A stretch of 64,000 nt of DNA, from positions 1 through 64,000 of the forward strand of contig JAHYJN010000004.1 of NCBI GenBank assembly GCA_019428905.1, written 5' to 3'. The position numbers and the translations under genes were made by a program. The DNA is from Candidatus Brevefilum sp. GTDB lineage: Bacteria; Chloroflexota; Anaerolineae; Anaerolineales; Anaerolineaceae. Every line of letters starts with the position of its first letter. Position 1 is the stretch's first letter. Below the pieces are notes generated by a model. The model ran no database searches. It was not told where the DNA came from and saw only the letters and a program-made list of their open reading frames with translations. Shown here piece after piece: positions 1 to 64,000 of this stretch.

Positions 1-362
1 AAGGCGATGGTTAATGCCACAAAGGCAATCCCGTAAAACAAAGGTCCTCGCAAAATTTCCCTGCGATCGCCGGTACGGGACATAGCTTCCACAGCTGCGG
101 GATCTTTGATCACACCGCTGCCAACCAAAGCAAATTGGACGGTGATCCCCAACGGTACCAGCGCAGCTAGGTACGGCGAAAGTGCTGAGTCATTGAAGAA
201 TAACCAGCACAGAACAAATATCGGGCCAGTGCCAACGTGAATGATCTTTCGGCTAATCTGACTGGAAATCCAGCCTTTGTGCGCAGCAAAATCGTTCAAC
301 CGCAGCCAAACCAGGGCAATTGCTAGCGTCAGGGCTAAGGCAACCAGGTTATTATTTAACAT
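1..362 (-). CDS. Phytol/dolichol kinase-like membrane protein (3' end cut by window)
   Basis: About 120 N-terminal codons are visible; the rest lies outside the window. The start is the ATG at 360-362. The translation is strongly hydrophobic, with helices near residues 3-20, 38-55 and 60-80. It contains the segments KIIHVGTGPIF and MSRTGDRREILRGPLFYGI, which resemble the conserved loops of the VTE5/SEC59 family of CTP-dependent phytol or dolichol kinases. These integral membrane enzymes phosphorylate a polyprenol at the cytoplasmic face. The substrate cannot be read from this fragment. A phosphatidate cytidylyltransferase-related protein is the main alternative. It lies 29 bp downstream of smpB on the same strand and may be cotranscribed with it. 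Confidence 0.6.
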   Translation of the reverse strand, partial: MLNNNLVALALTLAIALVWLRLNDFAAHKGWISSQISRKIIHVGTGPIFVLCWLFFNDSALSPYLAALVPLGITVQFALVGSGVIKDPAAVEAMSRTGDRREILRGPLFYGIAFVALTIA

Positions 363-390
363 CCTCAAGCCTCTTCATCAATAAATCCAC

Positions 391-861
391 CTAATCATCC
401 TTACGGCCTCCTCGATGATCCAGAGCCCGATCGATATCCCGGGACATATCCCGTTGCTTGATGGACTGACGCTTATCATATTGGCGTTTTCCTTTAGCCA
501 GGGCAATTTCAACTTTGGCAAGCCCATTGCTCAGATAAAGTATGGTCGGGATGATTGTCATGCCTTTCAAACGAACAGCATCCCATAATTCTTTGATCTC
601 TCGCTTATGCAGCAACAGACGCCGTTCACGTTCAGGTTCATGGTTGAACACGCTGGCCTGGTCATAAGGTGCAATGTGTGCGCCGACCAGCCAGGCTTGC
701 CGGCCGTTTGTGCGCACATAGGCCTCTGCGATCGATACCTGCCCGGCACGGATCGACTTGATCTCTGAACCCACGAGTTCAAGCCCAGCCTCAAAAGTGT
801 CGTGAAGCTCGTACTCAAATTTCGCTTTTCGGTTCCTAGCAACAATCTTTTTACCATTCAT
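391..861 (-). CDS. smpB: SsrA-binding protein SmpB
   Basis: SmpB binds tmRNA and delivers it to stalled ribosomes for trans-translation. The protein is about 156 residues, the usual length. It shows the family core: an early ARNRKAKFEYEL strand, the ELVGSEIKSIRAGQVSI segment, and a basic C-terminal tail (AKGKRQYDKRQSIKQRD) that becomes ordered in the A site. An upstream start at 879 would add six residues; I chose the ATG at 859-861 because the homologous core starts there and an AGGG lies just upstream. No tmRNA gene (ssrA), which often neighbours smpB, was recognised nearby. Confidence 0.95.
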   Translation of the reverse strand: MNGKKIVARNRKAKFEYELHDTFEAGLELVGSEIKSIRAGQVSIAEAYVRTNGRQAWLVGAHIAPYDQASVFNHEPERERRLLLHKREIKELWDAVRLKGMTIIPTILYLSNGLAKVEIALAKGKRQYDKRQSIKQRDMSRDIDRALDHRGGRKDD

Positions 862-902
862 AGACCCTAATTCTAGCACATACTGCTACATGACATAACC
901 AC

Positions 903-1059
903 GAGGGTGTTGAAAAATGGATAGGCTAACGATTTTCTAGATTTGTGGATGTGAAATCGTCAATATAATAGCATTTATTTATACTAAACTGTACAGGCGA
1001 TGCATGCGTCGCCCCTCCCTTCCAACCAATAATGAGATTTTATGCTTATCAACACCCTC
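903..1059. repeat. Small inverted-repeat element with internal palindrome
   Basis: The ends are a perfect 11-bp inverted repeat: GAGGGTGTTGA at 903-913 and TCAACACCCTC at 1049-1059. Inside lies an 18-bp near-perfect palindrome at 996-1013, GGCGATGCA/TGCGTCGCC, with one mismatch. The layout resembles a short non-autonomous repeat (MITE or REP type). No target duplication was seen, so it could also be an RNA structure or chance. Confidence 0.35.
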
Positions 1060-1191
1060 AACCACAGCATTGTAATTAGCTTGGGTCTTTTCGCCAATGA
1101 CAAGAGGATGACCAGGGCAGCATTGAGCAAATTGAATCCCCTGAAAATACGACCAGCTAAGACCAAACACGACAACTATTATCCCTGTAGG

Positions 1192-1197
1192 TATAAT
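1192..1197 (+). promoter_or_regulatory. Candidate -10 box for the patatin operon
   Basis: A perfect TATAAT lies 39 bp before the ATG of the patatin gene. A convincing -35 box was not found. An AGGGAGCAGG purine stretch at 1223-1232 supplies the ribosome binding site. Confidence 0.35.
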
Positions 1198-1235
1198 TAT
1201 GGATAAAAATACATGAACATTCAGGGAGCAGGATT

Positions 1236-2159
1236 ATGGATATAGCATTGGCATTGGGTGGGGGCGGCGTGCGCGGCATTGCACACATTGGCGTTTTGCG
1301 CACCCTTGAAGCGCACCAGTTTAACATCAAGGCCATCGCGGGCACCAGCGCCGGGGGACTGGTTGGTTCGGTGTACGCTGCCGGTTTCAGCACGGTGCAA
1401 ATCGAAGAAGCGGTTAAGAATTTTGATCCCATCCGGTCCTTCAGCCGCCATGCTGATGATGCGCCATCTTTGTTAGGCTTGGGCGAAATTTCAGAAAAAC
1501 TCTATCAGATGCTTTCAGATCGCACCTTTGATGAATTAAAGATCCCATTCGCAGCCACAGCGGTCAGCTTGCATACCGGAAAAGAGATCATCCTCAACCA
1601 GGGAAAAGTCATCGATGCGGTTCTGGCAACCGTGGCCGTCCCAGGCGTGTTCCCCAGCCAGAAGATTGGCGGGCAGGTGTTGGTCGACGGCGGTGTACTT
1701 GATCCAGTCCCGGTTCAAGTTGCCCGTTGGTTACGGCCCGATTTACCCGTTGTGGCGGTTATGCTGCATAAGCCACCGGATGATTATCCTGAGGATGAAG
1801 TCCAACTGCCAATCCACATCCCTGGCCCGACATCAATCGTCGAAATGCTCAACCAACTACGACCGGTACAGGCGTTAAAGATCTTTTCGCAATCCTTCGA
1901 GGTGGCCAGCAAACACCTAACAGAGCTTTCGATGCAACTGTATCGACCCGAGGTGATCATCGCACCGCGTGTCGGCCATGTCGGCCTCCTGCAAACGATC
2001 GATGTCGAAGAGATGATTGCAGCCGGAGTCATGGCTACCGAGGAAACCCTGACCCAAATCGAAGCTGAGGCAAACTGGATGAAAAAGCTCCAACGCCAGG
2101 TCAAACATCGCGTCAACCCCGACCCAGTACCTGACTTTTGGGGCAGTATCAAGGTTTGA
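1236..2159 (+). CDS. Patatin-like phospholipase (RssA/NTE type)
   Basis: Predicted serine lipid acyl hydrolase of 307 residues. Three patatin landmarks are visible: the oxyanion loop GGGGVRGIAHIGVL at residues 8-21, the nucleophile elbow GTSAG near residues 40-44, and the catalytic Asp in VDGGVLDPVP around 150. The Ser-Asp dyad is therefore intact. No signal peptide is seen, so it is probably cytoplasmic or peripherally membrane-bound, acting on phospholipids or lysophospholipids. Its stop codon overlaps the start of a small membrane protein (TGATG), followed by an esterase, which suggests one lipid-linked operon. The natural substrate is not known. Confidence 0.88.
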   Translation: MDIALALGGGGVRGIAHIGVLRTLEAHQFNIKAIAGTSAGGLVGSVYAAGFSTVQIEEAVKNFDPIRSFSRHADDAPSLLGLGEISEKLYQMLSDRTFDELKIPFAATAVSLHTGKEIILNQGKVIDAVLATVAVPGVFPSQKIGGQVLVDGGVLDPVPVQVARWLRPDLPVVAVMLHKPPDDYPEDEVQLPIHIPGPTSIVEMLNQLRPVQALKIFSQSFEVASKHLTELSMQLYRPEVIIAPRVGHVGLLQTIDVEEMIAAGVMATEETLTQIEAEANWMKKLQRQVKHRVNPDPVPDFWGSIKV

Positions 2160-2371
2160 TGCGCGATCTACGAAACTACGCAAAACAGACCCAAGCCCGC
2201 CTGCTGTTGGGGTTGTTGATCCTTGTTTTCACTTTAGGATTGGGCTTGATTTGGTTCTTGTATGGGTTGAACGCAGCATTGCTGGGTCTATTGTGCGTAT
2301 TTGGGATGGTGATCCTCATCCTCCTGATCCTGTTCATCCTCAAGGGCATGGAAAGGATAAGTAAGTCATGA
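2159..2371 (+). CDS. Small two-helix membrane protein
   Basis: A 70-residue protein with a short basic N-terminus (MRDLRNYAKQTQ) followed by two transmembrane segments at about 18-38 and 42-64. The ATG at 2159-2161 shares one base with the patatin stop codon, and its own stop overlaps the next gene by 4 bp (ATGA), so translation is probably coupled on both sides. An upstream in-frame start at 2138 is possible but would lie inside the patatin gene. No family was recognised. The context suggests a membrane partner of the patatin or the esterase; that is inference only. Confidence 0.7.
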   Translation: MRDLRNYAKQTQARLLLGLLILVFTLGLGLIWFLYGLNAALLGLLCVFGMVILILLILFILKGMERISKS

Positions 2372-3021
2372 ACAGCCAACATGAACCACAAAAGATCGAA
2401 ATCCAGGGCTGGACCTTTCGGATTCAGCCCTCATCCGACCCATCTCCTGATCAGCGGGTGATGTTGTTGCTTCATGGTCACCAAGGCAATGAGAACGCGA
2501 TGTGGATCCTCACTAAACCTATTTCCAATAACTACACGCTCATAGCACCACGTGCGCCGGTCAAAACTGGTGAGGATCAATACAGCTGGCATGAGATCGA
2601 CCCGCAGTGGCCAAGCCTTCAAACATACGCAGATTTAGCGGGCCAGCTCCTTAACCGTGTGGATGATTGGTTGGAGGATCACAAACTCACTATTCAATAC
2701 TACGATGTGATGGGATTTAGCCAGGGTGCAGTGATGGCCTATGCACTGGCCGCTTTGTATCCACAACGGATTGGTAAAGTTGCGGCCTTAGCCGGTTTTA
2801 TTCCCCAAACATGGGTTCACGAGCTTGATGGGCAATCTTTCTCAGGAAAGTCTTTTTTTATCGCTCATGGTACCCGGGATGACATCATCCCCATCAAAAA
2901 AGCACAGCAAGCAGCAGACTGGCTTGAGGATAACGGCGCACAGGTGACCTTTTGTGGAGCCGATATTGGGCATAAATTAAGCGCGAATTGTTTTAACGGA
3001 TTGGGCGAATTCTTTGATTAG
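2368..3021 (+). CDS. Alpha/beta-hydrolase, phospholipase/carboxylesterase type
   Basis: A 217-residue alpha/beta-hydrolase of the YpfH/carboxylesterase group, predicted to cleave short acyl esters. Seen in order: the oxyanion strand LLLHGHQGNEN near residue 30, the nucleophile elbow GFSQG near 115, the acid in HGTRDDIIP near 165-175, and the catalytic His in GADIGHKLS near 200. The Ser-Asp-His triad is complete and there is no signal peptide. It is the last gene of the patatin operon. Its 3' end overlaps the convergent SH3 gene by 4 bp. Confidence 0.85.
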   Translation: MNSQHEPQKIEIQGWTFRIQPSSDPSPDQRVMLLLHGHQGNENAMWILTKPISNNYTLIAPRAPVKTGEDQYSWHEIDPQWPSLQTYADLAGQLLNRVDDWLEDHKLTIQYYDVMGFSQGAVMAYALAALYPQRIGKVAALAGFIPQTWVHELDGQSFSGKSFFIAHGTRDDIIPIKKAQQAADWLEDNGAQVTFCGADIGHKLSANCFNGLGEFFD

Positions 3022-3653
3022 CGTCCGCTGATCAGTGCAATTGCACCCAGGAAGATGCCCAACGCGCCCAGACCAACAATGATCAAGCCCATGGGGACGC
3101 CACCAACGGCTGTGTTGTCGACATTAGCATCAAACGTAGGAATTTCCAACGGTGCTGGTTCTGTGAACGTGGGCAAGCGGGTTGATTCAGGCGTTATCAA
3201 AAATTGCGCAGCCAGGGTCGGATCGATTGTTTTGGTCACATTAGGCGTTGAGGTGGGTGGGGGTTCAACCAAAGGCGGCGTGCCGCCATACAGTGTGACC
3301 AGGTTACCATAGACCCAGGCTTTTCCCCCCGGCGTACCCGGGTACTCGATTTGGATCCAATCCCCGTAACGTCCGATGGCATTGGCTTCTTGGTTGATCA
3401 GTAATACGCCAACCTTTTCAGTCAAAGCACTCGGACCGGCACGCACATTGATTTGAGTGTCGGTTGCAGTCAGGGGGTTAACCACCACATAAGGGCCGCG
3501 CGGCGTGCTGGTAACCGTGGGTAGTTCACCTGTGGGCTGCTGGGCTATAACCGTTTCCATCTCCGGGTTGAGTAAACTCAACCCTAACAGGAAAAGGAGG
3601 ATGAACAGAAACAAGAGCAACCTTAACCACCGATATTGTTTTAAAAAAGCCAT
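3018..3653 (-). CDS. Membrane-anchored bacterial SH3-domain protein
   Basis: A 211-residue envelope protein. Residues 8-28 form an N-terminal hydrophobic segment (signal or anchor). A bacterial SH3 domain follows at about 50-125 (INVRAGPSALTEKVGVL, then WIQIEYPG and WVYGNLV). Next comes a Thr/Pro-rich linker and a C-terminal transmembrane segment at 188-208. SH3b domains usually bind peptidoglycan or cell-surface peptides, so a wall-binding role outside the membrane is likely. It is divergent from the zinc-ribbon gene and convergent with the esterase gene. Confidence 0.75.
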   Translation of the reverse strand: MAFLKQYRWLRLLLFLFILLFLLGLSLLNPEMETVIAQQPTGELPTVTSTPRGPYVVVNPLTATDTQINVRAGPSALTEKVGVLLINQEANAIGRYGDWIQIEYPGTPGGKAWVYGNLVTLYGGTPPLVEPPPTSTPNVTKTIDPTLAAQFLITPESTRLPTFTEPAPLEIPTFDANVDNTAVGGVPMGLIIVGLGALGIFLGAIALISGR

Positions 3654-3754
3654 ATATCACCTTGCCTAACGTGCAAAGGGATTATAATCCATGGTGAACA
3701 ATAATGAAAGTTGGCTATCATCCAACAATAAAAGCTTACCTGGAAGGTCAAATC

Positions 3755-4351
3755 ATGGCAACCACACGCATTTATCACGGTGACATCACCCCCAGCGACT
3801 TCGCACGGGATTTGATTGCTTATTTCAATCGGGGGGCTTACCGAGTTCAGCAAGTCGGGCGAGACCCTCAAATTGCCATCCAAATTGCCACCCACCAGGG
3901 CGCACAATCCGGAGGGCAGACAGCCCTGACAATCACAATCCACAAACTGGAGGATGGCGTAACGGTTCAAGTTGGCAATCAAGCCTGGTTGGGTGTGGCA
4001 GCCAGCCTGGGTGTAACAGCTTTGCGTGCTTTGCGAAATCCCTTTTCATTAATTGGCCGACTGGATGACATTGCCCAAGACATTGAATCCCTTCAAATGG
4101 ATGAAGAAGTATGGCAGGTGATCGAAAGGACTGCCCATCAACATGGTGTTGGGAGAGACCTATCAGACCGTCTGAAACGTTATGTGTGCCCCTACTGTAA
4201 CACTGCCAATCCGCCCGGAGAAGGCCGCTGCATCGCCTGCGGTGCTCCGCTGGGAGACATTCAACCCAGGACTTGTACAAATTGTGGGTTTGTCATCCGA
4301 ACTTTTGAACGGAACTGCCCCAACTGCCATGTCAAACTTCCCCCTCAGTAA
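3755..4351 (+). CDS. Double zinc-ribbon protein of unknown function
   Basis: A 198-residue protein. The first ~140 residues form an alpha/beta region with a short hydrophobic stretch around GVAASLGVTAL. The C-terminal ~55 residues carry two zinc-ribbon modules: CPYCN with CIACG, and CTNCG with CPNCH, giving eight metal-binding cysteines. I chose the ATG at 3755 rather than an upstream start at 3704 because GGAAGG sits 7 bp before it. A TATAAT at 3683-3688 may be its promoter. The ribbons suggest nucleic-acid or protein binding, but no specific family was recognised. Confidence 0.7.
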   Translation: MATTRIYHGDITPSDFARDLIAYFNRGAYRVQQVGRDPQIAIQIATHQGAQSGGQTALTITIHKLEDGVTVQVGNQAWLGVAASLGVTALRALRNPFSLIGRLDDIAQDIESLQMDEEVWQVIERTAHQHGVGRDLSDRLKRYVCPYCNTANPPGEGRCIACGAPLGDIQPRTCTNCGFVIRTFERNCPNCHVKLPPQ

Positions 4352-4418
4352 GGTTATCAGCAAACAACGCTAGATTTTTTCTAATGACGCCGGTACACGA
4401 AAATTATAAAATTTTTTA

Positions 4419-5918
4419 TTAGATTTTTCGCCAATAACGGTTATCCCGCTGCAAAAAATCATCTGCACCGTGCGGACCCTGTGTACCGGCTTCGTAAACT
4501 GGTAAATTCTGCAACTTTTGTGTCTCCCAGGCTTCGATAATCCCCTGAGTTAGACGCCAGGCTTCCTCAACCTCATCGCTGCGGGTGAAGAGGGTCGCAT
4601 CACCCGTCAGGCAGTCTAGCAGTAAACGTTCATACGCTTCAGGGGGAGCATCACCAAACGCTTCTGCATAGCTGAAGCGCATTTCCACCGGCTCGATATG
4701 CATGCTGCCGCCAGGCACTTTGGCACCCAGGAACAAAGTGATGCCCTCATTCGGCTGGATGCGTATCACTAACACATTCGGCGCTTCACTCGCTAAATTT
4801 TGCTGGCCAAACAGTGCCAGCGGGATCTGCGTAAATTGGATCGCAATTTCAGTCACCCGGTTCGGCAGCCGTTTCCCTGATCGCAAATAAAACGGGACAC
4901 CTGCCCAACGCCAGTTGTTGACAAATAAGCGGGCAGCCATGTAGGTTTCTGTCGTCGAGGCCGGGGCAACATCAGGCTCATCGCGATAACTGGCTACCCG
5001 CTTCCCGTCCAACGTTCCAGACACATACTGGGCACGGAAGGTATTCCTCAAAGCGGCATCACCCGTGATCTCGCTGATCGAGACCAAAACTTTAACTTTC
5101 TCATCACGTACGGCTTTTGCATTGAAAACAGCCGGCGCCTCCATGGCCGTCAGCGTTAATAACTGCAGCAGATGGTTTTGAAACACATCTCGCACGACAC
5201 CGGCTTTATCGTAATAGCCCGCGCGCGTGCCAACACCGTCAGTTTCAGCCATCGTGATCTGGATATGATCGATATATTTCCTGTTCCACAGCGGTTCAAA
5301 AATGCCATTGCCAAACCGAAATGCCAGGATATTTTGTACGGTTTCTTTACCGAGATAATGATCCATCCGGTAAATTTGTGCTTCATCAAACACACTGTGT
5401 AGTTCTTTGTCCAGCGATTTGGCGGATTCAAGATCACGTCCAAAGGGTTTTTCCACCACAATCCGCCGCCATCCACTTGGGCAAGAGTCCAATTCTGATT
5501 TACCCAGGTTTTCAACAATGGTTGAATACATCCCTGGCGGGGTCGAAAGGTAGAACAGGATATTTTGAACGCCCAGATCTTTCAAGGCCTGGTTCAATTG
5601 TTCATACCCAGCCGTGTCCTGGAAGGTCGATTCAACATAGTAAGCCCGCTCCAACAATGAGTTGAGGATGTCTTCATCGATTGGTTGTACACGGCCATAT
5701 TCCATAACCCCTTCCCGTAACACCGACCGCAATTTGTCGTGACTCCACGGCCGCCTGGCAAAACCAAGGATGTAAAACGGCTGGGGTAGTCGATTAAATT
5801 TTGCATTTTCATATAGCGCTGGCATCAGTTTGCGTCGGGCCAGGTCGCCGGTCACGCCAAAGATCACAATTGCGACCCCTTCGGAACACGGCTCGTTATT
5901 TACATCGATTTCGGGCAT
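4419..5918 (-). CDS. zwf: Glucose-6-phosphate 1-dehydrogenase
   Basis: Oxidises glucose-6-phosphate to 6-phosphogluconolactone with reduction of NAD(P)+, the entry to the oxidative pentose phosphate pathway. It has 499 residues, normal for the family. Visible motifs are the Rossmann start VIFGVTGDLARRKLMPALY, the VEKPFGRD segment, and the active-site signature RMDHYLGKETVQN with the catalytic His in the following region. The upstream TTG at 5930 is in frame, but the ATG at 5916-5918 has GGAG 6 bp before it and is preferred. It stands alone: no gnd, pgl or opcA lies next to it. Confidence 0.95.
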   Translation of the reverse strand: MPEIDVNNEPCSEGVAIVIFGVTGDLARRKLMPALYENAKFNRLPQPFYILGFARRPWSHDKLRSVLREGVMEYGRVQPIDEDILNSLLERAYYVESTFQDTAGYEQLNQALKDLGVQNILFYLSTPPGMYSTIVENLGKSELDSCPSGWRRIVVEKPFGRDLESAKSLDKELHSVFDEAQIYRMDHYLGKETVQNILAFRFGNGIFEPLWNRKYIDHIQITMAETDGVGTRAGYYDKAGVVRDVFQNHLLQLLTLTAMEAPAVFNAKAVRDEKVKVLVSISEITGDAALRNTFRAQYVSGTLDGKRVASYRDEPDVAPASTTETYMAARLFVNNWRWAGVPFYLRSGKRLPNRVTEIAIQFTQIPLALFGQQNLASEAPNVLVIRIQPNEGITLFLGAKVPGGSMHIEPVEMRFSYAEAFGDAPPEAYERLLLDCLTGDATLFTRSDEVEEAWRLTQGIIEAWETQKLQNLPVYEAGTQGPHGADDFLQRDNRYWRKI

Positions 5919-6034
5919 GGTACGCTCCAATGGTTGAAGATATCGAAGATTAAGGTATTACCATTAACAATTTTACCTGAATGTTTTATCAGTATAATTA
6001 TTCGTACAACCGGTAATGAAAGGACGTATGACCC

Positions 6035-6985
6035 GTGGATTTGATGACCCTCACCCAAAAAGTAAAAAATAATATTTCCAACGTAATTGTTGGCAAAGCT
6101 GAATCGATCGATCTGCTGTTAGTGGCGTTGATCTGCGAGGGTCATATCCTGATCGAAGATGTTCCGGGGGTAGGTAAAACCATGCTGGCACGCGCCTTGG
6201 CAATCAGCCTGGGTGGGCTATTTAAACGGCTGCAATGCACACCTGACCTGCTTCCAAATGATATCACCGGCGTTTCGATTTTTAATCAAGCCGACCAGGA
6301 TTTTCATTTCCGTCGCGGCCCCCTGTTCGTGAATATCCTCTTGGCGGATGAGATCAACCGGGCAACACCACGCACACAATCTGCCTTATTGGAAGCCATG
6401 GGGGAACAGCAGGTCACCGTTGACGGTATGACCTATCCCTTGCCGAAACCGTTCATGGTTTTAGCCACACAAAACCCGGTGGAGTACGAAGGCACTTTCC
6501 CGCTACCAGAGGCACAATTAGATCGCTTCCTGCTCAAGATCGATATCGGATACCCGAACCACAGCGAAGAGAATCAAATCTTACACCTTCTTCAGCGACA
6601 GCATCCGATTGAAACCCTCGAACCAGTGATACAGCCCGAGGTGATCCTTGCTTGGACAAGCGAGGTGTGGGAAGTCAATGTCGATCAAACCATTCGGGAT
6701 TACATGATCAACCTGGTCAATGCCACACGCAATCATCCAGATATCCTCCTGGGGGGCAGTCCCCGTGCCACCCTTTCACTTTTCAAAGCAAGCCAGGCAT
6801 TTGCCGCAATTCACAATCGTGACCATGTCCTACCGGATGATGTTAAGTACCTGGCTGTACCGGTGCTTTCACACCGATTGTTATTGAAACCTGAGGCTGA
6901 ATTACGCGGCATTACCAGTGTGAACATCATTGAACGGATCATCGAGACAACACCGTTGAGCCTAAAAGGCCAGGACGAAAAATGA
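6035..6985 (+). CDS. MoxR-family AAA+ ATPase
   Basis: A 316-residue AAA+ chaperone-like ATPase of the MoxR group. Walker A GVGKTM lies near residues 46-51, Walker B LLADEINRA near 108-116, then sensor 1 (ATQNPVEYEGTFPLPEAQLDRF) near 150-172 and the C-terminal lid. MoxR proteins usually act with DUF58 and VWA partners to assemble or activate complexes. The GTG at 6035 is preceded by AAAGGA at 6019-6024; an in-frame ATG at 6044 is the alternative. The gene opens a five-gene operon and its end overlaps the DUF58 gene by 4 bp. Confidence 0.9.
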   Translation: MDLMTLTQKVKNNISNVIVGKAESIDLLLVALICEGHILIEDVPGVGKTMLARALAISLGGLFKRLQCTPDLLPNDITGVSIFNQADQDFHFRRGPLFVNILLADEINRATPRTQSALLEAMGEQQVTVDGMTYPLPKPFMVLATQNPVEYEGTFPLPEAQLDRFLLKIDIGYPNHSEENQILHLLQRQHPIETLEPVIQPEVILAWTSEVWEVNVDQTIRDYMINLVNATRNHPDILLGGSPRATLSLFKASQAFAAIHNRDHVLPDDVKYLAVPVLSHRLLLKPEAELRGITSVNIIERIIETTPLSLKGQDEK

Positions 6986-8178
6986 TGGTCGATTTTCTGC
7001 CGTTCATCATATTTCTGATGATCCTGGCGGTATTCCTGCGAGCCGAGTCCGCCCTGACCGTTATTTATATGGTGGTCGGGACCTTTCTGCTTGGTTTCTG
7101 GTGGAATAAACGCGCCTTGCGCCATGTCGAAGTAACCCGCAGTTATTTTGAACGTGCTTATCTGGGCGAGACAGTGCCTGTTGTTCTTAAAATAAAAAAT
7201 AAAAGTATTCTTCCCATCTTATGGTTGGAAATTCACGAAGGGCTGCCGGTTGACTTACGCAGCGGGAAAGGCTTCAAGCAAGTATTCAGTTTGGGGATTC
7301 GAGAAGAGAAACAGATCGGATATGACCTGATGCCCAGAAAACGTGGGTACTATCCCTTAGGTCCCCTGCTGATCAGCTCAGGTGATCCTTTAGGTTTAAT
7401 GCAACCTACACAAAAGGAATTCCCCAGCAGCCCGTTGACCGTTTATCCGCAAATTGTCAACCTGACGGCATTTGGGCTGCCATCGCGATCGCCATTCGGC
7501 ACCATCAAGCACAAAAACCCGGTCTTTGAAGACCCTAGTCGAATTTTAGGAAAACGCGAATTTCAGATTGGCGATTCTCTGCGCCGCATTGATTGGAAAT
7601 CCTCCGCTGCGACAGGGCAACTCCAAGTTAAGCTATACGAAGCCTCTATTTCTCTTGAATTGGCAATTCTGCTGGATTTGCATCGGGACAGTTATACCCT
7701 CAAAACCTTTTACGCCTCAACTGAACTGGCGGTTACAGCTGCCGCTTCAGTGGCGGCCTGGGGCAAAACACACCGGCAATCGGTAGGATTAATTACCAAC
7801 GGCACGGATCCCCATAACAATGACCAGGTCCCCCCTCCGCTTAAACCGCGCACAGGCGCAGGACACTTTATTCACATCCTTGAAATCCTGGCCAGAGTTC
7901 AGCCGGGTGAAAGCCGTCCCCTTGAAAGCCTGCTCCAGGATTCTTTGGCAAACCTCTCCTGGGGCGCCACACTGGTATTAATCTCGGGCAGCCTGCACGA
8001 AGATATGTTGATACAGTTATTCAATGCCCGGAAAAGGGGCATCAACCCCGCCATTATTTTCACCGGTCAGACACCCGAATATCGGTCTTTGAAAAACCTG
8101 GCCGGGTACTACAAAATCCAACTGCATAAAGCCGCTCTCCCCACTGACCTCAAGATGATGGGGGTATCAAGAACATGA
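6982..8178 (+). CDS. DUF58 protein (first of two), membrane-anchored
   Basis: A 398-residue DUF58 protein. Two N-terminal transmembrane segments (about 4-20 and 24-42) precede a beta-rich region. The DUF58 signature follows near residues 190-210 (FQIGDSLRRIDWKSSAATGQL), then a VWA-like fold. DUF58 proteins are regular companions of MoxR ATPases, but their biochemical role is unproven. It overlaps moxR upstream and the DUF4129 gene downstream by 4 bp each, so expression is coupled. A second DUF58 gene lies later in the same operon. Confidence 0.85.
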   Translation: MMVDFLPFIIFLMILAVFLRAESALTVIYMVVGTFLLGFWWNKRALRHVEVTRSYFERAYLGETVPVVLKIKNKSILPILWLEIHEGLPVDLRSGKGFKQVFSLGIREEKQIGYDLMPRKRGYYPLGPLLISSGDPLGLMQPTQKEFPSSPLTVYPQIVNLTAFGLPSRSPFGTIKHKNPVFEDPSRILGKREFQIGDSLRRIDWKSSAATGQLQVKLYEASISLELAILLDLHRDSYTLKTFYASTELAVTAAASVAAWGKTHRQSVGLITNGTDPHNNDQVPPPLKPRTGAGHFIHILEILARVQPGESRPLESLLQDSLANLSWGATLVLISGSLHEDMLIQLFNARKRGINPAIIFTGQTPEYRSLKNLAGYYKIQLHKAALPTDLKMMGVSRT

Positions 8179-9812
8179 GCGAGAACAGAAACCTAGAACA
8201 AAAACCTCTCCCACAAAACACCCTGTTGACCTTGAATTTTTTATTGGTCAGTGTCATGCTGACCTGTTTTGCATTCATTATTAGCAGTTTTCTCCATATC
8301 ATCGCACCACCTTGGGGTTTGTACTGGTTCCCAATCCTTGCATTCATCGTGAGCCTGATCACCCTAATCGCGCGGTATGGCCAGCAAAAAACACCTGGCA
8401 TCTTGCAAAACAAAGCCCTATCTATTCTGGTCGAAATCCTGCTGATCGCTCTGATCGCAAAATTGGTTTCCCTGGTATCCATGCTGCCGCGAGGATGGTC
8501 ATCCATTTGGGTGGAGATCCTCTCGTGGCCGAAAGATTTTCCGCTAAATTTCTTCGATCTTGACTTTATGCTCCGTTCTTCAGGGCTTTTCTTGATTTGG
8601 ATTTTAGCCTGGTTCTTCAGCCTGCCCCTGATCCAGCTTGAAGAAGACCATGCATTGATGGAACAGGAGAAATTAGGGGTCACCTTTACGGATCGCTATA
8701 AAGCCAGACGCAGTCTGATCGGGCTGATTTTTAGTTTAGGGATCGTGATGATCATTCTTCTGGGCATTTGGAAGAGCAGCTTGCCCTTCTTCTTTGAAGA
8801 ACCCATACCCACAACCTATTTGGTCGTGATCTTGTTGGCTTATTTCTTCACAGCGTTTGTATTTTTAGCGCTCAACCAATACGTCATCATGAAAGCACGC
8901 TGGTACTTCAACGACATTCCCGTCAGCCCTAAGCTTGCACAACACTGGTTATTTTACAGCCTGGTCTTTATTTCATTGGTCATCGTGGTAATCATCCTGC
9001 TGCCAACAAATTTGCCCCTGAATTTCTCTCAACTCGCACAATGGTTGGCTGAAGCCATCACATTTTTAGTCACGCTCATCCTCTCCATACTCATTGCACC
9101 GGTGGCCTTGCTGATCTCGTTTCTTGGGAGTCTCTTAAATGTTGAGGTCCCCGAAGAAACGGTTCAACGAACCGAACCCGAGATGATCGAAATGCTATCA
9201 CCCACCCTGATCACAGTACCCTGGTGGGATGTGGTGAAGTCGATCCTTTTTTGGATTGTATTTCTCACGGTTGTCATTTTTGCCATCGCATACTACCTGA
9301 GAGACAAGCCAAACCTCTTAGGTTACTTGCGTGGGCTAAAAGTCGCCAGCTGGATGCGCAATTTCTGGCAGTGGCTCGTTCGAGGTTTTAAGACTATTCA
9401 AAAAACAGCCGAAGAAAGCTTCCAAAAGGGAATTGATTCTGTTAACACCTTTTTACGACGACAGAAACTTCCCTTACCACCATTCGGTGACCTGGCAAAG
9501 TTCCTGCCACCACGCCAAGCGGTTATCCTGGTGTATACCGATTGGGTCCAGTGGAACCAACAGCATGGGTTTGAGCGTAAACCCTCTCAGACCCCATTGG
9601 AATACGCACAGGCTTACCATCAACGCCTCCCCGAAATGGATGATCTGATTGAGCCATTAAAATCGTTAACCGATGTTTTCATCCAGGCCAGGTATTCCAG
9701 GCGAACGATTGTAAAAGCCCAAGCCAAGCAAGCGCAAAGCCTATCACACCACTTAAAAAAGAGCTTTAATCCACAAGATATCCCGCAGAATCCAGAAGAA
9801 GGCCGCCCATGA
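8175..9812 (+). CDS. Multi-pass membrane protein with C-terminal DUF4129 domain
   Basis: A 545-residue membrane protein with roughly nine to ten transmembrane segments in the first ~380 residues. The cytoplasmic C-terminal domain (~430-530) matches the DUF4129 pattern (PPRQAVILVYTDWVQW, then RKPSQTPLEYAQAYHQRLPE). DUF4129 is often fused to or encoded next to TgpA-type transglutaminases; here it is a separate gene two positions before the transglutaminase. It overlaps both neighbours by 4 bp. The likely role is a membrane scaffold of the MoxR/DUF58/transglutaminase complex. Confidence 0.75.
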   Translation: MSENRNLEQKPLPQNTLLTLNFLLVSVMLTCFAFIISSFLHIIAPPWGLYWFPILAFIVSLITLIARYGQQKTPGILQNKALSILVEILLIALIAKLVSLVSMLPRGWSSIWVEILSWPKDFPLNFFDLDFMLRSSGLFLIWILAWFFSLPLIQLEEDHALMEQEKLGVTFTDRYKARRSLIGLIFSLGIVMIILLGIWKSSLPFFFEEPIPTTYLVVILLAYFFTAFVFLALNQYVIMKARWYFNDIPVSPKLAQHWLFYSLVFISLVIVVIILLPTNLPLNFSQLAQWLAEAITFLVTLILSILIAPVALLISFLGSLLNVEVPEETVQRTEPEMIEMLSPTLITVPWWDVVKSILFWIVFLTVVIFAIAYYLRDKPNLLGYLRGLKVASWMRNFWQWLVRGFKTIQKTAEESFQKGIDSVNTFLRRQKLPLPPFGDLAKFLPPRQAVILVYTDWVQWNQQHGFERKPSQTPLEYAQAYHQRLPEMDDLIEPLKSLTDVFIQARYSRRTIVKAQAKQAQSLSHHLKKSFNPQDIPQNPEEGRP

Positions 9813-11107
9813 GGCATTCGATCCAGGTCAAGCTCAACCTGCGCTTATGGGTGCTCCCCTGGTTGCTCCTTTTGGTATTATTGCTGGCTGTTTTCTTTCG
9901 CTATGAAGCCTGGTGGACGATCTTTATTGCACTTGGGCTTGTGCTCGCGTTCAGCGGATACACGATCCATCACCTGAGAAATCATCTGGAAATCCAGCGC
10001 CAAATGCGCTTTGGTTGGGCAAAGGTTGGTGATGTTTTAGAAGAGCGGATTATCCTCCACAATAAAGGACTGATTCCTGCCCATTGGATAGAGATTGAGG
10101 ACCACACCGACATCCCTGGTCATCCCAAAGCCATCGGCACCAGTGTCGACGCGCAAAACAAGACCACCTGGCGCATCCGGCATGTGTGCACACGCCGGGG
10201 TCTCTACCGGCTCGGCCCAACCACTGTCCACACATCCGACTTATTTGGGCTGTTCCACCTGTCAATTCACGATCCAACCACAGCCAATATCCTGATCACA
10301 CCACCCATCCTGCCTCTCCCGGCTATTCAAGTTGCCAGCGGAGGTCGCACCGGTGATGGACGGTTCAGCAAAGGGAACCTGGAGCAATCTGTCGCTGTCA
10401 GCACCGTTCGAGACTATCAACCCCAAGACCCCTTACATCACATTCATTGGCCGCTTTCCATCAAACATCAGACATTGACCACCCGCGTTTTTGAGAACAC
10501 ACCTACTGGAAATTGGTGGATTGTTCAAGATATGCACCAGGCGGTCCAAGTTGGTGATACAGACAAAAACACCTTGGAAGTTGGGGTTATCCTGGCAGCG
10601 TCAATGGCACATGAGGGAATTCAAGCTGGGAAAGCCGTTGGCTTCATTGCCAACAACCAGCAGCACACATGGATCCCCCCGCAACACGCCAGCGATCAAA
10701 CCATGAAAATACTGCGGGCACTTGCAGTCAGTAAACCGGGCGATCAACCATTAACACACCTGCTCAAGTCCAGCCGCAGCAGTTTCCAACAAGCCGCCAG
10801 CTTGATTATCATCACACCGGATATCAGCTCAGACTGGTGGGATGCGCTGCTCTGGCTCAAAGCCAAAGGATTAATCCCGACAATGCTAATATTGGACCCT
10901 TCCAGTTTTGGCGCGAATGGCAATCCTTCTGATCTCCTGAGGCGGTTACATAACGCGGGTATCTCAGGATACGGGATCCGTGCCGAAATGTTTGCCGATC
11001 AGTTTGAGGTAGAAGACGAACCAGAGTGGGAATGGCGCATATTTGGCACCGGTTACGCAGTTCCGGTGAAAAAACCTCGGGATATCAGCTGGAAGAACCT
11101 GACATGA
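9809..11107 (+). CDS. DUF58 protein (second of two)
   Basis: A 432-residue DUF58 protein with two N-terminal transmembrane segments (about 10-45), a beta-rich extracytoplasmic-looking region and the DUF58 core near residues 195-220 (VRDYQPQDPLHHIHWPLSIK). It diverges clearly from the first DUF58 protein of the operon: the usual RRIDWK motif reads HHIHWP here. It is therefore an old paralogue, not a recent duplicate. The last 4 bp overlap the transglutaminase start. The two may be non-redundant subunits of one complex, which is inference. Confidence 0.82.
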   Translation: MRHSIQVKLNLRLWVLPWLLLLVLLLAVFFRYEAWWTIFIALGLVLAFSGYTIHHLRNHLEIQRQMRFGWAKVGDVLEERIILHNKGLIPAHWIEIEDHTDIPGHPKAIGTSVDAQNKTTWRIRHVCTRRGLYRLGPTTVHTSDLFGLFHLSIHDPTTANILITPPILPLPAIQVASGGRTGDGRFSKGNLEQSVAVSTVRDYQPQDPLHHIHWPLSIKHQTLTTRVFENTPTGNWWIVQDMHQAVQVGDTDKNTLEVGVILAASMAHEGIQAGKAVGFIANNQQHTWIPPQHASDQTMKILRALAVSKPGDQPLTHLLKSSRSSFQQAASLIIITPDISSDWWDALLWLKAKGLIPTMLILDPSSFGANGNPSDLLRRLHNAGISGYGIRAEMFADQFEVEDEPEWEWRIFGTGYAVPVKKPRDISWKNLT

Positions 11108-13431
11108 ATGGTCGAACCTTCCCATTATTTGGTACATATCGCTTGGGGTGGATGATCATTTTGATTTTGATCTTTACCATGATCTATGGATTGGGAATCG
11201 GCCTGACCGCATCCATTCGAGAATTGAACCAAACCTGGCTGATCGTGTTAGGTATTTTCGCACTCACAGCCGGCTGGTTATTAGGTTCGGCTCATAATAA
11301 AGTAGTATTTACCTTTATCCTTGGAACAATCACAGGCTTTTGGGGACTGTCTTTTATCCAATCTGGCATTTTCAAGCCCCTCTTTCGGGCGTTCTTGGAA
11401 ACTTTCCCACCCCAAATTTATTTCGGACACCTTCAAATGGCTCAAGCGAAGACCGGCCCCCTGTTCTACTTCCTTTACACTGCTTTAGCCAATTTTCGCT
11501 CATATTGGATCGGAACCATCCAATGGCTGCGCAATCTCCTCTTTTTCCAAGGCGGATTTAACCGCCTTGGCGCCCAGCTTGTGTGGGGGAGTTTGGTGTG
11601 GGTCGTGCTATTTTCGCTGGGTTGGCTTCTCCGTCGGAAAAAACATGCCCTGGTTGCCTCCCTGCCCACATTAATCCTCCTCAGTGTCGTGACGGGCATT
11701 TCTCAGCGGAACACGACCGGTTTGATCATTACGCTGACCGCCATCCTTGCTATGATGGTGTTAATGGAACAGTTAAAACGAGAAAGCCGCTGGGAAAACC
11801 TGAAAATTGATTTTTCAGAAGAATTGCGCTTTGACATTCTCACGTTGACCATACCAATGGTTGCCTTGATCATGGTCATTGCCAGCCTGGTTCCCCGGAT
11901 CTCATTCGATCAAATTCGCTCAATTTTTGACCGTACCAGGCGCCCAGCAGCAGACAGCCAGGTGACATTCTCAGAGTCTCTGGGGCTAGAAGGAGCACCC
12001 GTTGACGACTTCGCCAGCCCATCTCTAGCGGGGATGCCGCGCGCCCACTTGATTGGCAGCGGACCTGAGCTCTCAGATATCAAAATTATGGAAATTGATA
12101 CCGGGGAAACCTTTATCCCACCCCAAGCCGATCCCCTGACGCAACTGCCGACCTATTATTGGTTTGGGCGCGCTTACGATGTTTACACCGGTTCCGGTTG
12201 GATGACAGACGAGTTTATTCAAGAAACGATCCCAGCCAACGAGGTGGTTTTCAGCGAAGCAAACCCTGACTATTTTCGCCCTATGCTTCACACCATTCGC
12301 AAATCTTCAACAGCGCGACCCAGCCTGTACTTTACCGGTATCCTCAATGCGGTTGATCAAGATATTATCGTTGGTTGGCATGCTGTCACCAATGAATTTT
12401 TTGCAGCACAATTGAACGCATCAGAATATCGGGTCAGGTCGTTTGTCCCCAATTTCTCAGAAGATCAACTCCAGCCGACTGAAAGCAACCTGCCTGACAT
12501 CATCGCAGACACCTATCTACACATACCCCCAGAGACACCCGAACGGGTGCATGCATTGGCAATGCAGCTGACGAGTCAACCGTCAACGCCATTTGAGAAG
12601 GCAAAAGCCATCGAGGCCTATCTGCGTCAATTTAAATACACACTTGACATCCCCGCACCTCCCGAGGATCGAGACCTGGTGGACTACTTCCTGTTTGACT
12701 TACAACAAGGCTATTGTGACTATTACGCCAGTGCAATGGTCATCCTTGCCCGCTCAGCGGGAGTACCCGCCCGCCTCGCAATCGGGTACAGCACAGGATC
12801 GTACGATTATGCCCACCAGGTCTTCGTTGTGACAGAAGCCAATGCCCATGCGTGGCCGGAGATCTTTCTTGAACCGGTTGGATGGGTGCCCTTCGAACCC
12901 ACCGCTGCCCTATCAACCTTCAACTGGTTTGGTGATAACGATCTCCAACCACCTGATGTGCCCCAGCTGACTGAAAAAGATCCCTCACCAGAATCGTTGC
13001 CGATTTGGCCGGGTATTTTGGGCTTGGGCATCTTTTTACTCATCATTGTGCTAGCCGTGACCCTGTGGATGATGCTTCTTCGCCGGAATGAGAGAACTGC
13101 GACAACAAACATTCAAATGCAACACATCTTCGACCAGATGCGGAAACACTTAACCCGGCTGTTTGTCCCTGTTGAAGCTGAACACACCCCCACAGAATTC
13201 TACATGGCTTACACCCAACATCTACAGAGTCTGGGTAAATCCGCTTTCACACAAAAATCCGCCAACCAAATCATTCAAAATATGCAATTTATCACAGAAC
13301 TATACGAAATGGGCGTATATTCTCCGCGCAAGTTGCCTGCCGAAAAGATCAAGCCCGCGCAAAATCGCTTATTTAACCTTCAAATCCAATCATGGCTGCT
13401 CAAAACCGCACTTTTATTCCGAAGTGGATGA
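11104..13431 (+). CDS. TgpA-like membrane transglutaminase
   Basis: A 775-residue TgpA-type protein. It has an N-terminal block of transmembrane helices (~1-270), then an extracytoplasmic transglutaminase-core domain. Near residues 540-575 the catalytic Cys is in QQGYCDYYASAMVILARSAG, with the His in NAHAWPEIF and the acidic region in GWVPFEPT, so the triad looks intact. A further transmembrane segment (~640-665) precedes a C-terminal cytoplasmic tail. The ATG at 11104 overlaps the DUF58 stop; an in-frame start at 11026 lies inside that gene and is unlikely. It is the last gene of the operon. Confidence 0.88.
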   Translation: MNGRTFPLFGTYRLGWMIILILIFTMIYGLGIGLTASIRELNQTWLIVLGIFALTAGWLLGSAHNKVVFTFILGTITGFWGLSFIQSGIFKPLFRAFLETFPPQIYFGHLQMAQAKTGPLFYFLYTALANFRSYWIGTIQWLRNLLFFQGGFNRLGAQLVWGSLVWVVLFSLGWLLRRKKHALVASLPTLILLSVVTGISQRNTTGLIITLTAILAMMVLMEQLKRESRWENLKIDFSEELRFDILTLTIPMVALIMVIASLVPRISFDQIRSIFDRTRRPAADSQVTFSESLGLEGAPVDDFASPSLAGMPRAHLIGSGPELSDIKIMEIDTGETFIPPQADPLTQLPTYYWFGRAYDVYTGSGWMTDEFIQETIPANEVVFSEANPDYFRPMLHTIRKSSTARPSLYFTGILNAVDQDIIVGWHAVTNEFFAAQLNASEYRVRSFVPNFSEDQLQPTESNLPDIIADTYLHIPPETPERVHALAMQLTSQPSTPFEKAKAIEAYLRQFKYTLDIPAPPEDRDLVDYFLFDLQQGYCDYYASAMVILARSAGVPARLAIGYSTGSYDYAHQVFVVTEANAHAWPEIFLEPVGWVPFEPTAALSTFNWFGDNDLQPPDVPQLTEKDPSPESLPIWPGILGLGIFLLIIVLAVTLWMMLLRRNERTATTNIQMQHIFDQMRKHLTRLFVPVEAEHTPTEFYMAYTQHLQSLGKSAFTQKSANQIIQNMQFITELYEMGVYSPRKLPAEKIKPAQNRLFNLQIQSWLLKTALLFRSG

Positions 13432-13750
13432 ATCATACTTATCTTTTGCACCTATCGATAAAAAAATTTAGAAATTTCGAGGAAGCTTGGCGCGTGACTG
13501 CTCAACATCACCTCTACCTATTCTAGGGACCACTGCCCCGATTTACAACAAGGGATCCTGCAGCTCATAACGCATGACAAGGCAGCTATGCCTTTTTGGT
13601 TGGAAGTCTTGAGCGGCAACAGCCCTGAAAATGTTCGAAAATGCGCATGCGTCTAATACAGCTTGATGACGCATCAGGCTTGGGGAGGGAGTCATGGCTG
13701 GGCGTCTTCCGCTCTTGTTGAATGGGCTTGATCCTGGCCGCCTGCGTTGG

Positions 13751-13764
13751 CCGCCCGAAGGCGG
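13751..13764 (+). terminator. Short GC hairpin with CGAA loop and T run
   Basis: CCGCC at 13751-13755 pairs with GGCGG at 13760-13764 around a CGAA tetraloop, followed by TTTT. This is a compact intrinsic-terminator shape on the plus strand. Its distance from the last plus-strand stop (13431) makes the assignment uncertain. Confidence 0.3.
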
Positions 13765-13789
13765 TTTTCCGAGAACGAACTTAGTGGAA

Positions 13790-13822
13790 GCCGACCCGCA
13801 CCTAGCTTCGGTGCGGGTCGGC
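13790..13822. repeat. Perfect 13-bp stem-loop
   Basis: GCCGACCCGCACC at 13790-13802 pairs exactly with GGTGCGGGTCGGC at 13810-13822 around a 7-nt loop. It is followed by AGTTTTCC, which makes a weak terminator tail. It may be a terminator or part of a mobile-element end. It lies 42 bp past the stop of the minus-strand secreted-protein gene. Confidence 0.5.
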
Positions 13823-13864
13823 AGTTTTCCAAATATCATCATGGATCTGTGACATTCAGCGGCG

Positions 13865-14374
13865 CTAGTTGCCCGTTTCGAGGATATAGCCGTGATAAAC
13901 CTCCGTTACCGACGGGTCCGGGTCCAGCCTTTCACCTCGAATGTTCAGTTGCAGGCCCTCGTATCCGCCGCCACCCTTGCCCACAAAGTGGAAGTAAGAG
14001 AAACCATTCTTTTCCCTTACGCCAGTCCAGGTGCCTTCCCACCAGCCGCCATCATTGGACAGGACAAACTTGCCCCACATCCGGCCGGCTGCATAGACTG
14101 GCGGATCCATCCAGACAAAGTTTGCATTGAGGGTGATTCGATTTGTGGCATCGTCCAGGCGGGGATCATCCGACCAGAAATCAAAAGATGAGCCGGCTCC
14201 TCTCAGGTGATACCTGCCATCGGGAAAGAACTCCTTGCCTGGATATTCCCCGATCTCGCAGCACTCGTAGGCGGTAACAAAGGTCTTGGTTCCGGCAGCC
14301 ACTGGCCCTGCGGTCACACCTAGCAGGACCAAGAGAATAGAAACAATCATTATCGAACGAACTCGCGTGCTCAT
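13865..14374 (-). CDS. Secreted protein of unknown function
   Basis: A 169-residue protein with a clear signal peptide (hydrophobic 8-22, cleavage likely after VAA near residue 27). The mature part is rich in aromatic residues, Gly and Asp, and looks like a small beta-barrel or beta-sandwich (FVTAYECCEIGEYPG, WGKFVLSNDGGWWEGTWTG). A strong AAAGGAG ribosome binding site (complement of 14382-14388) fixes the start. No family was recognised. It is downstream of the lipoprotein gene on the same strand, 258 bp away, so joint expression is possible. Confidence 0.65.
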   Translation of the reverse strand: MSTRVRSIMIVSILLVLLGVTAGPVAAGTKTFVTAYECCEIGEYPGKEFFPDGRYHLRGAGSSFDFWSDDPRLDDATNRITLNANFVWMDPPVYAAGRMWGKFVLSNDGGWWEGTWTGVREKNGFSYFHFVGKGGGGYEGLQLNIRGERLDPDPSVTEVYHGYILETGN

Positions 14375-14632
14375 TTATAGACTCCTTTCATACTTTCTAA
14401 GATTGTGCTTGGTAAGTATGGCCTGGCCATGGCAAGTACAAAGCCTGACACCTCCTTTCCACACAGCGATCTTTATGCAACGATTGATCCTGCGTGCACC
14501 CATTCAAATGATCATCGCTACTGCAGCCCAGGACCCAGACACGGCCTACTCCCTTTAATTCGATTGATTGCGAAAACGAACTTTTAACAATGGACATGTG
14601 GTTTCTTCCATTTGCAACGCCTGTAAAGCATC

Positions 14633-15508
14633 CTACAGAATGATGCTCCTAAGGATATGGTCGTCATAAGTGTATATCCGTTCTGCACACAAGTCATCTC
14701 CAACTAACCTGGGGTGAATGCCAATGATCTGGTCGTTGTAAACGATCTCAAAAACTTCATAAGTGGTCGCGCCAACATCCTCACAAAATCCTGTGTTGGA
14801 TTCTAAGATTAACTTTCCGTCCTTATATTTGGCTGAAGTCTTGCCGATAAACTTCCAGGGATCTTGAAGGACGTTAAAGGTGGTCACAAACATATTGGCA
14901 ACACCCGTTTCATAATTCATCGTTCCGCCAATCTTGCGGAGTATGCCCGCGTCGTCGTACCACACACCAAACAATTCCGGACCTGATGCTGATGGTTTTT
15001 TAGTTCCCTTTGAAATAAGGATCGGATCGAAATAATCCAGGAAATCACGCGTTTCAAATATTCGGCCTGGACAACTATCTGGCGCCACAGCCTTGCCACG
15101 CATCCCGATGACGAGACCATCCTGTTTCACAATGTAAATTTCGTACGTTGCCTGGCTGTGATTCCGGCATTCCCCCTCACTCGTCAGGAAGGTCAGTTTT
15201 CCATTTTCAAACTTCGCTGTCCCGGTGTCCATTTCCCCCATAGCTGGCACGTAAACAAAGGAATAGGTTAAAGCTACAGACTCACCGTCGCCATTGAGAC
15301 TGACGATAGCACCGCCTTCATGTTTCATATACCATAGCCCTTTTACCTGTTCAACGGACTCAGCCAGGGTTTCAGTGATAACCGGGGCAGATGCGGGAGG
15401 GGCGGATGTCGGCTGTGATTGCGGTTCTACCTGCTGGGTATCACACCCTCCCAGCATAAAAATGAAAACAAGAGCGATCAAGATCCAGAAAGTCAAACGA
15501 GTCCTCAT
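14633..15508 (-). CDS. Lipoprotein with two related beta-rich domains
   Basis: A 291-residue predicted lipoprotein. The signal peptide ends in a lipobox, LGGC, with the lipidated Cys at about residue 22, followed by a Gln/Pro/Ser-rich linker. Two similar domains follow at about 55-165 and 175-290. The first ends ATYEIYIVKQDGLVIGM and then DSCPGRI; the second ends TTYEVFEIVYNDQIIGI and then DLCAERI. This points to internal duplication of a lipocalin-like unit with a conserved Cys. I preferred the ATG at 15508 over 15550 because the signal peptide begins there. It is divergent from the STAND gene and may share control with it. Confidence 0.65.
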   Translation of the reverse strand: MRTRLTFWILIALVFIFMLGGCDTQQVEPQSQPTSAPPASAPVITETLAESVEQVKGLWYMKHEGGAIVSLNGDGESVALTYSFVYVPAMGEMDTGTAKFENGKLTFLTSEGECRNHSQATYEIYIVKQDGLVIGMRGKAVAPDSCPGRIFETRDFLDYFDPILISKGTKKPSASGPELFGVWYDDAGILRKIGGTMNYETGVANMFVTTFNVLQDPWKFIGKTSAKYKDGKLILESNTGFCEDVGATTYEVFEIVYNDQIIGIHPRLVGDDLCAERIYTYDDHILRSIIL

Positions 15509-15645
15509 GTCATTTCTTCTTTTGTTAAATATGTTGAGGAAACAAACCAATCCTTTTTTTTAGATCATTGATCACATTGTAGCATTCCGCCCATCGAATT
15601 TCTTGACATTTTTTGACAAAATCTTCCATTTGCATAAAAATCCTC

Positions 15646-15651
15646 TATAAT
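15646..15651 (+). promoter_or_regulatory. -10 box of the STAND gene and flanking repeats
   Basis: TATAAT lies 26 bp before the STAND ATG, with a weak TTCCAT 16 bp upstream. Two direct repeats frame the region: TTGACA at 15603-15608 and 15613-15618, and CATAAAAA flanking the -10 box. These could be sites for the protein's own XRE domain, which is inference. AAGAGG at 15667-15672 is the ribosome binding site. Confidence 0.45.
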
Positions 15652-15677
15652 GTTAATAAACATAAAAAGAGGTAAAC

Positions 15678-18600
15678 ATGCTCACTGCCAATCAAAATGT
15701 TGTCCTTGAGCGATTCACCACCTTCGGCGACCTGCTCAAATTTCTGCGTCGCCGCGCCGGTCTTACACAGCGCGAACTTTCTATCGCAGTCGGTTACAGT
15801 GACGCCCAAATCTCCCGCCTTGAAAATAACGACCGCCTGCCCGATGTGGCTACCATTTCAGCTCGTTTTCTCCCTGTGTTGATGCTGGAGGATCAGCCTG
15901 AGATGGCTGACCGGCTGTTGGAACTCGCGGCAAATGTCTCTAGGGAAGATGCGCCTGCATTTGGTCTGCCACCCTATAAAGGATTATTCTACTTTGACGA
16001 ATCAGACTCCGAAATTTTCTTCGGACAAGAAAAACTAACCGCGTCCCTCGTTCATCGCCTCTTATCTGGCCTAGAGTGTGGTCACCGTTTCCTGTCAGTG
16101 ATCGGCGCCTCGGGCAGCGGCAAATCATCTTTGGTCCGCGCCGGGCTGATCCCCGCGCTGCGCTGGAGGAAAGAGTCATCCAGCTGGATTGTGCATGTGG
16201 TAACGCCAACCGCGCATCCGCTGGAGGCTTTGGCAGAAGCGCTCACCGAACACGGTAAAACCCAGGCTGTAATCAAAGCGTTCGCTGACTCTGAGGAAGG
16301 GCTTCACAAAATTTTAGAACGGCAGGCAAAAAATGCCGGTGCAGAACACACCCTGCTTGTGATAGACCAATTTGAAGAGTTGTTTTCGCTCTGCCTTAAT
16401 GAAGCTGAACAACATACGTTCATTGAGAATGTGTTGACCGCCGCGCTTCAGCCCGGCGGTAAAGCCATTGTGGTCATCGCCATGCGCGCTGACTTCTATG
16501 CTCACTGCGCGCAGTTCGATTTGCTTCGCCAGGCGGTATCCAGTCATCAGGAATACATCCGATCAATGAGCATGGACGATCTACGCCGTGCCATCGAAGA
16601 GCCAGCGAAAAACGGTCACTGGGAGATCGAACCCGGCTTGGTGGAGGTCCTGCTCCATGATGTGGGGGCAGATGTTGGGCGTGAACCAGAACCGGGAGCG
16701 CTTCCATTGCTTTCACATGCCTTGCTCGAAACCTGGCAGCGACGCCGCGGCCGCACCATGACCTTAAGCGGTTACTTCGCTTCGGGCGGCGTGCGCGGCG
16801 CCATCGCCGAGACCGCCGAGTCTGTATTCTACGATAAACTAGACCAGCGCCAGCGGGAAATTGCGCGTCAGATTTTTTTGAGATTAACTGAGTTGGGAGG
16901 AGACACTTCGACCGCCGATACCCGCCGCAGAGTCGGGTTCGATGAATTGGTCGCCAACCAGCAAGACCGCGACATTGTCCGTGAGGTATTGGTCACACTG
17001 ACGGACGCACGCCTGATAACGACCGATCATGAAGTTGTGGAAGTGGCGCATGAAGCGCTCATCCGTGAGTGGCCCACGTTACGGAATTGGCTGGAGGAGA
17101 ATCGCGAAGGCTTACGGCTGCATCGTCACCTCACCATAACTGCGCAGGAATGGAATGCCTCCAGGCGCGATCCGAGCATGTTGTACCGCGGGGCACGGCT
17201 GGCAAAAGCGCTTGAATGGGGTAACGAACATGCCAACGACTTGAACACACTGGAACGCTCATTCCTTGACGCGTCCAAAGCGCTTGTTGATAAAGAAGCC
17301 GTCGAACGTGAAACGCAACGTAAGCGTGAACTTGAGTCTGCAAAGAAACTGGCAGAGACTGAAAAGGCGCGCGCCGATGAGCAATCACACTCAAATCAAC
17401 GTCTACGCCAGCGGACAATATTTCTGACCGCAGCCTTCTTATTGGCAGGGATATTGGCACTGGTTGCCTGGTTATCTTGGCAAAGAACAATTCAGTCCAA
17501 CAAACTGGCTGCCTCACGTGAATTATCTGCTGCTGCGGTCAACAACCTTGAGATTGATCCAGAACGAAGTGCTTTATTGGCATTGCAGGCATTGGAAACA
17601 GCGGATACACTGGAGGCGCGCAACGCCTTGCACCAGTCCATTCCTGAAATGCACCTGATAAAGAAAATTTTCGTTTCCACTGGTGGCGTTCCAGGTGTAG
17701 CCTACAGTCCGGATGGCAAAATGATAGCAACCATGAGTCTTCGCCAAGAAGTCAAGCTCTGGGATGCAAACTCCGGAGAGTTACTACGTACCCTGATCGG
17801 GGTGGATGATTTCGCCGGCTGTGTAATTTTCAGCCCGGACGGAAGTATCCTGGCTGGAGCATATACAACCCATGTGGTTCTTTGGGATGTGCTAAGCGGA
17901 GAGATGATCACCATCTTTTCGGGTGAATCACAAGAAGGTGTGGCGGGTTACAACGTTGGCGTTGGGCAGATCAGTTTCAGCCCGGACGGAAAATATCTTG
18001 CGACGGCAAACATGGATGGCGTGTCAACGATTTGGGATGTTCGCACATCCAGCAAAATCATGTCTCTTTTGGCTGTTGAGACATTGCCACCCAAAGCCAT
18101 TGAATACAGCCCGGATGGGAGATTGCTCGCAAATGGGGGCGACGCGGGAATTGTGTGGGTTTGGGATGCGAAACAGGGGATAGAATTGTTTTCACTCGAA
18201 TTGGGGGGCATCATTCATGCACTCAGCTTCAGCCCGGATGGAAACTATCTGGCTGCTGCCAGTGAAGATGGCGCCATCAAGGTTTGGGATACAGTGACAG
18301 GAGCGGTGGTTTCCAACCCGCCGCGCCAATCTGGTATGTACGATATTGACTTTCTGGCAGATGGCAGGTATGCCACTGCCGGTCAGGATGGCACCACCCG
18401 TGTTTGGGATCCATTGACTGGACAGCAGGTGCTCCTGCTTTCGGGTCCGAACAGTACTGTAATCAACGTGGATGGCAGCCCGGATGGAAAACGGATTGTT
18501 ACCGGGGCATACGATGGAAACATGCGGATCTGGGACGCCACGCCGGGAAAGGAACTGATGACAATCCCTGCCCATACGGGCATCGTTTGGGAAGTAACCC

Positions 18601-19538
18601 ACAGTCCAGACGGAAAACGTCTCGCCTCTGCCAGCGTAGATCGAACCGTCAAAGTTTGGGATGTTTCGTCAGGCGCACTGCTGCTAGCCCTTTCTGGGGG
18701 AGATGAAATGTCTGATGGACTCATCAGTGTTGCCTATAGCCCGGATGGAAAACTGCTCGCGGCTGGAAATATGGCAGGAAGGATAACCATTTGGAACAGC
18801 CTGAGTGGGGAAATCGTGACCAGCCTCAGTGGTCACACAACGATGGTAGTTGACCTTGCCTTCAGCCCGGATGGAAAACGGCTTGCCAGTGCCGCTTGGG
18901 ATGGAACTGCGATGGTGTGGGATTTAAAAAATCAAGATACGCTAACGATCAAGGTTCATCCTCCTGCAGTTACTATTACCAGCATCGTCTTTAGCCCCGA
19001 TGGAAAAATGATTTTTACCGGAGCGGATGAAAAATTTGTGCGCCAATGGGATTCGGTTACCGGTCAGGAAATACGCTCTTATGCCAGTGATGGCATCGAG
19101 ATATATGGCGTTGCAATCAGCCCCGATGGCAACCTGCTGGCGGGGAGTGACCAGGATGGGACGATCCATGTATGGGATGTGAAGACTGGTGAAATTCTAC
19201 ATGTATTAACGGGTCACGCGGGATTAGGCTTACGGGTCACCTTTAGCAATGACAGCACTCGCCTGGCTTCTGTCAGCTTCGATCGGCTCGCCAAGGTGTG
19301 GGATGTTACAACAGGAGAAGAACTCGCCAGTTTTTATGGCAATGCCAGCAATGTTTTTAGTGCCTCGTTCAGCCCGGATGGAAGTCAACTGGCAACTTCG
19401 GGAGCAGACGGGTCAATCCGACTCTATCTATTGGAAATAGAAGATCTTATCGCCCTCGCCAAATCACGCCTGACGCGCACATTGACAGAGCCTGAATGCC
19501 AGAAGTATTTGCACAAAGAATCTTGTCCAAATGAATAA
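15678..19538 (+). CDS. XRE-STAND NTPase-TM-WD40 giant signalling protein
   Basis: A 1286-residue multidomain protein. An XRE-type helix-turn-helix lies at ~15-70 (LTQRELSIAVGYSDAQISRLE). A STAND-type NTPase follows, with Walker A GASGSGKSS at ~143-151 and Walker B LLVIDQFEELF at ~225-235, then a helical arm region to ~530. A charged coiled coil (~540-575) leads into one transmembrane helix (~581-602). Fourteen WD40 repeats follow (~670-1265), most marked by SPDG, which fits two seven-bladed propellers. STAND proteins are ligand-triggered switches that oligomerise on ATP. No toxic effector domain is seen; the HTH may be the output. If the helix spans the membrane, the propellers lie outside. 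Confidence 0.82.
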   Translation: MLTANQNVVLERFTTFGDLLKFLRRRAGLTQRELSIAVGYSDAQISRLENNDRLPDVATISARFLPVLMLEDQPEMADRLLELAANVSREDAPAFGLPPYKGLFYFDESDSEIFFGQEKLTASLVHRLLSGLECGHRFLSVIGASGSGKSSLVRAGLIPALRWRKESSSWIVHVVTPTAHPLEALAEALTEHGKTQAVIKAFADSEEGLHKILERQAKNAGAEHTLLVIDQFEELFSLCLNEAEQHTFIENVLTAALQPGGKAIVVIAMRADFYAHCAQFDLLRQAVSSHQEYIRSMSMDDLRRAIEEPAKNGHWEIEPGLVEVLLHDVGADVGREPEPGALPLLSHALLETWQRRRGRTMTLSGYFASGGVRGAIAETAESVFYDKLDQRQREIARQIFLRLTELGGDTSTADTRRRVGFDELVANQQDRDIVREVLVTLTDARLITTDHEVVEVAHEALIREWPTLRNWLEENREGLRLHRHLTITAQEWNASRRDPSMLYRGARLAKALEWGNEHANDLNTLERSFLDASKALVDKEAVERETQRKRELESAKKLAETEKARADEQSHSNQRLRQRTIFLTAAFLLAGILALVAWLSWQRTIQSNKLAASRELSAAAVNNLEIDPERSALLALQALETADTLEARNALHQSIPEMHLIKKIFVSTGGVPGVAYSPDGKMIATMSLRQEVKLWDANSGELLRTLIGVDDFAGCVIFSPDGSILAGAYTTHVVLWDVLSGEMITIFSGESQEGVAGYNVGVGQISFSPDGKYLATANMDGVSTIWDVRTSSKIMSLLAVETLPPKAIEYSPDGRLLANGGDAGIVWVWDAKQGIELFSLELGGIIHALSFSPDGNYLAAASEDGAIKVWDTVTGAVVSNPPRQSGMYDIDFLADGRYATAGQDGTTRVWDPLTGQQVLLLSGPNSTVINVDGSPDGKRIVTGAYDGNMRIWDATPGKELMTIPAHTGIVWEVTHSPDGKRLASASVDRTVKVWDVSSGALLLALSGGDEMSDGLISVAYSPDGKLLAAGNMAGRITIWNSLSGEIVTSLSGHTTMVVDLAFSPDGKRLASAAWDGTAMVWDLKNQDTLTIKVHPPAVTITSIVFSPDGKMIFTGADEKFVRQWDSVTGQEIRSYASDGIEIYGVAISPDGNLLAGSDQDGTIHVWDVKTGEILHVLTGHAGLGLRVTFSNDSTRLASVSFDRLAKVWDVTTGEELASFYGNASNVFSASFSPDGSQLATSGADGSIRLYLLEIEDLIALAKSRLTRTLTEPECQKYLHKESCPNE

Positions 19539-19935
19539 AAACTGGACAACACATCGTATTTTTCGAGCGTAGGTCTTGTTTTTGGTTAAGGAATTTGTAG
19601 ACCACGATTCACACGAAGACCCGCTCAAGTGAGTCAGTCCTACCTTATATTTCTTCATCCACTTTGCAGGGCATGACACCAGTCTTGTAGCGGGGATAGC
19701 TGTGTAGCTTTAAGCGCAATTTGCGCGCCAGGGGAAAAGGTTTCGGGTTTAGGGATGTGATCCACAGCAGTCGGGGTGTGACTTAAGAATGCAGCGCAGG
19801 AACGCGTGACCAAATTACTCGGCCCCCAGGTTCAAAAATGCGAATTTTTCGGTTTTTATGGTACGGAATGTGAGGTTATAATCAAGTTAATCGTGAAAAA
19901 TTTGATCTAAAAATAGCGAAATCGGAAATTTAACT
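19539..19935. other. Non-coding gap before prs
   Basis: These 397 bp carry no supported gene on either strand; a minus-strand frame of 71 codons (19464-19679) overlaps the STAND gene and looks random. A TATAAT at 19877-19882, 53 bp before the prs start, is a candidate -10 box. Nothing else was recognised. Confidence 0.4.
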
Positions 19936-20886
19936 ATGGCTGAACACCCCCTTCGAATCTTTTCTGGAAATGCGCACCCGGCACTGGCTCAGGAAATTGC
20001 CGAAATTTTACATGTCCCCATGGGAAAATCCACCACGACCATCTTCCCGGATAGCGAAACACACGTCACAATCGATGAGGTCGTTCGCGAACAGGACATC
20101 TTTATCGTTCAACCTTGCAGTGCACCGGTCAACCAGCATCTGATGGAATTATTGTTATACGTGGATGCCTTCAGGCGGGCCAGTGCCCACTCCGTCAGTG
20201 TCCTGATCCCCTACTTCCCCTACGCACGACAGGACCGCATGGCAAAAGGACGTGAGGCCATCAGCGCCCGGGTTGTCGCCAACCTGCTGGAGAACACAGG
20301 GGCAGACCGGGTCATTTACGTTGATATTCATAACCCTGCCATTCAAGGCTTTTTCAATATCCCAGTTGACCCGTTGACAGCCATTCCCGTGCTGGCATCC
20401 TACTTTAAACATGCACGGTTTAATAACTCCGTGATCGTCAGTCCAGACGTTGGCCGCGCTGGGGTGGCCGGAAAATATGCCGAGCTGACCAACCTGCCCC
20501 TGGTCGTGATGCACAAACGGCGCACCTCACCGACGGAAACGCACACCACCCATGTTGTGGGTGACATCAACGGCAAACGCCCGATCGTGATCGATGACCT
20601 GATGGCAAGCGGTAGTGTTCTCAAACAGATCGATGCCCTCTACGCAGCCGGCGCGATAGGTAAAGCATATTTCAGTGTCACCCATCCCGTACTGCTGCCC
20701 TCAGCCATCGAAATCCTCAACGCTGATGACCGCATAGAAAAGCTGGTCGTTACAAACACGATCAATATTCCCCCAGAAAAGCACAGTCCAAAACTTGAAA
20801 TCGTCTCGATTGCACCATTACTGGCACAGATCATCGAGCGGATTTATCAAGGCATCAGCATCTCGGACCTGCTGGTGCTGCCTTAA
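19936..20886 (+). CDS. prs: Ribose-phosphate pyrophosphokinase
   Basis: Makes PRPP from ribose-5-phosphate and ATP for nucleotide, His, Trp and NAD synthesis. It has 316 residues, standard for class I enzymes. Visible are the ATP-binding flexible region [20 protein letters not shown] at ~95-115, the metal site [11 protein letters not shown] at ~132-142, and the PRPP loop [15 protein letters not shown] at ~215-230. The usual loop sequence is VDDMIDTGGT; here it reads [10 protein letters not shown], and the metal-site motif has N-P where H-x-x-Q is typical. This is a somewhat divergent family member. It is probably transcribed with degV, 47 bp downstream. Confidence 0.9.
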
Positions 20887-20933
20887 TATCGTTTATAATC
20901 GACACATTCATTCTTTTTTTAGGAGGTTTCATT

Positions 20934-21776
20934 GTGATTAAAATCATAGCCGACACCACATGTGGCCTGCCGTTAACTGAACTGGCACAGATGGGCGTCG
21001 ATGTCATCCCGCAAATCATCATCTTTGATGGAAAGCCTTACCGGGATGATACAGAGATAGACACGCCCACCTTTCTGGCAAAACTTAAAGAAGCCAAAGA
21101 GCTGCCCAAAACCTCAGCGCCACCCCCAGCGATGTATGAGCCGCTGTTTCGGAAATACGCTGAACAAGGATATTCGATCGTGATCCCAACACCGTCCGCA
21201 GAATTAAGCGGCACCTACCGTTCTGCCGAAGTGGCTGCTGAGGCTGTACCCGAAGCAGATGTGCATATTCTAGATACCCGTACGGTTGCTGGGGGATTAG
21301 GTGCATTGGTGAAAAAAGCCAAAGCTTGGGCGGATGAAGGCAAAAACCCTGAAAGCATCGTGCAAGACCTGGCGGATCTTTCCAAAAGAGAAGTGGTTTA
21401 TTTTTTGGTTGATACCCTGGAATATCTCTATAAAGGCGGCCGTATTGGGAATGCTGCTTACCTGATTGGTAGTGTATTGCAGATGAAACCAATTCTGGGC
21501 ATCGACGACGGGAAAGTGACTGCTGTGGAGAAACAACGTACCTCGATTAAAGCCTTTAACCGCATTAAAGAACTGGTCTTCAAAGAATGTCCGCATGGTG
21601 AGCAATCTTTGATCACAGTCAGCCACTGCGGCGGTCAGGAACGGGCAGAGCAATTGGCTGCCGAATTATCTCAGGGCCTGGAGGTTGATCGTATCCCGGT
21701 CTATGAAGTGCCCCCAGCGATTGTTGTCCATGGCGGACCAGGCATCATCGAAGTCAGCTTTTTTAAGCCAGCGTAG
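20934..21776 (+). CDS. DegV-family fatty-acid-binding protein
   Basis: A 280-residue DegV protein. The family binds a single fatty acid and, in some bacteria, serves as the FakB subunit that presents fatty acids to the kinase FakA. Seen: the N-terminal IIADTTCGLP strand, TSAPPPAMY near residue 60, PSAELSGTYRSAE near 85, and the LYKGGRIGNAAYLIGSVLQMKPIL segment near 165-188. No FakA-like gene is nearby. The start is GTG at 20934, fixed by a perfect AGGAGG at 20921-20926. Confidence 0.9.
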   Translation: MIKIIADTTCGLPLTELAQMGVDVIPQIIIFDGKPYRDDTEIDTPTFLAKLKEAKELPKTSAPPPAMYEPLFRKYAEQGYSIVIPTPSAELSGTYRSAEVAAEAVPEADVHILDTRTVAGGLGALVKKAKAWADEGKNPESIVQDLADLSKREVVYFLVDTLEYLYKGGRIGNAAYLIGSVLQMKPILGIDDGKVTAVEKQRTSIKAFNRIKELVFKECPHGEQSLITVSHCGGQERAEQLAAELSQGLEVDRIPVYEVPPAIVVHGGPGIIEVSFFKPA

Positions 21777-21797
21777 AAGTTATTAAAATTGATATCA

Positions 21798-21823
21798 GAG
21801 GGCTGTGATTTTTCACAGCCCTC
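21798..21823. terminator. Perfect 11-bp hairpin between convergent genes
   Basis: GAGGGCTGTGA at 21798-21808 pairs exactly with TCACAGCCCTC at 21813-21823 around a TTTT loop. It sits between the degV stop and the stop of the convergent alcohol dehydrogenase, so it probably terminates both transcripts. There is no long T run on either side. Confidence 0.65.
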
Positions 21824-21829
21824 ATTAGG

Positions 21830-22984
21830 TTAATAAGCCTCTGCTAAAATCGCTTCCAGGATCGTTTCATCCAGCCGGAGCGGATTTTTTTGCATGCTGG
21901 AAGACACCTTAGATTTCTCAATGATCTGCGGGAAGTCGGTTCTTTCAATGCCAAGTGCACGCAGGCCAGGGATTTCCAAATTGGTTGCCAGTTCAGCAAT
22001 CCACGCCACCCCATCCTCGATACTGGCATTCAGATCACCCGTCACCCACCTGGCAATATCCTGATAGCGTGAACCCAGATCCGAGTTAACCTCAAGGGTT
22101 GCAGATACCTTGACGTTATACTTCATCACAGATGGTAGCAGGCTGGCGCAGATCACACCATGAGGTGCTGAAAACATGCCCCCAATCGGTCCAGCAAACC
22201 CATGGACAGCCCCGAGTCCGCCATTTGCCAGCGCCAACCCACCGAACAAACTGGTCAAAGACATATCTTCCCTCGCATCCTGATCCTGGCCATTTTTATA
22301 AGCCCGCAAGAGCGACCTTGCACCACGAATGATGCCTTCCCGGCAGACCATGTCTGTCATTGGGTTAGCTCGGTTTGAGACATACCCTTCAATCACCTGT
22401 GTCAACGCATCCATCCCTGTGCTGGCGGTGACGGAGGGCGGCATGCTGTACGTCAATTCAGGGTCAACAATCGCCACCGTGGGGATCATTTTTAGGCTGC
22501 GCATGCTAACTTTCACATGGTGCTCTGGCACAGTGATCACAGCATTGCGGGTGACTTCTGTCCCAGTTCCGGCGGTTGTCGGCAGGGCAATCATCGGGGC
22601 AGCCGGGTTGGGTATTTCCTTCCCTGCACCGACAACCTCTAAGTAATCCATCAGCTCACCCGGGTTGGTATGCATCGCGGCGATGGCTTTGCCTGCATCC
22701 AACACCGAACCGCCGCCAAAACCAATCACAAATTCGCATCCTTTCGTTTTTGCCAGGTTGAACCCGGCAATAATCATCGGTACGTCCGGTTCCCTATCAA
22801 CTTGGAATATGGTTCCCGTCACCCCCACTGACTGTAAAATCCGCCTCAATCCATCCAGTGGAACTGACCCGCTCCCTGTCACAATCAAAGCCCGCTGACC
22901 GAACTGCGGTGCAATTGCACCGACTTTTTTAAGCTCACCTCTACCAAAAATGATCTGATGCGCTGTTGCAAACTCGAAGCTCAT
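21830..22984 (-). CDS. Iron-type alcohol dehydrogenase
   Basis: A 384-residue group III (iron-dependent) alcohol dehydrogenase. The NAD(P)-binding GFGGGSVLDAGKA lies near residues 90-102, and the substrate/phosphate strand PTTAGTGTEVTRNAV near 135-150. The metal-site region follows (GMDALTQVIEGY, then AVHGFAGPIGGMFSAPHG, with the conserved His residues) near 195-275. It reduces an aldehyde or ketone or oxidises an alcohol; the substrate is unknown. The ATG at 22984 lies 2 bp after the stop of the monooxygenase-fold gene, so the two form an operon. Confidence 0.9.
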   Translation of the reverse strand: MSFEFATAHQIIFGRGELKKVGAIAPQFGQRALIVTGSGSVPLDGLRRILQSVGVTGTIFQVDREPDVPMIIAGFNLAKTKGCEFVIGFGGGSVLDAGKAIAAMHTNPGELMDYLEVVGAGKEIPNPAAPMIALPTTAGTGTEVTRNAVITVPEHHVKVSMRSLKMIPTVAIVDPELTYSMPPSVTASTGMDALTQVIEGYVSNRANPMTDMVCREGIIRGARSLLRAYKNGQDQDAREDMSLTSLFGGLALANGGLGAVHGFAGPIGGMFSAPHGVICASLLPSVMKYNVKVSATLEVNSDLGSRYQDIARWVTGDLNASIEDGVAWIAELATNLEIPGLRALGIERTDFPQIIEKSKVSSSMQKNPLRLDETILEAILAEAY

Positions 22985-22986
22985 GG

Positions 22987-23295
22987 TTAATCCCAACCCT
23001 TTTCACCCGGGAAGACATTGGCATAGACTTTCTTTGTTCTGGGAAAAGCACACATTACCTCCACCGCATCACGCCATTGCTGATAATGTCCTGTCTCTTT
23101 ATGCCTGGCAGGGTCATCTTTTGTGCGGTAAACTTCAACCAGTACAAAACGATCAGGACTGCCTTCTTCTTGCAGCACATCAAACCGGGCGATGCCAGGT
23201 TCTTGACAGCTTGCCATGGCATTTTTCATAGTTGCGGCCACAAATGGCTCGATAAATTCCGGTTTTACTTGCACAAATACATGAACGATGTACAT
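22987..23295 (-). CDS. Antibiotic-biosynthesis-monooxygenase-fold protein (YgiN/LsrG type)
   Basis: A 102-residue dimeric alpha/beta-barrel protein. The family pattern is clear: [16 protein letters not shown], then [33 protein letters not shown], then a strand near the C-terminus. Members act as cofactor-free quinol monooxygenases or as isomerases such as LsrG. It heads a two-gene operon with the iron alcohol dehydrogenase, which suggests a shared small-carbonyl substrate; that is inference. AAAGGAG precedes the ATG. Confidence 0.82.
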
Positions 23296-23387
23296 CGACT
23301 GCTCCTTTTCTGATTGCCATCTCTGAACATAATTAATTTAGGCACAGTATACTATGGTTTATTTTGAACAAGGAAAAATCAACGATA

Positions 23388-24092
23388 ATGAGTGAACACA
23401 GCACTGAAAATCCCATAATTCTATACGAAGACGATCATTTAATGATTATCGATAAGCCCAGCGGCCTCTTGTCCGTTGCCGATGGTTACGATCCAACCCT
23501 GCCCCATATCAGGTCAGTTATCGAGCCACGGGTCGGACGGGTGTGGATGGTCCACCGCCTGGATAAAGAGACCAGCGGTGTGATGCTTATTGCACGCAAT
23601 GAAGATGTGCATCGCAAATTAAATGAGGATTTCCGCCTGAAAAAAATTGAGAAAATTTACCACGGCCTGGTTGCGCCCGTTCCTACCTGGCGAGAGAAGG
23701 ACATTCAACTCTCGCTCCAGGCAGATGCTGACCGAAAACATCGCACCCGGGTGACCGAGCATGGCGGAAAACCAGCGCATTCGGTTTGTCGTGTGATCAA
23801 GTGGTATGCATGCGGAGTTCTAATGGAAATCAAGATTCATTCTGGCATCAGCCACCAAATCCGTGCCCACCTGCGCGCCTTTGATTTAGCCCTGCTCGGT
23901 GACGGGCTGTATAACGCCGGCTTGCCGCCCCAACCCTTTACCGCGCCCAGGACGATGCTCCACGCCCGCATCTTGGGTTTCAACCACCCCGAGACGAATG
24001 AATGGCTGTCTTTTTCAGCCTCTTATCCTGAGGATTTTCGAACAGCGTACACCCAGCTCAGGATGTCCACAGCTCAGGATACAATGATTTGA
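23388..24092 (+). CDS. RluA-family pseudouridine synthase
   Basis: A 234-residue RNA pseudouridine synthase of the RluA group. It isomerises uridine in rRNA or tRNA. The catalytic motif HRLDKETSGVMLIARN, with the Asp nucleophile, lies near residue 55-70, and the KIHSGISHQIRAHLRAF segment near 150-165. There is no S4 domain, so it resembles the short RluA/TruC type. The target cannot be named. The ATG at 23388 is preferred to the TTG at 23364. Its last 35 bp overlap the convergent radC gene. Confidence 0.88.
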   Translation: MSEHSTENPIILYEDDHLMIIDKPSGLLSVADGYDPTLPHIRSVIEPRVGRVWMVHRLDKETSGVMLIARNEDVHRKLNEDFRLKKIEKIYHGLVAPVPTWREKDIQLSLQADADRKHRTRVTEHGGKPAHSVCRVIKWYACGVLMEIKIHSGISHQIRAHLRAFDLALLGDGLYNAGLPPQPFTAPRTMLHARILGFNHPETNEWLSFSASYPEDFRTAYTQLRMSTAQDTMI

Positions 24093-24765
24093 TCGAAGCC
24101 ACGCCCCTGCTACCGACAACAACGTGATCCACAATGGGCAATTCCAACATCTTTCCTGCGTCAATTAACATCCGGGTAAGTTGAATGTCCTCTGGGCTGG
24201 GAGAAGGATCCCCGCTGGGATGGTTGTGAACAATAATCAAGGATGCCGCGTTGTGGCGAATCCCGGATTTATAGATTTCCGCCGGACGGACAGAAGAAGA
24301 ATTTAACGATCCACGGTAGAGTTGCTCCGTGCGAATATGATGGTTGCGCGTGTCGAGCAGCAGCACCCACAGCTCCTCCTGTTCGAGGCTAGCCATTTTA
24401 TATTGAACCTGGTCAGCCACATCCTGTGGGCAGGTGATCAGCACGCGGTCTTCGGGCTGTTTTTTGGCAATTCGTCCGCCTAACTCAATGGCTGCTTTAA
24501 TCTGGGCGGCTTTAGCTGGTCCCACCCCATCAACCTGGCACAATTCAGTGAATGTTGCCTTCAGTAAGCCTTCTAAACCCTCATACAGGTACAATAAGCG
24601 CTGCCCCATTTGAACGGCACTCGTCCCCTGCATGCCAACCCGTAATAGAATGGCTAGCAGCTCAGCATCGCTCAGAACGTGGGCGCCTTGTTTCTCCAAA
24701 CGCTCTCTGGGGCGTTGTGACTGCTCGATGTCTTTAATCCGGTATCCCTGTTGTATATCTGCCAA
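24058..24765 (-). CDS. radC: RadC/UPF0758 JAMM-domain protein
   Basis: A 235-residue RadC-family protein. The N-terminal part includes a helix-hairpin-helix region (LCQVDGVGPAKAAQIKAA, ~78-95). The C-terminal JAMM metalloprotease-like domain has IIVHNHPSGDPSPSPEDI near 175-190, so the metal-binding His/Asp set is intact. Despite the name, a role in DNA repair is doubtful and the function is unsettled. The start is TTG, supported by AAAGGAG 5 bp upstream. It is divergent from the STAS-HATPase gene. Confidence 0.9.
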   Translation of the reverse strand: MADIQQGYRIKDIEQSQRPRERLEKQGAHVLSDAELLAILLRVGMQGTSAVQMGQRLLYLYEGLEGLLKATFTELCQVDGVGPAKAAQIKAAIELGGRIAKKQPEDRVLITCPQDVADQVQYKMASLEQEELWVLLLDTRNHHIRTEQLYRGSLNSSSVRPAEIYKSGIRHNAASLIIVHNHPSGDPSPSPEDIQLTRMLIDAGKMLELPIVDHVVVGSRGVASIKSLYPELWTS

Positions 24766-24878
24766 GAGAGCTCCTTTCGAAGCAGGATATAATCACTATT
24801 TTACAAGTTGATCTATCCTACATTTTTTGGTGATGGTAAATAATAATTCGCCTAATTAGGTCTTGCTGCATTGCTCCA

Positions 24879-24887
24879 TGATATAAT
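24879..24887 (+). promoter_or_regulatory. Extended -10 promoter of the partner-switch operon
   Basis: TGATATAAT fits the extended -10 pattern TGnTATAAT and ends 31 bp before the ATG of the STAS-HATPase gene. No good -35 box is seen, as is usual for extended -10 promoters. Confidence 0.5.
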
Positions 24888-24918
24888 TGCTTTATTATCA
24901 AATTTGATTGGAACAACT

Positions 24919-25680
24919 ATGGAGCTTGTCCTCACCGAATATAAACACTGTGACCTGATCGAAATCACTGGTCGGATCGACAGTTATTCAGCACCTCAAA
25001 TTAAACAGATGCTGAATGCGTTAATCAACGATGATCATTATAATATCATCGTAGATTTGCGGAATGTGACTTTTTTATCCAGCTCAGGAATCTTGGCTTT
25101 TGTTGACGCACAACGGAAATTAAAACGAGGCGGGAAAGGTCTGGTTGCCTTCACGAATGTGCCTAAATTGGTATATTCCAGCTTTGAATTGGCGGGTTTT
25201 AACACAATTTTTGACTTTTTCAATGACAGACACACCGCAGTGGGTCAGTTTACAAAAACCACATCAATGAAATCCAAAACTTTCCCTGCCAATTACAAAA
25301 GCTTGGCTATCATCAGTGATTTTGTCGTTGACCTGGCAGAGGAAGCTGGGTTCTCCCCCAGTGATGTGTATGCCATACAAACAGCGGTTGATGAAGCATG
25401 TTCGAATATCATCGATCATGCCTATGGGGGTGAAGATCTTGGCAACATCAAAATCAAAGTTAAAGAGTCTGAAGACAAAATCCAAATCATCCTCATCGAT
25501 CAGGGTGAACCATTTGTACCGGAAAATATCCCGGAACCAGATATCACCTCACCGCTTGAAATCAGGAAAGAGCGCGGTCTGGGCATCTTCTTTATGAGAA
25601 ATTTGATGGACAAAGTCACGTTTGAATTTTCGCAAACAAAAGGAAATACCCTGACCCTGGTCAAGTACAAAGGGGGTTAG
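24919..25680 (+). CDS. STAS anti-sigma-antagonist fused to HATPase anti-sigma factor
   Basis: A 253-residue fusion. Residues 1-110 form a STAS domain like SpoIIAA/RsbV, with the phosphorylatable-serine region FLSSSGILAF near 55. Residues ~120-250 form an RsbW/SpoIIAB-type GHKL kinase: N box AVDEACSNIIDHAYG, G1 DQGEPF, G2 ERGLGIFFMRNLMD. These are normally two proteins that bind each other; here they are one chain. The start is the ATG at 24919, not the TTG at 24871. The next gene, 2 bp away, is a PP2C phosphatase that could dephosphorylate the STAS serine. Confidence 0.85.
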   Translation: MELVLTEYKHCDLIEITGRIDSYSAPQIKQMLNALINDDHYNIIVDLRNVTFLSSSGILAFVDAQRKLKRGGKGLVAFTNVPKLVYSSFELAGFNTIFDFFNDRHTAVGQFTKTTSMKSKTFPANYKSLAIISDFVVDLAEEAGFSPSDVYAIQTAVDEACSNIIDHAYGGEDLGNIKIKVKESEDKIQIILIDQGEPFVPENIPEPDITSPLEIRKERGLGIFFMRNLMDKVTFEFSQTKGNTLTLVKYKGG

Positions 25681-25682
25681 TC

Positions 25683-28600
25683 TTGGCAAATCTTAACCCC
25701 TCCAGGACTATTCCTGATTTTACACCTGATGATATTCTTACTTTAGGTGATCAGTTAGTGTCAATGACGGATTATCCAAGCCAAAAGGGGTTATTTGAGG
25801 CCTTTCTTGAGGAGCATTTTGGTGGGAAACCAGTGATTTGGTTAAAATCACCTCATAAATCCATCACCAATAATTTACCCAGAGCGACCTTCCCCTTTGA
25901 TCCAGATATTGGGTCGCCTGGTGAATCTGACGGTGAGCTGCAACCCCGTACCTTTACAAAAGACCATGTCCACTGGGCAGTTATTCCGCTTAAACGGGAT
26001 GACTCACTGTTTGGTAATTTAATTCTCCAACGCGAGCGCCCATTTATTCAATCTGAACTTGACCAACTGCTCAAGATCAGCAAGGTTGCAGGTCTGGCAA
26101 TCTACGCTACTTTGCAAGATCTCCTCCACCATTGGCGCCAAAAGCAGCTCAACCTGGTACGTTCAGTGACCGGGCGCATCTCACAAATCACAGACCTGGA
26201 GATTCTGACAACTGAAATATCCCATCTCATTCAAGAGACATTTGATTATTATTACGTAGCCGTTTTTTTGATCCATGAAAACACTGGTCGTTTGCATTTT
26301 AAAGCCAGTGCAGGATCAGATGAAAGCGACCGGCCAGAATTTGAAGGTGAGTCGCATCCCGGCTTTGCACTGGGCGAGCACATGATCGGTCATGTAGCGA
26401 AAACAGGTCGTGAATTGATGGCAAATAATGTTGAAGATGAGCCGCGATATCAGGCGGTTGACTCATTAGCTGCCACAAAAGCAGAGGTTGTAATCCCGCT
26501 CAAAATTGAATCCCGGATATTTGGTGTTCTGGATATCCAGGCTGACACAAAACATGCCTTCGATAAAGACGATCTGATGGTTTTGCGCGCCCTGGCTGAT
26601 AATATCGCCATCGCCATTGAAAGCACCCGGTTGTATCAGGGGGTTCAGAAACGGGCCGAACAGCTGACCACGGTTTCTGATGTCAGCCGGGCGATTACAT
26701 CTATCCTAGATATTGATGAACTCCTCCAAAAAATCGTTAACTTGATCCATGATCGTTTTCAATTCCCGTATGTTCACCTTTACACCATTGACAATATACA
26801 TCAACAGATCTCGTTTAAAGCTGGCAGCGGTGCGAGAACACATCTTTATGACGAGGCAGGGGTCTCGTTTGATATTCACTCAGAGGCTGGCATTTTACCT
26901 TGGGTGGTGCAGCATCGACGCACAAAACGTGTAGGGGATGTGGAAAAAGAACCGCTCTATCGTAAAGCGTTGGTTGCACAGGCGATCAACGGATCGGAAA
27001 TGGCTGTGCCGTTGTCATTCGGTGGCGAAATACTGGGCGTGTTAGACCTGCAAAGTGATGAAAAAAACACCTTCAGTGAAGACGATCAACAGCTGATGGA
27101 AACCTTGGCTGATAACCTTGCAATTGCGATCCGAAATGCCCGCCTTTATCGTTCAGAGAAATGGCGTAGACAGGTGGCTGAAAGTTTACGCGATATCGCC
27201 GGATTGCTGTCTGATAACATCGCACAGGAAGGTGTACTAAACGCCATTCTTGACCAACTTCAAAAAACCTTGCCATGCGATATCGCGGTAATCTGGCTGT
27301 TTGACACCAACCAGGTCAATAATGAAGACCTAACGTCAAGAAGATTATCATTAGCGGCTTACAAAACTGCGCAGGCTTATCCCCCCGAAGGTTTGGCCTC
27401 GCTGTCCTTTGCACCTGATAAGTGGACAAAGGCTGTTTTATCCCAGCGAGAACCAAAAATCCGCCAACCAGATGAACCGATCGGACCCATCGCTGAGCAT
27501 TATGAACTTGATCCGGATTACTCAGCGATCGCAGCACCTCTGTCTACTGGCGATGAAGTCCTGGGGATGTTAACCATGATCCACCACACACCTGGCCGCT
27601 ATGGAGATGAATCTCAGAAGATCACCTCAGCATTTGCAAGTTATGCAGCCATTGCCATAAAAAATACCCGCTTGTATGCCACTTCCCAGGAACAAGCCTG
27701 GATCTCAACCATCCTGCTGCAAGTCGCCAATGCCATCCAATCTTCAACCAATCTGGATGAATTAATGGCCACCATTGTTCGGCTGACCCCAATGGTGGTC
27801 GGTGTCAAAGGCTGTGCGCTCTTTTTACGCGTCCCTGAGAGTAAGGTTTTCCAATTATCAGCTATGTACGGTATTGGTGATTCAACAGAAGCGGTAAAGC
27901 TTGATCAACCCTTACCATTGATTGCTCCACCGATATTAGAAGAGTTGTTATTCGTTAAGGAACCTTTGCTCGTCAGGAACCCAGAAGAAGACCTCAACTT
28001 GCCAGAGGATTTAGCGCTGCAACTAGCAATAAACAGGCTGATCCTTTTTCCACTCATGGCGCGAAACGAGGTCTTGGGCGCATTTCTTCTGGCAAATGAA
28101 GTTAATCCAACTCAAGAAGAGCAGCTTTCGGATGTTCTGACCGGGGAACGCCACAAAATCGTTCAAGGGATCATGCAACAAACGGCTGTCGCCATAGAAA
28201 ATATTCGTTTGAATGAAGCCCGCCAGGAAGAAGCCTACATTTCCGCGGTCTTACTGCAAGCGGCCCAAGCCACGGTGAGCAGTGCGAATTTACACGACAC
28301 ACTCGACTCGATGGTTAATATCATGCCCATTCTAGTCGGCATCGATGCCAGCCTGATCTACCTGTGGGACAATAACGATCGGCACTTCAAAACATCCCAT
28401 GCTACGATCAAAACTTTAAATGAGGCCGATAATCTCATCGGCACTGTTTTCCAACCTGGTGATTTCCCAATGTTGGATGCGGTCATCAATAACAACCGCC
28501 CCATTGTTTATCCCTTTGTCGAAACTGCCCTGCCACCCGAAGACTGGGACTTAGCCCTGCCTGATGAAGGCCAAATTGATCCCACGCCTGTACTGCAAAC

Positions 28601-29555
28601 CCATTATCCCTTATTGATGGGTTTTCCATTATCAGTCAAAGATGAATTTTTCGGGGTGCTACTCGCTGAAGATGAAAATTATGCCACCAACCGTGAGCGC
28701 CGTTTTGAATTGTTATGGGGAATTGCGCAACAGGCATCCCTTGCGATCCAGAATGACCTGCTAAACAAAGAAATGCTCGATCGACAGCGCATTGAACGGG
28801 AATTCCAGCTGGCCAGGGAGATTCAACAGACACTCCTTCCTGATCATATTTTCTCGATACCAGGTTGGGAGATGGATGTTCGCTGGGAGACCGCCCGCCA
28901 GGTTGGTGGTGACTTTTATGACTATTTTATGCTTAGCGATGGTCGCTTGGCCTTTGTGATCGCTGATGTCTCAGATAAAGGTCTGGCTGCCTCGCTTTAT
29001 ATGGCTGTCACCCGTACACTTTTACGGGCTGCAGCAGAAGGATTTAATTCCCCTGCCAAGACATTAGAACACGTCAACTCGTTATTATTGAATAACTCCC
29101 AAGATGGCTTATTTGTGACCACATTCTACGGGATTTTATCTGTAGATGATGGTTTGCTCTCTTATACCATTGCCGGTCATAACCCCCCGATCATCATCCG
29201 TCACGGGCAAAACGACATCATCACGTTAGAAAGAGGTGGCATCGCCATCGGTGCTCTACCGGATATTTCTCTATCTGATCATCAAATAACACTCAACCCT
29301 GGTGACTGCCTTGTCCTCTACACAGATGGGGTCACCGAAGCTTTCAATCTTAAGGACCAAATGTATGGTGATGATCGCTTTATGCGCTTGTTAGGTAATT
29401 TAATCGGGAAATCAGCCTCTTCAGTGCTCGAAGCATTAGAAGCAGATCTGGCACTATTTCGGGATGGCGCCCCCCTAAGCGATGACACCACCATGCTGGC
29501 TATCTGCAGAGCGAGATCATTGGGAGACAATCACAGGGACTTGCGTGCCGCGTAA
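25683..29555 (+). CDS. Six-GAF-domain PP2C (SpoIIE/RsbU-type) phosphatase
   Basis: A 1290-residue cytoplasmic sensor phosphatase. About six GAF-like domains lie in tandem (~30-150, 160-315, 330-490, 510-660, 675-840, 855-1010), several marked by repeated linkers such as ILLQVANAIQSS and VLLQAAQATVSS. A short helical linker leads to a PP2C domain (~1040-1285) with its metal-binding Asp residues in QVGGDFYDYF, IADVSDKG, YTDGVTEAF and SDDTTML. It probably dephosphorylates the STAS domain encoded 2 bp upstream. The TTG start follows a GGGGG stretch. The 3' end overlaps the convergent ParB-like/Usp gene by 39 bp. Confidence 0.85.
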   Translation: MANLNPSRTIPDFTPDDILTLGDQLVSMTDYPSQKGLFEAFLEEHFGGKPVIWLKSPHKSITNNLPRATFPFDPDIGSPGESDGELQPRTFTKDHVHWAVIPLKRDDSLFGNLILQRERPFIQSELDQLLKISKVAGLAIYATLQDLLHHWRQKQLNLVRSVTGRISQITDLEILTTEISHLIQETFDYYYVAVFLIHENTGRLHFKASAGSDESDRPEFEGESHPGFALGEHMIGHVAKTGRELMANNVEDEPRYQAVDSLAATKAEVVIPLKIESRIFGVLDIQADTKHAFDKDDLMVLRALADNIAIAIESTRLYQGVQKRAEQLTTVSDVSRAITSILDIDELLQKIVNLIHDRFQFPYVHLYTIDNIHQQISFKAGSGARTHLYDEAGVSFDIHSEAGILPWVVQHRRTKRVGDVEKEPLYRKALVAQAINGSEMAVPLSFGGEILGVLDLQSDEKNTFSEDDQQLMETLADNLAIAIRNARLYRSEKWRRQVAESLRDIAGLLSDNIAQEGVLNAILDQLQKTLPCDIAVIWLFDTNQVNNEDLTSRRLSLAAYKTAQAYPPEGLASLSFAPDKWTKAVLSQREPKIRQPDEPIGPIAEHYELDPDYSAIAAPLSTGDEVLGMLTMIHHTPGRYGDESQKITSAFASYAAIAIKNTRLYATSQEQAWISTILLQVANAIQSSTNLDELMATIVRLTPMVVGVKGCALFLRVPESKVFQLSAMYGIGDSTEAVKLDQPLPLIAPPILEELLFVKEPLLVRNPEEDLNLPEDLALQLAINRLILFPLMARNEVLGAFLLANEVNPTQEEQLSDVLTGERHKIVQGIMQQTAVAIENIRLNEARQEEAYISAVLLQAAQATVSSANLHDTLDSMVNIMPILVGIDASLIYLWDNNDRHFKTSHATIKTLNEADNLIGTVFQPGDFPMLDAVINNNRPIVYPFVETALPPEDWDLALPDEGQIDPTPVLQTHYPLLMGFPLSVKDEFFGVLLAEDENYATNRERRFELLWGIAQQASLAIQNDLLNKEMLDRQRIEREFQLAREIQQTLLPDHIFSIPGWEMDVRWETARQVGGDFYDYFMLSDGRLAFVIADVSDKGLAASLYMAVTRTLLRAAAEGFNSPAKTLEHVNSLLLNNSQDGLFVTTFYGILSVDDGLLSYTIAGHNPPIIIRHGQNDIITLERGGIAIGALPDISLSDHQITLNPGDCLVLYTDGVTEAFNLKDQMYGDDRFMRLLGNLIGKSASSVLEALEADLALFRDGAPLSDDTTMLAICRARSLGDNHRDLRAA

Positions 29556-31265
29556 AACGCCATCGACAGTACTGCCAAATAGGATCTCAAACACAGGCGA
29601 CCGACCATACCCACCCATCAAGATCATATCAGCCCGAATTTCTTCTGCTGCCTGCAGGATGACCAGGCTGATACGTCCTGTGCGTTTTCTAAAGACCTGG
29701 CTGACACAACGTACGCCTAAATAATCCTTGGCTTCTGACAACCTTCTTTTCCCCCGCACCTCATCATCATCAACCACCAGCACCGAAAGATGCTTATTAT
29801 ATCGACTGGCCAGGTAAGCCGCAATATATAGCGCTTCTTTGCCTTTTTGACTGCCGTCGTAAGCGAGTAAGAGATGGTTCATCCTGCTCAACCGCTCGCA
29901 GACAAACAGCAGAGGTCGAGTGCTTTTTCTTACAATTGTTCGCGTGCCAGATTTAAGCCTGGCAAAAATATTGGTCGAAGGCGGGTGGTTTAACTTCAAT
30001 GTCACCAGGTCATTCACTTTTGCCCGTTCACAAATCGTCTCTGCAATCTTCCCCTGCGCGAATACCAGGTTACCACCGATACCTGACTGCTGCAGGCGCT
30101 CAGAAAAAGACCGTGACAAATCTTCATCGGAAATACGTTTTTCTCCCCATTCGTGAGCCCGTCTGATTGCCAAACCACGCACATCCGCTTTTTCCATCTC
30201 GGCGATGATAATGGCTTGCTCGAGGGCGATCCAGCTTTCGGGGCTTCCACTAAGGGGTACCAGGATATCTGAAAATAAACTATCTCGCTCAACTTGTTTT
30301 TGTTGGTGCCATTCTCCAGGTGTAGAGAAATTTTCCAATTGATCAGGAATAAGCGCTTGTAGGATCTTTCGACCAGTACGCCGTAGCACACGGAAAAAGC
30401 GTTTGCCATGCACACTTAATAGATCAGAAGCGGCTTTGTCTGGTCGAATGGACCAACCCAACTCCTGTTCCATATACGATTGGTGATCCAATATCCAGAT
30501 ATAAAGGTCCGTTTCTGTCCTGCCAGGAAATTCACCCAGCAAGTTTTGTTCACGAATGGTCTCTATCACCGGCATATAGACATGATTGAACCAATGCCAA
30601 ACAGCTTCTTCCCAGGGAATTTCTCGCTGTTGTTCTAAACCCATATAATGCCGGTGCACTCGAATATGTTCCTCAAGAATCGGGTACTGACCTGGAAATG
30701 TGAGTTTGAATTCGACATCCGGGATGAGGGTATCGATTTTTGTTTCTTCAAGAAATTCGCTCAATTCTGCTTTTAAGATGATGTCCTCAGGAGAATCATC
30801 CGGGGCCAACGGCACCTTGGTCTGGATCTCAGTCACATATGCTTCGATATGATCAATTCCCATTTGTTTGGCAATTGAGACCCGATGGTTTCCATCCAAG
30901 ACAAAATACACCTCACCGATCTTGTAAACAAGTATCGGCGGTAAACCCGTGGATCCCGGAGAAGTCATAGCGGCTTTAACATTCGCCCAACGTTCTTCAT
31001 CGTTATCTCGGAGCGGCAAAAAATTTCGGTCAAAATCCTGGTAACGGTTGACACTGCCCACAATCGCACTTAGTGGGATGTCCTTGACGCCTTTTGATGA
31101 AAGACTGTGCGTTTGCATTTTTTGGGTGATCTCATCGAAGCGGAGTAAATCCAACGATTCTCCAGTGATGGTTGACCAAAAACGCTGCATGCGAGCTTTG
31201 GCGCGCGCTTGTCGGAAATCCTCCAAAGCCCTTGAGTATTCAATTTTGCTTTTATTGTCAGGCAT
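29517..31265 (-). CDS. ParB-like domain fused to two universal stress domains
   Basis: A 582-residue protein of unusual design. A ParB/sulfiredoxin-like domain lies at ~60-150 (LPPILVYKIGEVYF, then LDGNHRVSIAKQMG). A middle region (~150-310), rich in Trp, His and Tyr, is not recognised with confidence. Two Usp domains follow (~335-455 and ~458-582). The second has the ATP-binding pattern GGYGRSPVFEILFGST; the first lacks a clear version. ParB-like domains can bind CTP or act as nucleases, and Usp domains bind ATP, so nucleotide sensing is plausible. The start is ATG at 31265, preferred to GTG at 31274. Confidence 0.72.
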   Translation of the reverse strand: MPDNKSKIEYSRALEDFRQARAKARMQRFWSTITGESLDLLRFDEITQKMQTHSLSSKGVKDIPLSAIVGSVNRYQDFDRNFLPLRDNDEERWANVKAAMTSPGSTGLPPILVYKIGEVYFVLDGNHRVSIAKQMGIDHIEAYVTEIQTKVPLAPDDSPEDIILKAELSEFLEETKIDTLIPDVEFKLTFPGQYPILEEHIRVHRHYMGLEQQREIPWEEAVWHWFNHVYMPVIETIREQNLLGEFPGRTETDLYIWILDHQSYMEQELGWSIRPDKAASDLLSVHGKRFFRVLRRTGRKILQALIPDQLENFSTPGEWHQQKQVERDSLFSDILVPLSGSPESWIALEQAIIIAEMEKADVRGLAIRRAHEWGEKRISDEDLSRSFSERLQQSGIGGNLVFAQGKIAETICERAKVNDLVTLKLNHPPSTNIFARLKSGTRTIVRKSTRPLLFVCERLSRMNHLLLAYDGSQKGKEALYIAAYLASRYNKHLSVLVVDDDEVRGKRRLSEAKDYLGVRCVSQVFRKRTGRISLVILQAAEEIRADMILMGGYGRSPVFEILFGSTVDGVLRGTQVPVIVSQ

Positions 31266-31274
31266 TTCTTGCAC

Positions 31275-31660
31275 CTGCCTTTTAAAACCTTAATATTATT
31301 TTTTAGTTATCCTTATCGTTAGTCAATATTACTGAATATTCATGATTATTACAATATGTATGGGTTAATGATTTTCAACAAACTGTTAACGATGGTACAA
31401 ATTTATCATAATAATATAATTATGGGTAATATTTTCGTGATCATGATATAGTCTACCTGACATCCAATCTGGCGGAAGCAGTGGAAAAAAGCTCCCATTT
31501 GAGTGAAAACTGATCAAAATTAAAAATGTCACACATGTTCACTGCCAGAAAAACAGCGTGAAAAATTTTTCGCTGACCATTCATGCTATAATTTTAGGCA
31601 TGAATTTTAAATTTCCAGTTGAGCGCTTGCACCTCTAAAAAAGCTTGGAAACACGCATTA
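31275..31660. other. AT-rich divergent non-coding region
   Basis: This 386-bp AT-rich gap separates the ParB-like/Usp gene from the PfkB-parAB operon. It holds an extended -10 element (31584-31592) and a palindrome-like stretch around 31556-31573 (GCGTGAAAAA/TTTTTCGC). A consensus parS site (the usual TGTTTCACGTGAAACA type) was not found here. No gene is supported. Confidence 0.4.
31584..31592 (+). promoter_or_regulatory. Extended -10 promoter before the PfkB-parAB operon
   Basis: TGCTATAAT matches TGnTATAAT and lies 68 bp before the PfkB ATG. It is the best promoter candidate for the PfkB-parA-parB-amidohydrolase transcript. Confidence 0.45.
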
Positions 31661-32533
31661 ATGATTGATAAAAATAATCATGTTCAACCCATCCTAGCAG
31701 AATCGATCAATTACCTCGTTATCGGTCATCTGACGGCGGACCTTACTGAAAACGGTATTCAGCTGGGTGGGACGGCAACTTTTTCCGGTTTAACCGCTAA
31801 AGCCCTGGGGTTGCAGGTTGGAATGATCACCTCCCATGCACCGGCGTTGGATATTCAACCCATCCAATCCTTATGGATGTTGAACAAAACCAGCAGCACA
31901 ACAACCACCTTCAAGAACATCTCCAATGGAATCAGCCGAACCCAATACCTGTATCATACAGCACAACGGCTGGAAAAAGCGGATATCCCATCCTTCCAAC
32001 AAAATCCCGACATCGTTCATTTGGGTCCTGTCGCCAATGAAGTGGACCATACGATATTGCAGTGCTTCCCCAATAGCTTGAAATGCCTCACCCCCCAGGG
32101 GTGGATGCGAGCAACCAATGCTGAAGAACAAGTGATACCACGCATCTGGACCGAATCAGAGGAAACACTGCCACTTGCCGACGTTGCCGTGATCAGCCTG
32201 GAAGACGTCCAGATGAATGAGGATTTGATTGCCAGCATGGCGTGTGCCATTCCTGTATTTGTAGTTACAGAAAACAAAAAAGGCGCTCGTGTTTATTGGC
32301 ATAACGATGCCCGTTTTATCAACGCACCTGAGGTAAAATATCTAGACGATACAGGCGCTGGAGATATTTTTGCGACCGCTTTCTTTTACCGCTATTTTTA
32401 CACCAGAGATCCCTGGGAAGCCGGACGATTTGCAGTGATGCTGGCATCTTGGTCGGTCTCTCGCAGTTACCTCGACAGCATCCCCACGCCACAAGAAATC
32501 AACACAGCCAAGACGCAGCTGATAGGACATTAA
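31661..32533 (+). CDS. PfkB-family carbohydrate or nucleoside kinase
   Basis: A 290-residue ribokinase-fold kinase. The N-terminal sugar-binding region reads LGGTATFSGLTAKALG (~30-45), and the C-terminal signature DDTGAGDIFATAFFYRY (~229-245) carries the catalytic Asp and the anion hole. The substrate is unknown. The ATG at 31661 is preferred to the TTG at 31619. Only 11 bp separate it from parA. A PfkB kinase in front of parAB is not a standard arrangement and may simply reflect shared transcription. Confidence 0.82.
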   Translation: MIDKNNHVQPILAESINYLVIGHLTADLTENGIQLGGTATFSGLTAKALGLQVGMITSHAPALDIQPIQSLWMLNKTSSTTTTFKNISNGISRTQYLYHTAQRLEKADIPSFQQNPDIVHLGPVANEVDHTILQCFPNSLKCLTPQGWMRATNAEEQVIPRIWTESEETLPLADVAVISLEDVQMNEDLIASMACAIPVFVVTENKKGARVYWHNDARFINAPEVKYLDDTGAGDIFATAFFYRYFYTRDPWEAGRFAVMLASWSVSRSYLDSIPTPQEINTAKTQLIGH

Positions 32534-32544
32534 AGGATCTCCGC

Positions 32545-33348
32545 ATGGGATTGGGAAAAATTTACACGATTGTGAATCAAAAAGGTGGCGTTGGGAAAAC
32601 AACCACCGCTATCAACCTTGGGGCATACCTCGGGTATTATGGCCAGCGGGTGCTGATCATTGATATAGACCCACAATCCAACGCAACCTCCTGCCTCGGT
32701 ATCAAGAAAAACGAGGTTAACGGGGGAACGTACGAGGTTTTGATTGGCGCACAGCCGATCCTGACGCAAATTCTACACAACCCACGCTACAAACTCTCTT
32801 TGCTCCCATCTTCACCTCCCCTGGCGGGTGCTGAGATTGAATTGATCGACTTCCACAACCGGGAATACATCCTCAAAAATGTGCTTGAGCCCATCAAACA
32901 TCGTTACGATTACATTCTTGTTGATTGCCCACCCTCATTGGGCTTGTTGACTTTAAACGGACTGGTGTCAGCTATCAATGGTGTCCTGATCCCTGTTCAA
33001 TGTGAATTCTTAGCCCTGGAAGGGCTGGGGCAGTTGACCAAAACCATCAACTTGGTCAGAAATGCACTGTTCACAGATTTGGAAATTCGCGGCGTTATTC
33101 TGACAATGTTTGATGGGCGCACCAATCTGGCCAACGATGTTGTCCGCGAGGTCCAAAACCACTTTGGAGAGCTGGTCTTCGACACCATTATTCCGCGCTC
33201 AATCCGCTTGGCAGAAGCACCATCCTTTGGCATGCCCATTTCTGTCTACGCACCAGATTCAAGCGGTGCGCATGCTTATGCAGCCCTCGCAAAAGAATTG
33301 ATGATATCAGATCAGGTACAAGTCCCAATCATTCAGGAGGCAACCTAA
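32545..33348 (+). CDS. parA: Chromosome-partitioning ATPase ParA (Soj)
   Basis: A 267-residue ParA/Soj ATPase that forms ATP-dependent dimers on DNA and moves ParB-parS complexes. The deviant Walker A KGGVGKTTTAINLG starts at residue 11, followed by IIDIDPQSNAT (Walker A') near 42 and LVDCPPSLGLLTLN near 125. It is the short chromosomal type, without an N-terminal HTH. The ATG at 32545 follows AAAGGA; a longer frame from 32449 overlaps the kinase gene and is rejected. The stop overlaps the parB start by one base. Confidence 0.95.
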   Translation: MGLGKIYTIVNQKGGVGKTTTAINLGAYLGYYGQRVLIIDIDPQSNATSCLGIKKNEVNGGTYEVLIGAQPILTQILHNPRYKLSLLPSSPPLAGAEIELIDFHNREYILKNVLEPIKHRYDYILVDCPPSLGLLTLNGLVSAINGVLIPVQCEFLALEGLGQLTKTINLVRNALFTDLEIRGVILTMFDGRTNLANDVVREVQNHFGELVFDTIIPRSIRLAEAPSFGMPISVYAPDSSGAHAYAALAKELMISDQVQVPIIQEAT

Positions 33349-34214
33349 TGGCACGCAGACCCGGCCTTGGTAAAGGGTTGGATGCCCTCATTCCTGGCAA
33401 GGAAGGGGAAATTAAGCAGCCGAGTGCTGCGCAGGGGATCATGCTGATTCCAACAGAAAAAATTATCCCCAATCCGCAGCAGCCACGCACGCAATTGGAT
33501 GATCAGCTTTTAAACGAATTGGCTGCTTCCATCCTCGAACATGGCATCCTGCAACCCCTGATCGTCTCAAAACAACCGAAAATGGATGAGTATACCCTGA
33601 TTGCCGGCGAACGGCGGTGGCGGGCTGCGTCAATTGCAGGTTTAACGATGGTACCGGTGATTGAGCGCACTGTCTCTGAGCAAGGGCAACTAGAAATTGC
33701 ATTGATTGAAAACCTGCAACGTACCGACCTTACCCCCCTGGAAATGGCAGAAGCTTATCGTCACCTCTCAGATGATTTTTCACTAACCCATGAACAAATC
33801 GCAGAGCGGGTGGGTAAGAGCCGCACCAGCGTCACCAACACCATCCGCTTGCTGAATTTGCCAGATCAGGTCAGAAAATCATTGGCTGAAAACCTGATCA
33901 GCGAAGGTCACGCCCGGGCAATTCTAGGTTTGCAGACTGAACAAGCGCAGTTGGCCGCGCTCAGCACCATCCTCAGGGACAACCTGAACGTCCGCCAAAC
34001 AGAAGCACTGGTCAAAAAGTTGAGCGGTGAGAGGCCGATCAACTTACCCAAGCCCGCAGCCTCGCCCGAGGTAAGCGAGCTGGAGCACCGGCTCAGGACC
34101 TATTTTGGGACAAAAGTGAACCTGAATGATGGAAGAAACGGGGGCCGGCTGGTCATTTATTACTACTCCGATGAAGAACTCAACGCGATTCTTGACAAAA
34201 TCCTTCCCGAATGA
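33348..34214 (+). CDS. parB: Chromosome-partitioning protein ParB (Spo0J)
   Basis: A 288-residue ParB clamp protein. The N-terminal CTPase domain includes IIPNPQQPRTQLD, AGERRWRA (~82-90) and ENLQRTDLTPLEMAEAY (~122-138). The HTH domain holds LTHEQIAERVGKSRTSVTN (~148-166). A C-terminal dimerisation domain ends the chain. ParB loads at parS sites and spreads by CTP-driven sliding. The TAATG overlap with parA shows coupling. No consensus parS was noticed in the window. Confidence 0.95.
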   Translation: MARRPGLGKGLDALIPGKEGEIKQPSAAQGIMLIPTEKIIPNPQQPRTQLDDQLLNELAASILEHGILQPLIVSKQPKMDEYTLIAGERRWRAASIAGLTMVPVIERTVSEQGQLEIALIENLQRTDLTPLEMAEAYRHLSDDFSLTHEQIAERVGKSRTSVTNTIRLLNLPDQVRKSLAENLISEGHARAILGLQTEQAQLAALSTILRDNLNVRQTEALVKKLSGERPINLPKPAASPEVSELEHRLRTYFGTKVNLNDGRNGGRLVIYYYSDEELNAILDKILPE

Positions 34215-34218
34215 TCCG

Positions 34219-35823
34219 ATGGAAATCTTTCACAACGCAAAAATTTTTTCACCTGAATATCCCACAGCAACCGCTGTCGTTATTGACCATGGCCGGTTCC
34301 TTGCCTTAGGATCGGATAGTGAGATCCTAGCAGGCTTTTCGAGCACAAAACAGTGCACTGACTTGCAAGGGAAAACCCTTTGGCCGGGTTTGACAGATGC
34401 CCATGTCCACCTGCGCTTACTGGCAGAGACCATGGCCATGATCGATTGCGAAACCAGCACCCGGCAGTCCTGCATTTCCCGGATAAAACAAACGGCAGAC
34501 ACCCTGCCAGAAGGTGCTTGGGTTCGAGGTCACGGCTGGAACCAAAATCAATGGGAAGAAGGTTTTGGCAACGCGGCCATGTTAGACAATGTCTGCGGTG
34601 ATCGTCCTGCTTACCTGACAGCAAAATCGCTTCATGCAGCCTGGGCAAACAGCACAGCAATGTCACTGGCAGGGATCACCGGGGACACCCCGGATCCAGC
34701 TGGTGGAACCATCCAACGTGATCAGCACGGCCAGCCAACCGGGATCTTATTGGAAGCCGGCGCAATGCAGCTGATCGAATCCATCATCCCTGCCCCCACA
34801 ACCGCAGAAATCATCGCAAAATTTAAGGTTACCCTGCCTGAACTGTGGAAAGTTGGCCTGGTTGGCATTCATGATTTTGACGATTTTGCCTGTTGGCTGG
34901 CGCTTCAATCGCTGTATCAAGCCGGATCGTTTGGCCTTAGGGTACGCAAGCACATCCCCTTTGACCACATGGATGAATTCATCAATGCTGGGTTGCACAC
35001 AGGCTTTGGCGATGATTGGTTGAACATCGGAGGTGTCAAACTCTTTTCAGATGGCGCATTAGGTCCGCAAACGGCTGCGATGCTCAAACCTTTTGAGGAT
35101 ACCCAGGAGTCGGGCACGCTGTTGATGGACCAAGATGCGCTGGTCGAAGCCGGCGAGCAGGCTGTTGCGCACGGGATCTCCCTGGCCGTTCACGCGATCG
35201 GCGATCGTGCCAACCGTGTGGTCTTGGACGCTTATCAGCGTTTGAGGAGTTATGAGAGAGCCCATCATTTGCCACATTTACACCACCGCATCGAACATGT
35301 ACAGATCATCGATCCAGCTGATATTTCACGGTTGGCAGAACTCGACATCGTTGCTTCGGTACAGCCCATCCATGCGCCTTCGGATATGCTCATGGCCGAT
35401 CGATCCTTAGGTTCAAGGTCACAAAACGCATATGCATACCAATCTATCCTTGAAGCGGGCGCCGCTTATGTCCTCGGTTCTGATGCCCCCGTTGAACCCG
35501 TGAATCCCTTCTTTGGTCTGCACGCAGCTGTAACCAGACGCCGGTCTGACGGATCACCCGGCCCTCAAGGATGGCATCCCAACCAACGATTAACCCTCGA
35601 AGAAGCCTTGAATGGTTTTACCATCACCCCTGCGGTGGTTGCGGGAAGGGGCAATCGACTGGGAAAAATCGCCCCGGGCTATCATGCTGACTTTATCATC
35701 CTTGAGAAGGACCCCTTTGCACTTGAACCGCATGAATTATGCCAAATTAAACCCCAGGCAACCTTCATCGCAGGCGAGTGCAAATACCAATCTCAGGATA
35801 TCCAGGCTGACTTTACGCCTTAA
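34219..35823 (+). CDS. YtcJ-type metal-dependent amidohydrolase
   Basis: A 534-residue amidohydrolase-3 family enzyme. Metal ligands and landmarks appear in order: DAHVHL near 62, LFSDGALGPQTA near 280, HAIGDRA near 328, HHRIEHVQ near 358 and GSDAPVEPVNPF near 420. It would hydrolyse an amide, imide or similar C-N bond; the substrate is unknown. The ATG at 34219 starts 4 bp after the parB stop, so it is cotranscribed with parAB. The longer frame from 34126 overlaps parB and is not needed. Confidence 0.88.
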   Translation: MEIFHNAKIFSPEYPTATAVVIDHGRFLALGSDSEILAGFSSTKQCTDLQGKTLWPGLTDAHVHLRLLAETMAMIDCETSTRQSCISRIKQTADTLPEGAWVRGHGWNQNQWEEGFGNAAMLDNVCGDRPAYLTAKSLHAAWANSTAMSLAGITGDTPDPAGGTIQRDQHGQPTGILLEAGAMQLIESIIPAPTTAEIIAKFKVTLPELWKVGLVGIHDFDDFACWLALQSLYQAGSFGLRVRKHIPFDHMDEFINAGLHTGFGDDWLNIGGVKLFSDGALGPQTAAMLKPFEDTQESGTLLMDQDALVEAGEQAVAHGISLAVHAIGDRANRVVLDAYQRLRSYERAHHLPHLHHRIEHVQIIDPADISRLAELDIVASVQPIHAPSDMLMADRSLGSRSQNAYAYQSILEAGAAYVLGSDAPVEPVNPFFGLHAAVTRRRSDGSPGPQGWHPNQRLTLEEALNGFTITPAVVAGRGNRLGKIAPGYHADFIILEKDPFALEPHELCQIKPQATFIAGECKYQSQDIQADFTP

Positions 35824-35851
35824 GCTGCTAGAAATTCAAACCTGAATCAGC

Positions 35852-35857
35852 TATAAT
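35852..35857 (+). promoter_or_regulatory. -10 box before the double-XRE gene
   Basis: TATAAT with a partial -35 (TAGAAA at 35829-35834, 17-bp spacer) lies 46 bp before the GTG start at 35904. A local promoter independent of the parAB transcript is likely. Confidence 0.4.
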
Positions 35858-35903
35858 GGGTTTTGACCATTCCATACCAAGAACCATATCCAGGAGGGCA
35901 CCC

Positions 35904-36572
35904 GTGTCAATAAAATCAAGCGTAATCGTAAAACGCATTAAATCCTCCAGGAAATTTCAGGATCGCAGCAAAAAGGACTGTGCCAACATTTTAGGCCTTT
36001 CGGCGGACACTTACCACAGCATCGAAACAGGTGAAACGCCCATAACCTTGCCGCAACTTGAGCTTTTATCCATCTTTTTGGACATTAATCTTTCAGACCT
36101 CCTGCAAACTGAGCCTCCTCAACCCATCTACGTTACCGTCTTTAGCGAAGAAATTCGGCCGCAATACCTGACCTTGCGGGACAAGATGATTCGTGCCATG
36201 TTATCTCTCGAACTCAAAAACCACTCGTTGATCTTGGAAGAGGTCTCACAAGCAATCCACATCCCTTTAGGCGACCTCCAGGCGTACTTCAGCGGCGAAG
36301 AACCGATTCCGGCAGATAATCTGTTCAAGATTAGCGATTACCTGGGTTTATCGCTAGATAAGCTGTATGAACCGATTGGGTTAGTTGAGGCTCAGCAAGT
36401 TCCGCCTTCAGTAAAAGCCAGTTGGCAGCCAGAGTTCACGGATGAAGACATCCAAGAACCTCCCACTGAAGAAGATCCTTATATGGACTTGCTAAAAGCA
36501 TTCCGAAAGCTTCCCATCGTCGACCAGGCTCATATTGCGAAAACCATCTTAGAAAAATTAAAGAATGCCTGA
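35904..36572 (+). CDS. Regulator with two XRE-like domains
   Basis: A 222-residue predicted DNA-binding protein. The first HTH unit (~20-65) contains CANILGLSADTYHSIETG and the second (~95-160) contains EVSQAIHIPLGDLQAYFSG; each is followed by a similar LSDLLQ or LDKLYEP segment, suggesting internal duplication. The C-terminal ~50 residues are acidic and end in a helix. The GTG at 35904 is preferred to an upstream start at 35856 because AGGAGGG ends 5 bp before it. The target genes are unknown; autoregulation is possible. Confidence 0.72.
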   Translation: MSIKSSVIVKRIKSSRKFQDRSKKDCANILGLSADTYHSIETGETPITLPQLELLSIFLDINLSDLLQTEPPQPIYVTVFSEEIRPQYLTLRDKMIRAMLSLELKNHSLILEEVSQAIHIPLGDLQAYFSGEEPIPADNLFKISDYLGLSLDKLYEPIGLVEAQQVPPSVKASWQPEFTDEDIQEPPTEEDPYMDLLKAFRKLPIVDQAHIAKTILEKLKNA

Positions 36573-36643
36573 TCCAAGGCTTTGATTTAGAAAATCTATC
36601 GACTTTTTACCCCTTATATATCTTCTTAAAGCGATCAAATCGC

Positions 36644-37519
36644 ATGCCCACTGCGCCCACTAACCCTTCTGGCCTAATCATTACCAACGCAACAACCGAT
36701 CAAAAACCAGAAATTAGCAAATTCCTCAACCAGGATAACCCGATCCACCAGCACCTGGATTGGTTCAGCCCGTTGGAATGGTTGGGACAGTCGCCATTTC
36801 TGGTTGAAAAGCTTGATGGTAAAATCCAGGGCATTTTTTTAGCTGCCCCCGAAGTTAAACAAGCTTCCTGGATTCGCTTATTTTGCTGTAAAAACCGGAC
36901 CCCGATTGAGGATATATGGGGTCGATTGTTCGCTAAAGCAGCCTCAATGTTAATTTCAGCAAATGTCCAACAATTAGCTGCATTAAGCACCCATGACTGG
37001 TTTACAACCTTGCTGAGGAAATCTGGTTTTTCACACCAGAATGACATTGTATTACTTGAATGGGAGGGGGATCATATTATTTCTGCTAGCAAAAACCCGG
37101 GAATAACGATCCGCCACATGGATGAGTCAGACCTACCTGAGGTGTTTCAGATTGATCAAGCAGCCTTTGCGCCTCTATGGCAAAATTCACTGTCAAGCCT
37201 GACCAAAGCCTTCAATCAACCTGGCATCAGCACAGTCGCCCTCAGCCAAGATCAAATCGTAGGTTACCAGATCAGCACAACAATCACCATCCATGGTCAC
37301 CTGGCCCGCTTAGCTGTCCATCCAGATCACCAGGGGAAACAGGTCGCCTCTGCCCTGGTGTCTGACCTGCTCGAACAATTCACGAGACGGGGTATTTGGC
37401 TCGCTTCAGTCAACACCCAAGCGGATAATAAGCCCTCATTAGCAGTGTATCGAAAATTTGGATTTCATCCCATTAAGAAATTCATACCAGTATTCCAGCT
37501 TAACTTGGACTCATTGTAA
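36644..37519 (+). CDS. GNAT-type N-acetyltransferase
   Basis: A 291-residue protein. The C-terminal half is a GNAT domain with the acetyl-CoA loop LAVHPDHQGKQVASALVSDL near 225-245 and VNTQADNKPSLAVYRKFGF near 260-278. The N-terminal half looks like a degenerate second GNAT fold without a clear CoA loop. The acceptor (an amine on a metabolite, antibiotic or protein) is unknown. It is probably the end of the plus-strand run that began with the PfkB gene. No strong ribosome binding site precedes the ATG. Confidence 0.75.
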   Translation: MPTAPTNPSGLIITNATTDQKPEISKFLNQDNPIHQHLDWFSPLEWLGQSPFLVEKLDGKIQGIFLAAPEVKQASWIRLFCCKNRTPIEDIWGRLFAKAASMLISANVQQLAALSTHDWFTTLLRKSGFSHQNDIVLLEWEGDHIISASKNPGITIRHMDESDLPEVFQIDQAAFAPLWQNSLSSLTKAFNQPGISTVALSQDQIVGYQISTTITIHGHLARLAVHPDHQGKQVASALVSDLLEQFTRRGIWLASVNTQADNKPSLAVYRKFGFHPIKKFIPVFQLNLDSL

Positions 37520-37551
37520 TTTATCTCAAACATTGACTGAATCATCACCGA

Positions 37552-37744
37552 CTTCGTGGATCAGGGCAATCGCAAAGTGAGAGAAATGTCTGTAATATCA
37601 CTGTTCGCGAGTTAACAGACCCCATCCCCGGCCCTTCCCCTCGGGGAGGGGAAGGGTGCCCGTAGGGCGGGAAGGGGTGTTTGCAGAGTGAAGATCGTTG
37701 ATTCTGTGAAAATATTTGACTTTGCAATCGCCCTCTTCGCGGAT
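37552..37744. repeat. MITE/REP-like element with terminal inverted repeats
   Basis: Near-perfect 16-bp inverted repeats (14 of 16 match) bound a 172-bp body: AGGGCAATCGCAAAGT at 37563-37578 and ACTTTGCAATCGCCCT at 37719-37734. The flanks carry a 10-bp direct repeat with one mismatch, CTTCGTGGAT at 37552-37561 and CTTCGCGGAT at 37735-37744. Inside lies a GC-rich hairpin (37632-37642 with 37646-37656, 3-nt loop) and a smaller GCCC-GTA-GGGC hairpin at 37658-37668. There is no coding capacity. It resembles a non-autonomous miniature element. Confidence 0.55.
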
Positions 37745-37804
37745 AGACAAAACGCTCCAAATGTGGCAAAATCATGACGTTTACAAGTAGACGGAGATAA
37801 AAAT

Positions 37805-38476
37805 ATGAGCACGAACCTAAGTCAGCGCGAATTATTGCGGAAGAAACGTTTGGAACAAAAGCGGCGCAAAACGACAGTGGGCATCCTGGTTGCCCTTGGT
37901 GCTGTTCTGTTGATCAGTCTATCCATCATCCTTCCAAACCTGTTAAGAAGCCGATCGAGAGCGGTAGAAGGCAGGGGGTTTACGCTAGGCGACCCGAATG
38001 CACCGGTCAGCGTGGTTAATTTTTCGAGCTATTCTTGTGGATTTTGTGAGGATTTTTCAGAAACAGTTGAACCTGAATTTATCGCAAATTACGTCGACAC
38101 AGGTGATGTCTATTACCGGTATATCACCCTCGCTTTCGGCAGCGATGCCGGCACTCAAAATGCAGTCAAAGCCTCCTATTGTGCAGATGACCAAAACCGC
38201 TTTTTTGATTTCAAACCGTATCTTTTTTCGGCTGCGAGGATACAGAACGGTTTTTCAACCGACAACCTGGTCGATTTAGCAGCGAATGCAGGATTAGAGC
38301 AGGCACAGTTTACAGCCTGTATGGGAGATAATACACATAATTCTGCCCCCAATGAAGATCTCCGTTTTTCCCAATCTGTCGGTGTTACTGGAACACCGTC
38401 ATTCTTGGTCAATAATGAGCAACTGGTGTTTTCCAGTGAGCTGATTCCCCTGGTGGATTCTCTGCTCAACAGATAA
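37805..38476 (+). CDS. DsbA-like thiol oxidoreductase, membrane-anchored
   Basis: A 223-residue thioredoxin-fold protein. A basic N-terminus and one transmembrane helix (~24-45) anchor it, leaving the catalytic domain outside. The active site CGFC lies near residues 77-80 (SYSCGFCEDF), the insertion is helical as in DsbA, and the cis-Pro loop GVTGTPSFLVNN lies near 195-206. It probably forms or shuffles disulfides in secreted proteins. GGAG precedes the ATG. A strong terminator follows. Confidence 0.88.
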   Translation: MSTNLSQRELLRKKRLEQKRRKTTVGILVALGAVLLISLSIILPNLLRSRSRAVEGRGFTLGDPNAPVSVVNFSSYSCGFCEDFSETVEPEFIANYVDTGDVYYRYITLAFGSDAGTQNAVKASYCADDQNRFFDFKPYLFSAARIQNGFSTDNLVDLAANAGLEQAQFTACMGDNTHNSAPNEDLRFSQSVGVTGTPSFLVNNEQLVFSSELIPLVDSLLNR

Positions 38477-38500
38477 GCAGTTTATGCACTAATATTTTTC

Positions 38501-38526
38501 AAGGCCTGGGTTACCACTCAGGCCTT
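38501..38526 (+). terminator. Intrinsic terminator of the DsbA-like gene
   Basis: AAGGCCTG at 38501-38508 pairs with CAGGCCTT at 38519-38526 around a 10-nt loop, followed by ATTATTTTAT. It lies 25 bp after the stop codon. Confidence 0.75.
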
Positions 38527-38532
38527 ATTATT

Positions 38533-39249
38533 TTATAGCCCCCCAAAAAACCGTTCGATGATCAGCATGATCAGTGGGGTGATCAGCAATCCGGGTAAAT
38601 AGCTAGCAGTCCTGATCTTTTTTATGGAAAGCAAGCTGCTGATGGCAATTGCCATCAGGATCAACCCACCAACGGCCGTCATCTCAGTCATCATCGCCGT
38701 TGAGAAGAACCGACTGAATAACCCTGCTAAAAGCGAAATCGCCCCCTGATAAATAAAAATGGTTCCAGCTGAAAAAATCACCCCAATTCCCAACGTAGAA
38801 GCAAATGCTATTGAAGCAAACCCATCCAAAATCGCTTTGATGGTCAACATCTCATAATTTCCGGTCAACCCATCCTGGATTGAGCCAAGGATCGCCATTG
38901 GGCCGATCAAGAACACCAATGAGGCGGTAACAAATCCCTCAACAAATTTGGAGGAATGCCCCTGTTCAGGGTTTCCCCGAACGACCTTGTCCCGTAAAAA
39001 CGATCCGACATGTTCCAAATGCTCTTCCAAGCGCCACCACTCCCCCAACAGGGCGCCGATCAATAACCCCCCTAAGGGAACCAAAGGGTTAGCTGTTTCC
39101 AAAAAGGTCATCAACCCATATCCTAATGTGAACAAACCCAGGCCAAAAACAACCGTATCTCGCAACCTGGATGACAGGCGCGTCCCAATTAGAACACCCA
39201 ATATTGAACCCACAACAATCGTTGCGACATTGATCAGGGTCCCGATCAT
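38533..39249 (-). CDS. DUF554 multi-pass membrane protein
   Basis: A 238-residue integral membrane protein of the DUF554 (YdfK) family, with about seven transmembrane helices. The N-terminal MIGTLINVATIVVGSILGVLIG pattern (read in two pieces: MIGTLINVAT and VVGSILGVLIG) and the GALLGEWWRLEEHLE loop are characteristic. It may be a small transporter, but no substrate is established. It lies 3 bp after the PduO-type gene, in an operon with that gene and the binding protein. Confidence 0.82.
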   Translation of the reverse strand: MIGTLINVATIVVGSILGVLIGTRLSSRLRDTVVFGLGLFTLGYGLMTFLETANPLVPLGGLLIGALLGEWWRLEEHLEHVGSFLRDKVVRGNPEQGHSSKFVEGFVTASLVFLIGPMAILGSIQDGLTGNYEMLTIKAILDGFASIAFASTLGIGVIFSAGTIFIYQGAISLLAGLFSRFFSTAMMTEMTAVGGLILMAIAISSLLSIKKIRTASYLPGLLITPLIMLIIERFFGGL

Positions 39250-39252
39250 GGA

Positions 39253-39801
39253 TCAAGCTTCTTTCGTCAATTGAATGTGATGGCCAAAATTCGAAGACTC
39301 GTACACTTCTAACACAAATAGCAAGGAGGATAAACGATTCAGGTAAGCAACCAGTAATTGTTTCAGGATTTGTTTTTCTTCCAGCATGGCAACTGTCCGG
39401 CGCTCAGCCCGTCGGACAATCGTGCGGGCAAGATCGAGTGCGCCGCTGGCTGGTGAACTACCAGGGATAATGAACACTTTTGGCATTTCAACAGCTGCCT
39501 CAAGATCATCAATTTGCGCTTCCAACCAATTCAACTGCCCGGTGCCGAGTTTGTCAAATTTGTCTGCAACATCTGGGGAGGCGGATAATTCCGTCATCAA
39601 GAGATACAGGTGCTGTTGTACGGTAAAAAGGATGGTGCGGGTTTGCTCACTCTCACTGAGGGCTCGAGCTAAACCAATCGCTGCGTTGGCCTCGTCAACA
39701 CTTCCAACAGCTTCAATCCGCAGTGATGATTTCGAAATCCCCCCTGCTCCCAAATAACTTGTCTCACCAGTATCACCCGCTGCTGTGTAAAATGGTGCCA
39801 T
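39253..39801 (-). CDS. pduO: PduO-type cob(I)alamin adenosyltransferase
   Basis: Transfers adenosyl from ATP to cob(I)alamin, making coenzyme B12. It has 182 residues, the usual size for PduO-type enzymes. The N-terminal ATP loop reads YTAAGDTGETSYLG, followed by IEAVGSVDEANAAIGLA near 30-47. The C-terminal RTIVRRAERRTVAML and YLNRLSSLLFVLE complete the family pattern. No other cobalamin gene is nearby. It sits 9 bp after the binding-protein gene and 3 bp before the DUF554 gene. Confidence 0.9.
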   Translation of the reverse strand: MAPFYTAAGDTGETSYLGAGGISKSSLRIEAVGSVDEANAAIGLARALSESEQTRTILFTVQQHLYLLMTELSASPDVADKFDKLGTGQLNWLEAQIDDLEAAVEMPKVFIIPGSSPASGALDLARTIVRRAERRTVAMLEEKQILKQLLVAYLNRLSSLLFVLEVYESSNFGHHIQLTKEA

Positions 39802-39810
39802 TCAACCCTC

Positions 39811-41517
39811 TTATTCTTCAGTGATGGACAAATCTTCATCTGTTGGCGCCACAACTGCATCACGACCCGTGAGGATGAACCAGGTATGAACATTGTTAAA
39901 GCGGTCACCAGGTTCAAAAACTGGACCCAGGGTGACGCCGTTGATATCATCGCTGACTGCATAGGTATAGGTTGAATAAAGCAGTGGTAAGGAGGGAAGT
40001 TCACGCATGAACAAGACCTGGAAATTTCGGTACAATCGTTCACGCTCACCGAGATCCACATTCATCCGCGCTTGTTCTAAAAATTCACTGGCTGAACGAT
40101 TATCCCAATCGGCGTAATTCTGGCCGGATTGCACTTGCGCCTGCCCCCAAAATGGGTATGGATCCGGATCAGGGGAGCGGGTCAGGTTGATATCAACCAA
40201 GGCGGTCTCATAAGATCGATTTTCAAGATTTTGCAAAACCTGTTCATAAGGTTTTGCCTCCAGGGTTACATCAATGCCCAAGGCTTCCCAACCTGCCTGG
40301 ATGATCTCAGCCATTTGTGTGTGTTTTTCAGTATTAGGATGGATGAGTGTCAAAGCCAAATCCAACCCGGCTTCGCTTAGGAAACGGCCTTCCTCTTCAT
40401 CAAAAGTCACACCTGTGGCTTCAAATAAAAGCTGTGCTTGTGTGGGATCAAAATCGATCTTCTCAAGGTCGTTATAATAAGCCCAGGTACCAGGCAGGAT
40501 CGGCCCATTGGCGGGAATGGCTTGACCCTGATAAACCCTCTCAATCATCACTGAACGATTAATGGATGCCATTAATGCCCGTCTGAACTGCGGGTCTTGC
40601 AGGAATCCAACTTGCGGGTTATCCAGGTTAAGGTAGACGATGGTCAGCAACGGTTCACGGGCCGTATACACAGACAGACCAGGTTCCATCAAGACATCTT
40701 GGAGGATCGTATCGTGGACATCGCCGATGCCTTCTACTTCACCCCTGCGATAAGCAGCCAGCGCATCTTGTGAGGTTGGATAATAACGAAAAATAAATTC
40801 ATCAAGGAAGGGTCGGCTGAGGAAATAAGCGTCAAAGGCTTCCAGCACCACACCCACGATTTGATCATTTTCTACCAATAAACGTTGGAAGCGGAAAGGG
40901 CCTGTACCAACTGGCGCCAGGTTGAAGGGATGATCGACGATCTCATCCAGACTCAATCCACCCAGGATATGCTCAGGTAATATCCCAAAAGTCAGATAAT
41001 CCAAGAAAGGTGCAAAAGGTTCAGGGAGTCGAAATTGAATTTGGCGATTGGATAAAACAACAATCTCAACTTGTGCCCAAAAACTGCGTAAATCTTCTGG
41101 AATTAAGGCATGCTGAGTCTGTAATATATCGATCGAAAACAGAACGTCACTGCTGTCAAACACCTCACCATCGTGCCAATAGACGTCTTCACGCAAGCTA
41201 AAATTATAAACCGTTCCATCCTGTGAAACACCCCAAGACTCAGCCAGGTTAGCTTGCGGGATACCCCTGGAATCAAACTTTATCAATCCATTGAAGAGCA
41301 AACGGCCGACATCATGGTCTGGTGGATTATAAATATCAAGGAAAGGGTTTAGCCGCATAAAATTCCCGGTCAACCCCTCTGTGTAAATACCCCCGCTGAC
41401 CGGTGACGGCGTCAAAGGTGTAACCTCCTCACCATCCATTTGTTGGATGATGAGCAAAACACCAACGATCAGGCCAGTGACCAAGATGATTAATAGCTGC
41501 CAACGAAATTTTTTCAT
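39811..41517 (-). CDS. Family-5 extracellular solute-binding protein (oligopeptide/nickel type)
   Basis: A 568-residue SBP_bac_5 protein. An N-terminal hydrophobic helix (~7-25) anchors or exports it; no lipobox Cys follows, so it is likely membrane-anchored rather than a lipoprotein. Landmarks are LLFNGLIKFDSRGIPQANLA, FSLREDVYWHDGEVFDSSDV and VGTGPFRF in the first ~215 residues. The family binds peptides, nickel complexes or heme. No permease or ATPase genes are near, so its transporter is elsewhere or absent. It is the first gene of the operon with pduO and DUF554. Confidence 0.85.
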   Translation of the reverse strand: MKKFRWQLLIILVTGLIVGVLLIIQQMDGEEVTPLTPSPVSGGIYTEGLTGNFMRLNPFLDIYNPPDHDVGRLLFNGLIKFDSRGIPQANLAESWGVSQDGTVYNFSLREDVYWHDGEVFDSSDVLFSIDILQTQHALIPEDLRSFWAQVEIVVLSNRQIQFRLPEPFAPFLDYLTFGILPEHILGGLSLDEIVDHPFNLAPVGTGPFRFQRLLVENDQIVGVVLEAFDAYFLSRPFLDEFIFRYYPTSQDALAAYRRGEVEGIGDVHDTILQDVLMEPGLSVYTAREPLLTIVYLNLDNPQVGFLQDPQFRRALMASINRSVMIERVYQGQAIPANGPILPGTWAYYNDLEKIDFDPTQAQLLFEATGVTFDEEEGRFLSEAGLDLALTLIHPNTEKHTQMAEIIQAGWEALGIDVTLEAKPYEQVLQNLENRSYETALVDINLTRSPDPDPYPFWGQAQVQSGQNYADWDNRSASEFLEQARMNVDLGERERLYRNFQVLFMRELPSLPLLYSTYTYAVSDDINGVTLGPVFEPGDRFNNVHTWFILTGRDAVVAPTDEDLSITEE

Positions 41518-41533
41518 ATGATTAAGATAAAAT

Positions 41534-41561
41534 GGGCAACCCCATTCTTTTCGAGTTGCCC
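41534..41561 (-). terminator. Terminator after secG
   Basis: Read on the minus strand, GGGCAAC and GTTGCCC (complements of 41555-41561 and 41534-41540) form a 7-bp stem with a 14-nt loop, followed by ATTTTATCTT. It separates secG from the binding-protein gene. Confidence 0.6.
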
Positions 41562-41615
41562 GGTTCTGTATAAACGATGTTGACGAATATCCGGATAATC
41601 TACGATCAGGTTAGA

Positions 41616-41843
41616 TTACCGTCCGAACATAACGGTTAACATGGTCAGGATGAAGAACAACATACTCAGACCAATGGTGATCCAGAACAAAATCTTCTCG
41701 ACACCACGGCGTTTTGTATAAACACCACCAGCATCCCCACCACCAGTTAACCCGCCCAAGCCAACGCCTTTGCTTTGGAGGATGATGCTGGCTACCAGAG
41801 CAATTGACGTTATAATTAATGCGATGCTAAAATAATTTTCCAC
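41616..41843 (-). CDS. secG: Preprotein translocase subunit SecG
   Basis: A 75-residue SecG, the small accessory subunit of the SecYEG translocon in the cytoplasmic membrane. It has two transmembrane helices (~6-22 and ~54-72) and the conserved Gly-rich loop GVGLGGLTGGGDAGGVYTKR between them. The start is GTG at 41843 with a perfect AAAGGAGG (complement of 41849-41856). The gene is divergent from the PHP gene and has its own terminator. Confidence 0.92.
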   Translation of the reverse strand: MENYFSIALIITSIALVASIILQSKGVGLGGLTGGGDAGGVYTKRRGVEKILFWITIGLSMLFFILTMLTVMFGR

Positions 41844-41900
41844 ACGTGCCTCCTTTAACAGGAATGATTATACCCACAACCTAAAAAATACGTCAACCCA

Positions 41901-42968
41901 ATGGATGAAACCAAGTTTGCAATTCATATCCACACCCATTATTCAGATGGGCATGCCAGTCACCAAGAACTGGTTAAAATCGCGGCAAAAGCAGGCCTGA
42001 CAGGAATCATCACTACGGATCATAATATCTGGATTGAGGGTCTGGACGGCTATTACGGCGAAGGCAGACACCAAACCATGCTTCTGGTGGGCGAAGAAAT
42101 CCACGACCGCACACTTATCCCTGCGGGCAACCATTTGCTGGCGATTAATGCCCGTAAAGAACTGGCCCCCTTTGGAGATTCCCCTCAACGATTAATTGAT
42201 CAAATTCAGCGCAGTGACGGCCTTTCGTTTATTGCCCACCCGGTTGAGGACCCCTTGGAAGCATTCAACCAAGCAGAATTTTCCTGGCGTAATTGGGATG
42301 TGCAAAACTTCACCGGGATTGAACTTTGGAACCAGATGAGCGAGTTTAAAAGCGTCACAACCAGCCGAGCATCTGCAGTGGTCAATGCCTTTTTCCCAAG
42401 CAAGATGTCCCAAGGTCCACTCGAACGTACACTGGCCTTATGGGACGAGCTTATTGCTACGCGAAACAGGCCAATCGTGGCTATCGGTGGGGTCGATGCC
42501 CACCAATTCCCTTACAAGTTGGGTCCTTTCACTATCTACCTCTATCCCTACCTGCACCATTTCAAGAGCGTGACCACCCACATCCTCAACCCAAAACCCT
42601 TGTCCGGTTCCTTCCCGGATGATCGCAATATGATCATCAAATCCCTCAGTCAAGGCCATTGCTTTGTCGGCTATGACCTACCTGCGTTGACGGATGGCTT
42701 CAATTTCTCAGTCAACAATGACGATGGCCAGTTCATCATGGGAGACGAGGTTAGGATCAAACGTGGGTTGACATTTCAAATCCGTTTGCCCCAACGGGCG
42801 CTGTGCCGCCTGATTAGAAACGGAAACACCATCAAAGAATGGCAGGATCGTGATGTTTGCACGCATATTACGACAGACCCCGGCGTCTACCGGGTGGAAG
42901 TTTTTATTCCTTATAAAGGTAAATTGCGCGGATGGATCTTCAGCAACCCCATTTACGTGTGGAATTAA
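41901..42968 (+). CDS. PHP-domain metal-dependent phosphoesterase
   Basis: A 355-residue PHP-domain protein. Metal-binding motifs are [12 protein letters not shown] at ~8-19, TTDHN near 39, the FIAHP segment near 112 and GGVDAHQF near 197. The PHP part ends by ~260; the last ~90 residues form a beta-rich region of unknown role. PHP proteins hydrolyse phosphoesters, and the substrate here is unknown. The ATG at 41901 has no evident ribosome binding site. The 3' end overlaps the convergent rtcB gene by 4 bp. Confidence 0.8.
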
Positions 42969-44422
42969 CCCTTAATCACCACCAATGGGCGCAATAACGC
43001 GACTTTTTTAGCAATTCCTGCACCGACAACGCTCTCAACCACACGATTTACATCTTTGTAGGCTTGGGGGGCTTCCTCTGCCAATCCCGGCAACGACCCG
43101 GCACGGATTTCAATTCCCTGATCCTCAAGCTGCTGGAGTAGATCTTGGCCCCAAACCTGGCGCTTTGCCTGTGCGCGGCTCATCACGCGCCCTGCACCAT
43201 GACACGAGGAACCGAATGAACGCACCATGCTGGTTTGGGTACCGACGAGCACCCATGAACCAGTTCCCATTGACCCGGGCACCAGGACCGGTTGACCAAT
43301 TCCCGAATATTCCGATGGCAGACCATCAGCACCAGGCCCAAAAGCCCGTGTAGCGCCTTTTCGATGGACACACACACTGGTTTTCTTTCCCTGGATCAGG
43401 TGATCCTCAAATTTACCAATATTGTGGGCAATATCATAGACCTGCTGCAAATGCCAGGTATCAACTTTTCCTGCCAATGCCCTTTCAAAAGCATGACGTA
43501 CTTTGTCTGCGAGTAATTGCCGGTTCAGAAACGCATAATTCGCGCCACAGCGCATGGCGGCCAGATAATCCTGACCCTCTTCAGAGGGAATCGGTGCACA
43601 GACCAGCTGTTTATCGGGCAAATTGATGCCATATTTTCCAACCGCACTCTGCAAGCGCCGCACATAATCCGTACATATTTGGTGACCAAAACCACGGGAC
43701 CCGGTATGAATTTGTACAGCAAGCTCACCCTTGAAGAGCCCCATCACCCGAGCAGCGGCTTCGTCAAAAATTTCTGTGATCAGATCGACCTCAATAAAAT
43801 GATTGCCACCCCCTAAGGTGCCCAATTGTGACCGACCGCGTTCCATCGCCCTCTGGCTCACCTTATCGGGATCAGCCCCTGGCAAACACCCCTGGTCTTC
43901 TGTTCGATCGATATCTTCAGCTGTAGCAAATCCTTTGGACTTCGCCCAACGCGACCCGCGGATACAAGCGTCGGCTAACTCTGCTTTTGATAAATTCATC
44001 TCGCTCGCAACCCCGACACCACTTGGGCAATCCTGGTTGATCGCAGATGCCAGTTCCGGCAGCCACGGCTGCGCTTCTTCATAAGTAATCTGAGAAGCCA
44101 TCAACCGTACGCCGCAATTGATGTCATAACCGATACCCCCCGGTGAGATGACACCTTGTTCTAGATCAGTTGCAGCGACACCACCAATAGGAAATCCGTA
44201 ACCTTGGTGCATATCAGGCATCACCATCACCGCCTCTAGCAAACCGGGAAGTGTGCTGACGTTGACGGCTTGCTCAATCGATTTGTCTTTGAGTGCATCT
44301 TCTAAAAGGGACTCAGAAGCAAACACCCGCACCGGGACACGCATGTCTGAACGAAAATCAGGTGGAATTTCCCATTCAAAGTCACTTATTTTTCGAAATG
44401 TTCTTAAACTAATCTGAGTCAT
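42965..44422 (-). CDS. rtcB: RNA-splicing/repair ligase RtcB
   Basis: Joins RNA 2',3'-cyclic phosphate or 3'-phosphate ends to 5'-OH ends using GTP and Mn2+, forming a His-GMP intermediate. It has 485 residues, normal for the family. Visible are [13 protein letters not shown] near 94-106 (metal Cys), [10 protein letters not shown] near 205, [10 protein letters not shown] near 240 and the guanylated His in [17 protein letters not shown] near 405. The upstream archease gene, 11 bp away, encodes its activator. The two form an RNA-repair operon. Confidence 0.95.
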
Positions 44423-44433
44423 GATGTTTCTTT

Positions 44434-44838
44434 CTATACATCGAATGTGATCGTGACTTCAAAACCGCAATCTGTTTGAGCGACATCCAGGTAGTGAAAT
44501 GTGACCGCTTTGACATGTCGATCTTGAGATAATATCTTTCGACCGGTCATTTGAACAGTTAAACCATCATCATGTTCATCAAACAAAAATGAATCAAACA
44601 ACTGCTCCTTTTCCTCAGCTAAGAACAACAACTCACTCAGGAAATCAACCAGGAGTGTTTCTACTGAGTCCTGCTGAAGTGCAAAAAAAACCTCAACAGG
44701 TGTATCATGCAGAACAACACCCAACAGATCATTAAGACCATAAGCAGCTTGCCTCAACAACGTGTAAAAATCCTCACCCCAAACCCGCAACGCAATATCT
44801 GCTGTGTGGTCAACCTCTTGATAACCGTGTGAAGCCAT
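44434..44838 (-). CDS. Archease, RtcB activator
   Basis: A 134-residue archease-family protein. Archease speeds RtcB guanylylation and widens its NTP use. Seen are the N-terminal [12 protein letters not shown] motif (~10-21, with a metal-binding Asp) and the C-terminal [18 protein letters not shown] segment. It is cotranscribed with rtcB. The ATG at 44838 has no Shine-Dalgarno, and the nearest -10 box predicts a leader of only a few bases, so the message may be almost leaderless. Confidence 0.9.
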
Positions 44839-44843
44839 ACTTG

Positions 44844-44857
44844 AGTATAATTATACT
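44844..44857. promoter_or_regulatory. Palindromic bidirectional -10 element
   Basis: AGTATAATTATACT is a perfect 14-bp palindrome in the 31-bp gap between the divergent archease and fhaA-like genes. It provides TATAAT on both strands (44846-44851 on plus; complement of 44850-44855 on minus). Clear -35 boxes were not found on either side. Confidence 0.5.
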
Positions 44858-44869
44858 GGATTGGAAATC

Positions 44870-45661
44870 ATGAACAATAGATTTGACCGCATCGAAGCAC
44901 ATCTGCGTGCCATCTTTGAAAAAAACCTGCCAAAGATCTTCACAGGTCGTCAACCACAGGTCACCCTGGTCGATGAGCTGATTCAGGTGATGAGAGCTAA
45001 TGAACGTGAAGATCCGGCTGGACGAATCCTGGCGCCTGATTTATTCAAATTAACCGTTTACCCGGGTGACATAATCGAGTGGCAAATGCACCAGGACATC
45101 CTTGATGAAATTTCCAACACCCTGCACAGAATTGGTATGCAGGAAGGTTTATCCTTCACTAAAACCCCAAAGATCGAACTGCACTCAAATCAAAAACTTG
45201 ACCCAAGCATCTTTGAAATCTCAGCCTTCTACTCACCGTTAGATCCTGACCTGCCGGATACAGCGATCATGCCTCAGCAGGAAGGTGACGGGCTCGAGGC
45301 CGAGGTGCCAGAAAACGCAATGTTGATTATCGCCGGTAAAACCATCTTTCCCTTAGAGAAAGCTGTAATTGACATCGGTCGTCACTCTACCAACCACTTG
45401 GTGCTCGATGATCCCCAAGTCTCACGGCACCACGCTCAACTACGGGCAATTAAAAATCATTATGTCATCTTTGATGTTGGTTCGACAGGTGGGTTATTTC
45501 TCAATGGGAGACGGATCTCCCAGGCAACTTTACATGCAGGTGATGTGATCCGCATGGGGTCGGTTAATTTGATATTTAACCAGGAACCCACTAGTACCCA
45601 CGAAACATCTGTCATACCTATTGAGAATGACGACAATATCAGGGGAGAAGGTCAACGATGA
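44870..45661 (+). CDS. FhaA-like protein (DUF3662 + FHA)
   Basis: A 263-residue cytoplasmic protein. Residues ~1-110 match the FhaA N-terminal domain (DUF3662; NRFDRIEAHLRAIFEKNLP at the start). A linker follows, then an FHA domain at ~170-250 with DIGRHSTNHLVLDDPQVSRH and GGLFLNGRRI, the phosphothreonine-binding loops. In actinobacteria FhaA regulates late cell-wall synthesis under Ser/Thr kinases, but no such kinase is in this window. The ATG at 44870 is preferred to the TTG at 44861. The stop overlaps the next gene by 4 bp. Confidence 0.85.
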   Translation: MNNRFDRIEAHLRAIFEKNLPKIFTGRQPQVTLVDELIQVMRANEREDPAGRILAPDLFKLTVYPGDIIEWQMHQDILDEISNTLHRIGMQEGLSFTKTPKIELHSNQKLDPSIFEISAFYSPLDPDLPDTAIMPQQEGDGLEAEVPENAMLIIAGKTIFPLEKAVIDIGRHSTNHLVLDDPQVSRHHAQLRAIKNHYVIFDVGSTGGLFLNGRRISQATLHAGDVIRMGSVNLIFNQEPTSTHETSVIPIENDDNIRGEGQR

Positions 45662-46083
45662 ACGCCATCCTGGCTTTGATTTTACGCGGACTTTTGTTGG
45701 TATTAACTTATGTTTTTGTTGGCTGGATTGGTTACACCATCTTGAAAGACCTGCGATCACTGTTTGCCAGACAATCCGAACCTGTTGCGTCCACGATATT
45801 CCTGCGTTCCAGCATAAATCAGGACCCCATCGAAATGGATTTTTCGAAGCCCGAAATTATTCTTGGGCGAGACCCAGACTGTGAATTTACCATCCCTGAT
45901 GAAACCATATCCCTCAGGCATTGCAAGTTATCCTACCATCATAAACAATGGTGGGCGAATGACCTCAACTCAACAAATGGCACTTTTCTTAATCAAGACC
46001 TGATCGAATCTGCGGTTATCCTCACCAATGGTGACGTTTTACGATTAGGCAATGTTTCGATAATTGTCCAAATTAACCAGTAA
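45658..46083 (+). CDS. FhaB-like membrane-anchored FHA protein
   Basis: A 141-residue protein with one N-terminal transmembrane helix (~5-28) and a C-terminal FHA domain (~62-140): IILGRDPDCEFTIPD, SLRHCKLSYH and DLNSTNGTFLN. This is the FhaB/FipA arrangement. The FHA domain lies in the cytoplasm and would bind a phosphothreonine on a partner. It overlaps the fhaA-like gene by 4 bp and precedes mtnP by 14 bp. Together with the RodA-PBP gene it recalls the actinobacterial fhaA-fhaB-rodA-pbpA cluster. Confidence 0.85.
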   Translation: MNAILALILRGLLLVLTYVFVGWIGYTILKDLRSLFARQSEPVASTIFLRSSINQDPIEMDFSKPEIILGRDPDCEFTIPDETISLRHCKLSYHHKQWWANDLNSTNGTFLNQDLIESAVILTNGDVLRLGNVSIIVQINQ

Positions 46084-46097
46084 AAAGGGAGCAAAAC

Positions 46098-46964
46098 ATG
46101 AATGATACACCCGTATTAGCGGTGATCGGCGGCTCAGGTCTGTATAATTTCGCAGACCTCAAAGATATTACAACCCTCGAAGTGGATACCCCCTTTGGGA
46201 AACCCAGCTCACCGATCACGATCGGCAAATTAGAGGGTAAACCCGTCGCTTTCCTAGCCAGGCATGGAATCGGGCATGTCTTTCCGCCCAGCGAAGTCCC
46301 TTATCGTGCCAATATCTATGCACTCAAATCCCTGGGTGTATCACGCATCGTAAGCGTCAGCGCTTGCGGTTCATTGCGTGAATCCTATGCCCCAGGACAT
46401 ATCGTCATTCCCAACCAAATTTTTGATTTCACACACAAAAGAGATCGTAGTTTTTTTGATACAGGTCTGGTTGCCCATGTCAGTGTTGCAGAGCCCTTTT
46501 GTGCTGGGCTTTCAGATATCCTTGAGGAAGCCCTTCAACAAATAGGTGCCACTTTTCACAGGGATGCAACCTACATTACGATTGAAGGTCCTCGTTTTTC
46601 CACAAAAGGTGAGTCCAACCTTTACCGGCAATGGGGCATGGATATCATTGGGATGACGGCATCCCCTGAGGTGTTCTTAGCCCGTGAAGCTGAAATGTGT
46701 TACACCACCATGGCACACGTCACCGATTATGATGTCTGGCATACCAGTGAAGCACCTGTGACCGTTGAGATGGTCATCCAAACACTGATCAAGAACGTCA
46801 CCATCGCCCAGGCAGCCATTCAAAACATGGTTAAAGCGATAGATCCTGATGCCCATTGCGGCTGTGAAGATGGCCTGAAAAATGCCCTCATCACCCATCC
46901 CGACTTTGTTGAGCCGGGAAAGCTTGACGAATTGTCGCTTCTCGTGAAAAAGTATTTGGGATAG
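46098..46964 (+). CDS. mtnP: S-methyl-5'-thioadenosine phosphorylase
   Basis: Cleaves methylthioadenosine with phosphate to adenine and methylthioribose-1-phosphate in the methionine salvage pathway. It has 288 residues, usual for the family. Visible are VIGGSGLYNF at ~6-15, FLARHGIGHVFPPSEVPYRA at ~53-72 and TYITIEGPRFSTKGES near 160-175. A related 6-oxopurine phosphorylase is possible, because this family includes both. AAAGGGAG precedes the ATG. It is placed between the FHA genes and the RodA-PBP fusion with 2 bp to the latter. Confidence 0.9.
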   Translation: MNDTPVLAVIGGSGLYNFADLKDITTLEVDTPFGKPSSPITIGKLEGKPVAFLARHGIGHVFPPSEVPYRANIYALKSLGVSRIVSVSACGSLRESYAPGHIVIPNQIFDFTHKRDRSFFDTGLVAHVSVAEPFCAGLSDILEEALQQIGATFHRDATYITIEGPRFSTKGESNLYRQWGMDIIGMTASPEVFLAREAEMCYTTMAHVTDYDVWHTSEAPVTVEMVIQTLIKNVTIAQAAIQNMVKAIDPDAHCGCEDGLKNALITHPDFVEPGKLDELSLLVKKYLG

Positions 46965-46966
46965 TC

Positions 46967-49612
46967 GTGCGCAGATTGTTCCCCATCCGGGATCAGAACT
47001 CAAGAATTGACCAAACCCAAAGCAGGTTAATGTTGCTTGCGGGTTTGGTAGTCTTCAGCTATGGACTGATCCTGACCCTCGCGCCAGCTGTTCGTTATCA
47101 TGCCGGAAGCGAGCGCTACCAATTCCAACATTGGATCGGTGTCGTCGTTTGGGGATTGTCCTTCTCGTTGCTTCACTTTCAAACCACGCGTAGATTACCA
47201 GATAGGGATCCTTACCTGTTGCCTGTTGTTGCCCTGCTAACCGGGATCGGTTTGATGACAATTTGGCGGCTCTTTCCAAACCTCGGCATGCGACAGACAA
47301 CCTGGATCGCAGTATCCACCATCCTGACATTCTTGGGCCTTCAGTACCCTGCCTACCTACAATACCTGCGGCGGTATAAATACATCTGGCTAGTACTCGG
47401 GTTAATTCTGACCGGTCTGACCATTTTTTTAGGCACAAACCCGCTAGGCGCAGGTTCTACCCGTTGGTTGCGCTTGTTTGGCATCCATTTCCAACCTTCT
47501 GAACCATTAAAATTGCTCTTGATAGCCTACCTGGCTGGCTTTTTTACTGACCGCTTATCAGCCTACAACAAGAAGTTTGAGGCTTTGCTTCCCACGGTGA
47601 TCATCATCGGCATTGCATTGCTGCTTCTGGTATTTCAACGCGATATGGGCACTGCCTCCATCTTTCTTTTGATCTATTTGGCGATGTTATTTACCTCCCA
47701 GGGGGATAAAAAAGTATTATGGATCACACCGATACTTCTTATCCCGGTTGCAATAGCTGGTTATTTTTTCATCGACGTCGTCCGTCTAAGGATCGACACC
47801 TGGCTGAGTCCCTTTGGCGATCCAACAGGGGCCTCATATCAGATCATCCAATCGATGGTTGCAATTGCCGAAGGGGGGTTGATCGGTGCCGGCCCTGGTT
47901 TAGGTAGCCCTGGTTTGATCCCGGTATCCGTATCCGATTTTATTTTTGCTGCAATTGCTGAGGAGTTGGGCTTTTTAGGAGCATCTGCAATCATCCTTTT
48001 GGTCATGATTTTTCTTTACCGGGGCATTAAACTTGCCATCATCACGGACCATTCTTTCCATCGTTACCTGACTTTAGGCCTTATCTTTTATTTCGGGATT
48101 CAAAGCATCTTAATCATCGGCGGTAATATCGGCATGCTGCCTTTAACAGGCGTCACCCTGCCGTTTCTGTCTTACGGTGGATCATCGCTCCTGGTTTCCT
48201 TCTTAGGGGCATTGATCTTGCTTACCGTCAGCAATCAAACCAGTTCGGACTATCCCACCAGGAGAATCCATCAACCCCGTTATGCCATGATCGGATTTCT
48301 ACTGATCAGCGTATTGACAGTTCAGATCTTGGCTACCAGTCTGCATGCCTTTTGGTTCAATTCTCCATTGGCCGAAAGACCTGAAAATCCGCGGTGGATC
48401 ATTGACGACCGTTTCAGTAAACGTGGGGACATTCTTGACCGGAACAACCAAGTCATCATCACCAATTTGGGCGATGTAGGTAATTTACAGCGGACAAGCA
48501 ATCATGTCCCCCTCTACCCAGTGATCGGCTATGCGAATCCGGTTTTCGGTCAAACAGGGATTGAAGCTGCAATGTTTACGTATCTACGCGGCAAAACGGG
48601 TTACCCATTTTCGACACTTTTCTGGCACGATCTTCTTTATAACCAACCCCCACAAGGTTTAGATGTGCGGTTGACAATCGACCTGGAGTTGCAAATGTCA
48701 GCCGATGAGTTACTGTCTGGCCAGGCTGGGACGGTCATTTTGATGAATGCCAATTCAGGCGAGATCATCACCATGGCTTCATCCCCATATTTTGATGCTG
48801 GTCTTCTTCAGATAGAATGGGAGAACCTGGTTGCTGATCCTAATGCGCCGCTGATTAACCGGGCGACCCAAGGCTTATATCCCCCTGGGGCAACCCTGTT
48901 CCCCTTTATCATCTCCGCTCAGCCTAACCTTTTACAAATCCCTGAGCCTGAATCCCGCTTACAGTCTGTCATTTCCGATCTGGGTTGCGCCCTGACGCTG
49001 GAAGAAGATCCCTTCAGCTGGCAAAAGCTGGTCACAAACGGGTGTTTGAATGCCCAGGCTGTGCTTGCAGAAGAATTCGGTGCCAATGCATTGTTTGATT
49101 TATATCAGGCTTTGGGCTTATTCACAGCACCTCGAATGCATCTCATGGTTGCAGAACCAGCTGTCCCGGATTTAGCCAACACCGATGTTTTATATCGCGG
49201 TGATGATCATTTCCTGGTCAGCCCATTACAAATGGCAATGGCAGCCAGCGCAATCACCAACCAGGGTTTGGTTCCTGGCCCACGGATTGTCAATGCCGTC
49301 CAAAATCCAAGCGGAGGATGGATTACGCTGCCAAAATTGCAGGGAAATGCCTATGTGATCCCGGTGAATACCGCCAACCAGGTTAATACATTGCTCAGGG
49401 TAGAAAGCTCGCCGTATTGGCAGGTGATCTCTGTCATCACAGATGAAAATGACCAGCCAATCACCTGGTTTATTGCTGGAACCACAATCGATTGGCAGGG
49501 ACAACCGATCACTGCTGTTGTCGTGTTAGAATCTCACGCACCTCAAATCGCGGAAAATATTGGCCAGAGTTTAATTGAACAAGCCATCCGCTTTGCTGAC
49601 CAAAATCCTTAA
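46967..49612 (+). CDS. RodA/FtsW glycosyltransferase fused to a degenerate penicillin-binding domain
   Basis: An 881-residue fusion. The first ~450 residues form a RodA/FtsW-type SEDS polymerase with about ten to twelve helices; the likely catalytic Asp is D324 in VSVSDFIFAAIAEELG. Residues ~480-880 follow the PBP transpeptidase layout (GDILDRNNQVI, then GYANPVFGQTGIEAA). All catalytic motifs are altered: SxxK reads ATLF (A642, F645), SxN reads CLN (693-695) and KTG reads IAG (836-838). The transpeptidase is therefore probably inactive against peptides. The start is GTG at 46967, 2 bp after mtnP. Confidence 0.85.
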   Translation: MRRLFPIRDQNSRIDQTQSRLMLLAGLVVFSYGLILTLAPAVRYHAGSERYQFQHWIGVVVWGLSFSLLHFQTTRRLPDRDPYLLPVVALLTGIGLMTIWRLFPNLGMRQTTWIAVSTILTFLGLQYPAYLQYLRRYKYIWLVLGLILTGLTIFLGTNPLGAGSTRWLRLFGIHFQPSEPLKLLLIAYLAGFFTDRLSAYNKKFEALLPTVIIIGIALLLLVFQRDMGTASIFLLIYLAMLFTSQGDKKVLWITPILLIPVAIAGYFFIDVVRLRIDTWLSPFGDPTGASYQIIQSMVAIAEGGLIGAGPGLGSPGLIPVSVSDFIFAAIAEELGFLGASAIILLVMIFLYRGIKLAIITDHSFHRYLTLGLIFYFGIQSILIIGGNIGMLPLTGVTLPFLSYGGSSLLVSFLGALILLTVSNQTSSDYPTRRIHQPRYAMIGFLLISVLTVQILATSLHAFWFNSPLAERPENPRWIIDDRFSKRGDILDRNNQVIITNLGDVGNLQRTSNHVPLYPVIGYANPVFGQTGIEAAMFTYLRGKTGYPFSTLFWHDLLYNQPPQGLDVRLTIDLELQMSADELLSGQAGTVILMNANSGEIITMASSPYFDAGLLQIEWENLVADPNAPLINRATQGLYPPGATLFPFIISAQPNLLQIPEPESRLQSVISDLGCALTLEEDPFSWQKLVTNGCLNAQAVLAEEFGANALFDLYQALGLFTAPRMHLMVAEPAVPDLANTDVLYRGDDHFLVSPLQMAMAASAITNQGLVPGPRIVNAVQNPSGGWITLPKLQGNAYVIPVNTANQVNTLLRVESSPYWQVISVITDENDQPITWFIAGTTIDWQGQPITAVVVLESHAPQIAENIGQSLIEQAIRFADQNP

Positions 49613-49646
49613 CACCTCATAGCCAGCCCTAAATCAATCAATCCGC

Positions 49647-50861
49647 CTAATCGATCAATCGAATGAAATGCCGTTTGCCTACTTGCAGGATTGCTCCGGC
49701 AGATAAAAGCTGGTATGGATCAGTTGCGGGTTCACTATCAATTTTCACGCCATTCTGTTGAATCAGCCGGCGCGCCTGGCTTTTGCTCTCCACCAAACCG
49801 CTATCCACCAAAATATCTAGCAAAACAGGTTCACCCAGCGGCTTAAAATCTGGCATTTCTTCAGGGATATCTCCTTTTTGAAACAGGTTGATGAAATGCT
49901 GCTGAGCAATTTCTGCTTGCTCTTGATCAAAGAACGCTGCAGTGATCTCTTTGGCAAGTTCCATCTTTGCATCTCGGGGATGAATTTCGTCATTGTTTAC
50001 AGCAGCCAGAAAAGCTTCAATCTTATCCACAGTCCAGCGCGTCACCAGCCGTGCATAGCTGGGCATGGCTTTATCCGGAACGCTCATCACCTTTCCAAAC
50101 ATATCCTCGGGCGTGGTGTTAAGGGGGATGTGATTGCCCAATGATTTGCTCATTTTCAACTCGCCATCCGTTCCTGGCAGGATGGGTAGAATGATGCCAA
50201 TATTGGGTTTCTTTTGGTAGTAGGTCATGATCTTGCGAGCAGCAGTCATAATGTTAAACATTTGATCTGAACCGCCGACCTGCACATCCGCATCCAAAGC
50301 ATACGCGTCATACCCTTGCATGATGGCATAAAACAATTCGTGAAAATAAATTGCCTCTTCGCTTTCCCACCGTTTTCGAAAGTTTTCGCGTGTTAAAAAT
50401 TGTTGCAGGGTGAAGTTTGATGCAAGATAGATCAAATCTCGAAAGGTTAAGCTTGAAAGCCATTCGGCGTTATAGCGAACTTCGGTCTTCTCACGATCAA
50501 GCAGACGAAAAGCTTGCTCAGCATATGTCTCTGCATTAAGTTTGGCTTCTTCTGTCGATAGCTGTGCGCGCAGTTTATCCTTATCGGATGGATCACCGAT
50601 CAATGCTGTATACGTGCCAATCACAAAGATCACATGGTGGCCCAACTCCTGAAACTGGCGCAGCTTGCGCATGGTAACCGTGTGACCAATATGCAAATCT
50701 GATGTACGCGGGTCATAACCACAATACACCCGCAAGGGCTTGCCCGTCCGATCAGCCTCAATTAGTCGCTCTCGCAATTCCTTTTTCATCGCTTCGAACA
50801 TCGGCGGATCGCCATAATCGACACCGCGCATCAGATAAGTCACTTGTTGGTTGATATTCAT
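49647..50861 (-). CDS. tyrS: Tyrosyl-tRNA synthetase
   Basis: Class I aminoacyl-tRNA synthetase that charges tRNA-Tyr. It has 404 residues. The HIGH-type motif is in DLHIGHTVTMRKL near residues 53-65 and the KMSKS motif in LKMSKSLGNHI near 235-245. A C-terminal S4 RNA-binding domain (DSGLVESKSQARRLIQQNG) ends the chain. AAGGAGG lies 5 bp before the ATG at 50861; longer frames from 50930 are unneeded. A terminator-like hairpin lies upstream. No T-box motif was seen. Confidence 0.95.
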   Translation of the reverse strand: MNINQQVTYLMRGVDYGDPPMFEAMKKELRERLIEADRTGKPLRVYCGYDPRTSDLHIGHTVTMRKLRQFQELGHHVIFVIGTYTALIGDPSDKDKLRAQLSTEEAKLNAETYAEQAFRLLDREKTEVRYNAEWLSSLTFRDLIYLASNFTLQQFLTRENFRKRWESEEAIYFHELFYAIMQGYDAYALDADVQVGGSDQMFNIMTAARKIMTYYQKKPNIGIILPILPGTDGELKMSKSLGNHIPLNTTPEDMFGKVMSVPDKAMPSYARLVTRWTVDKIEAFLAAVNNDEIHPRDAKMELAKEITAAFFDQEQAEIAQQHFINLFQKGDIPEEMPDFKPLGEPVLLDILVDSGLVESKSQARRLIQQNGVKIDSEPATDPYQLLSAGAILQVGKRHFIRLID

Positions 50862-50914
50862 TTTCGCCTCCTTAATTAAAAAATCCTTCATCGAGATAAT
50901 GACACAAATTAAAA

Positions 50915-50936
50915 CGCGCCCGTCAACCAAGGCGCG
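50915..50936 (-). terminator. Terminator or attenuator upstream of tyrS
   Basis: On the minus strand CGCGCC and GGCGCG (50936-50931 and 50920-50915) form a 6-bp GC stem with a 10-nt loop, followed by TTTTAATTT. It ends 54 bp before the tyrS start. It could terminate the LiaF-like transcript or attenuate tyrS. Confidence 0.55.
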
Positions 50937-51033
50937 CTAACGAGCCAGGACGGGTTTGGTTTAAACCATGGAATCATACAAATAGGTCTTCATAATGACC
51001 AAATTATAACGAAAATATCAATATATGGGCACA

Positions 51034-51570
51034 TTAAAAAGCATGCCGGACTTTTATCTCAGACACAAAGGCAACCGTATGCAGATCAACCCGCTTTTCA
51101 GCGGAGAGATAATTGGCTGTTTGATCCTCTACCGGGCTGAGAAACCGCTCCTGTTTGCGCTGCAACCCACTATATTCGCTCACAAATGCGGATGAACTCA
51201 CTCGTAACCCAACATCATCAGGGAGAATCACCTTCACATCTGTGACAAATCCAAAGACCTTAATCACTGCATCGCCTTTAGGGAAAACCGCTTCTGAAAA
51301 ATCCAGCCGGCTCGAGCCAACAAACCACCAGATTTCATGCTGTGTCACCTCCCAGGTGCCGGTTTTTCGAATATCGCCCAGGATTGGAATTTGAACGATC
51401 ACATCCGGTCCAGCAAACCTAGGACGCAAAATGAGTAACAGTCCAAGCCCAATTAATACCAACGGCCCAACAAACCGTCCGATGTTTAAATTAGGGAAAA
51501 CCTGGTTCATCAAAGCAATGATACCAAGGACGATCAAAATTATGCCAATAGTCAATTGCCAACGTTTCAT
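51034..51570 (-). CDS. LiaF-like membrane protein
   Basis: A 178-residue protein. Two N-terminal transmembrane helices (~7-25 and ~35-50) of the LiaI/LiaF type are followed by a beta-rich C-terminal domain of repeated strand pairs (SRLDFSEAVFPKGDAVIKVFGF, in parts SRLDFSEA and AVIKVFGF, then VKVILPDDVGLRVSSSAF). LiaF-type proteins modulate envelope-stress two-component systems, but no LiaSR pair is nearby. AAAGGAAGG precedes the ATG. Confidence 0.75.
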   Translation of the reverse strand: MKRWQLTIGIILIVLGIIALMNQVFPNLNIGRFVGPLVLIGLGLLLILRPRFAGPDVIVQIPILGDIRKTGTWEVTQHEIWWFVGSSRLDFSEAVFPKGDAVIKVFGFVTDVKVILPDDVGLRVSSSAFVSEYSGLQRKQERFLSPVEDQTANYLSAEKRVDLHTVAFVSEIKVRHAF

Positions 51571-51752
51571 AAGCCACCTTCCTTTCTAATTATTTTATCC
51601 GAAATTTTAACTTTTTTGCACAATCCACACTGAATTTTTGTAATTAAATAATTTAAAACAAACAAAATTGGTGGGGCGTCCATTCATCTAGCTTCTTTTT
51701 GTGTTATCCCTTAACATCAGCATCAAAACGGTTATAATCTTAATGGTGCACC

Positions 51753-52256
51753 ATGAACGAACCCGTGCTTGTCCTAAACACCAACTTCCAACCGATCAAC
51801 ATCACCTCAACCTATCGCGCCATTAACCTGGTCCTGGCGGAAAAAGCGACTTTGATCTTAAACGGTAGGGGCGTCATTCGCTCTGTCTCCCAAACCTATC
51901 CACTCCCGTCGGTAATCCGACTCAATAGGATGATCAAACGCCCCAGACCCATTGTCAAATTAACCCGGAAAGAAATATTTCGCAGAGACCATTTCACCTG
52001 CCAGTATTGCGGAAAACAAACCAGCGAACTCACCATCGACCATGTTGTCCCACGGCGCTTAGGAGGAGAAACACGTTGGGACAATGTCGTCTCTGCTTGC
52101 CCACGCTGTAACCACCTAAAGGGCGGTATGACCCCCGAACAGTCCGGCATGTATCCTTTAAAAAAGCCAAAACATCCACCAAATTCAGCTATCTACCTGT
52201 TTGGAAAACACCTCCACCAAAACGAGGACTGGGAAGATTTCTTGCTAGGTTGGTAA
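51753..52256 (+). CDS. HNH endonuclease-family protein
   Basis: A 167-residue HNH protein of the widespread short family. It begins MNEPVLVLNTNFQPIN and has CQYCGKQTSELTIDHVVPRR near 86-105 followed by CPRCNHLKGG near 122-131. This gives two CxxC zinc pairs plus the HNH His residues in DHVV and NH. The biological role of this family is not clear. A TATAAT at 51733-51738 predicts a leader of only a few bases. It is convergent with the MBL gene. Confidence 0.82.
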   Translation: MNEPVLVLNTNFQPINITSTYRAINLVLAEKATLILNGRGVIRSVSQTYPLPSVIRLNRMIKRPRPIVKLTRKEIFRRDHFTCQYCGKQTSELTIDHVVPRRLGGETRWDNVVSACPRCNHLKGGMTPEQSGMYPLKKPKHPPNSAIYLFGKHLHQNEDWEDFLLGW

Positions 52257-52289
52257 CTTTTCTGGGGGGGCGTTATAACTGTCTTTCTT

Positions 52290-53036
52290 TTAGATCGATA
52301 GGTTCATTAAATCTGTCGCAAGCACAACCTCACCTGAAAAAGTGGATTTGGCTTGATTAACCCACTCGTCCACATCAATATCCGTCGGGTAATGGATTAA
52401 TACCAGCTTTCTGACACCTGCGCGCTGGGCAACTTCACCCGCCTGCTTGGGGGATGAATGACCGACACCTTCACCCGTAGACTCGTGAATTAGAACATCC
52501 ACACCTTCAGCTAATCGCTCTATGGCGTCACACGGTTCAGTATCCGATGAATAACACAGGGATCCAACGGGGAACTGCATCCGCAGACCAATGGAGGGTA
52601 CCATGTGGCATCCTTTTGAAGCCCAAACTTTAACGTCATCTGTATCTATTAAAAGCATCCTTTCACCATCTGGCAGGCGATAAAAATTTACCGGGTAAAA
52701 ACCATCCCAATCCTTCCAATTAAAGATTTCCATCACTTTAACAGTCCGGTCGATAACATCATCCAGCCCAATAACATTCAAAGGCTTATTCCGGCCCATC
52801 AACCAAAGATCCATCAACAATAATGGCACACCTGATACATGATCAGGGTGAAAATGGGTCAGGATCAAGTCTGTGATGGAAAGTGGATCAACCCCAGCCT
52901 GGTCCAGCCTGACAACTGGGTTGCCAGCGCAATCAACCAGGATAACCTGTTCGCCCGCATCGACTAAAAGGTGGGTGCTTGCGTGGTGCTTGTCTGGAAC
53001 AGCATTCGCCGTGCCTAAGATTATGATTTGAGCCAT
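52290..53036 (-). CDS. Metallo-beta-lactamase-fold hydrolase
   Basis: A 248-residue MBL-fold protein of the RNase Z-like branch. Metal ligands are visible in LTHFHPDHVSG near 60-70, in SSDTEPCDA near 168 and in LVLIHYP near 218. The substrate is not known; this group includes phosphodiesterases and tRNA 3'-processing enzymes. It lies 57 bp after lgt on the same strand and may end that operon. Confidence 0.82.
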   Translation of the reverse strand: MAQIIILGTANAVPDKHHASTHLLVDAGEQVILVDCAGNPVVRLDQAGVDPLSITDLILTHFHPDHVSGVPLLLMDLWLMGRNKPLNVIGLDDVIDRTVKVMEIFNWKDWDGFYPVNFYRLPDGERMLLIDTDDVKVWASKGCHMVPSIGLRMQFPVGSLCYSSDTEPCDAIERLAEGVDVLIHESTGEGVGHSSPKQAGEVAQRAGVRKLVLIHYPTDIDVDEWVNQAKSTFSGEVVLATDLMNLSI

Positions 53037-53093
53037 TGATAACCTGGTTAGTGATCGGCTGGATTAAAAATTTTGCTGAACACCTGAAGCAGA

Positions 53094-53948
53094 TTAAAGA
53101 TCATCATTCGGTTTTGACTGAACATCATCAGTTTCGGGTGTAGATTTGCCAGAAAAAAGCTTCTCTCGATGCCGCCAAACAATCGATCCAGCAGCGAATA
53201 AGGCGATCACCAGCATGAATGTCTGGTTGGCGTTCACGCCGCCCACAAAGCTGTTATCCAACCTGAGAAATTCCAAAAAGAATCTGAAAACCGGGTATGT
53301 GATCAAATACGATAAGAAGACATCCCCCTCTTTCAATTTATCGGAATACTTGCGGTTTAGCCAGAGCAATAAACCCATATTCAACAGGTTAAAGATGGAT
53401 TCATATAAGAACAAGGGATGGTAAGTGGCTTGATCAATGAATTCTGGCAGGCGATGGCGTGGGTCAATCGTGATCGCCCAGGGTAGATTTGAAGGACTGC
53501 CGTAAACTTCCTGATTGACAAAGTTTCCCCAACGGCCAATAGCTTGGGCGAGGGCTAAACCAGGAACGATAATATCTGCCCACAACATGAAACTAAAATT
53601 CCGCTTGCGAGAGTAGAGATACAAAGCCAAAGCGCCGCCGGCCACAGCGCCTGGAATACCCAAACCTCCACGCCAGATGGCGATCGCATCCAGCGGATGA
53701 GTCAGGTAATACCAGGTGGTGACCCCCTGTTCGACCATTGATGCTGGTGGAGTCAGAATATGCCAAATGCGTGCCCCGATCACACCACCGATCACGACCC
53801 AAGGTAAAGAGTCCCATACGATATCCGTATCCAAACCACGCCGTTTGGCCTCAATATAACTCAACACAGCAGCTGCAATCACACCTGCCATGATAATCAT
53901 GCCGTAATAATTCAGGGTCAATGGCCCTATTTTAATTCCTTCAGCCAT
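53094..53948 (-). CDS. lgt: Prolipoprotein diacylglyceryl transferase
   Basis: Transfers diacylglycerol from phosphatidylglycerol to the lipobox Cys of prolipoproteins in the cytoplasmic membrane. It has 284 residues with about seven transmembrane helices. The signature GRWGNFVNQEVYG is present near residues 137-149, together with the IWRGGLGIPGA segment near 90. The presence of a predicted lipoprotein at 14633-15508 agrees with an active Lgt. The start overlaps the CDP-alcohol transferase stop by 8 bp. Confidence 0.95.
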   Translation of the reverse strand: MAEGIKIGPLTLNYYGMIIMAGVIAAAVLSYIEAKRRGLDTDIVWDSLPWVVIGGVIGARIWHILTPPASMVEQGVTTWYYLTHPLDAIAIWRGGLGIPGAVAGGALALYLYSRKRNFSFMLWADIIVPGLALAQAIGRWGNFVNQEVYGSPSNLPWAITIDPRHRLPEFIDQATYHPLFLYESIFNLLNMGLLLWLNRKYSDKLKEGDVFLSYLITYPVFRFFLEFLRLDNSFVGGVNANQTFMLVIALFAAGSIVWRHREKLFSGKSTPETDDVQSKPNDDL

Positions 53949-54591
53949 TTTTCACTTCCTCTCTGATCGGTTTAATTTCTCCGTCCTCTTTGGCTTGCTT
54001 TCGTACATGCCAAAATCGCTGCAATGCTGTAAAGTTGGTTAAGATAGCCAAGATCCACAGCGAAATATGGGGATAGCCCAGGATGATACCAGGGATTAAG
54101 ACAAAATACCTTTCCACACGCGTAAATAAGCCAACCTTAGCTGAATAATTCAATGCCTCAGCCTTAGCTCGAACATAGGATACCAGGATTGAACCCATCG
54201 CCGCAAAAAACACCAACAGTGCATCCCGCCAGGTACCAGTGTCGGAAAAGTACACCAGTAAACCCGCGTACAGGGCAAATTCTGAATAACGGTCAGAAAC
54301 CGAATCAACAAAAGAGCCATATCGGCTAGGCTCATTCCGCAGGCGAGCCATGGTCCCATCCAACGCATCCAATGGGGCTGTGATCAGCGCGACGATACCT
54401 CCCCACAACAGCTGACCTGTGGCAATTAACACTCCAGCAGCAATGTTACCCAGCAATCCCGCCGTGGTAACCATGTTCGGGCGAATCCCTATCCTATTTA
54501 AAAACGCCCCAATTGTATCAAACACACCCTTTAAAATCCGGCGTAAAAAATCGGTGAAGGTCTTTGTCTCTTGATCTCTGGTGTGACTCAT
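53941..54591 (-). CDS. CDP-alcohol phosphatidyltransferase
   Basis: A 216-residue integral membrane enzyme with about five or six helices. The full catalytic pattern DG-x2-AR-x8-G-x3-D-x3-D is present: DGTMAR, then GSFVD and SVSD around residues 76-100. It transfers a CDP-linked diacylglycerol or other CDP-alcohol unit to an alcohol in phospholipid synthesis. The exact product (phosphatidylglycerol-phosphate, inositol-phosphate or archaetidyl-like) is not readable. It overlaps lgt by 8 bp and follows ftsK by 36 bp. Confidence 0.88.
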   Translation of the reverse strand: MSHTRDQETKTFTDFLRRILKGVFDTIGAFLNRIGIRPNMVTTAGLLGNIAAGVLIATGQLLWGGIVALITAPLDALDGTMARLRNEPSRYGSFVDSVSDRYSEFALYAGLLVYFSDTGTWRDALLVFFAAMGSILVSYVRAKAEALNYSAKVGLFTRVERYFVLIPGIILGYPHISLWILAILTNFTALQRFWHVRKQAKEDGEIKPIREEVKNG

Positions 54592-54627
54592 GGCGATAAG
54601 TTTATCACATTGTGGTCAAACAATGCG

Positions 54628-56883
54628 TTAATCAAAATCTTGATTTCTATCAAGATCGATTAAAATCTCCCGCTCCCTTCCACCCCCTTGTGATGGTCCA
54701 AGGATGCCCATCTCTACCAACTGATCGACCAAGCGCGCAGCCCTTGGGTAACCTACACGCAATTGCCGCTGGAAAAAAGAAGCGCTGGCATGACCCTCTG
54801 CCTTGATAAGCTTGATGGCTTCCTCTACAAGTAGATCGTCCTCATTGTTTGCATCCTCCTCACCCACCTTATCCTCCCAAGGGGGTGATTCTGCATCATC
54901 ATAACGATCTAATGCCTGCACCTGCTTACCATCAGCCTTCTTCTGCCACCAGCGGATCACCCGGTTGAGTTCTTTATCCGTCACGATCACACCCTGGGCA
55001 CGCAATGGCAGCCCTATCTCTGGGTGCATGAAGAGCATATCGCCCTTGCCAAGCAATGTTTCAGCACCGCCGGTATCAAGAATTACCCGCGAATCCACCG
55101 AGGATGCCACAGCAAACGAGATCCTTGTTGGGAAATTGGCTTTAATCAAACCGGTGACGACATCGGTGCTGGGTCTTTGGGTCGCCAAGATCAAATGGAT
55201 GCCAACCGCACGAGACTTTTGGGCCAACCGAATAATCGCATGTTCAGTTTCATCCGGAGCTGAAATCATCAAGTCAGCCAGTTCATCGATCAATATTACG
55301 ATTTTTGGCAATTTGGGCTTATTTTGGTGTTCTAATTTTTTGTTGTAGGCATCGATGTTCCGAGAGCGGGCTTTTTCAAGCAGTTTGTAGCGAAAATCCA
55401 TTTCGGTGGTAGCCCAGCGTAAGACGCCCAAAATGCGCTCGATTTCGGTTTCAACGGTTCCCATCAGGTGCGGTAAACCGTTGAAACGCATCAATTCAAC
55501 TCGCTTGGGGTCAATCATCGCTACCTTCACATCCTCCGGGGTGTTATTCATGACCAAACACATGGTAATTGCGGTAATGCACACACTCTTACCCGATCCA
55601 GTTGTGCCAGCAATCAATAAGTGGGGCATGGTTGCCAAATCGGATACGACCGGACGCCCGGAGACATCCCGCCCGAGGGTTAGTGCCAGGGGAGAATTCA
55701 CTCGCAAAAACGCCTCAGATTCAATCAAAGGGCGTAATTGAACATCTGTGCTGTTAGGATTCGGAATTTCGATTCCAACATATGATTTGCCCGGCACAGG
55801 CGCCTCGATCCGGAGACGTTCAGCCGACAACGCCAAAGCCAGATCTCGCTGCAGAGATGAGATCTGCGACACACGGATCTTTTGACGGTCGTCATCAGAT
55901 TTGTCAATATAGCCCGGTTCAACGGCAAACTGTGTCACCGTTGGCCCTGACCGAAAGCCAACCACTTTGGCTGGAATGCCAAATTCATCCAACGTTTTCT
56001 CAATCAGACCGGCCGTCAGATTAATTGCACGTTTATCAGGTTTGAATGATTCGCCCTTAAGCAACAGGTCCAACGGGGGCAAGTCGTTTGACCTTTCCAC
56101 CGCTCGATCAGGGGTTTCATCAGCAATATCCGGTGTATTAAATGATTTACGATATTCAGGTGGAAGCCAATTGGATTTCTTGGGTGGCACTTCTGGTTTT
56201 TGATGATCCTCAATAGGGGCACTTACCACACCGGTGACCGGTTTTGGGGAGACAGCTTCCCCGGCTCGATCAACCTCAATTGGCATCTGGCTAACTCGCA
56301 ATTGGACGAGCTTTTCAAGCCATGGTACAATCCGAAATGCCGCAACCAGGGAGATTATCAACAAAATAAATAAGGTGATAAAACCAGCTGTTGGGCCAAC
56401 GGTGATACGAAAGATTTCGGCGATTCCCCAACCCACGATACCCCCTGCGTCCTGACCTGCCTCAACCCTAGCAACTGAGCCCCCATTGATAATCGACAGC
56501 AAACCTAACAAGATGAAACCAGATATTTCAATAGCCAAAATCCGTCCAAGGTTGATGTTTTCCACAGGCTGTTTGCGCCAGCGGAGAAATTGTAAGCTGA
56601 CCACAATCATGGTAATTACGACTAAGAATCGACCAAACCCAAACCAGCGAGTTAAGAATGCCACCAAAGGGGTGATTAATGCTCCTAAAGTGACCCCTAA
56701 AATGCCCAGCAGCATGATCAACGCCCCGGTAAAGAGTAAGATCCCCGATAAATCCCAACCATAGCTAATAAACCGCTTGAGCGGTTGTTCGGTACGCGGC
56801 TCTCGTATTTCATGATCCTTAAACAAGCGCTCTTGTTGGGCTTTACTTGACGTTTGTTTGGCTTTTAGGTTTCGTCTTGCCAT
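54628..56883 (-). CDS. ftsK: DNA translocase FtsK/SpoIIIE
   Basis: A 751-residue FtsK/SpoIIIE motor that pumps DNA across the division septum. Four N-terminal transmembrane helices (~40-200) are followed by a linker and the RecA-like motor: Walker A AGTTGSGKSVCI near 415-426 and Walker B IVILIDELADLM near 525. A C-terminal winged-helix gamma domain (~685-745, SASFFQRQLRVGYPRAARL) reads polar DNA motifs. The ATG at 56883 is preferred to the TTG at 56895, which overlaps the S1 gene. It is 5 bp from the S1 stop. Confidence 0.93.
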   Translation of the reverse strand: MARRNLKAKQTSSKAQQERLFKDHEIREPRTEQPLKRFISYGWDLSGILLFTGALIMLLGILGVTLGALITPLVAFLTRWFGFGRFLVVITMIVVSLQFLRWRKQPVENINLGRILAIEISGFILLGLLSIINGGSVARVEAGQDAGGIVGWGIAEIFRITVGPTAGFITLFILLIISLVAAFRIVPWLEKLVQLRVSQMPIEVDRAGEAVSPKPVTGVVSAPIEDHQKPEVPPKKSNWLPPEYRKSFNTPDIADETPDRAVERSNDLPPLDLLLKGESFKPDKRAINLTAGLIEKTLDEFGIPAKVVGFRSGPTVTQFAVEPGYIDKSDDDRQKIRVSQISSLQRDLALALSAERLRIEAPVPGKSYVGIEIPNPNSTDVQLRPLIESEAFLRVNSPLALTLGRDVSGRPVVSDLATMPHLLIAGTTGSGKSVCITAITMCLVMNNTPEDVKVAMIDPKRVELMRFNGLPHLMGTVETEIERILGVLRWATTEMDFRYKLLEKARSRNIDAYNKKLEHQNKPKLPKIVILIDELADLMISAPDETEHAIIRLAQKSRAVGIHLILATQRPSTDVVTGLIKANFPTRISFAVASSVDSRVILDTGGAETLLGKGDMLFMHPEIGLPLRAQGVIVTDKELNRVIRWWQKKADGKQVQALDRYDDAESPPWEDKVGEEDANNEDDLLVEEAIKLIKAEGHASASFFQRQLRVGYPRAARLVDQLVEMGILGPSQGGGREREILIDLDRNQDFD

Positions 56884-56887
56884 GAGT

Positions 56888-57910
56888 TCACTCAAAACTT
56901 TCTAATTTTAAGCTCAATCGACGTTTTTGTGAATCAATACTGATTACACCGACTTTCACCGGTTGACCTTCATAAAGAAAATCATCAATGTGGGTACAAC
57001 CTTTGGGGAAATTCATCATCGAGATGTGAATCAAACCCTCAACGCCTTCATCCAACCGGGCAAATGCGCCATATTTAACGATACAAGAAATGACCGCATC
57101 GATCACATTGCCTGGAGCAAGGGATTTCGACAATCTTTCCCAAGGGTTCTTCTTGAGCTGTTTTAAGGACAAAGCGATCCGACTCTTGTCTTGCATAACT
57201 TGGATGACCATGGTCTCAACTTCCTCCCCTACTTTGAGGATTTGAGACGGGTGCTCGACGCGTCCCCAGGATAATTCAGATACATGGATCAATCCTTCTA
57301 ATCCACCAAGGTCTACAAAAACACCGAAAGCAGTGACATTGGTCACAAAACCGCTCACAACATCATCTTCAGCAAGTCTGTGTAATAACGCCTTACGCTG
57401 ACCTGGACCGGCCAACGCAGCCCTCTCAGAAAACACAACCCGTTCATTTTCTGGTTCGCATTCAATCACTTTCAAAGCAATTTCTCGGCCCAAATAACTG
57501 GTTAGCAGTTGTTCACGGTCCGTATCTGGTGCACCCATCGGTAAGTCAATCAGGTGTGAAACTGGCACAAAACCGCTCACGTTACCATCCTCAACCAGGA
57601 TTCCGCCCCGGTTATAACTGACGACTCTTAGAACTATCACCTCATCCTGGTGATACAGATCCATCACCTTTTCCCAGTTGAGAGGGGGTGGGTTGTATTC
57701 CGACTCACCAGTGTGAATAACGTTTGGGATGGAGGGCTCATCGTTTTCAGATGCATCATCGATAAGCGGTTCATCGATCAAAAGTGATGCCCACCAGTTC
57801 TCATCGGGTTCATCCGGTGTTTGCGGAATTTCTCCATTTTGTAAATTTTCTTCTTGATGATCAATCACTTGATCTTCTCGTTTCTTATCCACCCCAAAAA
57901 GAGCCGTCAT
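56888..57910 (-). CDS. Triple S1-domain RNA-binding protein
   Basis: A 340-residue cytoplasmic protein. An acidic N-terminus (~1-85) precedes three S1-type OB-fold domains at about 90-165, 180-250 and 265-340. The second and third have the canonical GVFVDLGGLEGLIHVSEL and YGAFARLDEGVEGLIHIS patterns; the first is more divergent. It resembles a short ribosomal protein S1 and may bind mRNA at the ribosome. The ATG overlaps the upstream 7TM-GAF-HTH gene by 4 bp, and ftsK follows closely. Confidence 0.85.
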   Translation of the reverse strand: MTALFGVDKKREDQVIDHQEENLQNGEIPQTPDEPDENWWASLLIDEPLIDDASENDEPSIPNVIHTGESEYNPPPLNWEKVMDLYHQDEVIVLRVVSYNRGGILVEDGNVSGFVPVSHLIDLPMGAPDTDREQLLTSYLGREIALKVIECEPENERVVFSERAALAGPGQRKALLHRLAEDDVVSGFVTNVTAFGVFVDLGGLEGLIHVSELSWGRVEHPSQILKVGEEVETMVIQVMQDKSRIALSLKQLKKNPWERLSKSLAPGNVIDAVISCIVKYGAFARLDEGVEGLIHISMMNFPKGCTHIDDFLYEGQPVKVGVISIDSQKRRLSLKLESFE

Positions 57911-59820
57911 GATTGCTCCTCCTCCCGCGCCGCTAACTCCATACTCACAATTGTTTTCGATACAGCCTCTAAAGCCACTTTTTGTTTGCGGTAAAGGTCT
58001 GCTTCAGACATCGCCAATCGGCTTGCCACCTCTCGAACTCTTCGCCCCTCCAGGAACTTCAATTCTAGGATATTATACAATATCCATTCGGCTGTAAACC
58101 GCCGTTCGCCTTCAGGTTTGATGTGCTCAATCGCGGATTTCAAAATTCCCCGCAGTGCATTTGTTGGACTGCCATCGTAATCACTGATCGCTGATTGTAC
58201 AACCCGCAACCCCAATAATGGGCTTTCGGTTAACTTTGGACCGCCCCAATAATGTGAAAGAGCGTCCTTAACCCAATCGACAAAGTCTTCCTCGGGCAGG
58301 TTGGCTTCATCCAATAAAACACTGGTCTTGTTATAGCTGGATGCTGCGCGCAACTGCTGGATCAATGCAACTTGCGGTTGGAGACTTTCGATAGCCAAGA
58401 ATGTCTGTTGTTGCAATTTCCAATCTCTGAGTGCAATGCTGACACGGTATGTTAACAAATTCACTGATTGAAGGTGTTCGGGGTCCATCTCCCGGGTCTC
58501 TTGCCAGGGAAAACCGCACAGACCCAACAGGATTATTCCATTTTGAGGATCATTGAACACCAAGGGGATCAACATATGACCGCTCCAGCGAAGAAATTTT
58601 CCCTGGGTATCACTGCCATTTTCCAGCGTCAGTGCCAATACTTCATCCGATGATTCAATTTCCTTAAATGCTGAATCATCCCCGGTTGTCGTCAACATTT
58701 CTAAGCCGCTGCCATCCATCGTGGCGATGAAAGCACCTTTGACCTGCAGTAGATCACAGATGGTCGCAGTCACAATTTCCAAAAATTGATGCAGATCGGA
58801 CCGGGTCAACAAATGATCTTCTAAAGATTGAATGCGCAAAATTTCTTTACGGTCGCTGCCAAAAAACAAAAGCTGTTCCCAAACTGGTGCCAGCAGCGTG
58901 ATCAAGTATTCCATAAACAGGATCAAGCCAACCATGATGATGGGCACAAACGGATTATAAGGATCATCCCACAACAAACCCAACCGCCTGACAATGGTTG
59001 TTACAGCTAAAACAACTGAGGCGGTGAAAGGTCCTCGTAAAAACCATTTAAATAGCCGGCTTTTAACCAGGCGGTCAGGCCAGGTCACGCCAAAAAACGC
59101 CACCGAATAAGCCATAATGACCAGAAAACCACCCACCAGCACATCACTCAAGCTGACAACTGCCCAAAACAGGATTGGCACTTGCTCAACCAGACCAGAC
59201 CCAAAGATTAAGTATGGGAAAATCCCCACCGCAGCAATGGTCGCCCCAGTTAACAGGTAGATCATCCTGCGCCGGCTGGTTTTGGTCACTGTACGTTGAA
59301 AGGCGCGGTATAGAATCGTCCCGGTTACAATCATCACGCCAATATAGTAAACCCCGAAAAAGTTGGTCAAAGTTGTTCTTGCCAAATATGGTGCGGGCAA
59401 GCTGGACTCAACATATGGGCCAACAAAAATATTGAAAGGGATCAGCAAAACCAACAACAACGATAACAAATAAACCAGACGCACAACCCAAAAACGTCTT
59501 CCACGGCTGGGTCTGCCTGTGAGGGTTAATAAAGAATCGGCAAAATGCAGATAGGTGGCTGGCAGAAATACGATACCGGCCCACTTAAGTCTCAGGCTGT
59601 TTTCAATGATAATTGGCAGTTCACTGACACTGGCAATCGTTTCTGCAGTGTAAACCACCACTACACAGGCCAAGATCATGATAAAGGCTCTGACAACACT
59701 TTCATGGAGGTTATACACCATTGCAAATAGCAGCAAAGATATAGCAGTGATCGCCACACCAGCAGACAAAATTTGGCTGATGGTTTGTAATATGCTCGCC
59801 CAAGTAATCCCAAATATCAT
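57907..59820 (-). CDS. 7TM-GAF-HTH membrane signalling protein
   Basis: A 637-residue protein with about nine transmembrane helices in the first ~330 residues, resembling the 7TM sensor part of some histidine kinases. A GAF-like domain follows (~335-475, TRSDLHQFLEIVTATICDLL). The C-terminal ~110 residues (~520-630) are helical and end in a predicted helix-turn-helix, GRRVREVASRLAMSEADLYR. No HisKA/HATPase is seen, so any output would be through the HTH domain at the membrane. The ATG at 59820 is preferred to the TTG at 59823. It is coupled to the S1 gene. Confidence 0.65.
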   Translation of the reverse strand: MIFGITWASILQTISQILSAGVAITAISLLLFAMVYNLHESVVRAFIMILACVVVVYTAETIASVSELPIIIENSLRLKWAGIVFLPATYLHFADSLLTLTGRPSRGRRFWVVRLVYLLSLLLVLLIPFNIFVGPYVESSLPAPYLARTTLTNFFGVYYIGVMIVTGTILYRAFQRTVTKTSRRRMIYLLTGATIAAVGIFPYLIFGSGLVEQVPILFWAVVSLSDVLVGGFLVIMAYSVAFFGVTWPDRLVKSRLFKWFLRGPFTASVVLAVTTIVRRLGLLWDDPYNPFVPIIMVGLILFMEYLITLLAPVWEQLLFFGSDRKEILRIQSLEDHLLTRSDLHQFLEIVTATICDLLQVKGAFIATMDGSGLEMLTTTGDDSAFKEIESSDEVLALTLENGSDTQGKFLRWSGHMLIPLVFNDPQNGIILLGLCGFPWQETREMDPEHLQSVNLLTYRVSIALRDWKLQQQTFLAIESLQPQVALIQQLRAASSYNKTSVLLDEANLPEEDFVDWVKDALSHYWGGPKLTESPLLGLRVVQSAISDYDGSPTNALRGILKSAIEHIKPEGERRFTAEWILYNILELKFLEGRRVREVASRLAMSEADLYRKQKVALEAVSKTIVSMELAAREEEQS

Positions 59821-59836
59821 CAAACGGATCCCAAAA

Positions 59837-60376
59837 TTAATGCATCAACCTACTGAAGAAAATTGCCAGTTCTTTGTTCGAGAAATAATGATCTCTGTAG
59901 CCGCAGAATTTGAATCCTAATTTTCCAGCCATGGTGATCGCAGGATCATTTTTCGATTGCATCTCCATGATCAGTGCACCATACTTACGGTGAGAGCTCA
60001 ATTCCATCACTGCCAGCAACAAGCCGCTGGCAATACCTTGCCGGCGCACAGCTGCAGATACCACCAGATCTGTCACCCGGGCAATCCGGTCATCTTTTTC
60101 TGTTTGGACTTTCACATAACCCACGAGGTTGTCATCCAAAACCGCCACTAGAAACGCCTCAACTTGTGCTGTATCTCGAAAGATCTCATCTCTTCCGCGC
60201 GGATATGGTACAAAAACACGGCGTGGTAGTCGGGTACGGCGAAACTCCGATTTAGCAGCTTCGGAACTGAGATCCAAGCTCATTTGCCAGACATAATCAC
60301 TATAATAGCCATGCTCAAAGGCTGATAATGATTCAAGATCCGCTGGAACCACTGGACGAACATCAATTTCAGGCAT
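59837..60376 (-). CDS. GNAT-family N-acetyltransferase
   Basis: A 179-residue GNAT protein. The acetyl-CoA loop VVSAAVRRQGIASGLLLAVM lies near 110-130, followed by AITMAGKLGFKFCGYRDHYF near 150-170. The substrate is unknown; the pattern fits the RimI-like group. GAGGAA lies 5 bp before the ATG at 60376. An ATG at 60388 with GGAGGA directly before it is the alternative and would overlap the upstream gene by 4 bp. The 7TM gene follows 16 bp on. Confidence 0.8.
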   Translation of the reverse strand: MPEIDVRPVVPADLESLSAFEHGYYSDYVWQMSLDLSSEAAKSEFRRTRLPRRVFVPYPRGRDEIFRDTAQVEAFLVAVLDDNLVGYVKVQTEKDDRIARVTDLVVSAAVRRQGIASGLLLAVMELSSHRKYGALIMEMQSKNDPAITMAGKLGFKFCGYRDHYFSNKELAIFFSRLMH

Positions 60377-60384
60377 CGATTTCC

Positions 60385-61083
60385 TCATTCCTCCACAACA
60401 ACTTCAACCGTCACAATACAGGGTGTCAACGCTTCGCCAACATTATCTAATGGCACCAATTGCAATAAGTAGGTCCCTGGCGTCAAGGCACTGGTATACC
60501 AAAATCCAATACTTTCATCCAGTTTCAATTGATTGCCTGCAGCGATGGTGACCCAATTGATATTTCCAGTTGGTGAATATTCATATTTATACGAGCCAAA
60601 ATTATCCACATTCACCGATCCGATAACCTCAACTGTCCCACTGATGGTATCCCCATTAGCCGGGTAAGTGATCTCGAGAACATCCTCAATGCACTCAAAA
60701 ACCAGATCCGATTGGTCTACACTGTCTTCACCAGCAGGCAAGGCAACCTGGACCTCATCAGGCAGCAAGGTAGCTGTTGGTTCTGCGAGGGGGTTGATGA
60801 CGGAAGAAATTTCTGATACTTGCGCAGGCATTCGCGGCTCAATGATTGTGACCAATAAAAATTCGCCTAAAACCAGTAATAATAATAAGATTAATCCTGT
60901 CGAAGCCGAGATCAAAGTCCTTTGGGCCATCTTACGCTCAAGCCCAAACGCTGAACGCTGCCACTCCCGTAAACCAATCAAAAATTTACGTAAGTAGAGC
61001 AAAATGCCCAAGCCTAATACGATATAGATCCCGGTTCGAAACGTGATCAAACCACGGAGAATACTTTGCAGTAGGGCATCCAT
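60385..61083 (-). CDS. Membrane protein with C-terminal Ig-like domain
   Basis: A 232-residue protein with two transmembrane helices (~12-32 and ~55-75) and a long extracytoplasmic part. The last ~100 residues look like an Ig-like or fibronectin-type beta-sandwich (TYPANGDTISGTVEVIGSV, then GTYLLQLVPLDNVGE). No enzyme motif is seen. It heads the long minus-strand gene run that continues through the GNAT, 7TM, S1 and ftsK genes. The function is unknown. Confidence 0.65.
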   Translation of the reverse strand: MDALLQSILRGLITFRTGIYIVLGLGILLYLRKFLIGLREWQRSAFGLERKMAQRTLISASTGLILLLLLVLGEFLLVTIIEPRMPAQVSEISSVINPLAEPTATLLPDEVQVALPAGEDSVDQSDLVFECIEDVLEITYPANGDTISGTVEVIGSVNVDNFGSYKYEYSPTGNINWVTIAAGNQLKLDESIGFWYTSALTPGTYLLQLVPLDNVGEALTPCIVTVEVVVEE

Positions 61084-61130
61084 ACTAAGTGTCGCTGCTG
61101 TTGACTGTTAATGCAAAGTTCAACACTGGC

Positions 61131-61967
61131 TTATAGCTTTGTTAAAAAACCACGGATCAGTGCCGTTAACTTGGGTACGAGCACCTTCCCAGCTTCAAGG
61201 ACTTCTTCATGGGTTGTGAGTGTGCTTCCATCCAGGTTAGCTTTATTGCTGATCCCTGAAATGCCTAATACCCGCATCCCACCATGCCTGGCAACGATCA
61301 CTTCTGGTACTGTTGACATCCCAACCGCATCGGCGCCAATTCCCAATAAGAACCTCAGTTCGGCAGGGCTCTCAAAGGAAGGCCCAGCGAGGGATACATA
61401 CACTCCCTCCTGGTACTTGATACCAGCTTCCTCACATGCTTGTTGGGCAAGCTTCAAGAATTGCCTGTCATATGGCTGGCTCATATCTGGAAACCGGGGT
61501 CCAAACTCTTCGAGATTGGGTCCCTTAAGTGGATTTGCACCGCCCATACCAATCAGGTTGAGGTGATCATTGATCACCATTAAATCGCCGGGAACGTAAT
61601 CTGGGTTGATCGCACCAGCAGCATTGGTCACAACCAGCTTATCACAACCCAAGCGCTGCATAACCCTTACGGGCATGGTGACGTGCCCCATACCATAGCC
61701 TTCATAGTAATGGGTGCGGCCTTGCAACACCAACACCTTCACGCCCTCAAGTTCACCAATCACCAGGCGCCCCTTGTGTCCCTCGACCGTTGAGATTGGC
61801 CAGCGCGGTAGTTGAGGTGTAGGAATAATCGCCGCGTTTTCGACACTCTCCGCCAATTCACCCAAGCCCGTGCCCAATATCAACCCAACTTCAGGTACAA
61901 TATCAATACGAGCTCGAATGGCATCAACCGCTTGATCAATATCTCTCATCGTAATAAATTCACCCAT
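61131..61967 (-). CDS. punA: Purine nucleoside phosphorylase (trimeric type)
   Basis: Cleaves inosine, guanosine or related nucleosides with phosphate. It has 278 residues, as expected for the trimeric class. Visible are LGTGLGELAESV near 30-41, the phosphate-binding QGRTHYYEGYGMGHVTMPVR near 78-97, TNAAGAINPDYVPGD near 112-126, and the base-binding Asn in GISNKANLDG near 243. The ATG at 61967 follows GTGAGG. It is divergent from a small membrane protein and stands 48 bp from the membrane-protein gene downstream. Confidence 0.92.
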   Translation of the reverse strand: MGEFITMRDIDQAVDAIRARIDIVPEVGLILGTGLGELAESVENAAIIPTPQLPRWPISTVEGHKGRLVIGELEGVKVLVLQGRTHYYEGYGMGHVTMPVRVMQRLGCDKLVVTNAAGAINPDYVPGDLMVINDHLNLIGMGGANPLKGPNLEEFGPRFPDMSQPYDRQFLKLAQQACEEAGIKYQEGVYVSLAGPSFESPAELRFLLGIGADAVGMSTVPEVIVARHGGMRVLGISGISNKANLDGSTLTTHEEVLEAGKVLVPKLTALIRGFLTKL

Positions 61968-62138
61968 AAAAACCTCACTTATAATCTTGTGGCTCCTACC
62001 ATATTATAACACTCGCTCACTTAATTGGGGGTTTCGATAAAATTGTATGCATACTTGTAAAAATAATTCAACATACGACAAATCTTTCGAATCAACTTGG
62101 TTATGCTGGGTTATCTCAACGATTAAAATAAGTATATA

Positions 62139-62161
62139 ATACAACATGCTGAATGTTGTAT
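62139..62161. promoter_or_regulatory. Inverted repeat overlapping a -10 box
   Basis: ATACAACAT at 62139-62147 and ATGTTGTAT at 62153-62161 form a perfect 9-bp inverted repeat with a 5-bp spacer. It overlaps the end of a TATAAT at 62135-62140 and lies 23 bp before the next ATG. An extra CAACAT half-site occurs further upstream, near 62071-62076. It looks like an operator, or a 5' stem-loop in the message. Confidence 0.5.
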
Positions 62162-62183
62162 ATCAGAAAGGTTTGGTCGAAAT

Positions 62184-62423
62184 ATGGTAAAACAGCCCAG
62201 TTCCGAAAAACCCCCAGCCAAGAGAAAAAGAAAGACCTTATTGGGCTGGTTTGTTACCCAGGAAGAGCCTGATGACGACTATCTCCCCGAACTTAAATCT
62301 CAATGGAGCACGATGGATTCTGCCGAACGGGCAAAATTTTTGATGGGGGCAATTGTGGGTGCCTTATTGTTTATTGGTGCGTTGATCTTGGTTTACTGGT
62401 TGCTTTCAATGATGATTGGTTGA
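62184..62423 (+). CDS. Small membrane protein
   Basis: A 79-residue protein with a basic N-terminus (PPAKRKRKTLLGWF), an acidic middle (EEPDDDYLPEL) and one C-terminal transmembrane helix (~54-76). No family was recognised. A promoter-operator region (62135-62161) lies just upstream, so it may be tightly controlled. It is divergent from the purine nucleoside phosphorylase gene. Confidence 0.6.
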   Translation: MVKQPSSEKPPAKRKRKTLLGWFVTQEEPDDDYLPELKSQWSTMDSAERAKFLMGAIVGALLFIGALILVYWLLSMMIG

Positions 62424-62701
62424 GCATATCAATGACTTCGATCCATCTTTTATTTGTTTCCTCTTTTTACCAAAATCAGGGGGAACGCTTTACCCCCTAC
62501 AAAAAGTAACTTTCGCTTCCCACCCGGTCTCAGATACATTTCCGTTTGGGTTGAAGCAGAAGCCTACTCCTCACCGGGTTGGCAATCGCCCCGGTAGAAA
62601 GCCCACTCTTCACTTTCGCTGATATCTTTGAAGATTCAGTTTAGATTGTGGAATAAAACTTGCACTTTCTCTTAAAACCAATAAAGATTCCAGGTGAGAA
62701 C
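62424..62701. other. Hairpin-containing non-coding gap
   Basis: This 278-bp gap has no supported gene. It carries a 6-bp hairpin AGGGGG/CCCCCT at 62478-62498, a second ACCGGG/CCCGGT at 62573-62578 and 62590-62595, and two direct copies of ACTTTCGCT (62509-62517 and 62612-62620). The first hairpin may terminate the small membrane-protein gene; the rest looks repeat-like. Confidence 0.4.
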
Positions 62702-63343
62702 ATGGGCAAGATCAAAAAAGCATTCACGAAGCATCCGATTTATGCAAGCACAATTATTCTATTTATGACCTCTTTTCTGCTATTAGGATTGGAGTTTGTT
62801 TACCCCAAGATAAATGTATCTACACCGAAGAATATGCCGATAAATGGTTGGGTTGTGTGTGAAGATTTGGGAATTGGAGAAGTACCAGGTCACTCCCCAG
62901 CACAGCGTTTTCGTCTTTGCAATGGAGATTTTTGGGAATTATTAGCATATTGCGCAAATCAATCACTCCCAGCTCCGCCTGAAGGAACTGTTTGCGAACT
63001 TATTGATGAAGACACATTCTGGTGCAGCGATGATTATCAACCTATCCGAATTTATGAAATTCTGCCAACTTCTACAGCAAGACCCACGGTAACAGCCACA
63101 CTCACGCCAACACACACCCCAACAAGCACGCCAACACACACCCCAACAAGCACGCCAACCCACACCCCAACAAACACGCCCACACCTTCGCCGACATACA
63201 CACCGACAAAACGACCTAGATTGGGCGGACACAGCAATTTACAAACAGAAGATATCGTCCAATGGCTACTTGGAGCTTTCCTTATTAGTTTTGGGATTAT
63301 TATGGCTTTCGATAACTGGAAAAAACCAAAAATAAAAAATTAA
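62702..63343 (+). CDS. Cell-surface protein with Thr/Pro repeats and C-terminal helix
   Basis: A 213-residue protein. An N-terminal hydrophobic helix (~14-32) and a C-terminal transmembrane helix (~185-205) bracket an extracytoplasmic region that has several Cys residues in its first half and a TPTHTPTS-type tract at ~130-165. The tract is encoded by a 24-bp tandem DNA repeat. Such linkers often span the cell wall and may be glycosylated. The ATG at 62702 follows AGGTGAG. The function is unknown; a domain-level match was not recognised. Confidence 0.6.
   Translation: MGKIKKAFTKHPIYASTIILFMTSFLLLGLEFVYPKINVSTPKNMPINGWVVCEDLGIGEVPGHSPAQRFRLCNGDFWELLAYCANQSLPAPPEGTVCELIDEDTFWCSDDYQPIRIYEILPTSTARPTVTATLTPTHTPTSTPTHTPTSTPTHTPTNTPTPSPTYTPTKRPRLGGHSNLQTEDIVQWLLGAFLISFGIIMAFDNWKKPKIKN
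63104..63182 (+). repeat. 24-bp tandem repeat encoding TPTHTPTS
   Basis: About 3.3 copies of a 24-bp unit start at 63104, 63128, 63152 and 63176 with few mismatches. The repeat lies within the surface-protein gene and keeps its reading frame. The copy number may vary between strains. Confidence 0.75.
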
Positions 63344-63439
63344 GAAAATCACAAAAGTTGATATTTGCCGCTTCGTAAATTGAAAACATTCCTCAAAGGA
63401 TTGGAATCTTCAACAGTCAAGAAATTTATCAATCTCATC

Positions 63440-64000
63440 ATGAAATCAAGGCTAATTCCTGAAAAATATCAAAAACACTGGTGGTTTTTTTTAATAATTT
63501 CTTCCATCACACTTGGCGGAATATTAATCAGGCCTTCTTTCCGCTTGCTTCCAATATTCCTCAATTTGGCATCCATTAAACTAGAACAGGTTAAAGATAT
63601 CCCCGCACGAACTGAGGATATATATCCGGCTGTTATTCAGGTAGATAATACCCATGAATATTTTCTGCCATTCATTGTCCAAGATGAACCTCAAACGCAA
63701 ATCAACAAGCAAGAAAGAGCCCATAAAACCTTGTTAAAAGGAATCGACTTTTCACCAAAGGGGGCTCAAATTTCCATTATCATCGAACCCAAAAATGAGA
63801 TAAATTCCGGAAAGTCGGTAAAAATTTCTTTTTTACCTAGTGAGCACTGTACTTACGGCGATGGAAACGCCTGCATCTATCACATCTTACTTTCCAACCA
63901 AAGCAAAGTAATCTTTGCCAGCGTTCATTCTGGAGTAGGAGGTGAAGGAGAACCGTTCAGAAATTTAATTGAAGGTACCGGGTTAAATCAAGGCTTATAT
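63440..64000 (+). CDS. Membrane-anchored protein, possibly sortase-like (5' part, runs off window)
   Basis: An open frame from the ATG at 63440 stays open to the window edge, giving at least 187 codons. One hydrophobic helix (~13-32) near the N-terminus is followed by a beta-rich extracytoplasmic-looking domain with two Cys (EHCTYGDGNACIYHILL). The visible end, IFASVHSGVGGEGEPFRNLI, resembles the His loop of sortase folds, but the catalytic Cys/Arg part would lie outside the window. A TTG at 63380 is an alternative start. I do not claim the family. Confidence 0.5.
   Translation, partial: MKSRLIPEKYQKHWWFFLIISSITLGGILIRPSFRLLPIFLNLASIKLEQVKDIPARTEDIYPAVIQVDNTHEYFLPFIVQDEPQTQINKQERAHKTLLKGIDFSPKGAQISIIIEPKNEINSGKSVKISFLPSEHCTYGDGNACIYHILLSNQSKVIFASVHSGVGGEGEPFRNLIEGTGLNQGLY

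What the first reader, a model, noticed from the sequence alone, without database searches (positions are those of the whole stretch)
46967..49612. RodA-PBP fusion with a catalytically dead transpeptidase half
The C-terminal half follows the order of a class B penicillin-binding protein, yet the catalytic Ser and Lys of SxxK are A642 and F645, SxN reads CLN at 693-695, and the KTG Lys position reads Ile (IAG at 836-838). The likely polymerase Asp of the SEDS half (D324) is kept. SEDS proteins normally need a separate class B PBP as activating partner. Here a pseudo-PBP appears built into the same chain, which would be a polymerase carrying its own non-enzymatic activator. Neighbouring FHA proteins suggest phosphorylation control.
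Basis: partly seen in the sequence, partly recalled or inferred. Interest (0 to 1): 0.78.

Follow-up and report, generated by a model that had tools for sequence, protein, structure and literature searches.

The report
Cell-wall polymerase fused to dead crosslinker

The parts
46967..49612 (+). SEDS-pseudoPBP fusion gene, 881 aa, GTG start
46967..48241 (+). SEDS polymerase half (residues 1-425)
   Evidence: PF01098 at 108-425; predicted TM helices
47936..47938 (+). D324, aligned with the catalytic Asp of E. coli RodA (D262)
   Evidence: 70 of 70 dead-partner rows, 49 of 49 intact-partner rows
48275..48355 (+). TM helix joining the halves (residues 437-463)
   Evidence: hydropathy, model helix
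48377..48721 (+). pedestal / PBP dimerisation part (residues 471-585; borders mine)
   Evidence: PBP_dimer_2 at 486-567, 10 of the 25 shared conserved positions
48722..49609 (+). pseudo-transpeptidase domain (residues 586-881)
   Evidence: PF00905 broken match, fold
48890..48901 (+). lost SxxK (A642-T-L-F645)
49040..49048 (+). lost SxN (G692-C-L694)
49424..49432 (+). lost KTG (V820-I-S822)
44861..45661 (+). FhaA-like protein (FhaA_N + FHA)
45658..46083 (+). FhaB-like protein (TM + FHA)
46098..46964 (+). purine-nucleoside/methylthioadenosine phosphorylase-like gene (PF01048), syntenic, role here unknown

Best explanation
The protein descends from the SEDS-PbpA pair of an FHA-linked growth cluster. 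In one Chloroflexota lineage (mainly Anaerolineae) the PBP lost transpeptidase motifs (shown by sequence), kept its fold (predicted) and purifying selection (shown), and was fused to its SEDS partner, probably more than once (tree-supported). Inferred mechanism: the SEDS half polymerises lipid II using D324; the PBP's TM helix and pedestal hold and activate it as in RodA-PBP2; the dead TP domain is a structural scaffold or strand guide; crosslinking is done in trans by other PBPs of the cell. A link to Ser/Thr phosphorylation through the FHA neighbours is speculative.
For: 0 of 76 dead partners keep the SxxK Lys, none has Lys at the KTG column, the SxN Ser is gone in 76 of 76 (absent column in 45); 56 of 56 intact partners keep S and K. 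25 positions are at least 90% conserved in both groups, 10 of them in the pedestal. Omega of the pseudo-TP half 0.09-0.26 in 7 usable of 9 pairs. D324 70 of 70. Fold kept in the window model and in L084, which lacks the SxN segment. It is a third SEDS: the own genome has two more, each on a contig with an intact bPBP, plus two MecA_N-type bPBPs and one class A PBP. Published passages: PBP2 stimulates RodA while mecillinam blocks its TP, and D262A abolishes activity (PMC6207328); pedestal-ECL4 contact transmits activation and inactive PBP2B supports B. subtilis division with PBP3 crosslinking (PMC8078798).
Against: No polymerase, binding or activation data. RodA is stimulated by the PBP2 TM helix alone (PMC10449877), so activation does not explain why the whole TP domain is kept. 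The pedestal is not consistently more constrained than the TP domain (pair L050/L051: 0.265 and 0.257). All 9 of 9 family genomes without a match lack this SEDS, so it is dispensable. Part of the conservation at 629-638 in the named loci follows from the search pattern, though it is also seen in the 45 proteins, which were not so chosen.
Confidence: 0.68

Rival explanations
1. The pseudo-TP domain is mainly a ligand-binding module: it binds stem peptides or nascent glycan without chemistry, as substrate guide or wall sensor, rather than activating the SEDS half.
For: The whole TP fold is kept and under selection, more than the TM/pedestal alone would need.
Against: The active-site columns are the most relaxed ones and the SxN segment is deleted in many members (45 of 76), so a conserved substrate pocket is not evident.
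Confidence: 0.2
2. The PBP half is a decaying remnant without function.
For: Motifs lost, SxN segment deleted with at least 5 changes on the tree, PF00905 score falls from about 196-204 bits in two intact proteins to 41-49 in three dead ones.
Against: Omega 0.09-0.26 in 7 pairs, 25 shared conserved positions, confident fold even with the deletion, no frame breaks in the listed family matches of the window's closest relatives.
Confidence: 0.04
3. The PBP half is still an enzyme using other residues.
For: Thr stands at the Ser column in 25 of 76 dead proteins.
Against: No residue is conserved in place of Ser or Lys (11 and 13 different residues); only four Lys remain in the window's half.
Confidence: 0.03
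4. The machine makes an uncrosslinked or different glycan (not ordinary peptidoglycan), and the pseudo-PBP guides it outward.
For: It is an accessory third SEDS whose own partner cannot crosslink.
Against: SEDS residues around D324 are as in the intact-partner group. No product was analysed.
Confidence: 0.05

Closest known systems
RodA-PBP2 / FtsW-FtsI (SEDS-bPBP synthases)
   Same: SEDS plus class B PBP, TM-pedestal-TP order, catalytic SEDS Asp
   Different: Normally two genes and an active transpeptidase; here one chain and a dead one
RodA-PbpA of the actinobacterial FHA/PknAB cluster
   Same: Gene order FHA-FHA-SEDS-PBP; best fold matches include PbpA
   Different: PbpA there is separate and catalytic; kinase genes not beside the locus here
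Natural SEDS-PBP single-ORF fusions (said to exist, citing the Rhodococcus sp. RHA1 genome paper; PMC10449877, passage and reference list)
   Same: One chain
   Different: That passage does not speak of a dead transpeptidase; I did not see that protein
TP-inactive PBP2B of B. subtilis and PBP1* of S. aureus (PMC8078798, PMC9426605, passages)
   Same: Show that a bPBP keeps non-enzymatic functions without TP chemistry
   Different: Laboratory mutants or drug-blocked proteins; in S. aureus TP activity is still essential. Here the loss is natural and lineage-wide

Membership tests
SEDS glycosyltransferase (PF01098) | Family profile match and multi-TM fold | tested here: met
SEDS glycosyltransferase (PF01098) | Catalytic Asp of extracellular loop 4 | tested here: met
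   D324 aligned to RodA D262; 70 of 70
SEDS glycosyltransferase (PF01098) | Lipid II polymerisation | not testable with these tools
   needs biochemistry
Class B PBP (transpeptidase) | TM helix, pedestal and TP fold | tested here: met
   PBP_dimer_2 below its cut-off
Class B PBP (transpeptidase) | SxxK, SxN and KTG motifs | tested here: not met
   so it works as a bPBP-like partner at most, and is a pseudoenzyme by sequence
PbpA-type bPBP of the FHA/STPK cluster | Gene order with FHA genes and SEDS | tested here: met
PbpA-type bPBP of the FHA/STPK cluster | Ser/Thr kinase beside the locus | tested here: not met
   six Pkinase matches in the genome, none on the window's contig
Natural SEDS-PBP fusion | Single open frame with both halves | tested here: met

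The most novel reading that the evidence does not exclude
A whole lineage runs a dedicated SEDS machine whose product is not crosslinked by its own partner: the pseudo-PBP has become an allosteric and exporting subunit that beta-lactams cannot acylate, and the strands are used uncrosslinked or as a different glycan.
Probability: 0.12. Interest if true: 0.9.

Novelty: new variant of a known kind. Interest (0 to 1): 0.72.

Why it matters
Whether a class B PBP's contribution to its SEDS partner is chemistry or allostery has been approached with point mutants, drugs and synthetic fusions. Here evolution seems to have made the separation: chemistry was lost, fold and pedestal stayed under selection, and the pair was tied together, apparently more than once. 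It offers a natural single-chain polymerase for structural and enzymatic work, a residue map of which bPBP positions matter without catalysis, and predicts a SEDS machine whose partner cannot be acylated by beta-lactams.

Tried and rejected
Rejected: assembly or contamination artefact (235 of 301 genomes of the order have a match at E <= 1e-60; that search shows neither fusion nor motif state). Rejected: intact motifs elsewhere in the chain. Disfavoured: neutral decay.

Limits and results against a simple story: of the 53 non-fused entries, eight are dead (L098, L101, L105, L106, L107, L111, L112, L115); four of them are cut by a contig end and two have no SEDS hit in the locus, so only L105 and L112, with L048 and L059, count as separate dead pairs. 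Holding these four together is not clearly rejected (AU p 0.065), so fission in some lineages is possible. The AU groups were named after the tree was seen, and the trees are 'quick' ones with many open forks. With L047 (another class, a genome with 8% contamination) the dead/alive label needs 2 changes, without it 1. L121 counts as intact (4 of 5 residues) although its C-terminus does not align. dN/dS: 9 pairs run; L046/L055 used the wrong ORF and is dropped, L017/L090 is saturated. The 25 family genomes were 16 of the 59 with a match and 9 of 9 without; the nine come from three genera, so at most about three losses. The PF12401 search (9 of 25) was too weak and was repeated with the window's protein. 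The rows shown for the window model hold PBP chains only; no absence is claimed. Two loci, L064 and L067, gave no PBP hit and were not followed.

Literature: ten searches listed no title or abstract start on a natural dead SEDS partner or on Chloroflexota SEDS-PBP fusions. Passages of eight papers were seen (for PMC10449877 also the abstract, outline and part of the reference list); none was read whole. The T. thermophilus RodA-PBP2 paper was not held. That B. subtilis PBP3 is of the MecA_N type is recalled.

Full report
What is there. The frame 46967-49612(+) encodes 881 aa. Residues 108-425 match the SEDS family (PF01098, 3.3e-71); the C-terminal half matches the PBP transpeptidase family only in broken stretches (PF00905, 2e-10), and the PbpA dimerisation model scores just below its cut-off. 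A TM helix at 437-463 separates the halves, which fits a SEDS protein ending inside and a bPBP starting inside (topology recalled).

Motifs. MAFFT alignments with PBPs of the same genome and of related loci, a profile alignment to solved PbpA and the predicted secondary structure agree: SxxK is A642-F645, SxN is G692-L694, KTG is V820-S822. All three motifs are lost, so the core observation holds with two positions corrected.

Not a local accident. From 400 genomes of the phylum (360 with a match at E <= 1e-20) I took the loci with the longest matches and some others and found 45 fused proteins: 44 of 45 are dead; the exception, L049 from another class, is an intact fusion. Among the 80 kept loci of a titled collection (capped list), 27 are fused and 27 of 27 are dead (five duplicate the first set); record titles of dead members name Anaerolineaceae, Bellilinea, Anaerolineales, Anaerolineae, Ardenticatenaceae, a MAG labelled Herpetosiphon and other Chloroflexota. 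One of them, L077 (titled Anaerolineaceae bacterium), is identical in this protein's PBP half to a genome of the window's own genus. After deduplication 76 partners are dead and 56 intact: 0 of 76 have Lys at the SxxK Lys column, 9 of 76 still have Ser at the Ser column, none has the SxN Ser (45 lack the column), none has Lys at the KTG column (one Arg); in the intact group S and K of SxxK are 56 of 56.

History. The order FHA-FHA-(MTAP)-SEDS-PBP is shared with loci that have a separate, intact PBP, including an actinobacterial one with kinases (L122). On the tree of SEDS halves one clade of all 70 dead rows is not rejected (70 against 17 rows, AU p 0.555, constrained tree slightly better). 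The fused dead rows as one clade are rejected, because the separate dead pairs L048, L059, L105 and L112 fall among them: p 0.0007 for 66 rows, p 0.017 for 65 rows without L047. So catalysis was probably lost first, while the genes were still separate, and fusion came later and probably more than once; fission in some lineages is not excluded. As open frames from the first possible start, the separate genes overlap in L048, L059 and L112.

Still under selection. Nei-Gojobori omega for the pseudo-TP half is 0.09-0.26 in the 7 usable of 9 pairs, for the SEDS half 0.01-0.16, for the pedestal 0.02-0.27. Twenty-five positions are at least 90% conserved in both groups, 10 in the pedestal and 15 in the TP part; positions conserved only in intact proteins include 642, 645, 692, 694 and 820-822. 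D324 is kept in 70 of 70 rows with dead partners and 49 of 49 with intact ones.

Cell context. The window's genome has two other SEDS, each on a contig that also carries an intact bPBP, two MecA_N-type bPBPs with intact motifs, and one class A PBP. In 25 genomes of the family, the 16 with the fusion have three SEDS and the 9 without have two. An FhaA match lies beside the fusion in 14 of 16; none of the 9 has a match to the FhaA N-terminal part. It is therefore an accessory machine, largely kept or lost together with FhaA; simple deletion of one locus would explain this too.

Mechanism. Passages of published work show that a bPBP can stimulate its SEDS partner while its TP is drug-blocked and that the SEDS Asp is required (PMC6207328), that the pedestal-ECL4 contact transmits activation and that inactive PBP2B supports B. 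subtilis division with PBP3 crosslinking (PMC8078798), and that the PBP2 TM helix alone stimulates RodA (PMC10449877). By analogy the pseudo-PBP is most likely a tethered activator and scaffold, with crosslinking in trans. Shown here: motif loss, conservation, selection, gene order, predicted fold. Inferred: polymerase activity, activation, crosslinking in trans, any phosphorylation link. The retained whole TP domain is the part this model explains least, which is why the ligand-binding rival gets 0.2.

Novelty. Natural SEDS-PBP fusions are on record (PMC10449877) and non-enzymatic bPBP roles are known from mutants. A lineage-wide natural pseudo-bPBP, fused to its polymerase, did not appear in the listings of my ten paper searches. 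I rate it a new variant of a known kind.

Noticed in passing
window 46098-46964: A methylthioadenosine/purine-nucleoside phosphorylase-like gene lies between FhaB and the SEDS gene in many of the examined loci, including ones with separate intact PBPs; why a purine-salvage enzyme sits in a wall-growth cluster is unclear.
   Followed up: partly
L049:5656-8460 (-): A SEDS-PBP fusion in another class of the phylum with all three motifs intact, apparently an independent fusion.
   Followed up: partly
G176, G520, G547, G611, G617, G623, G629: Seven genomes of one genus in the window's family lack the third SEDS and any FhaA N-terminal match: natural knock-outs.
   Followed up: partly
L002 and L003 (own genome, contig C111): Two neighbouring MecA_N-type class B PBPs with intact motifs, candidates for crosslinking in trans.
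   Followed up: no
window 42965-44838: RtcB and archease genes next to the FHA genes, also found in L077-L080 and L105.
   Followed up: no
G000:C41:71304-72074: A Ser/Thr kinase match with one in-frame TAA.
   Followed up: no
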